Shown here: positions 1 to 64,000 of the stretch, one piece after another
Numbering within the stretch: position 1 is the first letter of the stretch
How the letters are laid out: every line of letters begins with the position of its first letter
Assembly: GCA_027013145.1 (NCBI GenBank)
Contig: JALUXX010000062.1
Span: 62,001-126,000, forward strand
Source: Gammaproteobacteria bacterium
Lineage (GTDB): Bacteria > Pseudomonadota > Gammaproteobacteria > 21-64-14
Reading direction: 5' to 3'
DNA: 64,000 nucleotides
The notes under the pieces: model-generated
What the model was told of the DNA's origin: nothing
Databases searched by the model: none
The model's input: only the letters and a program-made list of their open reading frames with translations
Program-made: the position numbers and the translations under genes

Positions 1-723
1 GCGGGGTTCGTCCGCCTGAACCTCGACCTCATGTACGGGCTCCCGGGGCAGAGTCGGGGCCAGGCCCGCGACGACGTGACGACGGCCTGTGCGCTGGAGC
101 CGGACCACGTCTCGCTCTATCAACTCACGCTCGAGCCCGGCACGCCGTTCCACCGCCATCCGCCGCCGCTGCCCGGGGACGAGACGACTTGGCGCATGCA
201 GTGCACGGGCGCGGAGATCCTCGCCGCGCACGGCTATCGCCGCTACGAAGTCTCCGCCTATGCGCACCCCGGCGGGGAGTGCCGCCACAACCGCAACTAC
301 TGGGAGTTCGGCGACTACCTCGGGATCGGCGCGGGGGCGCACGCCAAGATCACCGGGGCGGCCGAAGCCGGGGTGGTGCGCCGCTGGAAGCAGGCGCGCC
401 CGGCGCGCTACCTCGAGGCGGCGGGCACACCGGCACGCGTGGCCGGGGAGGCGCGCCCGCGCGGGGCGGAGCTGGCGTTCGAGTTCCTCCTCAATGCCCT
501 GCGGCTCACGGACGGCTTCGCCCCGGCGCAGTTCACGGCGCGCACCGGGCTCGCCTTCGAGACCCTGCGCCCGCGGCTCGAGGCGCTCGCCGCCCTCGGT
601 CTCCTGGACCTCGGCCCGGAGTCGGTGCGCGCGAGCGCCCGCGGGGCGCGCTTTCTCAACGAGATCCTCGAGCGTTTCCTGCCGGAGGAGAGCGGTGAAC
701 GGGATCGAACCGGTACGGGTTGA
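1..723 (+). CDS. hemW: HemW, heme chaperone (3' part)
   Basis: C-terminal part of the radical-SAM-family heme chaperone HemW, which delivers heme to respiratory proteins; older annotations call it a coproporphyrinogen III oxidase-like protein. The frame is open from base 1. The visible part begins with the family segment NLDLMYGLPGQ, then YQLTLEPGTPF, the RYEVSAYA and HNRNYW motifs with GIGAGAHAK, and ends in the HemW C-terminal domain. The radical-SAM CxxxCxxC motif should lie upstream of the window, so activity cannot be judged here. The end overlaps the next gene by 29 bp, which suggests one transcript. Confidence 0.93.
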   Translation, partial: AGFVRLNLDLMYGLPGQSRGQARDDVTTACALEPDHVSLYQLTLEPGTPFHRHPPPLPGDETTWRMQCTGAEILAAHGYRRYEVSAYAHPGGECRHNRNYWEFGDYLGIGAGAHAKITGAAEAGVVRRWKQARPARYLEAAGTPARVAGEARPRGAELAFEFLLNALRLTDGFAPAQFTARTGLAFETLRPRLEALAALGLLDLGPESVRASARGARFLNEILERFLPEESGERDRTGTG

Positions 724-889
724 CTGTCCCTATTGCGGCGAGCCGTTCACCACCACGGTCGATTGCAGTGCCGGGGATCAGGACTACGTCGAGGACTGCC
801 CCGTGTGCTGCCGTCCCATCGACTTCTCCGTGGCGATCGATGCGGCCGGCCGGATCGCTTCCCTGCGGGTGCGCCGCGACGACGAGTAG
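695..889 (+). CDS. CPXCG-motif cysteine-rich protein
   Basis: A 64-residue protein of the CPXCG cysteine-rich family. It carries two CxxC pairs, CPYC near residues 11-14 and CPVC near residues 37-40, which probably bind zinc. The GTG start sits 6 bases after a strong GGAGG at 684-688 inside the end of hemW, and this site decides the start. No enzymatic role is known for the family. The overlap with hemW and the closeness to the Rof-like gene downstream suggest co-transcription. Confidence 0.8.
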   Translation: MNGIEPVRVDCPYCGEPFTTTVDCSAGDQDYVEDCPVCCRPIDFSVAIDAAGRIASLRVRRDDE

Positions 890-908
890 GCCGGTGCGAG
901 GGTGAGTC

Positions 909-1148
909 ATGGGCGGCGATTACGTTCCGGTGCCTTGTGCGCTCCATTCCCGGCTCGAGGTGGCCGTACTACACCGCGAGCGGCTGCGGGTGCTGTGGCG
1001 CGGGCCCGACGGCGAGCGGCACCTCGAGTCGCTGCGCCCGTTCGACCTGCAGAGCCGTGCCGGATGCGAGTTCCTCCTCGCGCGGGACGCCCACGGGGGG
1101 GAGCGGCGCCTGCGCCTGGACTGGATCCTGCGCGTCGAGCCGGTCTGA
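909..1148 (+). CDS. rof: Rho-binding antiterminator, Rof-like
   Basis: A 79-residue protein resembling the Rof/YaeO family, small RNA-binding-fold proteins that bind Rho and block its RNA loading, relieving termination. Family marks are the start YVPVPC, the central LEVAVL segment, and the ending LRLDWILRVE, like the LRLDKI region of E. coli Rof. An ATG follows the purine-rich GAGGGTGAG. It lies 19 bp after the Cys-rich gene, in the same direction. Identification rests on remembered family pattern and length only. Confidence 0.75.
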   Translation: MGGDYVPVPCALHSRLEVAVLHRERLRVLWRGPDGERHLESLRPFDLQSRAGCEFLLARDAHGGERRLRLDWILRVEPV

Positions 1149-1255
1149 GCGCGCGCCCGGGCGGCGCGGTTTATGCACACCCGCGGTGCCCCGGGCCCGG
1201 CGGTGCCCGCCCGTCGCCCGTAATCGCCGAATTCTCGCGGGTTTTTTGTAACACA

Positions 1256-1269
1256 TTGTTTTCAAACAA
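1256..1269. repeat. Short A+T-rich inverted repeat
   Basis: TTGTTT and AAACAA flank a two-base centre in an A+T-rich patch after the Rof-like gene. It could be a protein-binding site or a weak hairpin; it has no clear terminator tail. Confidence 0.35.
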
Positions 1270-1334
1270 CGTCTATAGCGAACATTTTGTCATCGATTTG
1301 TAAAACTTCCAGACGGGCCCTGGCGTTGGAGTTC

Positions 1335-1362
1335 TTGACCCCATTTCTTCCACAACGTTATC
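1335..1362 (+). promoter_or_regulatory. Possible promoter overlapping a DnaA box
   Basis: TTGACC at 1335-1340 could be a -35 box. A poor -10 candidate lies about 17 bases on, overlapping the left DnaA box. If it is used, it would drive the DUF3135 gene at 1591 and DnaA could repress it. The -10 match is weak. Confidence 0.25.
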
Positions 1363-1380
1363 CACAGATTTTGTGGATAA
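1358..1380. promoter_or_regulatory. Facing pair of perfect DnaA boxes
   Basis: TTATCCACA at 1358-1366 and its exact reverse complement TGTGGATAA at 1372-1380 are separated by five bases. Both match the strict DnaA-box consensus. They sit in a 442-bp gap (1149-1590) that is clearly richer in A+T than the surrounding DNA. No dnaA, dnaN, gyrB or mnmG is nearby. A DnaA-titration site or a DnaA-controlled promoter fits better than the replication origin. Confidence 0.7.
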
Positions 1381-1590
1381 GGATAATTTTCCGGTCATTC
1401 AATCCGTTAGCGTCAACCGGTCGGCGATGCCCTGGAGGGCCCATATAAGTCGCTGTTTTTGTTCGGCGACTTTTCGCGGGGGTGCGCGCACCGGTCTCGG
1501 GCGCGCGGGCCCCCCTGTGGTATCCTGTCAAAAACCGGATCAACAACAATGTGTCCGGACGGACCCGGGCGGTCGGCAGGAGGCGTACGA

Positions 1591-1965
1591 ATGGTCAAGC
1601 CCGCGGTCCATGGGTTCGACTTCGAGCGTTGGGCGGCCCTGGCGCGCAACGATCCGCAGGGGTTCGAGGCCGAGCGTGCCGCCGTACTCGATGCGGCGAT
1701 CCGGCGTGCCCCCGAGGATCGGCAGCGGCGCCTGCGCGGCCTTCAGTGGCGGATCGATCAGGTACGGCGCACGACCCGCAACCCGCTGGTCGCCTGCCAG
1801 CGGATCCACGGCATGATGTGGGAGTCGGTGGTGCGCGACGGCGGCCTGCTCGACCATCTGCAGCGGCTGTCGGAAATCGGCCGGGGCCGGGCGTGCGCAC
1901 CCGCCGCGGAACCGCCGCGGGTGGCCAAGGTCCTCGCCTTTCCCGGCGGACGGCGGCGCGGTTGA
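1591..1965 (+). CDS. DUF3135 family protein
   Basis: A 124-residue protein with the DUF3135 pattern: FDFERWAALARNDPQGFEAE near the start, then a basic helical stretch and an HGMMWESV segment. The function is unknown; the family is small and mostly found in gammaproteobacteria. The ATG at 1591 follows AGGAGG at 1578-1583, preferred over an in-frame ATG at 1459 whose extra residues look like translated leader. The 442-bp A+T-richer upstream gap holds two DnaA boxes, so its expression might respond to DnaA. Confidence 0.72.
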   Translation: MVKPAVHGFDFERWAALARNDPQGFEAERAAVLDAAIRRAPEDRQRRLRGLQWRIDQVRRTTRNPLVACQRIHGMMWESVVRDGGLLDHLQRLSEIGRGRACAPAAEPPRVAKVLAFPGGRRRG

Positions 1966-1982
1966 CACGCATCGGGGCGGAC

Positions 1983-2011
1983 TTGAGGCCCCCGGCGCTT
2001 TGAAGTAACAT
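1983..2011 (+). promoter_or_regulatory. Predicted rpmE promoter
   Basis: TTGAGG (1983-1988), a 17-base spacer and TAACAT (2006-2011) form a fair sigma-70 promoter about 45 bp before rpmE. This is a pattern match only. Confidence 0.45.
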
Positions 2012-2063
2012 CCGTCTCCTTTTCGCGATCGCGACGGCCGCGACCCGCCGAGGGATCTGATCG

Positions 2064-2273
2064 ATGAAGCCCGACATCCACCCCGCCTACCGCGAGATCA
2101 CCGTGACCTGCAGTTGCGGCAACCGTTTCACGACGCGGTCCACCGCCGCCAAGGACCTGCACATCGAGATCTGCTCGCAGTGCCACCCGTTCTATACGGG
2201 CAAGCAGAAGATCGTCGACACCGCCGGGCGCGTGGACAAGTTCCGCCGCAAGTATGGGATCAAGAACGCCTGA
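2064..2273 (+). CDS. rpmE: 50S ribosomal protein L31
   Basis: A 69-residue ribosomal protein L31 of the zinc-binding type. The Cys residues in CSCG near residues 16-19 and CSQC near residues 37-40 form the metal site; HPFYTGKQK and VDKFRRKYG are the typical tail. It sits on the large subunit and helps bridge the subunits. Standing alone between DUF3135 and a nuclease matches the Pseudomonas order. A good intrinsic terminator lies 98 bp downstream. Confidence 0.97.
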
Positions 2274-2333
2274 GCCGTGCCCCGCGGCGCCTCGCCCGCG
2301 GCGGATCCCGCCGCCGCTGTCGAAGGGCCCGGC

Positions 2334-3155
2334 GTGACGGGTGCGTCCCGGTGCCGGGCGCACGGCCCAGGGACGCCCGCGCCGGGCGTCCTTTTCGTTT
2401 TGGGCCTCGCCGTCGCGCTCTCCGCCGGCCGCGCCGCGGCCGCGTCGGCGCCCGGTTGCGGCCTCGATCGCGTCGACGCGCGCGTACGCGTCACCTACGT
2501 TTACGACGGGGACACGGTGCGCCTGGCCGACGGCGCCAGGCTGCGCCTGATCGGAATCGACACCCCCGAGCTGCACCCCGACGGGGGTCCGCCGCAGCCG
2601 CTGGCGGTGGCCGCGCGCACCCGGCTGCGCACGCTGCTCGAGCGCCACGGCTATCGCCTGCAACTGCGCTTCGATCGCGAGCGGCGGGATCGCTACGGCC
2701 GGCTCCTGGCGCACGCGTTTCTCGACAACGGACAGTCGCTGGAGGGGCGGTTGCTCGCGGCGGGGCTGGGCACCGCGCTGGTGGTGCCGCCGAACCTCTG
2801 GCACGTCGGGTGCTACGCCGCCGCCGAGGCCGGCGCCCGCCGCGCGGGCCGCGGCGTGTGGGCACTGCCTGCCTACCGCCCGGTCGCCGCGGGGCGCCTG
2901 CCGGCGCACGCCCGCGGTTTTCATCTGGTCACCGGGCGCGTGGTGCGGGTGCGGCGCACGCGGCGCTCGGTCTGGCTGGATCTCGACGGGCGCCTGGCGG
3001 TGCGCATCGCGCGCGCGGATCTGATCTATTTCGTCGGGCACGATCTCGAGGCCCTGACCGGCCGCGAGGTCCTCGTGCGCGGCTGGATCCACGGCTACCG
3101 CGGAGGGCGCTTTCTGCGGGTGCGCTACCCCACGGCCCTCGTGCCGTCGCCGTGA
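2334..3155 (+). CDS. Secreted thermonuclease-family nuclease
   Basis: Staphylococcal-nuclease-type protein. The core has YVYDGDTVRL, LRLIGIDTPEL and the RYGRLLAHAF segment, matching the Asp, Arg and Glu-region residues used for calcium-dependent cleavage. A hydrophobic stretch ending GRAAAASA looks like a signal peptide, so an extracytoplasmic site is likely. After the nuclease domain a C-terminal OB-like segment starts near HLVTGRVVRVRRT. I chose the GTG at 2334 because AAGGG lies six bases before it; GTG 2277 is also in frame, but with no ribosome site. The rpmE terminator falls inside the first codons, an odd arrangement. Confidence 0.8.
   Translation: MTGASRCRAHGPGTPAPGVLFVLGLAVALSAGRAAAASAPGCGLDRVDARVRVTYVYDGDTVRLADGARLRLIGIDTPELHPDGGPPQPLAVAARTRLRTLLERHGYRLQLRFDRERRDRYGRLLAHAFLDNGQSLEGRLLAAGLGTALVVPPNLWHVGCYAAAEAGARRAGRGVWALPAYRPVAAGRLPAHARGFHLVTGRVVRVRRTRRSVWLDLDGRLAVRIARADLIYFVGHDLEALTGREVLVRGWIHGYRGGRFLRVRYPTALVPSP
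2371..2401 (+). terminator. Intrinsic terminator of rpmE
   Basis: GGACGCCC and GGGCGTCC form a perfect 8-bp stem with loop GCGCC, followed at once by TTTTCGTTTT. It lies 98 bp after rpmE but inside the 5' end of the nuclease frame. Confidence 0.78.
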
Positions 3156-3231
3156 ACGCGCCGCGCAGAGGCAGGCGCGCGGCACGGCGGCCCCGCCGCC
3201 CCCTTGTTGCTGACGCAATGCGAGTCGATCG

Positions 3232-4497
<1,266 letters not shown>

Positions 4498-4534
4498 GTC
4501 GCAGGCGGCGGCCGGCCGGTCGCGGGAGAGGGCG

Positions 4535-5476
4535 GTGGACAAGATCACGATCGTCGGGGCCGGGCGCGTCGGCGAGTCGACGGCGCAGATCCTGGCGCAG
4601 CAGGAGATGTGCCGCGAACTCGTGCTCCTCGACGTGCGTGAGGGGATCGCCGAAGGGGTGGCCCTGGACATCCAGGAGACGGCCCCGCTGTTCCGTTTCG
4701 ACACCCGGGTAAGCGGCGGGACGGCCCCGGAGGCGGCGGCCGGCTCCGGCCTGGTGGTGATCACCGCCGGCCTGCCGCGCAAGCCGGGGATGTCGCGCTC
4801 GGACCTGCTCGACACCAATGCCGCCATCGTGCGCGGCGTCGTCGACGACGTGCTGCGGCTCGCGCCGCAGGCGATCATCGTCGTCGTCAGCAACCCGGTC
4901 GACATCATGACCTACGAGGCCTGGCGGCGCACAGGCTGGGAGCGCAGCCGCGTGTTCGGCCTCTCCGGGGTGCTCGACGCCGCGCGCATGGCGCACTTCA
5001 TCGCCCGCGAGTCCGGCATCTCCGTCAAGGACGTTACCGCCATGGTGCTCGGCGGGCACGGCGACAGCATGGTGCCGATGCCGCGCTTCTCGACGATCCA
5101 CGGCATACCGATCGAGCACTTCCTCTCGCCGGAGGCGATCGAGCGCATCACCACGCGTACCCGCCACGGCGGGGCGGAGATCCTCGCGCTCAAGAAGACC
5201 AGCAGCGCGAACGATTCCCCGGCGGCGGCCATCGCCGCGATGGTCGACGCGGTGGTCTACGACCGCAAGCGCGTGCTGCCCTGCGTCGCGGTGCTGGACG
5301 GGGAGTACGGGCTCGGGGACGTCGCCATGGGCGTGCCCTGCGTGGTCGGGCGCGGCGGCATGGAGCGGGTGATCGCCCTGCCGCTGACCGAAGCGGAGTC
5401 GCGTTCCTTCAGCGGCTCCGCCCAGGCGGTGCAGGCGGATCTGGTACGCCTGCGCGCGGCCGAATCCGGCGACTGA
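4535..5476 (+). CDS. mdh: Malate dehydrogenase, LDH-like type
   Basis: Interconverts malate and oxaloacetate with NAD(H) in the TCA cycle. The 313 residues have the Rossmann start TIVGAGRVGESTA, the substrate-loop AGLPRKPGMSR with its two Arg, SNPVD, and the catalytic His in VLGGHGDSMVP. Sequence and length fit the lactate-dehydrogenase-like (MDH3) group rather than the E. coli type. Start is GTG, five bases after GGGAGAGG. It follows maeB by 37 bp and is probably co-transcribed. Confidence 0.93.
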   Translation: MDKITIVGAGRVGESTAQILAQQEMCRELVLLDVREGIAEGVALDIQETAPLFRFDTRVSGGTAPEAAAGSGLVVITAGLPRKPGMSRSDLLDTNAAIVRGVVDDVLRLAPQAIIVVVSNPVDIMTYEAWRRTGWERSRVFGLSGVLDAARMAHFIARESGISVKDVTAMVLGGHGDSMVPMPRFSTIHGIPIEHFLSPEAIERITTRTRHGGAEILALKKTSSANDSPAAAIAAMVDAVVYDRKRVLPCVAVLDGEYGLGDVAMGVPCVVGRGGMERVIALPLTEAESRSFSGSAQAVQADLVRLRAAESGD

Positions 5477-5506
5477 GCGGCGGGGTCCGGACGGCGGGGT
5501 CGGGCC

Positions 5507-6121
5507 TCAGGCCGGCTCGGCCAGGAGCTGCGTCACCGCCTCCAGCGAGGCGCGTCGCATCGGGCGACCGTCGACCGGGCTGCACGGCGCCTGGCGGATC
5601 CCGTTGACCGGAAACACGGTCAGGTCGATCGGGGTATCCCCGGCGAGAAAACGGAACACCGGGAACACCGCGCTCTGGTCGCGTCCGACCCGCAGCCGGC
5701 GCTCGCCGCGCTCGAACGGGATCCGCTCCTCGAGCAGGAACAGCACCACCTCTTCGGGGGTGTCGGCGAACAGGTGCAGGTTGATGTCGGAGTGCGCGCC
5801 GGCGGTGCCGCTCAGGACCGAGCCGACGAGGCGGCTGTTGAAGCGCGCGAAGAACTCCATCGCCTCGCACGCCCGCTCGCGTAACCGGCGCAGGTGCCGG
5901 GGTTGCGTGGCCGACTGGAACAGGCGCTGGTAGGCGGCCAATTCGCGCTCGATCTCGACGTTGCGGGGGAGGTTGCGCGTCTCGGGGGCGCCGAGGCGCT
6001 GGGCGGCCTTGCGCTTGGCGGCGAGGAAGTCGTCGATGCCCTGCTCGGCCATGATGCGCGCCGCCTCCGCGGCGATGCGCCGGCGCATCTGCTGGTCTCT
6101 GCTCGAATCCCGGCTCGACAC
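5507..6121 (-). CDS. Nucleotidyltransferase-like conserved protein
   Basis: A 204-residue protein I know only as a conserved hypothetical. Residues 92-118 look like the polymerase-beta-type nucleotidyltransferase signature: FNSRLVGSVL at about 94-103, then HSDINLHLF. The usual second Asp of the DxD pair is Asn here (D112, N114), while a third acid may be D166 in IDLTVF. It may bind a nucleotide or be a degenerate enzyme. It is convergent with mdh and sits between mdh and mrcA. The function is unknown. Confidence 0.6.
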   Translation of the reverse strand: MSSRDSSRDQQMRRRIAAEAARIMAEQGIDDFLAAKRKAAQRLGAPETRNLPRNVEIERELAAYQRLFQSATQPRHLRRLRERACEAMEFFARFNSRLVGSVLSGTAGAHSDINLHLFADTPEEVVLFLLEERIPFERGERRLRVGRDQSAVFPVFRFLAGDTPIDLTVFPVNGIRQAPCSPVDGRPMRRASLEAVTQLLAEPA

Positions 6122-6275
6122 GGGTCTTCACGCATCCCCATCGGGTGGGCGGCGCCTTCGGGCGCGACCGCGTACAGTGTAGCGGCCGGGGTGCGCGCTA
6201 CGCCAGCCCGGATGCCCCGCCGCCGGGCGCGTGGATGCCGGGGTGGCGGTGGGGCGCCGGGCGCGGCCGGCGGGG

Positions 6276-8648
6276 TCAGAACAACGGCGCCGGCCGCTTA
6301 TCCCGACCCCCGCGCGCCGGCGTGGGGGCGGTGCGCGGGGCCTCGCCGGCGCGGAAGATCTCGAAGATCGCGCCGGGGTTTCCGGGCGCGGTCGGCCGCC
6401 CCGTGGTGCGGTCGATGCGTACCGTGACGATCCCGGGGGGTTGCGGGATCCGGCGCTGCGGGACCCCGCGCAGCGCGGCGCCCATGAAGCGGATCCAGAT
6501 CGGCAGGGCCGCACGTGCACCGGTCTCGCCGCGCCCGAGCGGCGCGGGCTGGTCGTACCCGACCCAGACGACGGTGGTGAGGTCGGGGTTGAATCCGCAG
6601 AACCAGGCATCGCGCTGGTCGTTGGTCGTACCGGTCTTGCCCGCCAGGTCTGTGCGCTTGAGCACGCGCGCGCGCCGGCCGGTCCCGCGGCGGATGACGT
6701 CGCGCATCATCGACACCATGAGGTAGTCGTTGGCCGCCGAGAGGACGCGCGGGGCACGGGGTGCGGGCGCGGCGCCCGCCGTCGGGGGCGGTGCGGTGCA
6801 GTCCGCGCAGGCCGCGGGCGGGTGGGCCTGGAAGACGACCTTTCCGGTCCCGTCGACGATGCGGTCGATGAAGTACGGTTTGATCAGGAAGCCGCCGTTG
6901 GCGAACACGGAGTAGGCGCGTGCCATCTGCAGGGGGGTGACGCTGGTGCTGCCGAGCGCCAGGGACAGATTGTGCGGCAGCCGCGCGGGATCGAAGCCGA
7001 AGCGGCGCGCGTAATCCGCGGCGTAGCCGATGCCGATGGCCCGCAGCAGGCGGATGGAAACCAGGTTGCGCGAATGGACCAGCCCCTCGCGCAGGCGGGT
7101 CGGACCGTGGAAGCGGCCGCTGTAGTTCTCCGGGCGCCAGAGGTTCTCCAGGGCGGGGTCGTTGAATACCAGCGGCGCGTCGTTGATGAGCGTCGCGGCG
7201 GTGTAGCCCTTGTGCAGGGCCGCCGAGTAGATGAAGGGCTTGAAGCTCGAACCCGGCTGGCGCTCGGCCTGAACGGCGCGGTTGAACTTGCTGCGGTAGT
7301 AGTCGAACCCGCCCGCCAGCGCCCGGATCGCCCCGTCGCGCGGGTCCACCGCGACCAGCGCCCCCTGCACCGCCGGCACCTGTGCGAGCCGCCAGGTCTT
7401 CGCACTCTGTTGGAGGTAGACGACATCGCCCGCGTGCACGACCTCGTCCGCGCGCGCCGGGGCGGGTCCGGTGCGGTCGGGATCGATATAGCGCCGCGCC
7501 CAGGATAGTCCGGCCCAGTCGACGACGACGCTGCGGCCCGCTCCGAGATCCACCTCCACGCTGCGCGCATGCACGGCGGTCACCACCGCCGGGTGCAGGC
7601 CGGCGGTGGCGGGCAGGGCGTCCAGGGCCGCGTCGAGCCGGGCGCGGTCGTGCAGCGCAGCGGCCGGGAGCGTGCGCACCGGGCCGCGGTAGCCGTGGCG
7701 CCGGTCGTAGGCGGTCAGGCCCGCGCGCAGCGCGGCCACGGCGTCGCGCTGCAGCCCGGATTGCAGCGTGGTGTAGACCCGATAGCCGGCGGTGTAGGCC
7801 CGCGCGCCGAAACGCGCGACCATCTCGCCGCGCACCAGCTCCGCCAGATACGGGGCCGGCGCGGCCACCGTCAGGGTGTGCAGTCCCGCGGTGACCGGCT
7901 CGGCCATGGCCCGCGCGTACGCGGAGCGGTCGATATAACCCAATGCGAGCATGCGGCCCAAAACGTAGCCGCGGCGCGCCTTCGCCCGCGCCGGGTCGGC
8001 GACCGGATTGTCGCGCGACGGGGCCTTGGGCAGGCCCGCGATCATGGCGATCTGGGCGAGGCTCAACCGATCGAGACCGCGGCCGTAATAGACCTGGGCG
8101 GCGGCGGCGACGCCGTAGGCGCGGTTGCCGAGGTAGATCTTGTTGAGGTAGAGGTCGAGGACCTCCTGCTTGGTCAGCTCGCGGTTGATCCGCAGGGCGA
8201 GAAAGATCTCCTTGAGCTTGCGGGTGAAGGTCTTCTCGCGGGTGAGGAAGAAATTGCGGGCGACCTGCATGGTGATGGTGCTGCCGCCCTGGGACTTGTG
8301 GCCGGTACGCGCGAGTTCGTAGGCCGCGCGCAGGATCCCGTGGTAGTCGACGCCGGGGTGCTCGAAGAAGCGGTCGTCCTCCGCCGCCAGGAAGGCGTGT
8401 ATGACCAGCGGCGGGAGGTCCTCGTAGCGGACCGGGATGCGGCGCTTCTCGCCGAATTCGCCGATCAGGCCCCCGTCCGCGGCGTAGACGCGCAGCGGGA
8501 CCTGCAGCCGGACCTCGCGCAGGCGCGCGACCGACGGGAGCTGCGGCTCGAGATACAGGTAGAGTGCGAACAGCGTCACGATCGCGGCCGTAAAGCCCGC
8601 GAAGGCGATGCCGATAAGGAGACGCAACGCCTTGAGCAGATACCTCAT
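6276..8648 (-). CDS. mrcA: Penicillin-binding protein 1A
   Basis: Bifunctional class A PBP that polymerises and cross-links peptidoglycan, anchored in the inner membrane with periplasmic domains. In 790 residues: a membrane helix near 7-30; glycosyltransferase motifs EDDRFFEHPGVD and QGGSTITMQ; then the transpeptidase with SSFKPF (SxxK), SRN, and KTGTTNDQRDAWF. The ATG at 8648 directly precedes the membrane helix; an in-frame ATG 258 bp upstream would run into the pilM promoter. It is transcribed away from pilM, as in Pseudomonas. Confidence 0.95.
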   Translation of the reverse strand: MRYLLKALRLLIGIAFAGFTAAIVTLFALYLYLEPQLPSVARLREVRLQVPLRVYAADGGLIGEFGEKRRIPVRYEDLPPLVIHAFLAAEDDRFFEHPGVDYHGILRAAYELARTGHKSQGGSTITMQVARNFFLTREKTFTRKLKEIFLALRINRELTKQEVLDLYLNKIYLGNRAYGVAAAAQVYYGRGLDRLSLAQIAMIAGLPKAPSRDNPVADPARAKARRGYVLGRMLALGYIDRSAYARAMAEPVTAGLHTLTVAAPAPYLAELVRGEMVARFGARAYTAGYRVYTTLQSGLQRDAVAALRAGLTAYDRRHGYRGPVRTLPAAALHDRARLDAALDALPATAGLHPAVVTAVHARSVEVDLGAGRSVVVDWAGLSWARRYIDPDRTGPAPARADEVVHAGDVVYLQQSAKTWRLAQVPAVQGALVAVDPRDGAIRALAGGFDYYRSKFNRAVQAERQPGSSFKPFIYSAALHKGYTAATLINDAPLVFNDPALENLWRPENYSGRFHGPTRLREGLVHSRNLVSIRLLRAIGIGYAADYARRFGFDPARLPHNLSLALGSTSVTPLQMARAYSVFANGGFLIKPYFIDRIVDGTGKVVFQAHPPAACADCTAPPPTAGAAPAPRAPRVLSAANDYLMVSMMRDVIRRGTGRRARVLKRTDLAGKTGTTNDQRDAWFCGFNPDLTTVVWVGYDQPAPLGRGETGARAALPIWIRFMGAALRGVPQRRIPQPPGIVTVRIDRTTGRPTAPGNPGAIFEIFRAGEAPRTAPTPARGGRDKRPAPLF

Positions 8649-8757
8649 CGGGGACCGGCGGGCAGGCGGGAAGCTGTGATGGGATTCATGGAAGGGCCTG
8701 CGCCGAAACCGAAGAATCGAGTTAAACCGGAGGATGGCCGTGCCGCTAAGCTTTTCG

Positions 8758-8786
8758 TTGACACCGGGTTGTCTCTGGGTTGTAAT
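8758..8786 (+). promoter_or_regulatory. Predicted promoter of pilMNOPQ
   Basis: TTGACA (8758-8763), exactly 17 bases, then TGTAAT (8781-8786), one mismatch from the sigma-70 consensus pair. The expected start is near 8793, leaving a leader of about 50 bases before pilM. It lies in the mrcA/pilM divergent gap. Confidence 0.75.
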
Positions 8787-8835
8787 TTCGGATGCGTGGC
8801 TCGCCTTGCGAGCTAACGCCTTCAAAAGGATATAA

Positions 8836-9903
<1,068 letters not shown>

Positions 9904-9904
9904 T

Positions 9905-10492
9905 ATGGCACGCATCAATCTGCTGCCCTGGCGGGAGGAGCTGCGCAAGGAGCGCCAGCGCGAGTTCATCATCGCCCTGGCGGGCGGCGCGGTGCTCGCC
10001 GGTCTCATCGTGCTGCTGGCGCACATGCAGGTGAGCAGCATGATCTCCTATCAGAACAGCCGCAACCAGTATCTGCAGCAGCAGATCGCGATGCTCGATC
10101 ACAGGATCCACAAGATCAAGGACCTGGAGTCGACCAAGAAGAAGCTCCTGGCCCGCATGGAGATCATCCAGCGCCTGCAGCACAGCCGTCCCGAGGTGGT
10201 GCACCTGTTCCAGGAGCTGGTGACCACGCTGCCGAACGGCGTCTACCTGAAATCGGTCGCCCAGCACGGCGACGCGTTGACGCTGCAGGGCGTCGCGCAG
10301 TCCAACGCGCGCGTCTCGGAGTACATGCGCCGGCTCGACGCGACCCGGTGGCTGACGAACCCGCGCCTGGATGTGATTCGCACGCACGCAACGCCCGAGG
10401 GGCGCGTGAGTGACTTCACCCTGCAGGTCAGCGAGGTGATGCCGAAGAACGAGGATGCCGGCAAGCGCGCCAGTCGGAGGGTCGGGCGGTGA
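9905..10492 (+). CDS. pilN: Type IV pilus protein PilN
   Basis: Bitopic inner-membrane protein of the pilus alignment complex. The N-terminus MARINLLPWREE is the canonical PilM-binding peptide, followed by one membrane helix at about 21-40 and a periplasmic coiled coil and ferredoxin-like domain that pairs with PilO. 195 residues, normal for the family. It overlaps pilO by 4 bp, so translation is probably coupled. Confidence 0.96.
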   Translation: MARINLLPWREELRKERQREFIIALAGGAVLAGLIVLLAHMQVSSMISYQNSRNQYLQQQIAMLDHRIHKIKDLESTKKKLLARMEIIQRLQHSRPEVVHLFQELVTTLPNGVYLKSVAQHGDALTLQGVAQSNARVSEYMRRLDATRWLTNPRLDVIRTHATPEGRVSDFTLQVSEVMPKNEDAGKRASRRVGR

Positions 10493-11088
10493 ATCTCGCG
10501 GACCTGAAGGATCTCGATCTCGACATCAACAACGCCGGCAGCTGGCCCTGGCCGGTCAAGGGCGTGGCCGTCGCGGTGGTCGCGGTCGCGGTGCTGTTCG
10601 CCGGTTACTGGTTCGACCTGAGCGGTCAGTGGGCACAGCTCCAGCAGGCGCGCCAGAAAGAGGTGTCGCTCAAGCAGATCTTCGAGGGCAAGCAGCGCAA
10701 GGCGGCGAACCTCAAGGCGTACGAGAAGCAGCTCGCCGAGATGCGCAAGTCGTTCGGGGCGATGCTGCGCCAGCTTCCGAGCAAGACCGAGGTCCCGGAT
10801 CTGCTGGTCGACATCTCCCAGACCGGGCTCGCAAGCGGCCTCGAGTTCCGCCTGTTCAAGCCGGAGCCCGAGATCCGCAAGGATTTCTACGCCGAGTTGC
10901 CCATCCGCATCGAGGTTACGGGGGACTATCACGAGTTCGGGAAATTCGTCAGCGGCGTCGCGGCGCTGTCCAGGATCGTGACCCTGCACGACATCTCGAT
11001 CAAGCCTCAGGACAAGGGTGGGAAGCTGGTGATGGATCTGACGGCCAAGACCTATCGTTACCTCGAGGACGGGGAGGGGGGGCGATGA
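10489..11088 (+). CDS. pilO: Type IV pilus protein PilO
   Basis: Partner of PilN in the periplasmic heterodimer linking the inner-membrane pilus motor to the secretin. The 199 residues have a single membrane helix at about 22-41, a coiled-coil stretch and a ferredoxin-like domain with VTGDYHEFGKFV. The GTG start overlaps the end of pilN; the stop overlaps the pilP start as ATGA. Confidence 0.95.
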   Translation: MNLADLKDLDLDINNAGSWPWPVKGVAVAVVAVAVLFAGYWFDLSGQWAQLQQARQKEVSLKQIFEGKQRKAANLKAYEKQLAEMRKSFGAMLRQLPSKTEVPDLLVDISQTGLASGLEFRLFKPEPEIRKDFYAELPIRIEVTGDYHEFGKFVSGVAALSRIVTLHDISIKPQDKGGKLVMDLTAKTYRYLEDGEGGR

Positions 11089-11630
11089 ACGCGCGCAGCG
11101 CCGCCGGTCGAGGGATCGGAACCACCACCGCGCTCATCGCCCTCGCGCTGCTGCTGGGCGGCTGCGGCGGCGATCGCATGTCGGATCTGCACGCCTGGGT
11201 GCAGCAGGTCGAGGCGCGCCGCGGCGGGCGCATCTCCCCGCTGCCCACCGTCAAGCCGTACCGCAAATTCACCTACAGCGCCTTCGATCTGCGCGACCCG
11301 TTCTCGCCGTCGCGCCTCGGCGGTCCGGCCAAGGTCAAGGTGAGCGGCAACAGCAAGTTGCACCCGGACACGAAGCGCCCGCGCGGCCCGCTCGAGGCGT
11401 TCCCGCTCGACACGCTGCGTATGGTCGGGACCATCGACAAGGGCGGCAGCGTCTGGGCCCTGGTCCGCGCGCCCGACGGGACGATCTATCCGGTTCAGGA
11501 CGGCAGCTACATGGGCCAGAATTACGGAAAGGTCGTGAAGATCGCCGAGGGCAAGGTGAGCCTGATCGAGATCGTGCCCGACGGAATGGGAGGCTGGATG
11601 AAACGCCCGGCCTCGCTGGCACTGAAGTAG
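11085..11630 (+). CDS. pilP: Type IV pilus lipoprotein PilP
   Basis: Periplasmic lipoprotein that connects PilN/PilO with the secretin PilQ. A lipobox LLGGC places the lipidated Cys at residue 27. The flexible region holds the usual FDLRDPFSPSR motif, and the C-terminal HM-like domain runs about residues 95-170. 181 residues, as expected. The ATG at 11085 overlaps the pilO stop. Confidence 0.95.
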   Translation: MNARSAAGRGIGTTTALIALALLLGGCGGDRMSDLHAWVQQVEARRGGRISPLPTVKPYRKFTYSAFDLRDPFSPSRLGGPAKVKVSGNSKLHPDTKRPRGPLEAFPLDTLRMVGTIDKGGSVWALVRAPDGTIYPVQDGSYMGQNYGKVVKIAEGKVSLIEIVPDGMGGWMKRPASLALK

Positions 11631-11653
11631 GACATCCCACGGGGAGCACTGCG

Positions 11654-13864
11654 ATGACGTTTCTACAGACAATCCGCGCCGCAGGTGGCCGGGTGCGGGC
11701 GGCCGGGGCATCGGAAGGCGGCGGACACCGGTTTGCGCGGCTGCTCGCGCTGGCCGCCGTGGGCGTGTTCGCCGCTACCGCCTATGCGGCACCGGCGCTC
11801 GCCGCCAACGCGTTGCAGAAGGTCGGGTTCTCGTCCCTCCCCGGGGGCGGCGTGCAGGTGGTGCTGACCCTCGCGCAGCCGGCCCCGGAACCGGTGGGCT
11901 TCACCACCGACCGTCCCGCGCGCATCGCCCTCGATCTCCCGGACACGCGAAACGCACTGGCGCAGAAGACGCAGGCGATCGGCATCGGGGTGGCGCGCAG
12001 CATCGCCACCGCGCAGGCCGACGGGCGTACCCGCGTGGTGCTCAACCTCGCGAAGCTGGTCCCCTATCACGTGCGCGTCGACGGGACGAAGGTCTACGTG
12101 ACCCTGGGGGCGGCATTGGCCGGCCCGGTAGGCGTCTCCGCGTCGGCGACCTCCGCGCCGCCTGCGGGCGCCGCGGCGGGTTCGCAGCCGGGCGTCACCG
12201 GGGTGGATTTCCGCCGCGGCGCGGCGGGGCAGGCGGTGATCACCGTGGACCTGTCGGATTCGGCGGTGTCGTGGAACCTGCACGAGGAGGGCAAGAAGAT
12301 CTATGTCGACTTCATGAATGCCAATCTGCCCGCGCGGCTGCAGCAGCGCCTCGACGTGACCGATTTCGCGACCCCGGTGACCCACGTGGACACCTATCCC
12401 ATGGGCGACGGCGTGCGCATGGCCATCGCCGCCCACGGCCAATACGAGGACATGGCCTACCAGTCGGGCGACAAGCTCACCATCGAGGTCAAGCCGGTGA
12501 CCGCCGCGCAGAAGGAGGCCAACGCCAAGGCCAAGTTCAAGTACACCGGCCAGCGACTGTCGCTCGATTTCCAGAACATCCAGACACGGGCCGTACTGCA
12601 GCTCATCGCCCAGTTCACGGGTATCAACATCGTCGTCAGCGACAGCGTCAAGGGCAGCCTCACCCTGCGCCTGAAGAACGTGCCCTGGGATCAGGCCCTC
12701 GACATCATCCTCCAGACCCAGGGGCTGGGCATGCGCCGCAGCGGCAACGTCATCTGGGTGGCGCCGAGCGACGAGATCGCCGCGCGCGAGAAGCTCGAGG
12801 CCGAATCCCAGAAGCAGTTGCAGAAGCTCGAGCCGCTGCAGTCCGAGTTCATCCAGGTCAATTACGCCAAGGCCGCGGACATCGCCAAGCTGCTGCAGTC
12901 CGGCCAGGGCTCCAAGTCCGGGGGCTTCCTGTCCGCGCGCGGCAGCGTGACCGTCGATCCGCGGACCAACACCCTGCTGGTGCAGGACACGGCCTCCCGG
13001 CTCGCCCAGATCCGCAAGATGGTGCGCACGCTGGACATCCCGGTGCGCCAGGTCCTCATCGACTCGCGCATCGTGATCGCCAACAACGACTGGAGCCGTG
13101 ACCTCGGCACCAAGTTCGGCCTGAGTCGCGCGACCCGGTTTGGGAACAACGGAAGCTTCTACGCGGTGGGCGGCCAGTTGCCCGGCGACACGAACTTCAA
13201 CGGTACCACCGGCTTCGAGGTCCCGGCGGGCAGCGGCAACGAAGGCCTGATCACCTCCCTCCCGGTGACCAGTCCGACCGCAGCCCTGGGCATCGCCGTC
13301 GGGCGCATCGGCAGCCATCTGCTGCAGCTCCAGCTCTCCTCGATGCAGGCCGAGGGACAGGGCGAGGTGGTCTCCAGCCCGCGGGTGATCACCGCCAACG
13401 ACATGGCGGCGACCATCGAGCAGGGCGTGGAGATCCCCTACCAGCAGGCGACCTCGAGCGGCGCCACCTCCGTCCAGTTCAAGAAGGCGGTGCTGAGTCT
13501 CAAGGTGACGCCGCACATCACGCCGGACAACCGCATCATCATGGATCTCGAGGTCAACAAGGACAGCGTCGGTCAGGTATTCTTCGGGGTGCCGAGCATC
13601 GACACCAACAACGTCCAGACCCAGGTCCTGGTCGACGACGGGGAGACGGTGGTGCTGGGCGGCATCTATCAGCACACCGACAAGCGCCAGAAGAACAGCG
13701 TGCCGATCCTGGGCGACATTCCGGGGCTCGGGTTCTTCTTCCGCAACACGCAGAAGACCAACAACCGCTCCGAGCTGCTGGTGTTCGTGACGCCCAAGAT
13801 CATGAAGGACGTCCTGCGGGTCGATCAGAGCCGCTTCAACACCGTCGGTACCGCGGGGCAATAA
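11654..13864 (+). CDS. pilQ: Type IV pilus secretin PilQ
   Basis: Forms the outer-membrane channel for the pilus. The 736 residues contain a signal peptide ending near ALAAN, two AMIN domains (about 55-130 and 180-265) that bind peptidoglycan, a secretin/TonB short N-terminal domain near 300, N-domain repeats and the secretin core with [11 protein letters not shown] and [14 protein letters not shown]. Last gene of the operon, 23 bp after pilP; two strong hairpins follow it. Confidence 0.97.
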
Positions 13865-13878
13865 GACGCGGGCGAACC

Positions 13879-13922
13879 GGCGGGCGCCCCCGGGCGGGGC
13901 GCCCGCCGGGCGGTTCCCGCCC
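13879..13922 (+). terminator. Two hairpins after pilQ
   Basis: A perfect 12-bp stem (13879-13890 with 13896-13907, loop CGGGC) is followed directly by a second stem GGGCGG/CCGCCC (13908-13922). No T tract follows, so it may slow polymerase or protect the 3' end rather than act as a classic terminator. Confidence 0.5.
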
Positions 13923-13980
13923 TCCGTACGTCCCGGCCCCGGGGCGCGTAAGCCTTGCAGCCCCGCCGTCTTTCTGGCAT

Positions 13981-14541
13981 ATGTTCGGGATGGGCAAGGG
14001 GTCCAATCTGTTCCTGGTCGGGCCGATGGGCGCCGGGAAGACGACGATCGGACGGGCGCTTGCGCGCACCCTCGGGCTCCCCTTCCACGACAGCGATCGC
14101 GAGATCGAGGCGCGTACCGGGGCCGACGTCGCCCTGATCTTCGATCTCGAGGGCGAGGCGGGCTTCCGCGTCCGCGAGCGGGCCGTGCTCGAGGAGCTGA
14201 CGCGCCGGGACGGCGTGGTGCTGGCCACCGGGGGCGGGGCGGTCCTGGACGCGCGCAATCGCGCGGACCTGTGCGCCGGCGGGCGCGTCGTCTATCTGGA
14301 GACCTCCGTCGCCCAGCAGCTCAAGCGCACCGCCCGCGACCGCCACCGCCCGTTGCTGCATACCCCGGACCGGCGCGCCCGGCTCGAGGCGCTTATGGCC
14401 GAGCGTGACCCGCTGTATCGGGAGGTCGCCGATCTGACGGTCAATACCGACGGGCGCGGCGTACGCGCGGTCGCGGCCGAGATTCTCGAACGCCTCGACC
14501 TCGTGCCGGCGCGCCCGGCGCGCGGTCGTGGACGGGCCTGA
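13981..14541 (+). CDS. aroK: Shikimate kinase
   Basis: Phosphorylates shikimate at the 3-hydroxyl using ATP in the chorismate pathway. The 186 residues have Walker [10 protein letters not shown] at 14-22, the shikimate-binding DSDREIE, the GGGAV loop near 80 and the lid-region Arg cluster RDRHRPLL. The ATG at 13981 is plausible; a second ATG at residue 4 is possible. aroB follows 45 bp later, as in most gammaproteobacteria. Confidence 0.95.
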
Positions 14542-14586
14542 ACCGCCGGCCGGGGGAACGGGCGGCGCAACCGCGGGCGGAATGGA

Positions 14587-15693
14587 ATGAACCCCATGCG
14601 AACCTTGCAAGTGGATCTCGGGGCGCGCAGCTACCCGATCTATATCGGTCCCGGGTTGCTCGAGGCGGAGGGTCTGCTCGCCCGCCACATCCCCGGCAGG
14701 CAGGTGCTCGTGGTGACCAACGAGACGGTGGCGCCGCTCTACCTCGAGCGCCTGCAGGCGGCGCTGGGCGGCTTCGAGTCGGACACGGTGATCCTGCCCG
14801 ACGGCGAGCGGCACAAGAACCTGGAGGTCCTGGGGCGCATCTTCGACACCCTGCTGGAACACCGCCACGACCGCGAGACCACCCTCGTCGCCCTCGGCGG
14901 CGGGGTGGTGGGGGACCTGACCGGCTTCGCGGCGGCCTGCTATCAGCGCGGCGTGCACTATATCCAGGTGCCGACCACCCTGCTCGCCCAGGTCGACTCC
15001 TCCGTCGGCGGGAAGACCGGCGTGAACCACCCGTTGGGCAAGAACATGATCGGCGCCTTCCATCAGCCGCGCTGCGTCCTGGCCGATACGGACACCCTGC
15101 GCACCCTGGAGGATCGGCAGTTGTGCGCCGGGATCGCCGAGGTGATCAAGTACGGCCTGATCCAGGACCGAGAGTTTTTCGAGTGGCTCGAATCCAACAT
15201 GGACGCGCTGCTGGCACGGGAGCCGGAGGCGCTGGCCTTCGCCATCGAGCGTTCCTGCCACGACAAGGCGCAGGTCGTCGCGGCCGACGAGCGCGAGAGC
15301 GGGCAGCGCGCGCTCTTGAATCTCGGCCACACCTTCGGTCACGCCATCGAGACCGGCGCCGGCTACGGCGTGTGGCTGCACGGCGAGGCCGTGGCCGCGG
15401 GGATGTGCATGGCGGCGCGCCTCTCGGCGCGCCAGGGCTGGCTCGCGGAGGCGGCGGTGGAGCGGATCGAGGCTCTGGTGCGCCGGGCGCGCCTGCCGGT
15501 CGGGCCGCCGCAGGAGCTGGACCCGGCGCGCATGCGCGCCTCGATGGCCGTGGACAAGAAGGCCCGCGACGGGCGCATCCGGCTGGTGCTGCTGCGCGGC
15601 ATCGGTCGTGCCGTGCTGACCGACGGCTTCGAGGAGGCGGAACTGATTGCGGTGCTCGAGGGGCGCGACGCGGCCCTCGGGACCGCGGGATGA
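14587..15693 (+). CDS. aroB: 3-dehydroquinate synthase
   Basis: Makes 3-dehydroquinate from DAHP in the shikimate pathway, with NAD+ and a divalent metal. The 368 residues show [20 protein letters not shown], the [13 protein letters not shown] block, and the metal ligands in [10 protein letters not shown] and the later HGEAVA. ATG at 14587 gives the normal family length. It is in operon with aroK and is followed closely by the WGR and DamX-like genes. Confidence 0.97.
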
Positions 15694-15733
15694 GTTCACC
15701 GCCGGCGCCGCGGGCGCGTGCGGGGCGCGGGAC

Positions 15734-15985
15734 GTGCGCATCTATCTGCAGACACCGGCGGCGACGGAGGGCGGGGCGCCGCGCTTTTATCATCTGATGC
15801 TCCTGCCGGATCTGTGGGAGGGCTGGACGCTGGTGCGCGAGTGGGGGCTGCAGGGCGGCGCCGGCCGGGTACGCCGCGAGCATTTCCCCACGCGGGAGCG
15901 TGCCGAGCAGGCGTTGATCGCGGCCCGGGACCATCAGTTGCGGCGCGGCTACCGGGTCGTCTTCGTCGAGGGCGGCGGGGGCTGA
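15734..15985 (+). CDS. Small WGR-domain protein
   Basis: An 83-residue protein made almost only of a WGR domain, a nucleic-acid-binding fold found in PARPs, MolR-type regulators and some DNA-repair proteins. The motif is in WTLVREWGLQGGAGRVRREH, followed by the typical RGYRVVF strand. I chose the GTG at 15734, because residues before it do not look like the domain. It lies between aroB and the DamX-like gene. Its target and role are unknown. Confidence 0.72.
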   Translation: MRIYLQTPAATEGGAPRFYHLMLLPDLWEGWTLVREWGLQGGAGRVRREHFPTRERAEQALIAARDHQLRRGYRVVFVEGGGG

Positions 15986-16029
15986 GCGATGCCGGCGCCG
16001 CGGGCGGATCGGATGCGAGGAGGAGCCGC

Positions 16030-17922
16030 GTGAGGGCCGCGAAGGAGGAACGGGATCGCGATGCCGGCGCCGCCTATGTGGCGGCGCTGGGATTGCGCAT
16101 GGACCCGTTCGATCCCGCGGCGCCGATCCCGGCCTACCGCGATCCGGCGATCCTCCAGCGCCTCAACCTGCTGCGGCATCTGATCCAGGCCACCGATCAG
16201 TTGATCGTCGTCCATGCCCCCGCGGGCGGGGGCAAGAGCACGGCGCTGGCGCAGCTTCGCGAGCATGCCGACGCGGCCTGGCGCGTGGTCGTGCTGAACG
16301 GGGCGGAGGTGGCGGACGTCGCGCCCGCGGCGCTGTATGCGCGGCTCGCGGCCGGATTCGCCGCGGCCGGCGCCGGGCCGGCGGATGCGGAGGCGGTGCG
16401 CACGACGGTGGCGCGCCTGCGCGGCGACGCCCTCCTGCCGGTCATCCTGGTCGACGACGCCCACCGCCTCGCGCCCGCGGTGCTCGATGCGCTGCTGGGC
16501 CTGGCGTATCCGACGGGGCCCGACACGCCGCGCCTCGTCCTGTTCGCGGAGCCGGACCTGTTGCGTACGCTCGAGCACGCCGACCCCCCTGCGGGGGCGA
16601 GCGGTTCGCTGCACGCCGAGGCGCTACCCCCGTTCGACCGCGAACAGACCGAGGCCTTCCTGATGCATCGCCTGCTCGCGGCCGGCCTGACCGGGGACGC
16701 GCCGCTGACGCCGCGCCTGGTGAAACGCATCCATCGCGCCGCCGGCGGCATCCCCGCCGCCGTCCTCGCCGCCGCCCGCGCCCGGTTCGGGGCCGCGGCC
16801 GCGCCGCCCCCGCGCCGGCGCCCGGCGGCGCTGCGCCTGTTTCCCGCGCTCGGATTCCTGGTGTTGGCCGGCGCGGCGGCGGTCGCGCTCATCGGAATCC
16901 AGGCGCCGCTGGGGCGCTGGCTCGCCGGGGGCGCCGCCGGGCCCGGCACCGAGGGGCCGCCGGCACCGGTGGTGCGGCGCGGCGCCCCACCGCCGGGGGC
17001 GGCTCGTCTTTCTCCCGGCGTGCCGGCGCCCCCGCGTGCCGCCTCCGGGGCCGGCGCTTCGCACGCGGCGGCGGGCGCACCCACGGCCGCCGCCCTCGAG
17101 GGGATCGTCGCCCCGCCGCCGGCCCCCCGGCCCGTGGCCCCGGCTGCCGGGGAGGGGGCGCCCGCGGCACCCGCCGTCCCCACCGTCTCCGCCGCGTCGC
17201 CGGCGCCCGCTCCCGCCGGCGCACCGTCTCCCCCCGCGGCGCCTCCGCCGCCGGTATCGCCCGCCACGGCCGGCCCGCCGGCCGCTCCCGTCCCCCCGGC
17301 TACGGCCGGCGCCGCGTCTGCGGCGCAGGAGCCGCCGGCGGCGAAACCTCACGCCGCCCGGTCGACGACCGCGTCGGCGACGTCAAAGGTAACGCGGGCG
17401 GCGACCCCCGCCGTGCCCAAGACGGCGCCCGGGACTGCGCCCGAGGCCGCGCCCAAACTCACGCCGAAGAGCGTACCGAAGACCACGCGCAAGGCCGCAC
17501 CCGAGACCGCGCCTTCGACCGCGACGGGGGCCGGGTCCGCGCTGCGCGGGCCGGACTGGCTGCTCGCCCGGGATCCGCGCCACTACACCCTGCAGATCGC
17601 GGCCTTGCGCCGGCGCGAGGCGCTCGCACCCCTGCTCCGCGGTCCCCGCGGGCCGGAGCCGGCCGCGTGGTTTCCCGTCCGCGTGTCGGGCCGGACCCTC
17701 TACGCGCTCGTCTACGGCGATTACCGCTCGCGTGCGGCGGCGGAGCGTGCGGCGCACCACCTCCCCGGCGCCCTGCGCGGGGCGCGCCCGTGGATTCGCA
17801 GCCTGGCGTCGGTGCAGGCGGCGATCCGCGCCGGCCGGGGGCACGCGCCGGCGCGGCGCGCACCACACAACCCACGGAAAACACATGGAAAGCAGGATCA
17901 AACCCCGAGCCGGGTGCGTTGA
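16030..17922 (+). CDS. damX: DamX-like ATPase with SPOR domain
   Basis: Cell-division-associated inner-membrane protein. Of 630 residues, about 20-260 form an ExeA/GspA-type AAA ATPase with Walker A APAGGGKST at 63-71 and Walker B-like ILVDDAH; one membrane helix follows near 275-298; then a long Ala/Pro-rich linker; then a SPOR domain (about 530-600, YTLQIAALRRR to YGDYRSRAAAE) that binds denuded glycan at the septum. The GTG at 16030 follows AGGAGG. Position after aroB matches damX and its Pseudomonas counterpart. Confidence 0.85.
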   Translation: MRAAKEERDRDAGAAYVAALGLRMDPFDPAAPIPAYRDPAILQRLNLLRHLIQATDQLIVVHAPAGGGKSTALAQLREHADAAWRVVVLNGAEVADVAPAALYARLAAGFAAAGAGPADAEAVRTTVARLRGDALLPVILVDDAHRLAPAVLDALLGLAYPTGPDTPRLVLFAEPDLLRTLEHADPPAGASGSLHAEALPPFDREQTEAFLMHRLLAAGLTGDAPLTPRLVKRIHRAAGGIPAAVLAAARARFGAAAAPPPRRRPAALRLFPALGFLVLAGAAAVALIGIQAPLGRWLAGGAAGPGTEGPPAPVVRRGAPPPGAARLSPGVPAPPRAASGAGASHAAAGAPTAAALEGIVAPPPAPRPVAPAAGEGAPAAPAVPTVSAASPAPAPAGAPSPPAAPPPPVSPATAGPPAAPVPPATAGAASAAQEPPAAKPHAARSTTASATSKVTRAATPAVPKTAPGTAPEAAPKLTPKSVPKTTRKAAPETAPSTATGAGSALRGPDWLLARDPRHYTLQIAALRRREALAPLLRGPRGPEPAAWFPVRVSGRTLYALVYGDYRSRAAAERAAHHLPGALRGARPWIRSLASVQAAIRAGRGHAPARRAPHNPRKTHGKQDQTPSRVR

Positions 17923-18005
17923 ACGGCCCGATCGGCGGCGCTATACTGCATGGCCCTTTGCCTGCGGCCGGGGTGCCCGTCGGCGCCCGTGCAGGCGGGC
18001 GGATC

Positions 18006-18173
18006 CTAGGAGCCTGTCGGACTTAGGCATGTTCTACTGCGGCGGTGGAAGATCGGCCCACTTTTCCGATCGTTTTCGTTAAATAGCGATTACTATTCGC
18101 CTCAAACGATCGGAAAACTGTGCTCGATCTCCCGCCGCCTCGCTACGAACACCTAAGTCCGACAGGCTCCTAG
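18006..18173. mobile_element. 168-bp palindromic MITE
   Basis: A non-coding element with perfect 22-base terminal inverted repeats at 18006-18027 and 18152-18173. The outermost bases are CTAG on both sides, which may be a target duplication of the YTAR kind used by IS5-type elements; without it the repeats are 18 bases. Inside, TTTTCCGATCGTTT (18062-18075) and its exact complement (18104-18117) form a 14-bp stem, and GGCGG-type arms outside it also pair, so almost all of it folds into one hairpin. It encodes nothing. It fills most of the 313-bp gap between the DamX-like gene and gltB and ends about 60 bp before the gltB start. Confidence 0.85.
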
Positions 18174-18235
18174 CGACGGCTGCGGGCGCCCGGCCGGGGG
18201 CCGGTCCATTGGCGAATCCGAGGTGCGACGCTGCC

Positions 18236-24140
<5,905 letters not shown>

Positions 24141-24207
24141 ACGACCCGGCCGTTTTCCCCGTTGCGGGTGCGCCCGCGTCCCGCCGCCCGGCGTCGGTGC
24201 CGGCGCC

Positions 24208-25272
<1,065 letters not shown>

Positions 25273-25309
25273 GGGGTCGGGTCGCCGCGGGTGATATGGC
25301 CCCGTTACC

Positions 25310-25705
25310 TCATTCAACCTTTACGCTGACGAGTTTGGCGCTTTTGTAGCAGAAGACAACCGGCCGCTTTTTGTTGGCGGTCGCGCTCTCAGCCGGGGTG
25401 AACAGGATTTCCGAAAGTCCCAACGTAACCACGTCGGCCGCACCCTCTCCAATTGCGATGCCCGTCTTCTCCGCGCCATTCAGCCCCTTTGTGTACAAAC
25501 GATAAACATCGCAACTCTCGCCGTTGGGGCCTGGCACCGTGCTTAACGGATTACCGAGCTTTATGACGACATCGGAGCGACTCTCGCCAACAACGAACTG
25601 GTGCGGGTTGACCGGCGTCGGCCGATGGGTTTCCATCCATACTGAGCAGCCCGAAAGCAAACCAAATCCGGGAAGAACGAGTACAAGAAGTGCCTTTTTC
25701 CACAT
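25310..25705 (-). CDS. Small lipoprotein, unknown function
   Basis: A 131-residue predicted lipoprotein with signal peptide and lipobox LLSGC (Cys20). After it, a segment DVVIKLGNPLSTVPGPNG resembles the start of SmpA/BamE-type small lipoprotein folds, then a Gly/Ala-rich helix and KKRPVVFCYKS. I do not recognise the family with certainty. GAGGGG precedes the ATG. Codon use and G+C are unlike hemE next door, consistent with transferred DNA; it may be the last gene of the cassette array. Confidence 0.65.
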   Translation of the reverse strand: MWKKALLVLVLPGFGLLSGCSVWMETHRPTPVNPHQFVVGESRSDVVIKLGNPLSTVPGPNGESCDVYRLYTKGLNGAEKTGIAIGEGAADVVTLGLSEILFTPAESATANKKRPVVFCYKSAKLVSVKVE

Positions 25706-25745
25706 TGTGTCTGCCCCTCATTCTCTCCGATAAAATGTGAGTGCA

Positions 25746-25888
25746 TCGTAACGCCCCCGCCCAAACCACGAGGCCTCGGGTCGGTGGCCTATAGATCGCC
25801 CACCAATTCGTCACGAGGTGTCAAAACTACCGACCTTTGAGGCTAGCCGCGCGCGGTGTGCGCGGCGGCCCGGGGCGATTGGTTATAC
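25746..25888 (-). other. attC: Possible attC site after higA
   Basis: On the minus strand, GTATAAC overlaps the higA stop and GTTACGA lies 137 bases further on. GTATAAC matches the complement of this cassette's upstream core (GTTATGC) at 6 of 7 bases. Inner arms AATCGCCCC and GGGGGCGTT pair with one extra base. It is weaker than the other two sites. Confidence 0.45.
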
Positions 25889-26185
25889 TGTCGAGAGCCT
25901 GCGGACCCTTAACGACTTACGCTTTTTCTCTTTACGCTTTTTCTCTGCCTCCCAAAGATCAAATTGCGCCTGCTGATTCAGCCAACTTTTCGCTGAGGTA
26001 CCAAATGACAAAGAAAGGCGAACCGCCATTCCCGGACTGATACCGGCCCGCCCATTCAGAATGGCGGACAGGGTTTTTATGCTCACACCCAGCGCTTCCG
26101 CGGCCTCCGTTATACTCAGACCCAGGGGCTCAATGCACAGCTCCCGCAGAACCTCGCCAGGATGGGGTGGATTGTGCATCTTCAT
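25883..26185 (-). CDS. higA: HigA-family antitoxin
   Basis: A 100-residue HTH antitoxin of the HigA family, which neutralises HigB and represses its own promoter. It starts [10 protein letters not shown], the family signature, followed by an XRE-type HTH ([20 protein letters not shown], about 25-44) and the [15 protein letters not shown] end. The tail after WEAEKK is unusually basic because a 15-bp tandem duplication (25916-25945) repeats Lys/Arg/Glu codons. The toxin gene directly upstream is broken, so this is an orphan antitoxin. Confidence 0.85.
25916..25945. repeat. 15-bp tandem duplication in higA
   Basis: TTACGCTTTTTCTC occurs twice at a 15-base interval, with one mismatch at the edge. 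It adds five residues in frame to the HigA tail. Confidence 0.8.
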
Positions 26186-26202
26186 GTCTTCATGTCTTCA
26201 CC

Positions 26203-26286
26203 TCAATGATAATCTTCGTAATTCACCAGTTCCACGTCCTTGCCCCTGAAGCGGAATGTGATGCGCCAGCTTCCGCTGACCCATGC
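26203..26286 (-). pseudogene. higB: HigB toxin, 3' remnant
   Basis: Reading the minus strand into the higA start gives 27 residues ending WRITFRFRGKDVELVNYEDY plus His and a stop. This is the recognisable C-terminus of HigB ribosome-dependent mRNA interferases, and the stop sits just before higA as in intact higBA operons. Upstream the reading runs straight into a 46-bp tandem repeat and the first two thirds of the toxin are absent. The toxin should be inactive. Confidence 0.75.
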
Positions 26287-26369
26287 CGACCACCGTCTCT
26301 CAAATAAATCTGTCACCTTTGGCCCTTTATGCCGACCACCGCCTCTCAAATAAATCTGTCCCCTTTGGT
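26284..26369. repeat. 46-bp tandem direct repeat
   Basis: Two copies beginning TGCCGACCACCG, at 26284 and 26330, match over about 40 bases with two differences. Each includes AAATAAATCTGTC followed by CCTTTGG. The repeat sits at the point where higB is broken. Confidence 0.85.
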
Positions 26370-26391
26370 CGTCCCAAAGTGAACCTGGACT

Positions 26392-26502
26392 CTAAACCGA
26401 CCCGCTACTCAAAGCGGGGGGGCGTCGTGGTCCCTGAGGCGAAGCCGTTAAGAATGCCATTGGAGGCTCGGGGGCTCCTCTTACCTCTCCTCTCAGGTCC
26501 AT
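26392..26502 (-). CDS. Possible 36-residue ORF, uncertain
   Basis: A short frame starting 14 bases after AAAAAGGGGG and just inside the GTTATGC core, where a cassette gene would start. The product is rich in Pro, Arg and Gly and matches nothing I know. It may be chance. Nothing else clear is seen between 26370 and 26518. Confidence 0.2.
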   Translation of the reverse strand: MDLRGEVRGAPEPPMAFLTASPQGPRRPPALSSGSV

Positions 26503-26518
26503 AGATCCCCCTTTTTGG

Positions 26519-26615
26519 GCATAACGCAACGATAACCGGCGCTTGACGGCGACTGACCGGAGCGGTAGCGAAGGGAAGGAGCGGTCAAGCGTCCGAGTTG
26601 ATCGTTTTGTTGGCT
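26519..26615 (-). other. attC: attC site after PIN-like gene
   Basis: The minus strand reads AGCCAAC, then CGATCAACTCGGACGCTTGAC (26584-26604), a variable centre, then its partner at 26530-26547, then GTTATGC. The arms pair over 18 bp, with three unpaired bases on one side only; such extrahelical bases are typical of attC. The site begins 3 bases after the stop of the gene at 26618. Confidence 0.75.
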
Positions 26616-26617
26616 GG

Positions 26618-27436
26618 CTATTCATATAACGTGCCTTCTGGACAAAGCAGCGACCACCAGTGCACTAATTTCTTTTCGCGGGTCGCAAACGCCCCCTCCA
26701 AGCACGCGAGCATGAGTATTTGTGCGTCTAGCACGTCATGTTCCATCTTCTCGAAGATCGACGGATTACCAAGATCCGGCTTTATTCCTTGATGCCGGAC
26801 AAACACATCTAGGGCGAACAGAAGTTGAACCTGTAACCACCGGTATAGCGCCCAAGATTCGTCTACTAATTCGGCTGGCGGTAAAGCTGTCTCGCCGGGC
26901 GGCGGTTCGAGATTACTGTAGAAGGGCAAGAGAGAACCTGGCGCAGCTATTGCTTCTTCGGCGTCGGCGGCGGCTGCTTTTCTGTCTTCTGTGGAACCAA
27001 CCAAAACATCAGGAAAAAATGTCGGTATTAGGGACACTCGCTCGATATAGGAGCGAACATCGTTCTGCAACTCTCCTGTGTGCTCTTGAATAGCGATTAC
27101 CGCCTCCGGAGGTAGTTCGTAATTATCCTCGACGAGCGCGCTGTTGAACCGGAAATCAAAATCTCTGTTCTCGCGATGTTGCGACGGCTTTCCAGAGCGC
27201 TTTTGCGTATTCATCTCTATCCGCATGAGAGGGCCTATGTGACTTACCAAATCTACTGGATTGTTCTCTGGCGGAAACTTGGCGAAGCATCGCTTACGGG
27301 CTTCCAATCTTGTGGTGAGCAGCTCATAAAAAAGTGCGTCGGAGACGAGAAGGCGGGTGGTGCCGGCCAGCTCTCGTACTAGGGAAGTGGAAATTCCCTG
27401 AAGGTAGGATTTATCGACAACGATCGGTGTCTTCAT
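26618..27436 (-). CDS. PIN-like cassette protein, unknown function
   Basis: A 272-residue protein. The start IVVDKSYLQG, the LLVSDALFYELL stretch and the end region HDVLDAQILMLACLEGAFAT followed by REKKL resemble the acidic sites and the T-R-D/E-K turn of PIN-type ribonucleases, but the middle is unlike usual PIN toxins and carries a long helical insert. It may be a PIN-like nuclease. The ATG is only 4 bases after a GTTAGCT core, so the gene depends on transcription and perhaps translation from upstream. Low G+C and rare codons support recent acquisition. Confidence 0.7.
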   Translation of the reverse strand: MKTPIVVDKSYLQGISTSLVRELAGTTRLLVSDALFYELLTTRLEARKRCFAKFPPENNPVDLVSHIGPLMRIEMNTQKRSGKPSQHRENRDFDFRFNSALVEDNYELPPEAVIAIQEHTGELQNDVRSYIERVSLIPTFFPDVLVGSTEDRKAAAADAEEAIAAPGSLLPFYSNLEPPPGETALPPAELVDESWALYRWLQVQLLFALDVFVRHQGIKPDLGNPSIFEKMEHDVLDAQILMLACLEGAFATREKKLVHWWSLLCPEGTLYE

Positions 27437-27439
27437 GCC

Positions 27440-27500
27440 AGCTAACGATTAAGGCCAGCCGCGCGGCTTTGCCGCGTCGGCCTGGGCCGCGTTGTTATGT
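27440..27500 (-). other. attC: attC site after membrane-protein cassette
   Basis: The minus strand starts with ACATAAC, which contains the stop of the gene at 27495, then GGCCGACGCGGC, loop AAA, GCCGCGCGGCTGGCC, and the core GTTAGCT. The arms pair with bulged bases on one side. ACATAAC is the exact complement of the core at 28077-28083 that begins the same cassette. Confidence 0.78.
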
Positions 27501-28055
27501 TGCTAACCAACCGATAACCTCAAACAGAAAGTAACCCAAGGTAATGATGCCAGTTACGATAAGAACCCAAATAAGCTTCTGGACCCAGGGCTTAATCTGA
27601 GGCTGCAGAAGCACATTAACAACTTTGGCTGGACCACTGTCTGACTCGATATGCGTGTTCACTTTCTCCCATGTATCCGGTGCAAAATAGAGATAGTTAA
27701 CTGACACTTGTTTTTTGGGTATTAGGGTGGGAAATACAATCTCCTTCCCTCCGCCAGGCAAGTCGCGTATTTCATATGACACGTCTGGATAGACGTTTAC
27801 ATTGGGTAGAAAATTATGGCCGAGTCGAACGTTCGCCGCGGCTTTGCGTCCCATATTCTTTATAATTACTGAGTGTGTATTTACAATTGTTCCCGGCGTT
27901 CCGTCTTCTTGCGGTTCTAGCTGATGCGCCGAAATGAACCCCAAGTGAGCAATAAGCTTTGGGCGACTTTCTAGAAGGTGATTTATTAATGCACCAACGA
28001 ACAAAGTGAGAATCGGCATTCCCACTGCTATCGCCAAGCTCCAATCGATAGTCAT
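27495..28055 (-). CDS. Cassette-encoded two-TM membrane protein
   Basis: A 186-residue protein of unknown function. A membrane helix lies near 6-25 and another near 160-182; between them is a soluble beta-rich domain with IIKNMGRKAAANVRLGHNF, which resembles conserved 'alternative membrane' or immunoglobulin-like folds but is not identified. The ATG at 28055 follows AGGGGA and lies about 20 bp inside the first core site. A longer frame starts at 28088, but that start would lie outside the cassette. Low G+C. Confidence 0.7.
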   Translation of the reverse strand: MTIDWSLAIAVGMPILTLFVGALINHLLESRPKLIAHLGFISAHQLEPQEDGTPGTIVNTHSVIIKNMGRKAAANVRLGHNFLPNVNVYPDVSYEIRDLPGGGKEIVFPTLIPKKQVSVNYLYFAPDTWEKVNTHIESDSGPAKVVNVLLQPQIKPWVQKLIWVLIVTGIITLGYFLFEVIGWLAT

Positions 28056-28076
28056 TCCCCTAAATGTCTCCTTGCA

Positions 28077-28083
28077 ACATAAC
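28077..28083 (-). other. First cassette core site, GTTATGT
   Basis: Core site that begins the first cassette. Its complement recurs as the outer box of the attC at 27494-27500. The stretch upstream (higher coordinates) does not fold as a clear attC and no attI is recognised. Confidence 0.6.
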
Positions 28084-28508
28084 GACAATTAGACGGATCA
28101 ACCGCGGTTAACGGCGACCGTATATCGGCGGCAGGGAGGAAATTGACGCTTGGAATGAGCATGTTGGCCGCGCTCCCGGCGATGGGCCTCGGTTGAATAT
28201 AGGGCAAAGTGACGGGTTATTGAATATTCGGTGGGATGGCGGTCTATTGCGCGAACGTTGAATCGAATAATGGGCGGGTTAACAGCAGGTTACGGAGTGC
28301 TGGTGGGGCGGGCGTTTTTACGGGTGTACAGGCGCTTTTCGGGGACAGTATACCCATTCCGATGGTCGGGCCCTCGGGGGCGAACGTTGCGCCTCCGGGG
28401 TGGGCGGCTACCCGGGAGGCGGACCACGGGCGCGGAGACGACACCTGTTTGCGTACGTTTTGGGGTGCGGGTGGTGGGGACCGTCCCGAAAAGAATCGGT
28501 CGACCGCT
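28084..28508. other. Intergenic stretch with no recognised feature
   Basis: About 425 bases between the cassette array and ygfB. A 10-base palindrome AACCGCGGTT and several open frames are present, but none has a ribosome site or a familiar protein pattern. It may hold the degraded left-over of an attI or a lost cassette. Confidence 0.5.
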
Positions 28509-29066
28509 TTAATGCACGGTGCCGGCCGGTCCCGCCGCCGGGGGGTTGAGCGTTTCGTAGACGAGCAGGGTTCCCATGCGCAGGTATTCGACGATCTCGG
28601 TATAGGCGGCCTCGTCCTCCTCACCGCTCGCGGGGGCGAAGCCGACGCGGGTGATCTCGGCGACGTCCTGGAGGAATTCGCCGATCTCGCCGCCGCGGGC
28701 CGCCTCATCGCTGAGGTCTCCCAGGCCGAGGCCGGCGAGGAAGCCTTCGCCCCATTGACCCAGGGCGCGGGCGCGTTCGGGGAGCGGGGCGGCGTCGTCG
28801 GGGAGCAGGGGATGGAAGCTCAGGCCGCCGCCGGTGAGTTCGTCGCGGGTGCTGCGCCACAGGGCATCGAGCGGCGCCGGCACGGTGCCCGCGCGCGGTG
28901 CGGGCCCGAGGATCTGTTCGAACCACGGCTCGGGGTCGCCGGCGCCGCGGGCGCAGACGAGACCGCACAGCAGTCCGTGCGCCTCGGCGGGGCCGGATTC
29001 GGCGTCGGCGGCCGCGAGCGAATCGCGCACGGCGGTGTATGCGGGTGTCGGATGCGGGTCGTCCAT
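28509..29066 (-). CDS. ygfB: YgfB-family protein (UPF0149)
   Basis: A 185-residue protein of the UPF0149/YgfB family. Marks are AHGLLCGLVCARG near residues 29-41, the FLAGLGLGDLSDEA segment and the C-terminal EYLRMGTLLVYETLN. In Pseudomonas, YgfB affects ampDh3 expression and beta-lactam response; the general role is unclear. In most gammaproteobacteria ygfB is followed by pepP and ubiH; here the next thing downstream is the cassette island. The ATG overlaps the stop of the gene upstream. Confidence 0.9.
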   Translation of the reverse strand: MDDPHPTPAYTAVRDSLAAADAESGPAEAHGLLCGLVCARGAGDPEPWFEQILGPAPRAGTVPAPLDALWRSTRDELTGGGLSFHPLLPDDAAPLPERARALGQWGEGFLAGLGLGDLSDEAARGGEIGEFLQDVAEITRVGFAPASGEEDEAAYTEIVEYLRMGTLLVYETLNPPAAGPAGTVH

Positions 29067-29377
29067 CAGAATCGCTCGATGCGTGCCTCGTAGGGAAACA
29101 GCAGCAGCCGGTAGAGCCGGCCGCCGATCTGTACGTGCGATCCGACCGGTGCCGCGAGCGGGATCCGCGCATCGGCGCCCGCGGACATTCCGAGCAGGCC
29201 GAAGCGGCGCGCGCGGACCAGGTCTTCGAGCAGCGCGGCCAACTCGGCGCGATCGACCTCGCCGGTGTTGTCGACGATGCGGCAGGTGCGTCCGGTGTGC
29301 GTGCGCCCTTCCACCGCGTGGGCGTCCCGGTGAGCGGGGCTTTCGCCGCGGGATCGGTCGGGTTTGTCGTCGGCCAT
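29066..29377 (-). CDS. Hypothetical protein upstream of ygfB
   Basis: A roughly 103-residue protein of unknown function, probably co-translated with ygfB since its stop overlaps the ygfB ATG. The first 35 residues are polar and charged; the rest, from CRIVDNTGEVDRAELAALL to the end, looks like a small folded domain ending LYRLLLFPYEARIERF. I chose the ATG at 29377; an ATG at 29419 is also in frame. Confidence 0.55.
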   Translation of the reverse strand: MADDKPDRSRGESPAHRDAHAVEGRTHTGRTCRIVDNTGEVDRAELAALLEDLVRARRFGLLGMSAGADARIPLAAPVGSHVQIGGRLYRLLLFPYEARIERF

Positions 29378-29546
29378 CGGGACGGGCTCCGGTGCGCGCC
29401 GGTACGCCGGGTCCCGCACGCGCCGCCGCGTTGCCCGGCTGGGGCGGCGGCGACCGTTCGCGGCGTCGCCCCGGGGCGCGCGCGCTCGCCGGCAACCCTA
29501 TGGTAACACTAGCGGAAATCAGCCCCAAGGCGGGATGGTGCGGGCG

Positions 29547-29575
29547 TTGACCCGTACCCGCACCGGTTCTATAGT
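29547..29575 (+). promoter_or_regulatory. Promoter predicting a leaderless mRNA
   Basis: TTGACC (29547-29552), a 17-base spacer and TATAGT (29570-29575). The -10 box ends six bases before the ATG at 29582, so the expected start point falls on or next to the A of that ATG. Confidence 0.7.
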
Positions 29576-29581
29576 GAACCC

Positions 29582-29827
29582 ATGGCAGACGACGCATCCA
29601 AGACGTCCAACGGCGCCGATCCGGTCGAGGCGGAGTTCCGCCGCCTCGAGCAGCGGGTGGAGGAGTTGGTGCGCCTGTGCGGGCAGTTGAAGGAGGAGAA
29701 CCGGGGCCTGCGCGCGCGCGTCGAGGCGCTCACCGGCGAGCGGGCGCAGCTCCTGCAGCGCAACGAGATGGCGCGCAACCGGGTCGAGTCGATCGTCAGC
29801 CGCCTGCGCGTGATGGAGCACGGCTGA
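29582..29827 (+). CDS. ZapB-like coiled-coil protein (TIGR02449)
   Basis: An 81-residue protein that is nearly all coiled coil (about 17-75, FRRLEQRVEELVRLCGQLKE and on). Its position directly before zapA and its pattern fit the TIGR02449 family, thought to work with ZapA at the division ring much like ZapB. The ATG has no ribosome site because the -10 box of the promoter lies immediately in front; translation is probably leaderless. zapA follows with no gap. Confidence 0.82.
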   Translation: MADDASKTSNGADPVEAEFRRLEQRVEELVRLCGQLKEENRGLRARVEALTGERAQLLQRNEMARNRVESIVSRLRVMEHG

Positions 29828-30142
29828 GTGGACGCCAAGACCGCGGCGGTCTCGGTGCAGATCCTCGACAAGGAATACTTGGTCGCGTGCCCGGAGGACG
29901 AGCGCGACGACCTGATGCGCACGGCCCGCTTTCTCAACGGGCGGATGCGCGAGATCCGCGACAGCGGGAAGGTGATCGGCATGGATCGGATCGCGGTGAT
30001 GGCCGCGCTGAACATCGCCCATGACCTCCTGCAGCAGCAGTCGCAGGGAGCGCGCTACGGGCGCAGCTTCGGGACCCGCGTACGCGCCCTGCGCGAGCGG
30101 GTGGACGCGGTGTTGCATCAGGACCGGCAGCTCGAACTGTAG
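29828..30142 (+). CDS. zapA: Cell division protein ZapA
   Basis: A 104-residue FtsZ-ring-associated protein that bundles FtsZ filaments. It has the start VSVQILDKEYLVACPEDER, then DLMRTARFLNGRM and AVMAALNIAHDLL, ending in a coiled coil. The GTG start directly follows the TGA of the upstream gene, so translation is coupled. 6S RNA follows, the usual gammaproteobacterial order. Confidence 0.93.
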   Translation: MDAKTAAVSVQILDKEYLVACPEDERDDLMRTARFLNGRMREIRDSGKVIGMDRIAVMAALNIAHDLLQQQSQGARYGRSFGTRVRALRERVDAVLHQDRQLEL

Positions 30143-30179
30143 TCGGGTTGCGGTCCGAGAGGGTCGCGTTTTTCGGTTC

Positions 30180-30367
30180 GGCATCTCCTGCGGTGTTCGA
30201 GGCGGGGTCTGGAGAATCCTTGGCCCTATCGTGACGCCCCGGGGACGGACCGCCGGCGTTGTGTGCAGGTCCGCCTTCGTGCGGAAAGCCTGATTCGCCG
30301 GCCGATGTCCCCACCTGAACCCGGTGGTTCAAGGGCGATGGCCCCCACGGCACCGGCGGGAGATGCC
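30180..30367 (+). ncRNA. ssrS: 6S RNA
   Basis: RNA that binds the sigma-70 RNA polymerase holoenzyme by imitating an open promoter. The ends GGCATCTCC (30180-30188) and GGAGATGCC (closing at 30367) pair as the terminal stem. The 3' half CACCTGAACC-GGTGGTTCAAGGG matches the corresponding part of E. coli 6S, and a GGACCGCC stem stands where E. coli has GGTCCGTCC. About 188 nt (E. coli 184). It starts 37 bp after zapA, the standard place. Exact ends are approximate. Confidence 0.88.
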
Positions 30368-30423
30368 CTCAAATTCAGGGCGGTCGCCGCGCATCGGCGG
30401 CCGCCGTCCGGGACGATGAATCC

Positions 30424-31950
30424 ATGCTGATCTTCGAACGCTCGCGCCCCGGGCGCTGCAACCGCGCCCAGCTCCCGCCCGAGGGCGACCTCGAGGGTAT
30501 CCCGGCGGCGCTGCGCCGCCGCGACCGCGCCGGCCTGCCGGAGGTGTCCGAGCTCGACGTCGTGCGCCACTACACGCGCCTGTCGCAGAAGAACTTCTCG
30601 ATCGACACGCACTTCTACCCGCTCGGGTCGTGCACCATGAAGTACAACCCGCGCGCGGCCAATCACCTGGCGATGCTGCCGGGCTTTCTCGCGCGCCACC
30701 CGCACGCGCACGAGTCGCTGAGCCAGGGGTTCATGGCCTGCCTGTTCGAGCTGCAGGAGATCCTCCAGGAGGTCAGCGGGCTGCAGCGCGTGTCGCTCGC
30801 GCCGATGGCCGGGGCCCAGGGCGAGTTCGCCGGGGTCGCGATGATCCGCGCCTATCACGAGGCCCGGGGCGATACCGAGCGCTGCGAGATGCTCGTCCCC
30901 GACGCCGCGCACGGCACCAATCCGGCCTCGGCGGCGATGTGCGGCTACACGGTGCGCGAGATCCCCACCGACGCCGAGGGCGACGTCGACCTCGATGCCC
31001 TGCGCGCGGCGGTCGGTCCGCGGACCGCCGGGTTGATGCTGACCAATCCCTCCACGCTCGGGGTGTTCGAGCGCCGCATCAGCGCGATCGCCGACATCGT
31101 GCACGAGGCGGGCGGGCTGCTCTACTACGACGGCGCCAACCTCAATGCGATCCTCGGCAAGGTGCGCCCGGGCGACATGGGCTTCGACGTCATCCACATG
31201 AACCTGCACAAGACCTTCTCCACGCCGCACGGCGGGGGCGGTCCGGGCGCCGGTCCGGTGGCGGCGGGCGCGCGCCTGGAGCCGTTCCTGCCGGTGCCGA
31301 TGGTCGCCTGCGAGCGCGGCGAGTACCGCTGGCTGACGGCGCGCGAGCGCCCGCAGAGCATCGGGCCGATGTCGGCCTTCGCGGGCAACGCCGGCGTGCT
31401 GCTGCGCGCCTACGTCTACGCGCGCCTGCTCGGGCGGCGCGGGATGGAGCGGGTCGCGGAGTACTCGGTGCTGAACGCGAACTACCTGCTCGCGCGGCTG
31501 CGCGCGGCGGGGTTCCAGCCGGCCTATCCGCGCCGGCGCGCGACCCACGAGTTCATCATCACGCTGCGGCGCGAGGCGCGCGAACCCGGGGTGCGCGCGA
31601 TGGACGTCGCCAAGCGCCTGCTCGATTACGGCTTCCACGCCCCGACGACCTATTTTCCGCTGCTCGTCCCCGAGTGCCTGCTGATCGAGCCCACGGAGAC
31701 CGAGTCGCGCGAGACCCTGGACGCCTTCGCCGACGTCATGGCGCGTATCCTCGAGGAGGCCCGGGAGAACCCCGACCGCGTGCGCGGTGCGCCGTATACG
31801 CTGCCCGTGCGCCGGCTCGACGATGTGCGCGCCGCGCGCGAGCCCGACCTCGTCTGGGCGGGCGCCGATCAGCCGGCGGCGGCGAGCGCGCCCTCCAGTT
31901 CGGCCGCCGCGGTGATGGGCGCCGAGCAGGACGTGCCGCGACAGAGGTAG
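30424..31950 (+). CDS. gcvPB: Glycine dehydrogenase subunit 2
   Basis: One half of the split P-protein of the glycine cleavage system, which decarboxylates glycine with pyridoxal phosphate. Of 508 residues, [26 protein letters not shown] and [16 protein letters not shown] are family motifs; the PLP lysine is K263. The protein usually needs subunit 1 (gcvPA) and the T and H proteins; none is in the window. After DLVW it carries about 30 extra Ala/Ser-rich residues, and its last 82 bases overlap the convergent gene. Confidence 0.93.
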
Positions 31951-33929
31951 GCGGTCACCCCGGGGCCGGCGCGGCGCGCTGCGAGCGCCGGCGGCAGGTC
32001 CGCGGCGTCGTCCGGGATCGCCACGCTCATCCGCCCGGGCGCGTAGGGGCGCGCGCAACGCGCCCACCACGCCTCGAGTTCGCGCCCGCGCCCGCGCAGC
32101 ACCACCGTCTCCGGGGGCGAGAGCGATTCCTCCAGTGCGCCGAGCAGGCTGAGGTAGGCGTAGGGGGCCTGGCGCACGACGGGTCCGGCCGCCTGCAGCG
32201 TGCGCGCCGCCGCGTCCAGGTAGCGGGGCTCCCCGATCAGGTGTCCGAGGCGCGCGAGGGCGCGCGCGGCGACGCCGTTGCCGGCGGGCGTGGAGTCGTC
32301 GCTCCACGGTTTCGGGCGCTGGATGAGGCGTTCGTGGTCGTCGGCCGTGAAGTAGAAGCCGCCGCGCCCGCGGTCCTCGAAGTGCTCGAGCAGCGCGTCG
32401 GCCAGCGCGCGCGCGAAATCCAGATCCTCCGCGCGCCAGCGCAGTTGCAGGAGTTCGAGCAGCGCGTCGAGCAGGAAGGCGTAGTCGTCGAGATAAGCGT
32501 CGAGGTGCGCGCGCCCGTCGCGGCAGGTGGCGAGCAGGCGCCCGTCCCGCCACAGCACCGTGCGCACGAAGGCGAGCGCACGCTCCGCCGAGGCGAGCAG
32601 TTCGGGCGCGTCGAGGTGACGCGCGGCGATGCACAGCCCGCGGATCATGAGCGCGTTCCAGCTCGTGAGGATCTTCTCGTCGCGCCCCGGGCGCACGCGC
32701 CCCTCGCGGGCGGCGAACAGGCGCCCGCGCGCCGCCGTCAGGCGCGTGCGGACCTCGTCGGCGGAGATCCCGAGCGCGGCGGCGACCGCGTCGGGTTCGC
32801 GCGCCACGCGCAGGTGCCAGCGGCCCTCGAAGTTCGGCGCGCCGTCGAGCCCGTAGTGGAGTTCGGCCGCGGCGTATTCCCCGGCGTCGAGGCAGGCCCG
32901 GACCTCGTCGCGCGCCCACACGTAGAAGCGGCCCTCTTCGCCTTCGGAATCCGCGTCCAGGGTCGAGTAGTAGCCGCCCGCGGGCGACTGCATCTCGCGC
33001 ATGACCCACTCGGCGGTCTGTACCGCGACCTCGCGCAGGCGTGCCTCTCCGGTCGCGGCCCAGGCCTCGGCGTAGAGGGCGAGCAGCGGGCCGTTGTCGT
33101 AGAGCATCTTCTCGAAGTGTGGGATCTCCCAGCGCTCGTCGACCGAATAGCGGCAGAAACCCCCGCCGAGCTGGTCATAGAGCCCGCCCGCGGCCATCGC
33201 CAGCAGGGTGTGCAGCGCCGCGCCCCGCGCCTCGTCGTCGCCGGCCGCGGCGCGGCGCAGCAGGAAATCGATGCTCGTGGGGTGGGGGAACTTCGGCGCC
33301 CCGCCGAAACCGCCGTGACGGCGGTCGTAGCTGCGCAGGAGCTGTGCGCGCGCCTCGTCGAGGACCTCGGGGCCGGGGATCGCGCCTTCGCCCGCGCCCG
33401 CGCCGGCGAGCGCTTCCAGCGCCTCGACCACGGCGGCGCCCTGGCGCCGGATCTCGGCGCGGTGTTCGGGGTAGAAGGCGGCCACGCGTTGGAGCAGGTC
33501 GCGGAAGGCCGGCAGGCCGTGGCGCGGGGCCGGGGGGAAGTAGGTCCCGGCGAAGAACGGGGTATGGTCGTCGTGGGTGAGGAAGACGGTGAGCGGCCAG
33601 CCTCCGGGGCGCTGCGTGAGGAGCTGGTGGGCGTTCTGATAGATCCGGTCGAGGTCCGGCCGCTCCTCGCGATCGACCTTGATGTTGACGAACAGGCGGT
33701 TCATCAACGCCGCCGTCTCCGGATCCTCGAACGATTCATGGGCCATGACGTGGCACCAGTGGCACGCCGAATAGCCGATCGAGAGCAGGATGGGGCGCTG
33801 CTCGCGCGCCGCCCGCTCCAGGGCCTCCGGTCCCCAGGGATACCAGTCCACCGGGTTGCCGGCGTGCTGGAGCAGGTAGGGGCTGGTCTCGCCGGCCAGC
33901 CGGTTGGCGGCGTTCGCGCTTGCGCTCAT
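31869..33929 (-). CDS. DUF255 thioredoxin-domain protein (YyaL type)
   Basis: A 686-residue protein of the DUF255/SSP411 family: an N-terminal thioredoxin-like domain with [18 protein letters not shown] (Cys56 and Cys59) followed by a large alpha/alpha toroid like N-acylglucosamine epimerase and glycosidases. Family members are widespread but no reaction is firmly assigned. The ATG at 33929 follows GGAG by six bases. It is divergent from the SulP gene and convergent with gcvPB, overlapping it by 82 bp. Confidence 0.9.
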
Positions 33930-34147
33930 CGGGTCTCCGCGGGCATTTCCGAGTCGGTCGCTCAAGTATACGGGCGGGGCCGCGCGCGTGTCTGCCGCAC
34001 GCGGCGCGGGGTTTTGTCCGCGGGGACCGCTTTGCTATCCTGGGCGGCCGTTGTTCCGGAGCCGTTTCCCCGCCACGCCCGGCGTTCGGGATCGGCGCGG
34101 CCGCCCGGCGCGGCGGCGAGGAGAGCGGGCGCGGCGGGAGGGGACGG

Positions 34148-35938
34148 ATGGCGGCGGGGAACGGGGGTGGCGGCGAGTGGCTCGCGCGGATCTTTCCGAT
34201 CGTGCGCTGGTGGCCGATGGTCACGCCGCAGACCGTACGCGCGGACCTCCTCGCCGGTCTGACCAACGCGGTCGTGGTGCTGCCCCAGGGGGTGGCCTTC
34301 GCCATGATTGCGGGCCTGCCCCCGGAGTACGGCCTCTACACGGCGATCGTCACGCCGATCGTCGCCGCCCTGTTCGGATCCTCGCATCACCTGATTTCGG
34401 GCCCGACCACGGCGATCTCCATCGTCGTCTTCAGCACCGTCAGCCCCTTCGCCGAGCCCGGCACCGCGACCTTCATCAGCTATGCGCTGACCCTGACCTT
34501 CATCGCCGGGGCGTTCCAGCTCGCGCTCGGAATCGCCCGCCTCGGTGCGCTGGTCAATTTCGTCTCGCACTCCGTGGTGGTGGGCTTCACCGCGGGGGCG
34601 GCGATCCTCATCGCGACCAGCCAGATGAAGCACTTCCTCGGCGTCGGCGTGCCGCCCGGCGAGTCGTTCCTCAGCACCTGGATCGATCTGGCGCGCAAGG
34701 CCGCCGAGATCAACCCCTACGTCGTCGCGGTGTCCGGCGCCACCCTGATCGCCGCGATCCTGCTCAAGACACTGCGCCCGCGCTGGCCGGGCATGCTGCT
34801 GGCGATGGTGGCGGGCAGCCTGGTCAGCCTGCTGATCGGGGGCGAGCGCCACGGCGTGCACCTGGTGGGATCCCTGCCCGCGCATCTGCCGCCGCTGTCC
34901 TCGCCGGACTTCTCGCTGGCCACGATCCGCCAGCTCGGTCCCGGCGCCCTGGCGGTGGCGATGCTGGGCCTGATCGAGGCGGTGTCGATCGCGCGCGCCA
35001 TCGCCACCCGCTCGCACCAGCGCATCGACGGCAACCAGGAGTTCATCGGCCAGGGACTGTCGAACCTCGTGGGCAGCTTCTTCTCCGCCTACGCCGGGTC
35101 CGGATCCTTCACCCGCTCCGGCATCAACTACCAGGCGGGGGCGCGCACGCCGATGGCGGCGATCTTCGCGGCGCTGGGGCTGGCCTCGATCCTGCTCCTG
35201 GTCGCCCCGCTCACCGCCTACCTGCCGATCCCCGCCATGGGCGGCATCATCCTGCTGGTCGCCTACAATCTGATCGACTTCCATCACATCCGCGGCATCC
35301 TCAAGACCAGTCGCGCCGACGCCGCGGTGCTCGTGGTCACCTTCCTCTCGACGCTGTTCGTCGAACTCGAGTTCGCCATCTACCTGGGGGTGATCCTTTC
35401 GCTGGTCCTCTACCTCAACCGCACCGCGCACCCGCGGGTGGTGGTCCGCGTCCCCGATCCGGCGCAGCCGAAGCGGCGCTTCGTCACCAGCGACACGCTC
35501 CCGGGCTGCCCGCAGTTGCGCATGGTGCGCATCGACGGCTCGTTGTTCTTCGGCGCCGTCGATCACGTGCAGGAGGCGTTGCACCGGATCGGCGCGGCGG
35601 CGCCCGATCAGCGCCACGTACTCCTGATCTGCGACGGGGTGAACTTCGTCGACGTCGCCGGCGCCGAGCTGCTGGTGCAGGAAGCCAAGCGCATGCGCGC
35701 CCTCGGCGGGGACCTGTACCTGAGCGGCCTGAAGAAAGGGGTGCGCGAACCGCTCCGGCGGGGCGGTCACCTCGATGTGATCGGACTCGATCACGTGTTC
35801 GATTCCAAGGCCGATGCGATCGCCGCGATCTTCGCGCGTCTGGAGCCCTCGCGCTGCGAGCGCTGCACGAGCCGGATCTTCCGCGAGTGCGCCGCGGTCG
35901 GCCGGGCCGCCGACGGGGTGCCGGCGGCGGCCAACTGA
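34148..35938 (+). CDS. SulP-family anion transporter
   Basis: Inner-membrane transporter of the SulP family with a C-terminal STAS domain. The 596 residues start with about 11-12 membrane helices (motifs LPQGVAFAMIAGLPPEYGLY and YAGSGSFTRSGIN) and end with a STAS domain near 450-570 (DGVNFVDVAGAELL) and a Cys pair CERC near residue 580. The substrate may be sulfate, bicarbonate or a dicarboxylate; the sequence does not decide. ATG 34148 is the first plausible start after the short divergent gap. Confidence 0.92.
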   Translation: MAAGNGGGGEWLARIFPIVRWWPMVTPQTVRADLLAGLTNAVVVLPQGVAFAMIAGLPPEYGLYTAIVTPIVAALFGSSHHLISGPTTAISIVVFSTVSPFAEPGTATFISYALTLTFIAGAFQLALGIARLGALVNFVSHSVVVGFTAGAAILIATSQMKHFLGVGVPPGESFLSTWIDLARKAAEINPYVVAVSGATLIAAILLKTLRPRWPGMLLAMVAGSLVSLLIGGERHGVHLVGSLPAHLPPLSSPDFSLATIRQLGPGALAVAMLGLIEAVSIARAIATRSHQRIDGNQEFIGQGLSNLVGSFFSAYAGSGSFTRSGINYQAGARTPMAAIFAALGLASILLLVAPLTAYLPIPAMGGIILLVAYNLIDFHHIRGILKTSRADAAVLVVTFLSTLFVELEFAIYLGVILSLVLYLNRTAHPRVVVRVPDPAQPKRRFVTSDTLPGCPQLRMVRIDGSLFFGAVDHVQEALHRIGAAAPDQRHVLLICDGVNFVDVAGAELLVQEAKRMRALGGDLYLSGLKKGVREPLRRGGHLDVIGLDHVFDSKADAIAAIFARLEPSRCERCTSRIFRECAAVGRAADGVPAAAN

Positions 35939-35951
35939 CCCCACGGCGCGC

Positions 35952-36608
35952 TCAGGGCCCGTCGAGGATCTCCCAGCCGCGCCGGCGCGCCGTCCGCGCC
36001 AGCCCCGGTCCCGGATAGACCGCGACCGGGTGCGCCACGGCCTCCAGCAACGGGATGTCGTGAACCGAATCCCCGTAGGCGGCGGCCTCCTCCAGCGGCA
36101 GTCCGGTCTCGGCGGCCAGTTCGCGGGCGGGCGGGAGCTTTCCGGTGTCGTGGGGGTGGCACAGCGGCGGGTCCGCGGCGAAACGCCCGCCCGCGACCGC
36201 GCAGCGCGTGGCGCGCACGTGGCGGATGCCCAGCGCCCGGGCCAGCGGCCGCGCGATGATCTCGAGCGACCCGGTGAGCAGAGCCGGGGTGTCGCCGGCG
36301 GCGCGATGCGCATCCATTCGCGCGCGCATCCGCGGGCGGATCCGCGAGAGCAGCGTGCCGCGTACCAGGTCCTCGGCCATGGCGGCGACGCGCGCGACCT
36401 CGAGGCCGGTCAGATAGGCCTTGTCCTTCTTCCACACCTCCAGTCCGTAGCGGCGCGCGTGGCGCAGCAGAAAGGCGGTCGCGGCGGCGATGCGGCGTGC
36501 GTCGAGGACACCGTTGCGCAGCAGGTGCAGGATGAAGAGCTGCTCGGAGCTGGGCCCGGCGAGCAGCGTCCCGTCCAGGTCGAGGAGGACCAGCCGGCCT
36601 TTCCCCAC
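35952..36608 (-). CDS. HAD-IB family phosphatase
   Basis: A 218-residue HAD hydrolase of subfamily IB (SerB/PgpC-like). Motif I is VLLDLDGTLL near residues 7-16, motif II LLTGS and motif III GDSVHDIPLLE. Start is GTG overlapping the stop of the phosphatidyltransferase upstream, so the two are probably co-translated. With that partner, dephosphorylation of a phosphatidylglycerophosphate-like lipid is a reasonable inference, but phosphoserine or another small substrate remains possible. Confidence 0.85.
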   Translation of the reverse strand: MGKGRLVLLDLDGTLLAGPSSEQLFILHLLRNGVLDARRIAAATAFLLRHARRYGLEVWKKDKAYLTGLEVARVAAMAEDLVRGTLLSRIRPRMRARMDAHRAAGDTPALLTGSLEIIARPLARALGIRHVRATRCAVAGGRFAADPPLCHPHDTGKLPPARELAAETGLPLEEAAAYGDSVHDIPLLEAVAHPVAVYPGPGLARTARRRGWEILDGP

Positions 36609-37240
36609 TAGCGCGCCCCGCGGGTCGGTTCGGCGCGCCGCGGGTGCCCGCCGCGCAGGGCGAACTCCCAGACCACCGGCACGCCGCGCGCCAGCGAGAA
36701 GAACACCGCGGTGTAGGCGAGCGCGCGGCCGATGCCCTCGAGGGCGGCGCCCCAGTGCGCCCAGATTCCGGGGAGCACGGCCGGCCACGGCTGGATCATC
36801 AGCAGCCAAGCGAAGGTCACCGCCTTGACCACCCCGTAGGTCGCGCGCATGAAGCGCCCGGAGACTAGGAAACGCCCGAGCGTCGAGCGCATCATGCCGA
36901 ACGGAGTCTCGCCGCGGGCCGCGCCCTGGCTGCGGATCGAGTCCACGAGGAAACCGCGGGTGATGAACAGGATCGCGATCCAGATCGGGACGAGGCCGAT
37001 ATCGCCGAGCACCAGCCACAGGACGTTCTCGACGACGCGGTCGACGGCGATATCGAATACCGAGCCGAACAGCGAGGACTCGCCCCGGCGGCGGGCGACA
37101 TACCCGTCGACGCCGTCGAGAGCGAAGATCGCGATGACCAGAGGGGCGTCGAACAACTGCCAGACGGGCGGCGCCTGGTACACCATCCAGACCAGCACGT
37201 AGAGAAGCAGGAAACGCGCCGTGGTGATCAGATTGGCCAT
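36608..37240 (-). CDS. CDP-alcohol phosphatidyltransferase
   Basis: A 210-residue inner-membrane enzyme with the family signature D-G-x2-A-R-x8-G-x3-D-x3-D, seen as DGVDGYVARRRG then GSVFDIAVD near residues 42-66. About five or six membrane helices. It transfers a phosphatidyl group from CDP-diacylglycerol to an alcohol; the acceptor is not clear from sequence. ATG 37240 is chosen as it starts MANLITTARF, the normal family beginning. The stop overlaps the HAD phosphatase start. Confidence 0.87.
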   Translation of the reverse strand: MANLITTARFLLLYVLVWMVYQAPPVWQLFDAPLVIAIFALDGVDGYVARRRGESSLFGSVFDIAVDRVVENVLWLVLGDIGLVPIWIAILFITRGFLVDSIRSQGAARGETPFGMMRSTLGRFLVSGRFMRATYGVVKAVTFAWLLMIQPWPAVLPGIWAHWGAALEGIGRALAYTAVFFSLARGVPVVWEFALRGGHPRRAEPTRGAR

Positions 37241-37398
37241 GGGTCCGCGGTTTGTCCGGCGCAACGCCCGCGGCCATTATACGGGATCCCCGGCGGGCGG
37301 AGCGGTCGCGCGCGGTTGCCGCCGTTCGCGCCACGGCTTATGCTGGCGCGACGATGCCGGGCCCCCGATGCGGACCCGGGTCGAACCCGGAACCCTTC

Positions 37399-38625
37399 AT
37401 GAGCACGCCCGCCCCCACCGAGTCCGCCGCACCCGCGCCGTTGCGGCTCAAACGCAATGAGGAGCGGCGTCTGCGCGCCGGGCACCTGTGGATCTTCAGC
37501 AACGAGGTGGATGTGGGACGCACCCCGCTCACCGCGTTCACGCCGGGACAGACGGTCACGGTCGAGGCCGCCGACGGGCGCGCGGTGGGCGTGGGCTATG
37601 TGAATCCGCGCTCCCTGATCTGCGCGCGCATCCTGAGCCGCGACCCGGCGCGTGTCCCGGGGCGCTCGCTGCTGGTGCATCGTATCAACGTCGCGCTGGC
37701 GTTGCGGGAGCGGCTGTACGCGGAGCCGTTCTACCGCCTGCTGCACGGCGAGGGCGACGGCGTCCCCGGTCTGGTCGTGGACCGCTACGGCGACGTGCTG
37801 GTGGCGCAGTTCACCACCGCCGGTATCGAGTGCCTGCGCGCCGAGGTGGTGTCGGCGCTGCAGAAGGTGCTCTCGCCGCGCGCCATCCTGCTGCGCAACG
37901 ACGGCGCGATCCGCGAGCTGGAGGGGCTCGATCGCTATGTCGAGGCGGCCTTCGGAGAGGTTCCCGACGGGGTCGAGGTGCGGGAGAACGGGGTGCGCTT
38001 CGGCGTCGCCCTGCGCGGCGGTCAGAAGACCGGCTGGTACTTCGATCAGCGCGACAACCGCGCGCGGCTCGCCCCGTTGACGGCCGGGCGCAGCGTGCTC
38101 GACCTGTTCTGCTACGACGGCGGCTGGGGCGTGCAGGCGGCGGCGGCGGGGGCGCGCGGCGTGGTGTGTGTCGATTCCTCCGCGCAGGCGCTGGAGCGGG
38201 TCGAGCGCAACGCGCGGCTGAACGGGGTCGCCGACCGGGTCGCGGTCCGCGCCGGCGACGTCTTCGAGGTCCTGCGCGAGCTGCGCGCGGCGCGCGAGCG
38301 CTTCGACGTCGTGATCGTCGACCCGCCGGCCTTCATCAAGCGCCGGCGCGACCTCAAGGCAGGCCTGGACGCGTACCGACGGCTCAACCGCATGGCGATG
38401 CAGGTGCTCGCGCCCGACGGCCTGATGGTCTCGTGCTCGTGCTCCTATCACCTGCCGCGCGCACAGCTCGCGGAGGTGTTGCTCCAATCCGCGCGTCACC
38501 TCGACCGGAGCCTGCAGGTGATCGCCGAGGGCGCGCAGTCCGCGGATCACCCGGTACACCCCGCGATCCCCGAGACCGCCTACCTCAAGGCGGTCTTCGC
38601 GCGGGTGCTCCCGTCCGGCTTCTGA
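37399..38625 (+). CDS. rlmI: 23S rRNA m5C methyltransferase RlmI type
   Basis: A 408-residue class I methyltransferase with an N-terminal PUA domain (LRLKRNEERRLRAGHLWIFS, about 15-95) and a C-terminal SAM domain with VLDLFCYDGGWGV, VDPPAFIK and SCSCSYHL, the last holding the catalytic Cys. The E. coli homologue methylates C1962 of 23S rRNA. ATG 37399 leaves a short Ala/Pro-rich tip before the PUA domain. lgt follows 39 bp later. Confidence 0.9.
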   Translation: MSTPAPTESAAPAPLRLKRNEERRLRAGHLWIFSNEVDVGRTPLTAFTPGQTVTVEAADGRAVGVGYVNPRSLICARILSRDPARVPGRSLLVHRINVALALRERLYAEPFYRLLHGEGDGVPGLVVDRYGDVLVAQFTTAGIECLRAEVVSALQKVLSPRAILLRNDGAIRELEGLDRYVEAAFGEVPDGVEVRENGVRFGVALRGGQKTGWYFDQRDNRARLAPLTAGRSVLDLFCYDGGWGVQAAAAGARGVVCVDSSAQALERVERNARLNGVADRVAVRAGDVFEVLRELRAARERFDVVIVDPPAFIKRRRDLKAGLDAYRRLNRMAMQVLAPDGLMVSCSCSYHLPRAQLAEVLLQSARHLDRSLQVIAEGAQSADHPVHPAIPETAYLKAVFARVLPSGF

Positions 38626-38664
38626 ACCGCAGCGATTGCGCAAGGGAAACCCGAGGACCACGAT

Positions 38665-39474
38665 ATGCTGACCTACCCCGACATCAATCCGATCGCCGTG
38701 AGCCTCGGCCCGCTCAAGATACGCTGGTACGGGCTGATGTACCTCGTCGGCTTCGCGGCGGCGTGGTGGCTCGCCCGCCTGCGCGCGGCGCGCCCGGGCT
38801 CGGGCTGGGACCGGGACCAGGTCGCCGACGTCATGTTCTACGGCTTCCTCGGCGTGATCCTCGGCGGGCGCATCGGCTACATGCTGTTCTACGACCTGCC
38901 GGGTTTTCTGCACAACCCGCTCATCCTCCTGAAGGTCTGGCAGGGCGGCATGTCCTTCCACGGCGGTCTGATCGGCGTGCTCGCCGGGATGTGGTGGTTC
39001 GGCCGGCGCTACGAAAAGACCTTCTTCGAGGTCACCGACTTCGTCGCACCGCTTGTCCCGATCGGGCTCGGCGCCGGGCGCATCGGCAATTTCATCAACG
39101 GCGAGCTGTGGGGCAAGGCCTCGACGCTGCCGTGGGCCATGAAGCTGCCCTGCGACCGCTTCCCGCAGTACCTGTGCCGCGCGCCGCATCAGCCCTCGCA
39201 GCTCTACGAGGCGTTCCTCGAGGGCGTGGTGCTGTTCACGATCCTGTGGCTGTACTCGCGCCGCCCGCGCCCGACGATGGCGGTTTCCGGGCTGTTCCTG
39301 CTATGCTACGGGACGTTCCGCTTCCTGGTCGAATTCGTCCGCATGCCGGATCCGCAGCTCGGCTATCTCGCCTTCGGCTGGCTGACCATGGGTCAGGTGC
39401 TCTCGTTTCCGATGATCGTCATCGGCGCCGTGCTGTTGTGGTGGGCCTACCGCGGCCGCGCGGACGCCGCCTGA
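38665..39474 (+). CDS. lgt: Prolipoprotein diacylglyceryl transferase
   Basis: First enzyme of lipoprotein maturation: it transfers diacylglycerol from phosphatidylglycerol to the lipobox Cys. The 269 residues have about seven membrane helices with the family motifs [38 protein letters not shown] and the C-terminal HQPSQLYEA. lgt, thyA and folA follow each other closely and probably form one operon. Confidence 0.97.
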
Positions 39475-39484
39475 GGAGGCCGCA

Positions 39485-40294
39485 TTGAAGCCCTGTCTGG
39501 AGAAGCCTTATCTGGACCTGATGCGGCGGGTGCTCGAGGAGGGCGTGCGCAAGAATGATCGCACCGGCACCGGGACGCTGAGCCTGTTCGGCCACCAGAT
39601 GCGCTTCGATCTCGCCGCGGGCTTCCCGGCGGTCACCACCAAGAAGCTCCACTTCAAGTCGATCATCCACGAACTCCTCTGGTTCCTGCGCGGCGATACC
39701 AACATCGCCTATCTCAAGGAGCACGGCGTCAGCATCTGGGACGAGTGGGCCGATGAGAGCGGCGAACTCGGGCCGGTGTACGGGGCGCAGTGGCGCTCCT
39801 GGCCGACGGCGGACGGGCGCCGGGTCGACCAGATCTGCGAAGTGGTCGAGGCGATCCGCACCACGCCCGACTCGCGCCGGTTGCTGGTGAGCGCTTGGAA
39901 CGTGGGCGAGATCCCGCACATGGCGCTGCCGCCCTGCCATGTGCTGTTCCAGTTCTACGTCGCCGAGGGCCGGCTCTCCTGCCAGCTCTACCAGCGCAGC
40001 GCCGATATCTTTCTGGGCCTGCCCTTCAACATCGCCTCCTACTCCCTGCTCACGCTGATGGTCGCGCAGGTCTGCGGGCTCGCCCCGGGGGCGTTCATTC
40101 ATACCCTCGGCGATGCGCACCTGTATCTCAATCACCTCGAGCAGGCGCGGGAGCAGCTCTCGCGCACGCCCTATCCGTCGCCGACGATGCACCTGAATCC
40201 GCAGGTGCGTGACCTGTTCGCCTTCCGCTACGAGGACTTCGAACTCGAGGACTACCGCTGCCACGGTGCGATCCGGGCGCCGGTGGCGGTCTGA
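39485..40294 (+). CDS. thyA: Thymidylate synthase
   Basis: Makes dTMP from dUMP using methylene-tetrahydrofolate. The 269 residues show [18 protein letters not shown], the catalytic Cys at 151 in [29 protein letters not shown] and the DCHG-like tail [16 protein letters not shown] start at 39485, supported by GAGGAGG just before it at 39474-39480. 10 bp after lgt, 19 bp before folA. Confidence 0.97.
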
Positions 40295-40313
40295 GGCGGC
40301 GGGTCCGGCGGCG

Positions 40314-40826
40314 ATGATCGTTTCGCTGGTCGTGGCGATGGCGGAGAACCGCGTCATCGGGGCGGGCGGGCGCCTGCCCTGGCACCTGCCGGCGGACCTG
40401 CGCCGCTTCCGCGCCCTCACCCTGGGGCGGCCCGTCATCATGGGGCGGCGCACCTGGGAATCGATCGGCCGCCCGCTGCCGCAGCGGCGCAACATCGTCC
40501 TCAGCCGCGATCCCGCCTTCGCCGCGCCCGGTTGCGTGTGCGTCCCCTCGCTCGAGGCGGCCTGGGCCGCGTGCGGCGCGGCGCCGGAGGCGATGGTCAT
40601 CGGCGGGGCCCGCGTCTATGCGGCGGCGCTCCCGGCGGCGGAGCGGATCCACCTCACGCTGGTGCACGCGCGCCCGTCCGGCGACACGCGGTTCCCGGAA
40701 CTTCCGGCGGGCGAGTGGCGTGAGTGCGCGCGCGAGGAACACGCGGCGGACGCGGCCAACGCCTACGCGATGAGCTTCCTGACGCTCGAGCGGACCGCCC
40801 CGCCGGGGGCCGCGGCGGGCGGATGA
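40314..40826 (+). CDS. folA: Dihydrofolate reductase
   Basis: Reduces dihydrofolate to tetrahydrofolate with NADPH, regenerating the cofactor that ThyA oxidises. The 170 residues have AMAENRVIGAGGRLPWHLP, then ADLRRF with the active-site Asp, MGRRTWESIGRPLP and VIGGARVYAAAL. The GC-rich tail is longer than usual. Convergent with apaH, 10 bp apart. Confidence 0.95.
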   Translation: MIVSLVVAMAENRVIGAGGRLPWHLPADLRRFRALTLGRPVIMGRRTWESIGRPLPQRRNIVLSRDPAFAAPGCVCVPSLEAAWAACGAAPEAMVIGGARVYAAALPAAERIHLTLVHARPSGDTRFPELPAGEWRECAREEHAADAANAYAMSFLTLERTAPPGAAAGG

Positions 40827-40836
40827 GGCCGCCGCC

Positions 40837-41673
40837 TCAGTCCCCTCCGGGTGGGGAGGACTGCGGGCACGGGACCCGGAAGTGTCGCGGCGCGCCGTCG
40901 AGGCGCAGGGCGGTGAGCGATCCGCCCCACACGCAGCCGGTGTCGAGCGGAAAGACGTCCGCGCGCGTACAGTCCCCGAGGGTCGACCAGTGTCCGAAGA
41001 CCAGGCGCGCGCCCGCGCTGGCGCGTCCGGGGACGTCGAACCACGGGCGGTAGCCCGCGGGCTGCGTGCCGGGCGGGCCCTTCGCGCTCAGCGCCAGGCG
41101 CCCGTCGTCGCTGCAGTAGCGCAGGCGCGTGAGGCAGTTGATGATGAAACGCAGGCGGTCCCAGCCGTCGAGATCCTCGCGCCAGCGCTCCGGGCGGTCG
41201 CCGTAGAGGTTGCGCATGAGGTCGGCGAAGCGCGGCCCGCGCAGCGCCTCCTCGGCCTCGGCGCAGCGCGCCTGCGCGGTTTCCAGGTCCCACTGCGGCG
41301 GGAGTCCGGCGTGGATCATCGCGTAGCCGAGCGCCGCGTCGCGGTGCAGCAGGGGGCGGTGCCGGAGCCACTCCAGCAGCTCGCCCCGGTCCGGCGCGGC
41401 GAGCACCGCGTCGAGCGTGTCGCGCCCGCCGCGGTCCCCCGCGGCGCCTACGGCCCGCGCCAGCAGGTGCAGGTCGTGATTGCCCAGCACCGTGACGGCA
41501 CGCTCACCCAGGCCGTGTACGAAGCGCAGGCACTCGAGCGAACGCGGCCCGCGGTTGACGAGATCGCCGGTGAACCACAGGCGGTCCCGCGCCGGATCGA
41601 AGGCGAGCCGATCGAGCAGCCGCTGCAGCTCGTCGTGGCAGCCCTGGAGGTCGCCGATGGCATAGGTCGCCAT
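40837..41673 (-). CDS. apaH: Bis(5'-nucleosyl)-tetraphosphatase, symmetrical
   Basis: Hydrolyses Ap4A and related alarmones to two ADP. The 278-residue metallophosphatase has YAIGDLQGC, FTGDLVNRGPRSLE, VLGNHDLHL and HAGLPPQWDL, the metal-binding motifs. ATG 41673 gives the family start MATYAIGD. apaG lies upstream by 105 bp on the same strand. In enterics both belong to the lptD-surA-pdxA-rsmA-apaG-apaH operon; here they are split from it. Confidence 0.95.
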   Translation of the reverse strand: MATYAIGDLQGCHDELQRLLDRLAFDPARDRLWFTGDLVNRGPRSLECLRFVHGLGERAVTVLGNHDLHLLARAVGAAGDRGGRDTLDAVLAAPDRGELLEWLRHRPLLHRDAALGYAMIHAGLPPQWDLETAQARCAEAEEALRGPRFADLMRNLYGDRPERWREDLDGWDRLRFIINCLTRLRYCSDDGRLALSAKGPPGTQPAGYRPWFDVPGRASAGARLVFGHWSTLGDCTRADVFPLDTGCVWGGSLTALRLDGAPRHFRVPCPQSSPPGGD

Positions 41674-41778
41674 GCTTGTCCGCCCGCCTGCAGGCAGTCG
41701 GCCCGCGTGCGCGGCGCGCACGGTCGGGCGTCGGTTTCGGGAAGACGGGGCGAGGAGAAGACCGCCGCGCCGTCCGCT

Positions 41779-42162
41779 TCAGTGCAGCACGCGCGGCACG
41801 GCGAGTGTGAAGGCCGGAATCGGCGCCTCGAAGGCGACACCGTCGTCGGCGCGCATCTGATAGCTCCCGCGCATGCTGCCGACCGGCGTCTCGATCATCG
41901 TCCCGCTGGTGTACTGGAAGCCCTCGCCCGGGTTGAGATGGGGTTGTTCCCCCACCACCCCCTCGCCGCGCACTTCCTGGACTTTGGCGTTGGCATCGGT
42001 GATGATCCAGTGGCGCGTGAGCAGCTTGGCGGGCACCTGCCCGGTGTTGCGGATCGTCACGGTGTAGGCGAACACGTAGCGGCTCTCCGCGGGCGCGGAC
42101 TGCTCCTCCACGTAGGTGGATTCGACTTCGACGTCGATACGGTAGGGCGATGGAGTGCTCAT
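41779..42162 (-). CDS. apaG: ApaG
   Basis: A 127-residue ApaG/FN3-like beta-sandwich protein; E. coli ApaG is 125. Motifs are YVFAYTVTIRNTGQVPAKLL and the GEGFQYTSGTMIETPVGSM region, the latter conserved across the family. The biochemical function is still unclear. The ATG at 42162 gives MSTPSPYRIDVEVE. It precedes apaH on the same strand. Confidence 0.95.
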   Translation of the reverse strand: MSTPSPYRIDVEVESTYVEEQSAPAESRYVFAYTVTIRNTGQVPAKLLTRHWIITDANAKVQEVRGEGVVGEQPHLNPGEGFQYTSGTMIETPVGSMRGSYQMRADDGVAFEAPIPAFTLAVPRVLH

Positions 42163-42309
42163 ACCGGATATTTCAACCGAAGCACGCGAGGGGCGCAAGC
42201 ACCGGCGCACCGGCCGGGCCCTAAAGCGGAAGACCGGGCGGGCCGCTAATCCGGACTCGGCGTGGCGGATTCCGCCGCGCGATCCGGCCGGTTGCGTACG
42301 GGGGCGGGC

Positions 42310-43737
42310 ATGCGGGTCAGGACGGTTGTCGTAGGGGGGGTGGCGGTCGTCGTCGCGGTCGTTCTGGCGCTTCCCGGCTGGACGGGGGTCCGTACGGAGG
42401 CGGCGGTACGCGCGCTGGCTCAGAGCGCGGACCGCCCCGGGGTGCTGCGTGTGCGCGTGGTCGACTACCGGCGCGGCTGGTTTTCCTCGCGCGCGCTCAT
42501 CCGCGTGACCGTCACGCCCGCGCCCGAACCCGGACAGCCGCGGCCCAAGCTGACCTTCGACCTCGCGGAACGCATCGGTCACGGGCCGTTCCCGCTCGCG
42601 GACCGCGCGGGCGCGCACCTCGGCTGGCGGCCCGTCCAGGCGGTGATTCACACCGCGTGGGTGACCGACGCCGCCTCCCGCGCCGCACTCGGCTCCGGGT
42701 TCCCGGCCCGCCCGCTCGAAGCGGTCACGGTGATATCGCCGGCCGGCGGCGCGGAGACCGAGCTGCGCATGCCGGCGTGGCGTGCGGCGCTCAAGCTGCG
42801 CGGATCCGCAGACGCACGCCTGGATTGGGGCGGCGCGCGGGGGCGAATCGCCTGGAGCCGCGATTTCGGTCGTATCGACCAGCGCTATCGCCTGGCGGGT
42901 TTCGATATCCAGGGCGTGCGGGGTACGGTGCGGATGGGGTCGATGATCGTGGTCGGCCACAGCCGGCGCGCCCCGTCCGGGCTGATGACCGGGACCATGA
43001 AGGTGCGCGTGGCCGGCCTCGAGGTCGGGAGCGGGGCGCCCGCCCGTCCCGCGTTCGCGATGACCGGCGTGGTCCTCGACGGCAGCAGTGCGGAGCACGA
43101 CGGCGCGGTCACGGTGACCGGCGGCCTGCGCATCGCCAGGATCCGCGCCGCGGGGCTCGAACTGGGCCCGGCGGAGTACCGGCTGCGCGTGGCGCCGCTC
43201 GACGCGGCCACCCTGGTCCGGCTGCAGGCGGACATCCGCCGCATCCAGACGCGCGGGGGTGATGCCCAGCAGGTACAACGCCGGGTCCTGCGTCTGGTCC
43301 TCGCGCAGGTCCCCGCCCTGCTGCGGCGTTCGCCGGAACTCGACCTCGAGCGCCTGAGCCTGGTCACCCCGGACGGGGAGATCCGGCTGCACGCGCGCGT
43401 GAAGTTCACGCCCGCGGTCCTCTCGGAGCCGTCGGGGCTCTGGTGGCGGGGCGTCGCCGGCGAGGCGGCGCTGCAGATCCCCGTCCCGCTGCTGCGCGCG
43501 GGACTCCTTCAGCAGGCGCGCGCGCAACTGCGCGCCGCGCGCCGCGCCGACGGTGCGATCGGGCCGGGTGCGGCGGCGCCGGACGACACGGCCGCCCTGC
43601 TCGCACGGCAGCGACTCCACCAGCTGCAGGCGCAGGGCCTGATCGCCTGCGCCGGGGGGACGTGCCGTTCGTCCGTGACCTTTGACGCCGGTCGGGTGAA
43701 CGTGAACGGCCGGATGCTTCCGATGCCGCAACGCTGA
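42310..43737 (+). CDS. DUF945 (YdgA-like) protein
   Basis: A 475-residue envelope protein of the DUF945/YdgA family. One N-terminal hydrophobic helix (about 5-24, VVVGGVAVVVAVVLALPG) acts as signal or anchor; the rest is a periplasmic beta-rich domain with VVDYRRGWFSS near 55, a family mark. The function is unknown. I prefer ATG 42310; GTG 42262 would add 16 residues. It runs against glk. Confidence 0.75.
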   Translation: MRVRTVVVGGVAVVVAVVLALPGWTGVRTEAAVRALAQSADRPGVLRVRVVDYRRGWFSSRALIRVTVTPAPEPGQPRPKLTFDLAERIGHGPFPLADRAGAHLGWRPVQAVIHTAWVTDAASRAALGSGFPARPLEAVTVISPAGGAETELRMPAWRAALKLRGSADARLDWGGARGRIAWSRDFGRIDQRYRLAGFDIQGVRGTVRMGSMIVVGHSRRAPSGLMTGTMKVRVAGLEVGSGAPARPAFAMTGVVLDGSSAEHDGAVTVTGGLRIARIRAAGLELGPAEYRLRVAPLDAATLVRLQADIRRIQTRGGDAQQVQRRVLRLVLAQVPALLRRSPELDLERLSLVTPDGEIRLHARVKFTPAVLSEPSGLWWRGVAGEAALQIPVPLLRAGLLQQARAQLRAARRADGAIGPGAAAPDDTAALLARQRLHQLQAQGLIACAGGTCRSSVTFDAGRVNVNGRMLPMPQR

Positions 43738-43744
43738 GGGCGTT

Positions 43745-44773
43745 TCACCGCTTTGCGTCGACCCCGGCGGTTGCCGCGCGCGCCGCGGCCAGGGCGGCAC
43801 CGAGCAGACCGACCTCGGGATCGAGGATGACGCGCACCGGGATCGCGGCGAGGAGGTCGGACAGGCGGCCCTTGTCGCGGAACGCCTCGAGGAACGGGCC
43901 CGCGCGCAACCGCGGGAGGATCTTCGGCGCGATGCCGCCGGCCACGAACACGCCGCCCGTGGCGAGAAACGTCAACGCCAGATTCCCCGCCTGCGCCCCG
44001 TAGATGCGCACGAAACAGGTGAGGGCGCGATCCGCCAGCGGGTCGCGGCCGGCCAGCGCGAACGCACTGATCTGTGCCGCCGGGTCGCCCTCCTGCAGCG
44101 CCGCCTCGAGTTCCGGTGTCGGGCGCTCCCCCGGCGCGCGCGGGAGATGCTCGAACACGTTCACGAGGCCGTGCCCCGAGAGGACACGTTCCCAGGACAC
44201 GTGCCCGTAGCGCCGGCGCAGCGCCTCGAGCAACACCGTCTGCTCGGCATCGATGGGCGCGAAGTCGGCGTGACCGCCCTCCGAGGCGAGCACCTCGTAG
44301 TGGTCCCGTTGCCACACGAGCAGGCCCTCGCCGAGCCCCGTGCCCGCACCGATCAGGGCCCGCGGCCCGCCGGGGACCGGCCGTCCTTCCTGGAGCGTGG
44401 CGAACGCATCCTGTTCCAGCGCGTCGATGCCGTAGCCGACGGCCTGGAAATCGTTGATCAGGCGCACGCCCGCCAGACCCAGATCCGCGGCGAGGCGCCG
44501 GCTGTCGAGGTCCCAGGGCAGGTTGGTGACGCGCGCACGCTGCGCGTCTTCGGCGGCCGCTTCGACCGGTCCGGCGATGCCGAAGCAGGCGTGGCCGACC
44601 CCGGCGGCGTCCGCGCCCGCCGCGGAGAGGAAGGCCTGCACCATCGGCAGCAGGCCCTCGTAGGCGTCGCTGCGGTAGCGCGCCTCGCGCAGCCGGTGCA
44701 GGCGCGTGCCGTCGTATTCGGCGATCAGCAGCAGCGTCTTGGTGCCGCCGAGATCGCCGGCGAGGACCTTCAT
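43745..44773 (-). CDS. glk: Glucokinase
   Basis: Phosphorylates glucose with ATP to glucose-6-phosphate. The 342 residues show the phosphate-binding LAGDLGGTKT at the start, LINDFQAVGYGI, IGAGTGLGEGLL and the SEGGHADFAP segment, all of the bacterial Glk family rather than ROK. ATG 44773 overlaps the pgl stop as ATGA. With pgl it feeds the oxidative pentose phosphate or Entner-Doudoroff route; zwf is not in the window. Confidence 0.94.
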   Translation of the reverse strand: MKVLAGDLGGTKTLLLIAEYDGTRLHRLREARYRSDAYEGLLPMVQAFLSAAGADAAGVGHACFGIAGPVEAAAEDAQRARVTNLPWDLDSRRLAADLGLAGVRLINDFQAVGYGIDALEQDAFATLQEGRPVPGGPRALIGAGTGLGEGLLVWQRDHYEVLASEGGHADFAPIDAEQTVLLEALRRRYGHVSWERVLSGHGLVNVFEHLPRAPGERPTPELEAALQEGDPAAQISAFALAGRDPLADRALTCFVRIYGAQAGNLALTFLATGGVFVAGGIAPKILPRLRAGPFLEAFRDKGRLSDLLAAIPVRVILDPEVGLLGAALAAARAATAGVDAKR

Positions 44774-45534
44774 GGAGACCCCCGTCGCGCCGCCCGGTCC
44801 GGCAGTTGCGCCGCCGCGGCGGCATCGAGGAACCACTCGGTCGGGCGCAGGTCGGCGACCCGGCGCACCGGCAGGAGCGGCGGTTGCGGCGGCTCCTGAA
44901 AGACACGCGCCAGCACCGGGGCCTTGCCATCGCCTTCGACGAGGAGCACGATGTGGTCCGCCGCCGCCAGCACCGGGTACGTGACGCTGATGCGCCAGGT
45001 CGTCAGGCGCGGCACGTAGACCGCCGCCACCGGCAGGGATGTCTCGTGCTGAATACAGGTATCGGGGAAAAGCGAGGCGGTATGACCATCGGGGCCCATC
45101 CCGAGCAGGATCAGGTGCAGTCGCGGCATCCCTCCCCTGCCGGCCGGAAGCGTGCGCTGCAGCAGCCGCCCGTAGGCCCAGGCGTCCTGGCGGATGGACG
45201 CGGGGCGCGCGACGATCGGGTGGATCCGCTCCGGCGCGATCGGCACGTGGTCGAGGAGCGTCTCGCGTGCCATGCGGTAGTTGCTGTCGGGATGATCGGG
45301 GGGCACGCTGCGCTCGTCGCCGAAGTAGACGTGGACGCGGTTCCAGTCGACCGCCCTGCGCAGCGGTTCCGCGGCCAGCGCGGTGTAGAGCCGGCGCGGC
45401 GTGGAGCCTCCCGCGAGGGCGACATTGAAGCGGCCCTCCGCGGCGATGGCCCGCTCGGCCAGTTCGATCCAGCGCGCGGCGGCCGCACGGGCGGTCGCCG
45501 CCGGGTCGGGCGCGATGTTCACGGTGGTGTCCAT
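44770..45534 (-). CDS. pgl: 6-phosphogluconolactonase
   Basis: Hydrolyses 6-phosphogluconolactone after the Zwf step. The 254 residues have LAGGSTPRRLY, VYFGDERSVPPDHPDSNY and LGMGPDGHTASLFP, the family signatures. It overlaps glk by 4 bp. The two genes are inserted between apaG and rsmA, which are adjacent in many gammaproteobacteria. Confidence 0.94.
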   Translation of the reverse strand: MDTTVNIAPDPAATARAAAARWIELAERAIAAEGRFNVALAGGSTPRRLYTALAAEPLRRAVDWNRVHVYFGDERSVPPDHPDSNYRMARETLLDHVPIAPERIHPIVARPASIRQDAWAYGRLLQRTLPAGRGGMPRLHLILLGMGPDGHTASLFPDTCIQHETSLPVAAVYVPRLTTWRISVTYPVLAAADHIVLLVEGDGKAPVLARVFQEPPQPPLLPVRRVADLRPTEWFLDAAAAAQLPDRAARRGSP

Positions 45535-45797
45535 TCGGGGCGGGCTCCTAGGGTCGTGGTGCCGGACGGCGCCCGGGCGGGCCGGCTACAGGATACCGCA
45601 GCCGGGCGGGCGCTCAAGGCGCGTGCCGGGCGGCCGCTATCCCGGGTGACGACCGGGGCTTCCGGGCGCCGGGCTTGCGGCGGGTACCACGGTTCGCCGG
45701 TGTGACCGGGTTCTCGGTGCCCACGACGCGGGATATGGGATAGTAACATTCGGGCGCGGCGCGCGCGGCCGCGGTCCGTACGGGAGAACAGCGAGAG

Positions 45798-45983
45798 ATG
45801 ATCCAGCATCACCGCCATCGCAAACCGGATCTGATGGTCGTGCTGGCCGTTTTTGTCGCGCTGGGCGTCGTCGTCACCACCGCCCTGCAGGCGCGCGTTC
45901 CGAGCCACGCTGCGGCTGCGCCGGCCGCGGTCACCACGACCCACACGGCGCACGCCGCGCGCCTCGGCGAGGACCGCGGCTGA
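45798..45983 (+). CDS. Small single-TM protein, hypothetical
   Basis: A 61-residue protein with one membrane helix (about 12-31, LMVVLAVFVALGVVVTTALQ) and a Thr/Ala/His-rich tail. The ATG follows GAGAACAGCGAGAG. It lies between the divergent pgl gene and the convergent rsmA. I do not recognise the family; size, helix and ribosome site favour a real gene. Confidence 0.5.
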   Translation: MIQHHRHRKPDLMVVLAVFVALGVVVTTALQARVPSHAAAAPAAVTTTHTAHAARLGEDRG

Positions 45984-46049
45984 TCCGCATCGTCTCCGGT
46001 ATCGCGCCGCGGCCGTCGCGGCGCCGCCTGCCCTTTCCCAATCCGATAT

Positions 46050-46838
46050 TCATTTCTCCGCCGGCGGCGGTTGCCAGGCAGCGCTCAGACGGGCGAATTC
46101 GGCCAGCGACAGGCGTTCGGGCCGCAGCCCCGGGTCGAGCCCGAGGGCGCGGATCTCCGTCTCCTCCAGCAGTCCCCGCAGGGCGTTGCGCAGGGTTTTG
46201 CGCCGGCGGCTGAACACATGCGTCACCAGTTTCGCGAAGCGGGCCTCGTCGGCGACGGCGACCGGCGGCGTGCGCAGCGGGACGAGCCGTACGAACGCGG
46301 ACTCCACCTTCGGCGGCGGCCGGAACGCCCCGCGCCCGATCGTGAACAGGGGCTCGACGCGGCAGCGAAGCTGCGTCATCACCGAAAGTCGGCCGTACTC
46401 GCGCCCGCCGGGCCCGGCCTGCATGCGCTCGACCACTTCGCGCTGGAGCATCAGGTGCAGATCGCGAATGCGCCGATGGGCCGCGAGCAGGCGGAAGAGC
46501 AGCGGCGTGGAGATGTTGTAGGGCAGGTTGCCGACGACGCGGATCGGCTCGCCGCCGGGCAGTCCCTCGAGATCGAAGCGCAGGGCGTCGCCGACGTGCA
46601 GGCGCAACTCGCCGCGGCCGCGCGTCCGTTCCTCCAGGGCCGCGGCCAGATCGCGGTCGATCTCCACCGCATCGAGACGCCCGGCGGCCTCCAGCAGCGG
46701 CAGGGTGATGGCGCCGAGACCCGGGCCGATCTCGAGCAGGCGGTCCTCCGGGCGCGGATCGACCGCCGCGACGATGCGGCGGATCACGCCGGGATCGTGC
46801 AGGAAGTGTTGCCCGAGGCGTTTACGGGGTGCGTGCAC
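46050..46838 (-). CDS. rsmA: 16S rRNA dimethyladenosine transferase
   Basis: Dimethylates two adjacent adenosines in 16S rRNA helix 45 (1518 and 1519 in E. coli). The 262 residues have KRLGQHFLHDPGVI, the SAM motif LEIGPGLGAIT and the catalytic NLPYNIS. It overlaps the end of pdxA by 17 bp, so the pdxA-rsmA pair is translationally close. Part of the surA-pdxA-rsmA run. Confidence 0.97.
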   Translation of the reverse strand: MHAPRKRLGQHFLHDPGVIRRIVAAVDPRPEDRLLEIGPGLGAITLPLLEAAGRLDAVEIDRDLAAALEERTRGRGELRLHVGDALRFDLEGLPGGEPIRVVGNLPYNISTPLLFRLLAAHRRIRDLHLMLQREVVERMQAGPGGREYGRLSVMTQLRCRVEPLFTIGRGAFRPPPKVESAFVRLVPLRTPPVAVADEARFAKLVTHVFSRRRKTLRNALRGLLEETEIRALGLDPGLRPERLSLAEFARLSAAWQPPPAEK

Positions 46839-47853
46839 GGCCCCCGGTGGTCCTTGCTCGTGTCCCGCCGCGCTCCGCCATCCCGATCGCCGCCTCGATC
46901 GCCGCCTCGAGGCTGCCGGTGTCGATCGCGCCGGTGCCCGCTAGGTCCAGGGCGGTGCCGTGGTCCACGGAGGTGCGCACGATGGGCAGCCCCAGGGTCA
47001 CGTTGACGGCGTGCCCGAAGCCGGCGTGTTTGAGCACGGCGAGGCCCTGGTCGTGATACATCGCCAGCACGACGTCGGCGCCGGCGAGCCGCGGCGGGGT
47101 GAACGCGGTGTCCGCCGGCAGCGGCCCCTGGAGCCGCAGGCCTTCGGCGCGCAGGCGGGCGAGCACCGGCTCCACGATCTCGATCTCTTCGCGGCCGAGG
47201 TGGCCGCCCTCGCCGGCGTGGGGGTTGAGCCCGCAGACGAGGATGCGCGGTTGCGAAATGCCGAGTCGACGTTCCAGGTCACGGTGCAGGGTCCGGAGCA
47301 CTCCTTCGAGACGTTCCGCGGTGATCGCCGCGGGCACGTCGCGCAGCGCCAGGTGTGTGGTCACCAGGGCCACGCGCAGGTCCGGTGCCGTCAGCATCAT
47401 GACCGGGGCGCCGCCGGTCTGCTCCGCCAGGAACTCCGTGTGTCCGGTGAACGCGATTCCGGCGTCGTTGAGCACCCCCTTGTGGACCGGACCGGTCACG
47501 AGGGCGTCGAAGCCGCCGTCGACACAGCCCGCGACCGCGCGGCGCAGGGTATCGAGCACATACGGGGCGTTTTCCGGGTCGGCCCGGCCGCAGGTCTCGG
47601 GCCGGCGCAGCGCCACGGGCACGATGCCGAGGGTGCCGGGCGGCGTCGGTCGCGGGGCGCGATCCGGATCGAACGCGACGAGTGCGAGCGGGCGCGAGAG
47701 CCGGCGCGCGCGCCGTTCGAGGAGCCCGGGATCCGCCACCGCGACGAGTTCGGCGCGGTGCGTGCGCTGCGCGGCGAGCACGCACAGGTCGGGGCCGATC
47801 CCGGCCGGTTCACCGGGCGTGAGGGCGATCCGGATCGGGACGCCGGTGTTCAT
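46822..47853 (-). CDS. pdxA: 4-hydroxythreonine-4-phosphate dehydrogenase
   Basis: NAD-dependent enzyme of pyridoxal phosphate synthesis. The 343 residues have LTPGEPAGIGPDL, VTGPVHKGVLNDAG, HTEFLAEQTG and the metal-ligand His residues in GLNPHAGEGGHLG and YHDQGLAVLKH. 61 bp after surA. Confidence 0.96.
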   Translation of the reverse strand: MNTGVPIRIALTPGEPAGIGPDLCVLAAQRTHRAELVAVADPGLLERRARRLSRPLALVAFDPDRAPRPTPPGTLGIVPVALRRPETCGRADPENAPYVLDTLRRAVAGCVDGGFDALVTGPVHKGVLNDAGIAFTGHTEFLAEQTGGAPVMMLTAPDLRVALVTTHLALRDVPAAITAERLEGVLRTLHRDLERRLGISQPRILVCGLNPHAGEGGHLGREEIEIVEPVLARLRAEGLRLQGPLPADTAFTPPRLAGADVVLAMYHDQGLAVLKHAGFGHAVNVTLGLPIVRTSVDHGTALDLAGTGAIDTGSLEAAIEAAIGMAERGGTRARTTGGRARTP

Positions 47854-47914
47854 GGCGTATCGCGAGCGGTGCGGTGCGGGGGGCGTCGGCGCCGCGGGGT
47901 TGCGTCCACGGGCG

Positions 47915-49231
47915 TCAACCGGACGCGGGCTTCAACCGGTAGGAGACGTAGGATTCGTCGCGCAGCCGCCGCAGCCAGAGGGCGAGGGCCTCCTCCGTCT
48001 TGCGCTTGAGGAGGATCTCGCGCGCCTTCGCCCGTTGGAACTCCGCGGTGCTGTCGTGGCGGCGCGTGGCGAGCAGTTGCACGATCTCCCAGCCCTGCCG
48101 CGTCTTGAACGGTTCGCTCACCTGCCCCGGCTTGAGCGTCTCCAGTACCTGCGCCAGGCGCGGATCCACGCCCGCGGCGGCCACCCACCCCATGTCGCCG
48201 CCGTTGGGCGCGCTCACCGGATCCTGCGAGTGGGCGCGCGCCAGCGCCGCGAAGTTGTCGCCGCCCTCGATGCGCGCACGGAGCTGCGCGAGCTGGGCGC
48301 GCACGGCGGCGTCTGGCGTGAGCGGGTCGGGCCGGATGAGGATGTTCCGGCACTGGTACTGCGTGATGATATGGGTCTGTATGCCGCGCACCCCGAGCAG
48401 CTTGATGATGTGAAAGCCGCTGGGGCTCTGGATCACCCCGCTGATCTGTCCCGGCTTGAGCTTCGTGACCACGTTGGTGAACAGGGTGGGGACCTGCGCC
48501 GCGGAGCGCCAGCCGAGGTCTCCGCCCTTCAGGGCCTGCTGGCCGTCGGAGACGTCGATCGCGGTCTGCTCGAAGTCGGCCCCGTCCTCGAGGCGCTTGA
48601 GGACCGCCTCCGCCTTCGCCCGCGCCTTGCGGATCTGCTCCGGCGTCGGCGCCTCGGGCACGGCGATCAGGATGTGCGCGATGTGGAACTCCTTGTCGCG
48701 GTCGCTCTGTTTCTGCAGGGTGGCGAGAAAGCTGTCGACCTCCTGGGGGGTCACCGTGACGCGGTCGGCGACCTCGCGCTGGTGCAGGCGCCCGATGATG
48801 ATCTCGTCGCGGATGCGGCGGCGGAACGCCTTGTAGCTGTAGCCGTCGCTTTCCAGTGCCTTGCGGAACTGGTCCAGCGTCAGGTGGTTGCGCGCGGCGA
48901 TGTTGCGCAGGGTGCGGTTCAGGGTGTCCTCGTCCACCTGGATGCCGGTGCGCGCCGCAAGTTGGAGCTGGATCTGATCCATGACCATGCGCTGGAGCAC
49001 TTTGCGCCGCAGCACCGGCTCAGGCGGCAGCGAGATCCCCTGCTGCTGGAGCTGGGCGCGCACCTGTCGCACGCGCTGGTCGAGTTGCGTGCGTACGATC
49101 ACGCCGTCGTTGACCACCGCCACGATGCGATTGATGACCACGGGCGTCGCGCCCGCACCGGGAGCGAACGACAACAGCAGCAGCAACGCAACGCCAACGC
49201 GCCGCGCCGGAAGGGGGAGTACGTTCCACAT
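47915..49231 (-). CDS. surA: Periplasmic chaperone SurA
   Basis: Periplasmic chaperone and peptidyl-prolyl isomerase for outer-membrane proteins. The 438 residues have a signal peptide ending near GAGATP, a SurA N-terminal chaperone domain, and two parvulin domains beginning near EFHIAHILIAVPE and CRNILIRPDPLT. It sits 6 bp after lptD; LptD itself is a known SurA client. Confidence 0.97.
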   Translation of the reverse strand: MWNVLPLPARRVGVALLLLLSFAPGAGATPVVINRIVAVVNDGVIVRTQLDQRVRQVRAQLQQQGISLPPEPVLRRKVLQRMVMDQIQLQLAARTGIQVDEDTLNRTLRNIAARNHLTLDQFRKALESDGYSYKAFRRRIRDEIIIGRLHQREVADRVTVTPQEVDSFLATLQKQSDRDKEFHIAHILIAVPEAPTPEQIRKARAKAEAVLKRLEDGADFEQTAIDVSDGQQALKGGDLGWRSAAQVPTLFTNVVTKLKPGQISGVIQSPSGFHIIKLLGVRGIQTHIITQYQCRNILIRPDPLTPDAAVRAQLAQLRARIEGGDNFAALARAHSQDPVSAPNGGDMGWVAAAGVDPRLAQVLETLKPGQVSEPFKTRQGWEIVQLLATRRHDSTAEFQRAKAREILLKRKTEEALALWLRRLRDESYVSYRLKPASG

Positions 49232-49237
49232 GGGGTC

Positions 49238-51598
49238 CTACCAGCCGCCGGTTTCCGATCGGTATCCAAGAATATCACGTTTCATCAGGGCGTCGACGCG
49301 GTTTCCGATCCGCCCCAGGCCCTTGAGTTCGAGCTGGAGCATCAGCGAGGTGTTGGGCGCGCCGCTGATCGTGCTCACGTAGCGTCGCGCCACCGCCCGC
49401 AGGGTCCAGCAGCAGCTCTCGTACTGCGCGCCGACCAGCCCCTCCAGCAGGACGTGGTCGCGCAGCGACTGGTACCAGCGTCCAAACACGGACCAGCGCG
49501 CGGACAAGGGCCAGAGCGCCGAGAGGTCGGTCTGCTCCAGCACCCCGCGCCGGAACCGGTAGGCGACGCTGAACAGCCGCCCGCCCGTCCCCGTATAGCC
49601 GAGCCGCGCCTCGGCGCGGTCGGTGCGGTGCTGCTGCGGATCCCACAGCAGTCCCGTGGTGAACGTCCAGTTGCGTCGCCAGGTGGCGGAGACGCGGCCG
49701 ACGATATCCGAAGTCGACTGGGTACCGACGGGCACGCCCGGCAGGGTCACCCGCCGGTCCTGGAAGTAGAAGATCTGACCGATCATCGCGTCCAGGGGTT
49801 CCGTCCCGCTGACCGGATCGAGGAACCGGGTGATCAGCGCCGTAGTGAGTTGGTTGGCGTCGCCCTGGCGGTCGGCGCCCGCGAAGCGGTTGTCCTGGAA
49901 GAGTTGGCTGAAGTTGAAGTCCAGGGCCCCGGTGTCGAAAACCGGGATATCCGACTGGTCGCGGTAGGGGACGTAGAGGTAGTAGAGGCGCGGCTCCAGT
50001 GTCTGCAGATAGTCGGTCCCGAACCATCGCGTTCTCCGGTCGAGGTAGATACCCGTATCCAGGCTCGCGATCGGGGTGGTGCGTGCGGGGCGGGTGTCCG
50101 CCCCGGGGGCCGTGTTGCTCAGCCGGTAGGCCGTGTAGCGCAGCGCGACCTTCGGGGTGAAGAAATAGGCGCGCCCCTGGAGCGGGAGACTCACCGCGGG
50201 TTTGAGGTCGAGGCGCGCGCCGTCGACGCTGTTGCTGCGCTGAAAGTAGTCGAATTCCGCGCGTGCGCCGTAATCGAGCCCGAGCGCCCCGAACGGTTGC
50301 CCGGCGTCGAGCACGATCTGGGGCAACCGCGCGTAGGGGCGACTGGCGGCCGGGAGGCTCGGATCCACGGTCTGGAAATCCTGGACCTGGCTGAACAGCG
50401 ACCAGTGGTCGCCGTGGTAGCTGAGGTTCGCGCTGCGGTTGAGGAACGTCGTGCTCGCCTGGGTCAGGCCGCTGCCGAAGTCGGCGAAATAGTTCGCGTC
50501 GGAGGCGTAATTGACGTCCACGTTCGCGCTCCAGCGCGGCGCCGGACTGGCCGCGTGGGTGAACGAGAGCGCGCCGCGCTGCCGGTGCGCGACCGCGTCC
50601 CACGGGAGGTACTCGGCGTCCAGTTCCCCGTGGTTGGTCGGGTTCAGGTAGCGGAACTGTCCGCCGAGCAGCACCCCGCGGCGCGTCATCAGCCGCGGCG
50701 AGAAGGTGGCGTCGCGGTCGGGGGCGAGGTTGAAGTAGTAGGGCGTCTCGAGTTCGAAACCCGAGCGGCTGGAGACGCCGACTTTGGGGATCAGGAAGCC
50801 CGACTTGCGCCGATCGTCGATCGGGAAGCGCAGGTAGGGAAAGTAGAATACGGGCAGTCCCCCGAGCCAAAGGCTTGCGTCGTGCGCGACGCCGGTGCCG
50901 GTCTCGCGGTCGATGCGCAGGCGCCGCGCCTTCAGCAGCCAGTCGGCGTGGCCGGGGTCGCAGGTCGTATAGGTGATGTCGCGTGCGCGCGCGCGGTTGC
51001 GCCCGGTCAGCTCTAGGGTGCGTGCGGTCCCGTGCGCATGACGGTCGACGAGCACGTAGCGCGCGTCGTCGACGCGACCGGTGTCGGCCTTGAGGTTCAT
51101 CCGCGCGGTGGGTCCGGACACCTCGAAGCCGCCGTCGCTGAAGAGCACGTCGCCCGCGGCCGCGGCGGTGTCGTCGCTACGGTTGAAGCGCGCACGCTCG
51201 GCGGTCAGTTCCTGGCCGTCCCGGCGGATGACGACGTTTCCGCGCAGGCGGTAACGGTCCTGCTCGGTGACCTCGACGCGGTCGGCGCTCAGGTGCGTCG
51301 TGCCGGGCGAGCCCGAGACGGGCGCCAGTGCGCGGCGCACGGGATGCCAACGACACAACAGACAGACGGGCGGGGCCGCGCGGCAGGCCGCGGGCGGCGG
51401 CGGGTCCGGCGCCGCGCGGGAGGCGGCGGGCAGGCCGGCCTCGGCGAGGCGCAACGGCGCCTGCGCGGCGCGGCAGGTCCAGTCCGCACGTGCGCGGGCG
51501 CACGTCCAGGGGACGGGGTCGGCGTGCGACGGCGCCGGCGCCGCGACCAGCGCCCACGCCAGGAGCAGGACCGGACAGCGCGGGATCGGGGGTCGCAC
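49238..51598 (-). CDS. lptD: LPS-assembly protein LptD
   Basis: Outer-membrane beta-barrel that inserts LPS into the outer leaflet with LptE. The 786 residues have a signal peptide, an N-terminal OstA jellyroll (about 75-220, VEVTEQDRYRLRGNVV), and a barrel domain with the family motif FYFPYLRFPIDDRRKSGFL. Cysteines appear in the N-part, TYTTCDPG and a late CC pair (YESCCW), consistent with the interdomain disulfides of LptD. Confidence 0.97.
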   Translation of the reverse strand: MRPPIPRCPVLLLAWALVAAPAPSHADPVPWTCARARADWTCRAAQAPLRLAEAGLPAASRAAPDPPPPAACRAAPPVCLLCRWHPVRRALAPVSGSPGTTHLSADRVEVTEQDRYRLRGNVVIRRDGQELTAERARFNRSDDTAAAAGDVLFSDGGFEVSGPTARMNLKADTGRVDDARYVLVDRHAHGTARTLELTGRNRARARDITYTTCDPGHADWLLKARRLRIDRETGTGVAHDASLWLGGLPVFYFPYLRFPIDDRRKSGFLIPKVGVSSRSGFELETPYYFNLAPDRDATFSPRLMTRRGVLLGGQFRYLNPTNHGELDAEYLPWDAVAHRQRGALSFTHAASPAPRWSANVDVNYASDANYFADFGSGLTQASTTFLNRSANLSYHGDHWSLFSQVQDFQTVDPSLPAASRPYARLPQIVLDAGQPFGALGLDYGARAEFDYFQRSNSVDGARLDLKPAVSLPLQGRAYFFTPKVALRYTAYRLSNTAPGADTRPARTTPIASLDTGIYLDRRTRWFGTDYLQTLEPRLYYLYVPYRDQSDIPVFDTGALDFNFSQLFQDNRFAGADRQGDANQLTTALITRFLDPVSGTEPLDAMIGQIFYFQDRRVTLPGVPVGTQSTSDIVGRVSATWRRNWTFTTGLLWDPQQHRTDRAEARLGYTGTGGRLFSVAYRFRRGVLEQTDLSALWPLSARWSVFGRWYQSLRDHVLLEGLVGAQYESCCWTLRAVARRYVSTISGAPNTSLMLQLELKGLGRIGNRVDALMKRDILGYRSETGGW

Positions 51599-51698
51599 GC
51601 GGGCCTTTCACATTCCGGATGGCGGCCCCTACGATGTCACAGAAACCACACCGGTTTCAAACCGATGGGCGCCGCGGGGAAGCGGTGCGCGGCGCGGA

Positions 51699-52913
51699 TC
51701 AGCCCGGGGCGCTGCGCCGGCCGCGTTCGCCGGCGCTCACGGCCACCGGCCGGTACAGATAATCGCGCGTGATCGGCACCACCTGATGGTGGTGGGCGAG
51801 TTGGAGTTGGAATACCAGCAGGTCGCTCCAGCGGAAGGCGGCGGCACACACGGCGAGATAGAACTCCCACATGCGGCAGAACCGCTCTCCCATGCGGGCG
51901 GCGACCGCGTCGCGGCATGCGAGGAAACGCCGGAGCCACTCCTCGAGCGTGAAGGCGTAGTGCAGGCGCAGGCTCTCCAGGTCGCAGATCATCAGCGATT
52001 CGGGCTCGAGCGCGCGGCTCAGCTCCGACAGCGCTGGGATGTAGCCGCCGGGGAAGATGTGCCGGTGGATCCAGGCGTTGGTGGCCGTGGGCGGGCCGCT
52101 GCGCCCGATGGTGTGCACCACCGCCACCCCGTCCGGGAGCAGGAGTTCGGAGACGCGCTGCATGAAGCGGCGGTGGTAGGGCGCGCCGACGTGCTCGAAC
52201 ATGCCGACGCTCACGATCCGGTCGTAGTGACCGGTGTGCTCGCGATAGTCCGCGAGGAGAAACTCCACCCGTCCGAGCAGGCCGCGCTCGCGCGCGCGGT
52301 CGGTGGCGACGCGCAACTGTTCGCGCGAGAGCGTCAGGCCGGTGACGTGCACGCCCGCGTGTTCGGCCAGAAACAGCGCCAGCCCGCCCCAGCCGCTGCC
52401 GATGTCGAGCACGCGCTGTCCGGGCTCGAGCAGCAGCTTCCCCATGAGATGGCGGCATTTCGCCCGTTGGGCGTCCTCGAGGCTCATACCGGGGGTGGCA
52501 AAGTAGGCGCACGAGTATTGCAGGTCGCGGTCGAGGAAGTGCCGGAACAGCCACTCGTCGAGGTCGTAGTGGCGCGCCACGTTGCGGTAGCTGCGCCCGA
52601 TGCGGTTCCACTGGCGCGCCAGCCGCCAGAGCGGCGCGAACCAGCGCGAAATCTTTCCGCCGAACCGGGAAAAATTGCGCAGCAGGATTTCGAGCAGCGG
52701 CGCGAGCCCGCCGTCGCCGGCGTGCCAGCCCCCGTTCATGTAGGTCTCGCCCAGCTCCAGCCCGGGATCGAGGAGGATGCGCACGAGCGTGCCGCGGTCA
52801 CGGATGAACCAGTGGGCCTCCGGTTCTCCGTCACCGAAGCTGTACACGCCGTCCGGGAGGTGCACGTGCAGCCGCCCGCGGCGGATGTGTCGTTGCAAAA
52901 TCCGGAGGTACAT
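51699..52913 (-). CDS. cfa: Cyclopropane-fatty-acyl-phospholipid synthase
   Basis: Adds a methylene from SAM across double bonds of membrane phospholipid acyl chains. The 404 residues have a lipid-binding N-terminal part, then YSCAYF, the SAM motif VLDIGSGWGGLALFLAE, VSVGMFEHVG and the IFPGGYIPAL segment of the family. ATG at 52913 preferred. It is divergent from mpl and stands in the same direction as lptD. Confidence 0.92.
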   Translation of the reverse strand: MYLRILQRHIRRGRLHVHLPDGVYSFGDGEPEAHWFIRDRGTLVRILLDPGLELGETYMNGGWHAGDGGLAPLLEILLRNFSRFGGKISRWFAPLWRLARQWNRIGRSYRNVARHYDLDEWLFRHFLDRDLQYSCAYFATPGMSLEDAQRAKCRHLMGKLLLEPGQRVLDIGSGWGGLALFLAEHAGVHVTGLTLSREQLRVATDRARERGLLGRVEFLLADYREHTGHYDRIVSVGMFEHVGAPYHRRFMQRVSELLLPDGVAVVHTIGRSGPPTATNAWIHRHIFPGGYIPALSELSRALEPESLMICDLESLRLHYAFTLEEWLRRFLACRDAVAARMGERFCRMWEFYLAVCAAAFRWSDLLVFQLQLAHHHQVVPITRDYLYRPVAVSAGERGRRSAPG

Positions 52914-53087
52914 GGAGTGGCTCCGGGTCCGCCTGCCGCTCCAACTTAGCGCCGCCGGTTTGCCGCGGTCAAGCGTGTCCGGGTGCGTAGTCGTTCGCTC
53001 GACGCGGCCCGTACCGCCGCCGGCGACGATTTCCGTTATCATGCGGGGGGGTGGGCGTGCCGGGCCCGGCACGCGGGCGGAGGCGGC

Positions 53088-54488
53088 ATGCGTATCCATA
53101 TTCTCGGGATCTGCGGGACCTTCATGGGTGGGCTCGCCCTTCTGGCACGCGCGCTCGGCCACGAGGTGCGCGGGTCGGACGCGAACGTCTACCCGCCGAT
53201 GAGCACCCAACTGGCGCAGGCGGGCATCGAGCTGTGCGCGGGGTATCGTCCGGAGCACCTGTCGCCCGCGCCGGATCTGGTGATCGTCGGCAACGCGCTC
53301 GCGCGCGGAAACCCGGCCGTGGAGTTCGTGCTCGATCGGGACCTGCCCTACACCTCCGGGCCGCAATGGCTGGCCGAACAGGTGTTGCGCGGGCGCCGTG
53401 TGCTGGCGGTGGCCGGTACGCACGGCAAGACCACGACCGCCGGCGCCCTCGCCTGGATCCTGGAACGCGCGGGGCTGGAGCCGGGGTTCCTCATCGGCGG
53501 GGTGCCGCTGAACTTCGATCGCTCCGCCCGGCTCGGGAGCGGCGAGTGCTTCGTCGTGGAGGCCGACGAGTACGACAGCGCCTTTTTCGACAAGCGATCG
53601 AAGTTCGTCCACTACCGCCCCCGGATCCTGATCCTGAACAATCTCGAGTTCGACCACGCCGACATCTTTCCCGACCTGGCGGCGATCGAGCGGCAGTTCC
53701 ACCATCTCGTGCGCACCGTACCGTCCACAGGGCGCATCCTGGCCCGCCGCGCGGATGCGAACCTCGAGCGGATGCTGGCGCTCGGCTGCTGGACCCCGGT
53801 CGAGCGTTTCGGGATCGAGGGTGAGGACGGGGACGCGCAATGGGTGGCGCGCGAGCCCGGCGCCGACGGGGGTTGCTTCCGCGCCTGTCGCGGCGCGGAG
53901 TGCACCGCGCCGGTGGAATGGTCCCAACTCGGGCGCCACAACGTCGCCAACGGGCTCGCCGCGGTGGCCGCGGCGGTGCACGCGGGCGTGCCGCTGGCAA
54001 GCGCGGCCGAACACCTCAGCGGCTTTCGCGGCATCCGCCGGCGTCTCGAGCTGCGCGGTGAACCCAACGGCGTGCGCGTCTACGACGATTTCGCCCACCA
54101 CCCCACCGCCATCGCCGCCACGCTCGAGGGCCTGCGCGCGCGTATCGGGTCCGGACGGCTGGTGGTGCTGCTCGAGCCGCGCTCGAACACCCTGCGCATG
54201 GGGGTGCAACGCGACCGCCTCGCCCCGGCGCTGCAGCGGGCCGACCGGGTGCTGTTCTACCGCCCGCCGGAACTGTCCTGGGACCCGGCGCCGGTCCTCG
54301 CCCCCCTCGGCGCGCGCGCGGAGGTGCTCGACGCGATCCCGGCGCTGGCCGCACGCGCCGCGGCCGAGGCACGTCCCGGCGACACCATCGTCATCATGAG
54401 CAACGGCGGCTTCGGGGGCCTGCACGAGCGGCTCCTGGACGCGCTCGCGACCGCGGCGCCGGCCGCGGCGGCGCCGCGGGGGGGCTGA
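53088..54488 (+). CDS. mpl: Murein tripeptide ligase Mpl
   Basis: Reattaches recycled L-Ala-D-Glu-meso-DAP tripeptide to UDP-MurNAc in peptidoglycan recycling. The 466 residues start [20 protein letters not shown], a Mur-ligase N-terminus, then the ATP loop [12 protein letters not shown] near 107-118, [30 protein letters not shown] and the [14 protein letters not shown] segment specific for Mpl. Good purine-rich site before ATG 53088. ubiX starts one base after its stop. Confidence 0.95.
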
Positions 54489-54489
54489 G

Positions 54490-55116
54490 GTGGGCGCGCC
54501 GCGGACCCGCGAGGCCGTGTCCCTGGCGATGACCGGCGCCTCCGGGGCGGTCTATGGGCTGCGCCTGCTCGAGTGTCTGCTGGCCGCGGGGCGACGGGTC
54601 TACCTGATGATCTCCGCCCCCGCCCAGGTCGTGATCGGCATGGAGACCGATCTGAAGCTGCCCGGCCGCCCCGCCGAGATCGAGGCGCGGTTGACGCAGC
54701 GCTACGGTGCCGCGCCCGGACAGCTCGCGGTGCTGGGGGCCGAGCAGTGGACTGCGCCGGTGGCCAGCGGCGGCGGTGCCCCGCGCGCGATGGCGGTATG
54801 TCCGTGCACCATGGGGACACTCTCGGCGATCGCCTGCGGGGCCAGCGACAACCTGCTCCAGCGCGCCGCCGACGTGGTGCTCAAGGAACGCGGTCGGCTC
54901 GTGCTGGTGCCGCGCGAGACGCCGCTGTCGGTGATTCACCTCGAGAATATGCTGCGCCTGGCGCGCATGGGGGCGGTCGTCCTGCCGGCCAATCCGGGCT
55001 TCTATCACGCGCCGCGTTCGATTCCGGACCTCGTCGATTTCGTCGTCGCGCGCGTCCTCGACCACCTCGACGTGGAGAGCGACCTCGTCCCGCGCTGGGG
55101 CGGGGAGGAGGCGTGA
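54490..55116 (+). CDS. ubiX: Flavin prenyltransferase UbiX
   Basis: Makes prenylated FMN, the cofactor of the UbiD decarboxylase in ubiquinone synthesis. The 208 residues have [47 protein letters not shown] and the [12 protein letters not shown] segment. GTG start directly behind mpl, probably translated by coupling. Confidence 0.95.
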
Positions 55117-55287
55117 GGCGCATTCCCCGAACGGGCCCGGCGCGCGCAGCCGCCTGAAAAGGCGTGAGGTACGGCGCACGCCCGCGCCGGATGCGCACGG
55201 CCGCCCGGAGGCGATGCGGAAATCGCTAAACTTCCGCGGCGAATCCGCGAAATAGTGGGGAGCGGGTCAGGACGCACACACTCCCCG

Positions 55288-55875
55288 ATGAGCCGACTGG
55301 AAATCCCTCTGTTTCCACTGAACACGGTCCTCTTTCCCGAGGGGCCGCTGGCGCTGCGTGTGTTCGAGGCGCGCTACCTGGACATGGTCAGCGACTGCCT
55401 GCGCAACGACACCCCGTTCGGCGCCTGCCTGATCCGCAGCGGCCGCGAGGTCGGCGGCCCGGCGCAGACCCATGAGGTGGGTACGCTGGCGCGGATCGCC
55501 GACTGGCACGCGGAGCCGGGCGGTCTGCTCGGCGTCGTCGCCCACGGTACGCGCCGGTTCCGCATCCTCGACACGGAGGTTGCGGGCGGCGGGCTGGTGC
55601 GCGCGCACGTGGAGACCCTGGAGGAGAGCCGGCGCCGTGTCCTGCCCGCGCGGTTTCGCCCGCTGGGGGTACTGCTCGAGCGGATCTTCCCGCACGCGGC
55701 GCCGCTCTATCGGGCGATCGAGCCGCGCTTCGAGGACGTGCGCTGGGTCGCCTGGCGGCTCGCCGAACTGCTGCCCCTGGAGCTCCCGCAGAAGCAGTAC
55801 TTTCTGCAACTCGGCGACCCTTTGCAGCGCCTCGAGCGCCTGGCCGAGATCGTGGAGTCGATGGAAGGGGTGTGA
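55288..55875 (+). CDS. Lon N-terminal domain protein
   Basis: A 195-residue protein consisting only of a Lon substrate-binding (LAN) domain: IPLFPLNTVLFPEGPLALRVFE at the start and GVVAHGTRRFRIL further in. There is no ATPase or protease part, so it cannot be Lon itself. Such single-domain proteins are common and of unclear role. ATG 55288 matches the family start MSRLEIPLFPL. Confidence 0.88.
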   Translation: MSRLEIPLFPLNTVLFPEGPLALRVFEARYLDMVSDCLRNDTPFGACLIRSGREVGGPAQTHEVGTLARIADWHAEPGGLLGVVAHGTRRFRILDTEVAGGGLVRAHVETLEESRRRVLPARFRPLGVLLERIFPHAAPLYRAIEPRFEDVRWVAWRLAELLPLELPQKQYFLQLGDPLQRLERLAEIVESMEGV

Positions 55876-55992
55876 TCGCCGCTTCCCCGGCGGCGTCGCG
55901 CAGACCCGACGCACCCGGCCCGCGACGTGCCTAAGCAGTTGAATTCGCCCCTTCCCGATTGTCACTCCACGGCAACAGCGGATCCCCGCCCG

Positions 55993-56025
55993 CAATAATA
56001 ATGGCGCAGCCCGCCTGGGCTGCGC
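55993..56025 (-). terminator. Terminator of small secreted protein gene
   Basis: GCGCAGCCC and GGGCTGCGC form a perfect 9-bp stem with a 4-base loop (56004-56025). Read on the minus strand it is followed by CATTATTATT. It ends the gene at 56052. Confidence 0.6.
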
Positions 56026-56051
56026 CTGCCGGCCGCGCGGCCGGTGCCGCC

Positions 56052-56255
56052 TCAGCGGCGCGCCTCGCAACGCCGGTCGGTCGGATGCTTGCGGCAGTAC
56101 TTCTTCGACACCTTCGCCGCCGTCGCATGAGTGCCTCCCGAGTGGGTCGCCGCCGGCCTCGACGAAGCGGCGTTGGCGGCCGCCGTCGCGACGCCGGTAA
56201 ACCCGGTCGCGGTCGCGAGGATCAGGGCCACGGGCAGAATTCGGGCATTACGCAT
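56052..56255 (-). CDS. Small secreted Cys-pair protein, unknown
   Basis: A 67-residue protein with a clear signal peptide (about 1-27, ending near ATAAANA) and a mature part rich in Ala, Thr and Lys that ends KKYCRKHPTDRRCEARR with two Cys, nine residues apart. A near-perfect AAGGAGGTG ribosome site precedes the ATG, so expression is probably strong, and a terminator follows: a one-gene transcript. The function is unknown. Confidence 0.72.
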   Translation of the reverse strand: MRNARILPVALILATATGFTGVATAAANAASSRPAATHSGGTHATAAKVSKKYCRKHPTDRRCEARR

Positions 56256-56464
56256 GTCACACCTCCTTGCCGGACAGTTCGTTGTCACCACCGCACCGGT
56301 CCCGGCGCATCGCCGCATGACCGCTGCGTGCCATCGCTGGGGCAGGAAGCGTGCCAATCCGGTTTTTCGCCGCAGATACAGCGGGGTGTGGCAGCGCTTC
56401 AGGGGCGGCCCGGGCCGACACCGGGTTTCGACCTCCGGAAGCGTCGGGGCCCGGCGTCGGGCGC

Positions 56465-56821
56465 TCAGGGGCGCAGCACGCTGAGGAGCATCAGGGCCGC
56501 GACCCACAGTGCACCGAGGGAAAGCATGAGTACGGCGGCCGCGGCGAGGTCCTTCACCCGCCGGATGCGCGGATCGCGCTCGGGGTGGAGGTGGTCGGCG
56601 AGTTCCTCGAGCGCGGTGTTGAACAACTCGGCCGCGAGGACGAGCACGCAGAGCAGACCCACCAGCGCCCACCAGACGGGTGCGGGGCGCAGGAGGGCGA
56701 GCGCGAGCAGCGCCAGCACGGCGATCACGGCCTGCGCGCGCAGGCTGCGCTCGGTGCGCAGCGCGTGGGCGAGTCCCTCGAGGGCGAACCCGAGGCGCTC
56801 GCGAAACGGGCGGTTCTTCAT
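56465..56821 (-). CDS. dgkA: Diacylglycerol kinase family protein
   Basis: A 118-residue inner-membrane kinase with three helices. The signature is in AELFNTALEELADHL and the later RRVKDLAAAAVL, matching the DgkA family (diacylglycerol or undecaprenol kinase). It recycles lipid from membrane-derived oligosaccharide or cell-wall synthesis. The ATG overlaps the end of the DedA-PAP2 gene by 4 bp, so the two are coupled. Confidence 0.88.
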   Translation of the reverse strand: MKNRPFRERLGFALEGLAHALRTERSLRAQAVIAVLALLALALLRPAPVWWALVGLLCVLVLAAELFNTALEELADHLHPERDPRIRRVKDLAAAAVLMLSLGALWVAALMLLSVLRP

Positions 56822-58881
56822 CGCGCCGCCGCCCCGGCGGCGGGTGCCGTCCGCAGCAGCACGGTCGTGCCGTCCCAGTGCCGATCCGGGTCCCCGTCAT
56901 CCCGCCCGTGTCCCGGCGTGCGGCGCACCACGCGCCATTGGACCCCGTGCAACGGGCCTTCGAGCACGTGCAGCGCGGCGGCGAAATCGCCGCCGGCGCT
57001 GGGCAGCGCGATCAGGCCGAGCGGGCGGTAGAGGTCCTGCTCGCTGACCGTCCCGACCCAGATGGGGACCGCGCCCGGTTCCAGCCGTACGTCCGCATTC
57101 CACAGGCGGAGCGCGATCTGGCGGTGGGACTGCGCGCCCGGCGCGGGCCGGACCATCACCAGGACCCCGTGGCGCCCGGCGTGCACCTGAGGCAGGAGCG
57201 GCAGATTCGCAAGCACCGGCCGGCTGGAGAGCCAGCGCAGCGCGGTGCCGGCGGTGAGCGCGGGCGGGCGGTGCCATCCGGCGGCCTGCAGCGCCCGCTC
57301 GATCCCGGGCAGCGGCCCGGCCCATTGCACGTTGAGCGGCTCGGAGGGACGCCCGGCCAGGTCGATGCGCCGCGCCGGCAGCCGCCTCCAGTCGTCCCGC
57401 CACCAGCCCGACGCCGCCAGCGTCGTCACGGGGTGGTGCGGCGCGTAGCGTGCCAGGTCGTCGGTGTACCGGTATGCGACCTGCCAGCCGCCGGCCAGCA
57501 GGAGGCCGGCGGCGGCGGCCCCGAGGACACCCCCGACCGGCAACGGCGTGACGCTGTGGCGCCGGTAGGCGATCCCGAGCACCGCCACCCAGACGAGGCC
57601 GAGGCTCACTCCGGCGAGCACGTCGGTCAGCCAGTGGGCCCCGAGGTAGACGCGCGAGAGCACGACCAGCGAGACGATCAGCGCCGCGGCCGTGTACGGC
57701 CCCCAGCGGCGCGCAGCGGGCAGCTCGCGCGCGAGCAGCACCGCCAGGAAGCCGTAGGTGACGGTGCTCATGGTCGCATGTGCACTCGGGAATGCGTAGG
57801 TGGAGAGGCCGGTGTAGAGGCCCGGCACCGGGCGCGGGATCTCCAGTGCCGCCTTGAGCGCGAAGGTGGCGAGCGTGCCGAAGCCGACCGCCGCCAGCCA
57901 GTGGCCGGCGGCCAGCCAGCGCCGCCGCAGCCCGAGCCACAGCCCGACCGCCAGCGTCAGGCCCAGGTCCACCGGCTGGCCGCCCAGCTCGGTGACCAGC
58001 ACCATGATGCGGTCGCCCCAGGGCGTGCGCAGGCCCTGGAAGAAATGGTAGACGGTGTGGTCCAGCGGGAGCGGGACATGATGCCGGGTGACGATGATCA
58101 GGAGCTGGAAGAAGCCCCACGCCCCGAACAGCAGGAGCAGTGCCGACAACACCAGGGCGCGCGACTCGGGCTCCTGCGGATCGACGAGGCCTGCGGTCAG
58201 GCGACCCATCACCGGGTGCTCGCGACTCCAGCGCGTCACCGCGTCGAGCCCGCGTGCGGCGCGCGGCGCGAGTGCGCCGTAGATCCAGCGCACGACCCAG
58301 TACATGAGCCAGGGGATCGCCACCAGGAGCACGAGGAGCACGGCGAGGCGCGTCGCGACCTCCGCGGCGAGTTGCAGCGAGGCGCCGAAGGCGACTCCCG
58401 GCAGGATGAAGGTCGGGGCCCACACCGCCGCCGAGGGGATGTCGACCAGCAGGAACCGGGCCGGCGCCATGCCGAGCATGCCCGCGACCAGGGGGAGGAC
58501 CGGGCGCACGGGTCCGATGAAGCGGCCGACGGCGATGCTCTTGCCCCCGTGGCGATTGAAGAAGGCCACGCCGCGGTCGATCAGCCCGGGGTAGCGACGG
58601 AACGGCCACATCACGCGCAGGCGCTGATGATAATGACGCCCGAGCCAGAAGCTGACGATGTCCCCGGCCGCCGCGCCCGCGGTGGCCCAGGCGAGCGTCG
58701 GCCACAGCGCCAGCGCATCGAGGGCGACCAGCGCGCCGATGCCGAACATAAGGAACACGCCCGGCATGAACAGGCCGACGATCGCGAGCGATTCGGTGCC
58801 GGCGACGAGGAACACCCCGATACCGGCCCACGTCGGGTGCTGCGCGAACCAGGTCAGGAGGGACTGGAGAAATTCGGGCAT
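56818..58881 (-). CDS. DedA-PAP2-LssY fusion membrane protein
   Basis: A 687-residue protein with three parts. Residues 1-190 form a DedA/SNARE-associated domain (GRFIGPVRPVLPLVAGM); 230-440 form a PAP2 phosphatase with KAALEIPRP, PSAHATMS and SRVYLGAHWLTDV; 470-687 match the LssY C-terminal domain. DedA proteins move undecaprenyl phosphate and other lipids, PAP2 enzymes dephosphorylate lipid pyrophosphates, so the fusion could couple the two steps. The partner dgkA is a lipid kinase. Confidence 0.88.
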   Translation of the reverse strand: MPEFLQSLLTWFAQHPTWAGIGVFLVAGTESLAIVGLFMPGVFLMFGIGALVALDALALWPTLAWATAGAAAGDIVSFWLGRHYHQRLRVMWPFRRYPGLIDRGVAFFNRHGGKSIAVGRFIGPVRPVLPLVAGMLGMAPARFLLVDIPSAAVWAPTFILPGVAFGASLQLAAEVATRLAVLLVLLVAIPWLMYWVVRWIYGALAPRAARGLDAVTRWSREHPVMGRLTAGLVDPQEPESRALVLSALLLLFGAWGFFQLLIIVTRHHVPLPLDHTVYHFFQGLRTPWGDRIMVLVTELGGQPVDLGLTLAVGLWLGLRRRWLAAGHWLAAVGFGTLATFALKAALEIPRPVPGLYTGLSTYAFPSAHATMSTVTYGFLAVLLARELPAARRWGPYTAAALIVSLVVLSRVYLGAHWLTDVLAGVSLGLVWVAVLGIAYRRHSVTPLPVGGVLGAAAAGLLLAGGWQVAYRYTDDLARYAPHHPVTTLAASGWWRDDWRRLPARRIDLAGRPSEPLNVQWAGPLPGIERALQAAGWHRPPALTAGTALRWLSSRPVLANLPLLPQVHAGRHGVLVMVRPAPGAQSHRQIALRLWNADVRLEPGAVPIWVGTVSEQDLYRPLGLIALPSAGGDFAAALHVLEGPLHGVQWRVVRRTPGHGRDDGDPDRHWDGTTVLLRTAPAAGAAAR

Positions 58882-58923
58882 GGTCCGCGCGCCGCTAACG
58901 GGGATGGCGCGGCCGCGGCGCGC

Positions 58924-60204
58924 TCACAGCCCGGCGAACGCCGTGCGCGCCGCCTCGATCGTCGCCTCGATCTCGGCGTCCCCGTGCGCCCCGGAGACGA
59001 ATCCCGCCTCGAATGGCGACGGCGCGAGATAGACCCCGGCGGCGAGCATGGCGCGGAAGAAGCGCGCGAAGCGCTCCGTATCGCAGGCGGTCGCCTGGCG
59101 GTAGTCCTCGACCTTCGGCGCGTCGGTGAAGAACAGACCGAACATGCCGCCGACCCGGTTGACGGTGAAGCCGACGCCGGCCGCGCGCGCCGCCTCCTGC
59201 AGGCCCTCGGTCAACCGCCGGACTTTCGCCTCGAGGCCCTCGAAGAAGCCGGGTCGCGCGACGATGTCCAGGGTGGCGAGGCCGGCGGCGAGCGCCACCG
59301 GATTCCCGGACAGGGTGCCCGCCTGGTACACCGGGCCCTGCGGGGCCAGCGCCTCCATGACCGCCCGGCGACCGCCGAAGGCGCCCACGGGCAACCCGCC
59401 GCCGATCACCTTGCCGAGCGTGGTCAGGTCCGGGGTGACGCCGTAGCGGGCCTGGGCCCCGCCGAGGGCGACGCGGAAGCCGGTCATCACTTCGTCGAAG
59501 ATCAGCAGACTGCCGTGGCGGTCGCACAGCTCGCGCAGGCCCTCGAGGAAACCCGGCCGCGGCGGGATGCAGTTCATGTTGCCGGCGACGGGCTCGACGA
59601 TCACGCAGGCGATCTCGTCGCCGGCACGCTCGAAGGCGGCGCGCACCGGGTCGAGGTCGTTGTAGGTCAGGGTGGTGGTGTGCCGCGCGAGATCGGCGGG
59701 GACGCCCGGCGAGGTCGGCACGCCGAGGGTGAGCGCGCCGGAGCCGGCCTTGACCAGGAGAGAATCGGCATGCCCGTGGTAGCAGCCTTCGAACTTCACG
59801 ATCCGGTCGCGGCCGGTGTAGCCGCGCGCGAGGCGGATGGCGCTCATCGTCGCCTCGGTCCCGGAGTTGACCATGCGCACCAGTTCCAGCGACGGCATCA
59901 ACTCGCACAGGCGCCGCGCCATGCGCACCTCGATCTCGGTGGGCGCGCCGAAGCCGAGGCCGCGGGCGAGCGTCGCGCGCACCGCGTCGAGCACCTCGGG
60001 GTGGGCGTGCCCGGCGATCATCGGGCCCCATGAACCCACGTAGTCGATGTAGCGGCGCCCGTCGACGTCGAACAGGTAGGCCCCCGCGCCGCTTTCGATG
60101 AACGGCGGTTCGCCGCCCACCGCGCGAAAGGCGCGCACCGGGGAGTTCACCCCGCCGGGGATGCACTGTACGGCTGCGGCGAACAGGTCGTGGGATCGGC
60201 TCAT
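58924..60204 (-). CDS. hemL: Glutamate-1-semialdehyde aminomutase
   Basis: Makes 5-aminolevulinate from glutamate-1-semialdehyde in the C5 path to heme. The 426 residues have [48 protein letters not shown] and the PLP lysine in [14 protein letters not shown] near 265. GGAGGAG precedes ATG 60204. It follows thiD and thiE on the same strand. Confidence 0.97.
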
Positions 60205-60284
60205 TGCGCTCCTCCGCGGATCGTTGCGGGTCGTGGCGGGGTGCGCGGCCCGTACCGGGCCGCCGCCGTCCCCGGCCGCGTCCC

Positions 60285-60926
60285 TCAGCCGGGTCCGAAC
60301 AGCGCCGCGATCCGCTGCGCCGCCGTCTGCGGGTCGTCCGCCGCGGACACCGCGTGTCCGACCGCCAGCAGGTCCGCGCCCGCGGCGATCAGCGCCGCGC
60401 CATTTTCCGGTGTGATGCCGCCGATGGCAACTATCGGGAGCGACAGCGCGGCGCGCGCGCGCGGCAGCAGTTCGAGCGGCGCGGGGGTCGCCTCCGGTTT
60501 GGTATGCGACGGGAAGAAGCGCCCGAAGGCGACGTAGTCGGCGCCGCCCGCGGCCGCCGCGCGCGCGCGCTCGAGCGAATCGTAACAGGAGATCCCGATC
60601 AGACGCCCCGGCCCCAGCCGCGCGCGTGCCGCGGCCAGCGGCGTGTCGTCGCGCCCGAGATGTACGCCGGCGCCGACGGCGCGGGCGAGTTCGACGTCGT
60701 CGTTGACGATCAGCGCGACGCCGTGCGCGGCGCACAGCCGACGCAGCGCCTGCGCCCGGCGCGTGCGCGCCGGCGGATCGGCCTCCTTGTCGCGGTATTG
60801 GACGATGGACGCGCCGCCGCGCAGAGCGGCAGCGACGCCTGCGAGCCATCGGGCCTCGTCGGATGCCGCCGGTGCGGTGATCAGGTAGAGTCCGCGGAGC
60901 CGTCGCGGCGGCGTGGTCCCCGGCAT
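60285..60926 (-). CDS. thiE: Thiamine phosphate synthase
   Basis: Joins the pyrimidine and thiazole phosphates to form thiamine phosphate. The 213 residues have [41 protein letters not shown] and the phosphate-binding [19 protein letters not shown]. It starts 5 bp after thiD and is followed by hemL. Confidence 0.94.
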
Positions 60927-60931
60927 CCCCT

Positions 60932-61741
60932 TCAGTCGTCCGCCGCGTGGGCGAGCCGCCGCTCCGGCACGGACTGGCCGCGGCCCGGGCGGTAGGCGCG
61001 GCGCAGCGCCTCCCAGGTATAGCGTTGCGCGGCGCGGGCCGCGGCCGGCACGTCCCGCCCCTGGGCGAGGAAGCCGGCGAGGGCGGCGGCGAGCGTGCAG
61101 CCCGAGCCGTGATACTCGCCCGGCAGTCGTTCCCACTCCGACCGGTCGAGCAGCCGGTGTTCGCCGTAGAGGCGGTTGACCACGCGCGCCCCCGGCTCGT
61201 GCGCGCCCGTGACGAGGACGAAACGGCAACCGCGATCGAGCAGCGCCATGGCGCACGCATCCGGGTTGTCCGCCTCGGGGGCGAGCGCGAGTGCCTCGGG
61301 AATGTTCGGAGTGAGCACCGTCGTCAGCGGCAGCAACAGCGCCGCGATGGCATCGCGCAGGCCCGGTTCCGCCAGCGTGCCGCCGCCGCCGGCCTCGAGC
61401 ACGGGGTCGATGACCACCGGCAGGTGCGGGTGGTCGCGCAGCACGGAGTGCACCGCCTCGGCGGCGGCGACGCTGCCGAGCATCCCGATCTTGATCGCCG
61501 CGACCGGCAGGTCCTCGAGCACGGCGCGTGCCTGTTCGACGAGCCGCATCGCATCGAGCGGGGCGACGGCATAGACCGCGCGCGTGTCCTGCACCGTCAC
61601 CGCGGTGATCGCCGTCGCCGGGTGACAGCCGAGGGCGCCGAGGGTCTCGATATCGGCCTGGATGCCGGCCCCGCCGCCGGGGTCGTGCCCGGAGATGGCC
61701 AGTACCACGGGCCGCTCGACGGTTGGGGCGTCAGGGCGCAT
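60932..61741 (-). CDS. thiD: Hydroxymethylpyrimidine (phosphate) kinase
   Basis: Phosphorylates HMP and HMP-phosphate to give the pyrimidine pyrophosphate for thiamine. The 269-residue ribokinase-type protein has [32 protein letters not shown], the LTPNIPEA segment and the anion hole [13 protein letters not shown] near the end. Divergent from the rubredoxin gene with a 114-bp gap. Confidence 0.95.
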
Positions 61742-61855
61742 CTCTCACTGCAATCCTGCCGCGCTCGGATCGGGGCGGGAACCGCACCGGTTAGGCCCGG
61801 CGCGCCGAATCATTGTACCATCTGCCGCGCCGCCGACCTTGCAACGAGGGAGACG

Positions 61856-62047
61856 ATGAGCACCGTTTCGACCGAAACCGGACTGAAGACCTATATGTGC
61901 GCGGTATGCGGCTTCGTCTACGACGAGGCCGCGGGGCTGCCCGAGGAGGGGATCCCGCCCGGCACGCGCTGGGCCGACGTCCCGTCCACGTGGCGTTGCC
62001 CGGACTGCGGCGCCGGCAAGGAGGACTTCGAGCTGATCGAGATCTGA
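61856..62047 (+). CDS. Rubredoxin
   Basis: A 63-residue electron-transfer protein with one iron held by two CxxC pairs, CAVC near residue 15 and CPDC near residue 48, and the typical linker [23 protein letters not shown] precedes the ATG. Rubredoxin next to thiD/thiE/hemL is a common gammaproteobacterial arrangement. Its partner, often a hydroxylase or reductase, is not in the window. Confidence 0.96.
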
Positions 62048-62078
62048 GCCGCCCGCCCGCGCCGGTCCCGGCGTGCGC

Positions 62079-62834
62079 TCAGCGGCGGGCGCGGGAGCGA
62101 CGCCCGCGGACCCACAGGCGCAGCCCGGAGACGGCCAGGAACACCAGGGCCGCGGCGGCGGCGTCGGTCAGCCACGTGCCGGCGGCCCCCAGGATCCGGC
62201 CGCTGTGCACATCGAGCAACACCCGCTCCCAGCTCAGCACGTGCGCGCGCGCGTCGCGGCGCAACCGCGCGCGCAACGCCGCGGGCGCCTGCGCCGGTGC
62301 GATCCAGGCCGCCTGCGGCGCGGCGTCGGCGCTCCAGTCGAGCCGGTCGAGGTCGACGCGGTAGATCCCGTGCGCCGTGCGCACGCGCACCGCCCCGTCG
62401 GTGCCGGCGGCGATCGCCTCGATCCCCGATGGGGCGCCCTGCGCGGGCCCGATGCGTTCGACGGGCGTACCCTGTGCGGTGAGCAGGAGCAGCCCGCCCG
62501 TGCTCGCCGCCACCAGCAGGGGGCCCGCTTGCAGCGCGCCGCGCAGCGCCCCGTCGATCCGTACCGGAAGCGCCCGCGCGTCCAGATACAGGCGGCGGCC
62601 GACGGCGCTCACCCAGCGCCCGCCGATCCGAAAGCTGACCGGCTCCTCCACGCCGATTCCGTACCAGTCGAGCAGCCCGGCGGCGCCGACGAAGCGGCGC
62701 TCCAGGTGCAGGGCGTCGCCGTGGTTGAGGGCCACACCGGTCAGCGCGAGCAGCAGCACCAGCACGGCCGCACTCACGCCCGCATAGCGGTGCCAGACAT
62801 AGAGCGAGCGGATCTTGGAGCGCCGGCGCCGCAT
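62079..62834 (-). CDS. PepSY-associated membrane protein
   Basis: A 251-residue inner-membrane protein with a helix near 10-35 (WHRYAGVSAAVLVLLLALTG, the PepSY-TM signature with a conserved His) and another near 215-240, plus a periplasmic domain between them that includes a LLDVHSGRIL segment. PepSY-TM proteins often pass electrons across the membrane in metal or flavin systems. It lies just downstream of an FMN-binding-domain gene. Confidence 0.78.
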   Translation of the reverse strand: MRRRRSKIRSLYVWHRYAGVSAAVLVLLLALTGVALNHGDALHLERRFVGAAGLLDWYGIGVEEPVSFRIGGRWVSAVGRRLYLDARALPVRIDGALRGALQAGPLLVAASTGGLLLLTAQGTPVERIGPAQGAPSGIEAIAAGTDGAVRVRTAHGIYRVDLDRLDWSADAAPQAAWIAPAQAPAALRARLRRDARAHVLSWERVLLDVHSGRILGAAGTWLTDAAAAALVFLAVSGLRLWVRGRRSRARR

Positions 62835-62837
62835 CGC

Positions 62838-63458
62838 TCAGCGCCCTTGCGGCGCCGGTCGCCGGCCGGCCCCGCCCGGCGCGGTCTCTGCGGCATGGGC
62901 GGCCAGGAACAGCGCCAGGCGCGCGAGCCGGCGTACCGCGCGGACCGACAGGGTGGCGCCGGTGATGCCGTCGATGCGCCGGTCCAGGCCGTCGCCGGCG
63001 CCCGGGCCGGCGCCGTCGAACTGTCGGGTGAAGGCGCGCCGGCGCACCTCCCAGCCGCGGCTCTCGCGGTACTCGAGGATCGCCAGCCGCGTGATGCGCC
63101 CGGCGTCGACGACGACGCCGACGGTGATCGGACGCTCCTTGCCGATCTCCTCGAGGATCCAGGCGCTGACGGTGCCGCGCGCCCAGTAGCGCAGGCGCAG
63201 GACGCCGAGGTCGTGACCGAGGATGGCGCGCACACCGGGGCGCAACGCCCGTGTGATCCATAGCACGCGCGGGGCGGGCACGGAGCCGGCGAAGGCGCGG
63301 TCGAGAAACGCCCGCGGCGCCTCGTAGACCTCGGCGACGGCGACGCCGGCGAGCAGCCAGAGGGCGAGCGCCGGCCAGCGGGCGGCCCCGCGCCGCCTCC
63401 CTGCGGCCGGGCGCGCGCGCCGCGGCGCGGCCTCAGAACTGATAGCCGATGCCGGCAT
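62838..63458 (-). CDS. Extracytoplasmic FMN-binding domain protein
   Basis: A 206-residue protein with a hydrophobic segment near 27-42 and an FMN-binding domain of the RnfG/NqrC/NosR kind. The site DGITGATLS at residues 163-171 fits the covalent FMN motif attached by ApbE, probably at Thr169. The N-terminal 24 residues are Arg-rich. It overlaps the porin-like gene by 26 bp and precedes the PepSY gene by 3 bp, so the three form one unit. Confidence 0.8.
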   Translation of the reverse strand: MPASAISSEAAPRRARPAAGRRRGAARWPALALWLLAGVAVAEVYEAPRAFLDRAFAGSVPAPRVLWITRALRPGVRAILGHDLGVLRLRYWARGTVSAWILEEIGKERPITVGVVVDAGRITRLAILEYRESRGWEVRRRAFTRQFDGAGPGAGDGLDRRIDGITGATLSVRAVRRLARLALFLAAHAAETAPGGAGRRPAPQGR

Positions 63459-64000
63459 TGAAACCGTCGTCCTGCACCGCGCCGCCCTGGCGCTGGACGT
63501 CGAACTTCAGCACCACGTTCGGGATGGGCCAGTAGTTGAAGCCGGCGTTCGCCTGCCATTTCCAGGTGTTCGCCCCGGTTCCGCCGTTGTCCCATTCGTT
63601 GTAGCGCGCGAACAGGCCGATCTTCGGGTGCGGCCGCACGGAGGGCTCGACGTACCAGCCGTACTGCAGATCGCGCCCGGCGGCGCGCGGCCCGGCACCG
63701 AACAGGTCCCAGCGCGCGTACAGGGCGCGCAACGCGAACGGACCGCGCGCGGCGATGGCGTGGGCCTCCCACAGCAGGGCGTCGGCCCCGGTGCCGGGGA
63801 GTCCCTTGCCCTGGGTGAGATCGGTCTGGTACTGGAGTGTGGTGGCCAGTTCGATCCCCGGCACGGCGGTCCAGCGTACGCGGCCGGTGAACGCGCCGTT
63901 GTCGGCGCTGGCGTGCGAGGCGCTCTGGCGGCCGGGGCGGATCAGGTAGGCGTTCGCCCCGGTGGTGGCCGTCTTGAGTCCGGAGCCGACCGTCGCCTCG
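63433..64000 (-). CDS. Porin-like outer-membrane protein (3' part)
   Basis: C-terminal part of a beta-barrel protein; the frame stays open to the window edge. The strands alternate polar and aromatic residues (LFARYNEWDNGGTGANTWKW, NAGFNYWPIPNVVLKFDVQ) and the last residue is Phe in NAGIGYQF, the usual BAM-recognised ending. It resembles phosphate-selective-porin-type barrels but the substrate is unclear. Upstream of the FMN-binding gene in one operon. Confidence 0.72.
   Translation of the reverse strand, partial: EATVGSGLKTATTGANAYLIRPGRQSASHASADNGAFTGRVRWTAVPGIELATTLQYQTDLTQGKGLPGTGADALLWEAHAIAARGPFALRALYARWDLFGAGPRAAGRDLQYGWYVEPSVRPHPKIGLFARYNEWDNGGTGANTWKWQANAGFNYWPIPNVVLKFDVQRQGGAVQDDGFNAGIGYQF

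Follow-up and report, generated by a model that had tools for sequence, protein, structure and literature searches.

A conserved porin, FMN_bind and PepSY_TM gene trio with a predicted Fur box, probably serving reductive iron assimilation

What does a bacterium do with an outer-membrane barrel, a protein bearing a covalent-FMN motif and a PepSY_TM membrane protein encoded side by side? The question arises at the end of the 64,000-nt stretch analysed here (the window, positions 62001-126000 of contig C62, which runs on past it). A first-pass annotation of the letters had read the three genes as a group that moves electrons across the inner membrane to a periplasmic flavin, perhaps for metal uptake or reduction. 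The trio proved to be real: the open reading frames lie on the minus strand and are spaced as annotated, with a 3-bp gap between the PepSY_TM and FMN_bind frames and a 26 bp overlap between the FMN_bind and porin frames (Table 1). PF04205 was matched by the FMN_bind protein at 37.6 bits (cut-off 22), PF03929 by the PepSY_TM protein at 49.7 bits (cut-off 28.8) together with PF16357 at 39.2 bits, and the barrel protein gave only a sub-threshold match to Porin_O_P at 20.2 bits (cut-off 20.9). Searches of PHROGs and NCBIfam yielded no better name for any of the three. Extension past position 64000, as the annotation had proposed, recovered the barrel gene complete on the contig, with a GTG start equivalent to window position 64668 and a product of 411 aa.

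Table 1. Positions of the trio and of the flavinylation motif in the window.
Feature	Position	Strand	Basis or remark
Porin gene, C-terminal part in the window	63433..64000	-	Cut by the window edge; whole on the contig at L004:3934-5169
FMN_bind protein, 206 aa, putatively secreted	62838..63458	-	ORF and Pfam PF04205
PepSY_TM protein, 251 aa, two TM	62079..62834	-	ORF and Pfam PF03929, PF16357
DGITGAT codons (residues 163-169) of the FMN_bind protein	62952..62972	-	Read on the sequence

Two other genes of the window were noted. A rubredoxin gene (61856-62047, plus strand) lies 31 bp from the operon end, adjoins thiD-like, thiE-like and hemL-like genes and is probably unrelated to the cassette; it is an unlikely partner, being convergent with the operon and adjoining the cassette in few relatives. 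Further away, positions 56818-58881 (minus strand) encode a 687-aa protein that reads like a DedA-type membrane domain fused to a PAP2-type phosphatase, with one more domain at the C-terminus.

The FMN_bind protein was found in 34 of 142 relatives, each of a different family. Among the 31 examined with wider flanks, the porin gene stands immediately upstream of the FMN gene in the same orientation in 30 and 2.4 kb upstream in one further relative, and a recognisable PepSY_TM gene follows the FMN gene in 28. A scan of GTDB contigs returned at least 505 relatives of the FMN protein, and in the 80 that were kept the porin was present at 77/77 loci with room for it and the PepSY_TM gene at 75/79. 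Among the hosts in this second set are Shewanella gelidii, Neiella, Sinimarinibacterium, Kordiimonas, Pelagicoccus and a large number of uncultured lineages from the sea and from groundwater. The set takes in Alphaproteobacteria as well as Pelagicoccus. An even sample of the class (369 genomes) gave the same linkage from both sides: of 76 strong FMN homologues, 73 directly follow a porin gene, and linkage holds for 73 of 80 strong porin homologues. Several of the exceptions are found at the ends of contigs. Because the trio is conserved in dozens of families, chance is excluded, and porin, FMN_bind and PepSY_TM genes form a conserved unit. Its distribution is patchy, as a relative of the same genus (G001) does not carry it. 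Distances among FMN proteins co-vary with those among their PepSY_TM neighbours (r 0.58, Mantel p 0.0005).

An apparent FMN-PepSY fusion in one relative (L160) was rejected, because its 502-aa frame runs through the FMN region out of register with the FMN gene. The flanking genes of 32 loci yielded no further operon member; only an ErpA-like gene and an ATP-grasp enzyme showed scattered synteny. Two loci (L156 and L157, in G151 and G262) carry porin homologues with no neighbouring FMN or PepSY_TM gene, and there an FMN homologue is found elsewhere in the genome.

The FMN_bind protein has a hydrophobic N-terminal segment at residues 28-42, judged by eye, and a distant match in the PDB to RnfG (E 0.008). 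Thr169, the residue that the first-pass annotation had proposed to test for flavinylation, is correctly placed: it is the predicted ApbE flavinylation site in DGITGAT, which fits the (S/T)GA(T/S) ApbE-substrate motif, and it is conserved in 32/32 homologues, among which Gly167, Ala168 and Ser171 are likewise invariant. The protein shares its FMN_bind domain and the invariant Thr in (S/T)GAT with the electron carriers RnfG, NqrC and NosR, but it is a small, putatively secreted protein that belongs to no Rnf, Nqr or Nos complex.

Absence of apbE had been named as a reason to abandon the flavin assignment; that objection fails, because the genome holds two apbE genes (268.7 and 203 bits). One (contig C24, L179:2074-7544) precedes nosR-nosZ and most likely serves NosR; through this apbE-nosR-nosZ cluster the organism encodes a TAT-dependent nitrous-oxide reductase. 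The other (contig C36, L180:3259-6267) lies in the order gshB-apbE-tonB with no FMN_bind gene nearby. Of the 13 cassette genomes that have one main apbE, 12 retain this order, and the stretch from the thirteenth is cut before gshB; the gene is apparently a housekeeping apbE. The host genome encodes only two FMN_bind proteins, NosR and that of the cassette, and by elimination, in a count of FMN_bind substrates only, we infer that the gshB-linked ApbE is probably the transferase for the cassette protein. More widely, apbE was detected in 29 of 31 cassette genomes and was not detected in the other two, G029 and G121, both fragmented assemblies. One genome (G058) has a single apbE and a single FMN_bind protein, that of the cassette. 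At two loci (L077 and L087) apbE is attached to the cassette, and at a third (L158) it separates the FMN gene from the PepSY_TM gene.

For the third protein, the label 'PepSY' holds for the transmembrane part and not for the periplasmic domain. The predicted model (pLDDT 94.6) contains two TM helices and a 12-strand periplasmic domain; the best Foldseek matches of this domain were mostly beta-propellers (best E 2e-3, none reaching E 1e-3), and from the model we infer that it resembles half a beta-propeller. The PepSY_TM profile matched FoxB (7ABW) at E 4.2e-7 through both protein ends. The N-terminal TM helix is bounded by His15 (29/29) and His38 (27/29), and His210 (29/29) precedes the C-terminal one; in the alignment, FoxB histidines stand opposite His15 and His210, and one lies next to His38. 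Homologous TM segments and conserved histidines at both membrane faces are shared with FoxB, FpvG and FhuB, the PiuB-type PepSY_TM reductases of periplasmic ferric siderophores. In contrast to the four TM helices and two periplasmic PepSY domains that FoxB-type proteins carry in one chain, the modelled cassette protein has half the helices and no PepSY domain, and the cassette adds a separate flavoprotein and has a porin in place of a TonB-dependent receptor. The known reductases of the PepSY_TM kind have four or more TM helices (PMC13038864) and carry PepSY domains (PMC10866019), so the cassette protein is a relative and not a member of that subgroup. We propose that two copies associate into a homodimer, which would have four helices as FoxB does.

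Among described systems, the cassette comes closest to the PepSY-like flavinylated system (Méheust et al. 2021, eLife, PMC8238504), defined by a PF03929/PF16357 protein encoded no more than five genes from an ApbE, FMN-binding, DUF2271 or DUF3570 gene; iron reduction was proposed for such systems, and some of their clusters are Fur-repressed and iron-linked. The cassette has the gene content of this definition, its two genes being adjacent and both products above the Pfam cut-offs, and its genome encodes apbE. The definition also asks for a signal peptide on one or more of the target products, for which the hydrophobic N-terminal segment of the FMN_bind protein is a candidate. Both arrangements place a PepSY_TM gene beside a predicted flavinylated periplasmic protein. 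The described clusters, however, mostly contain DUF2271 (2833/3220) with DUF4198 and often apbE, whereas here an FMN_bind protein is joined by a dedicated porin and apbE usually lies elsewhere; their PepSY_TM protein has three TM helices where that of the cassette has two, and a half-propeller-like domain replaces the PepSY domain. The word 'porin' does not occur in PMC8238504, and no description of a porin, PepSY and FMN-binding trio was found in the open-licence literature. The cassette is a distinct architecture.

The barrel protein has 16 strands in its AlphaFold model (pLDDT 82.9) and porin matches in the PDB. The protein comprises a signal peptide (by eye), a coiled coil at about 33-79, also present in the model, and the barrel at 92-411. 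Foldseek matched the model to OmpK36, OmpC, OmpU and OprP at E about 1e-12 to 1e-11 (best E 5.7e-13; OprP E 1.1e-11), while the sequence itself had no significant match in the PDB. The predicted fold is accordingly that of the 16-strand porins OmpC/OmpK36 and OprP, at only about 10-16% identity and with a strongly conserved block of its own. In porins the constriction loop L3 sits between strands 5 and 6. The most conserved block of the cassette porin, P176-W206 (HEPPTFYGVERNPVE), lies between the same strands, within a modelled loop (175-206, after strand 5) at the L3 position, and a selective channel is plausible.

Gibbs sampling upstream of the 31 porin genes produced a de novo motif, AATGCAAATCATTCTCATT (AATGCAAATCATTCTCATTTA), with a total score of 714.6 against 360-372 for shuffled sequences. 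Its form is that of a Fur box, and AATGATAATCATTATCATT, which some relatives carry upstream, is the classical Fur-box consensus. Scores of at least 18 were reached at 44 of 61 independent loci outside the training set compared with 3 of 488 control windows; the upstream regions of the other 17 scored below 18. When the 3.28-Mb host genome was scanned with the degenerate motif, allowing up to two mismatches, four sites were found, preceding this operon, exbB-exbD-tonB (the pair, then a TonB-like protein), cupredoxin-FTR1 and feoA-feoA-feoB; the reversed pattern gave no sites in the same scan. The operon's own site has 0 mismatches and lies 72-90 bp before the porin start, and the genome contains fur and encodes four Fur-family proteins in all. 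This predicted Fur box is the strongest functional evidence and assigns the operon, on sequence grounds, to the iron-uptake regulon. The suggested 'metal uptake or reduction' can thereby be narrowed to iron, as the same motif otherwise precedes only feoAB, FTR1 and exbB-exbD-tonB and the PepSY_TM helices match FoxB; copper, the other metal raised, found no support. Beyond the window, an ErpA-like A-type Fe-S protein gene (L004:5409-5846, plus strand) diverges from the porin gene, and the predicted Fur box, with a start site on either side, might act on both genes. Several relatives also encode Fe-S_biosyn proteins in the flanks of the cassette.

Genes for ferrous iron uptake adjoin the cassette in some lineages. 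One locus (L060) reads feoA-feoB-feoC-porin-FMN-PepSY, all on one strand, another (L149) likewise reads feoB-porin-FMN-PepSY, and feoB is divergent or nearby in G154, G264 and G290. These five genomes represent three families, against a chance expectation of about 0.13 within 5 kb. Across the 369 genomes FeoB is not enriched with the cassette (37/76 vs 121/293, p 0.30), and a role for it as the obligatory importer is not supported; the Fe(II) importer must therefore vary, with others such as FTR1 serving elsewhere. In the host, Fe(II) import has a second candidate in the Fur-box-preceded cupredoxin and FTR1 iron permease (L067).

The genes, their conserved linkage, the predicted Fur box, the presence of apbE and the conservation of key residues point, with a probability of roughly 70%, to a Fur-repressed operon for reductive iron assimilation that would encode a periplasmic ferric reductase with its own porin; flavinylation, heme, the direction of electron flow, the ferric substrate and the selectivity of the porin are what this reading predicts. 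Under iron scarcity the porin would be made and would let small ferric complexes in. Electrons from the inner-membrane quinone pool or a cytosolic donor would pass through the PepSY_TM protein, which is probably a homodimeric b-type cytochrome, to FMN that ApbE has attached to Thr169 of the putatively secreted FMN_bind protein. In the periplasm the resulting flavoprotein would reduce Fe(III) or detach it from its ligand, and FeoB or FTR1 would import the Fe(II). More tentatively, and we hold this fuller version to be possible rather than probable, the cassette may provide a TonB-independent Fe(III) route, in which a porin with an invariant constriction loop passes weakly chelated Fe(III) to the flavoprotein reductase, which would receive its electrons from a half-size cytochrome. 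Two copies of this cytochrome would pair up as a four-helix heme bundle like that of FoxB, beneath a six-bladed propeller.

The reductase might instead act on ferric siderophores delivered by TonB-dependent receptors, leaving the porin a role in general permeability or product export. FoxB-type PepSY_TM proteins do act with TonB receptors (PMC10866019), and exbB-exbD-tonB shares the Fur box, but the 25 commonest families in the flanks of the 32 loci include no TonB-dependent receptor, whereas the porin is nearly always part of the cassette; we consider this alternative unlikely. Less likely still is an outer-membrane electron conduit, with the flavoprotein docked on the porin and Fe(III) reduced at or outside the outer membrane. 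The two genes are almost inseparable and the predicted coiled coil of the porin could recruit a partner; against this, the barrel is that of an ordinary 16-strand porin, the operon has no multiheme cytochrome or other cofactor able to span the outer membrane, and porin and FMN protein distances show no significant co-variation (r 0.17, p 0.14). A redox chain merely regulated by Fur and aimed elsewhere, at copper, periplasmic protein repair or oxidant defence, is the least probable, for although PepSY_TM proteins can serve other metals, as CrpH does copper in Bordetella (PMC13038864), the remaining motif sites in the genome precede iron uptake genes and feoB adjoins the cassette in several lineages.

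If reductive iron assimilation is indeed the task of the operon, a function would be at hand for a gene trio with at least 505 relatives of its FMN protein across public genomes. The cassette would also offer a testable case of iron acquired through a porin and covalent-flavin reduction in place of the usual route by TonB receptor and siderophore, and FoxB-type heme reductases may then stem from duplication of a two-helix half.
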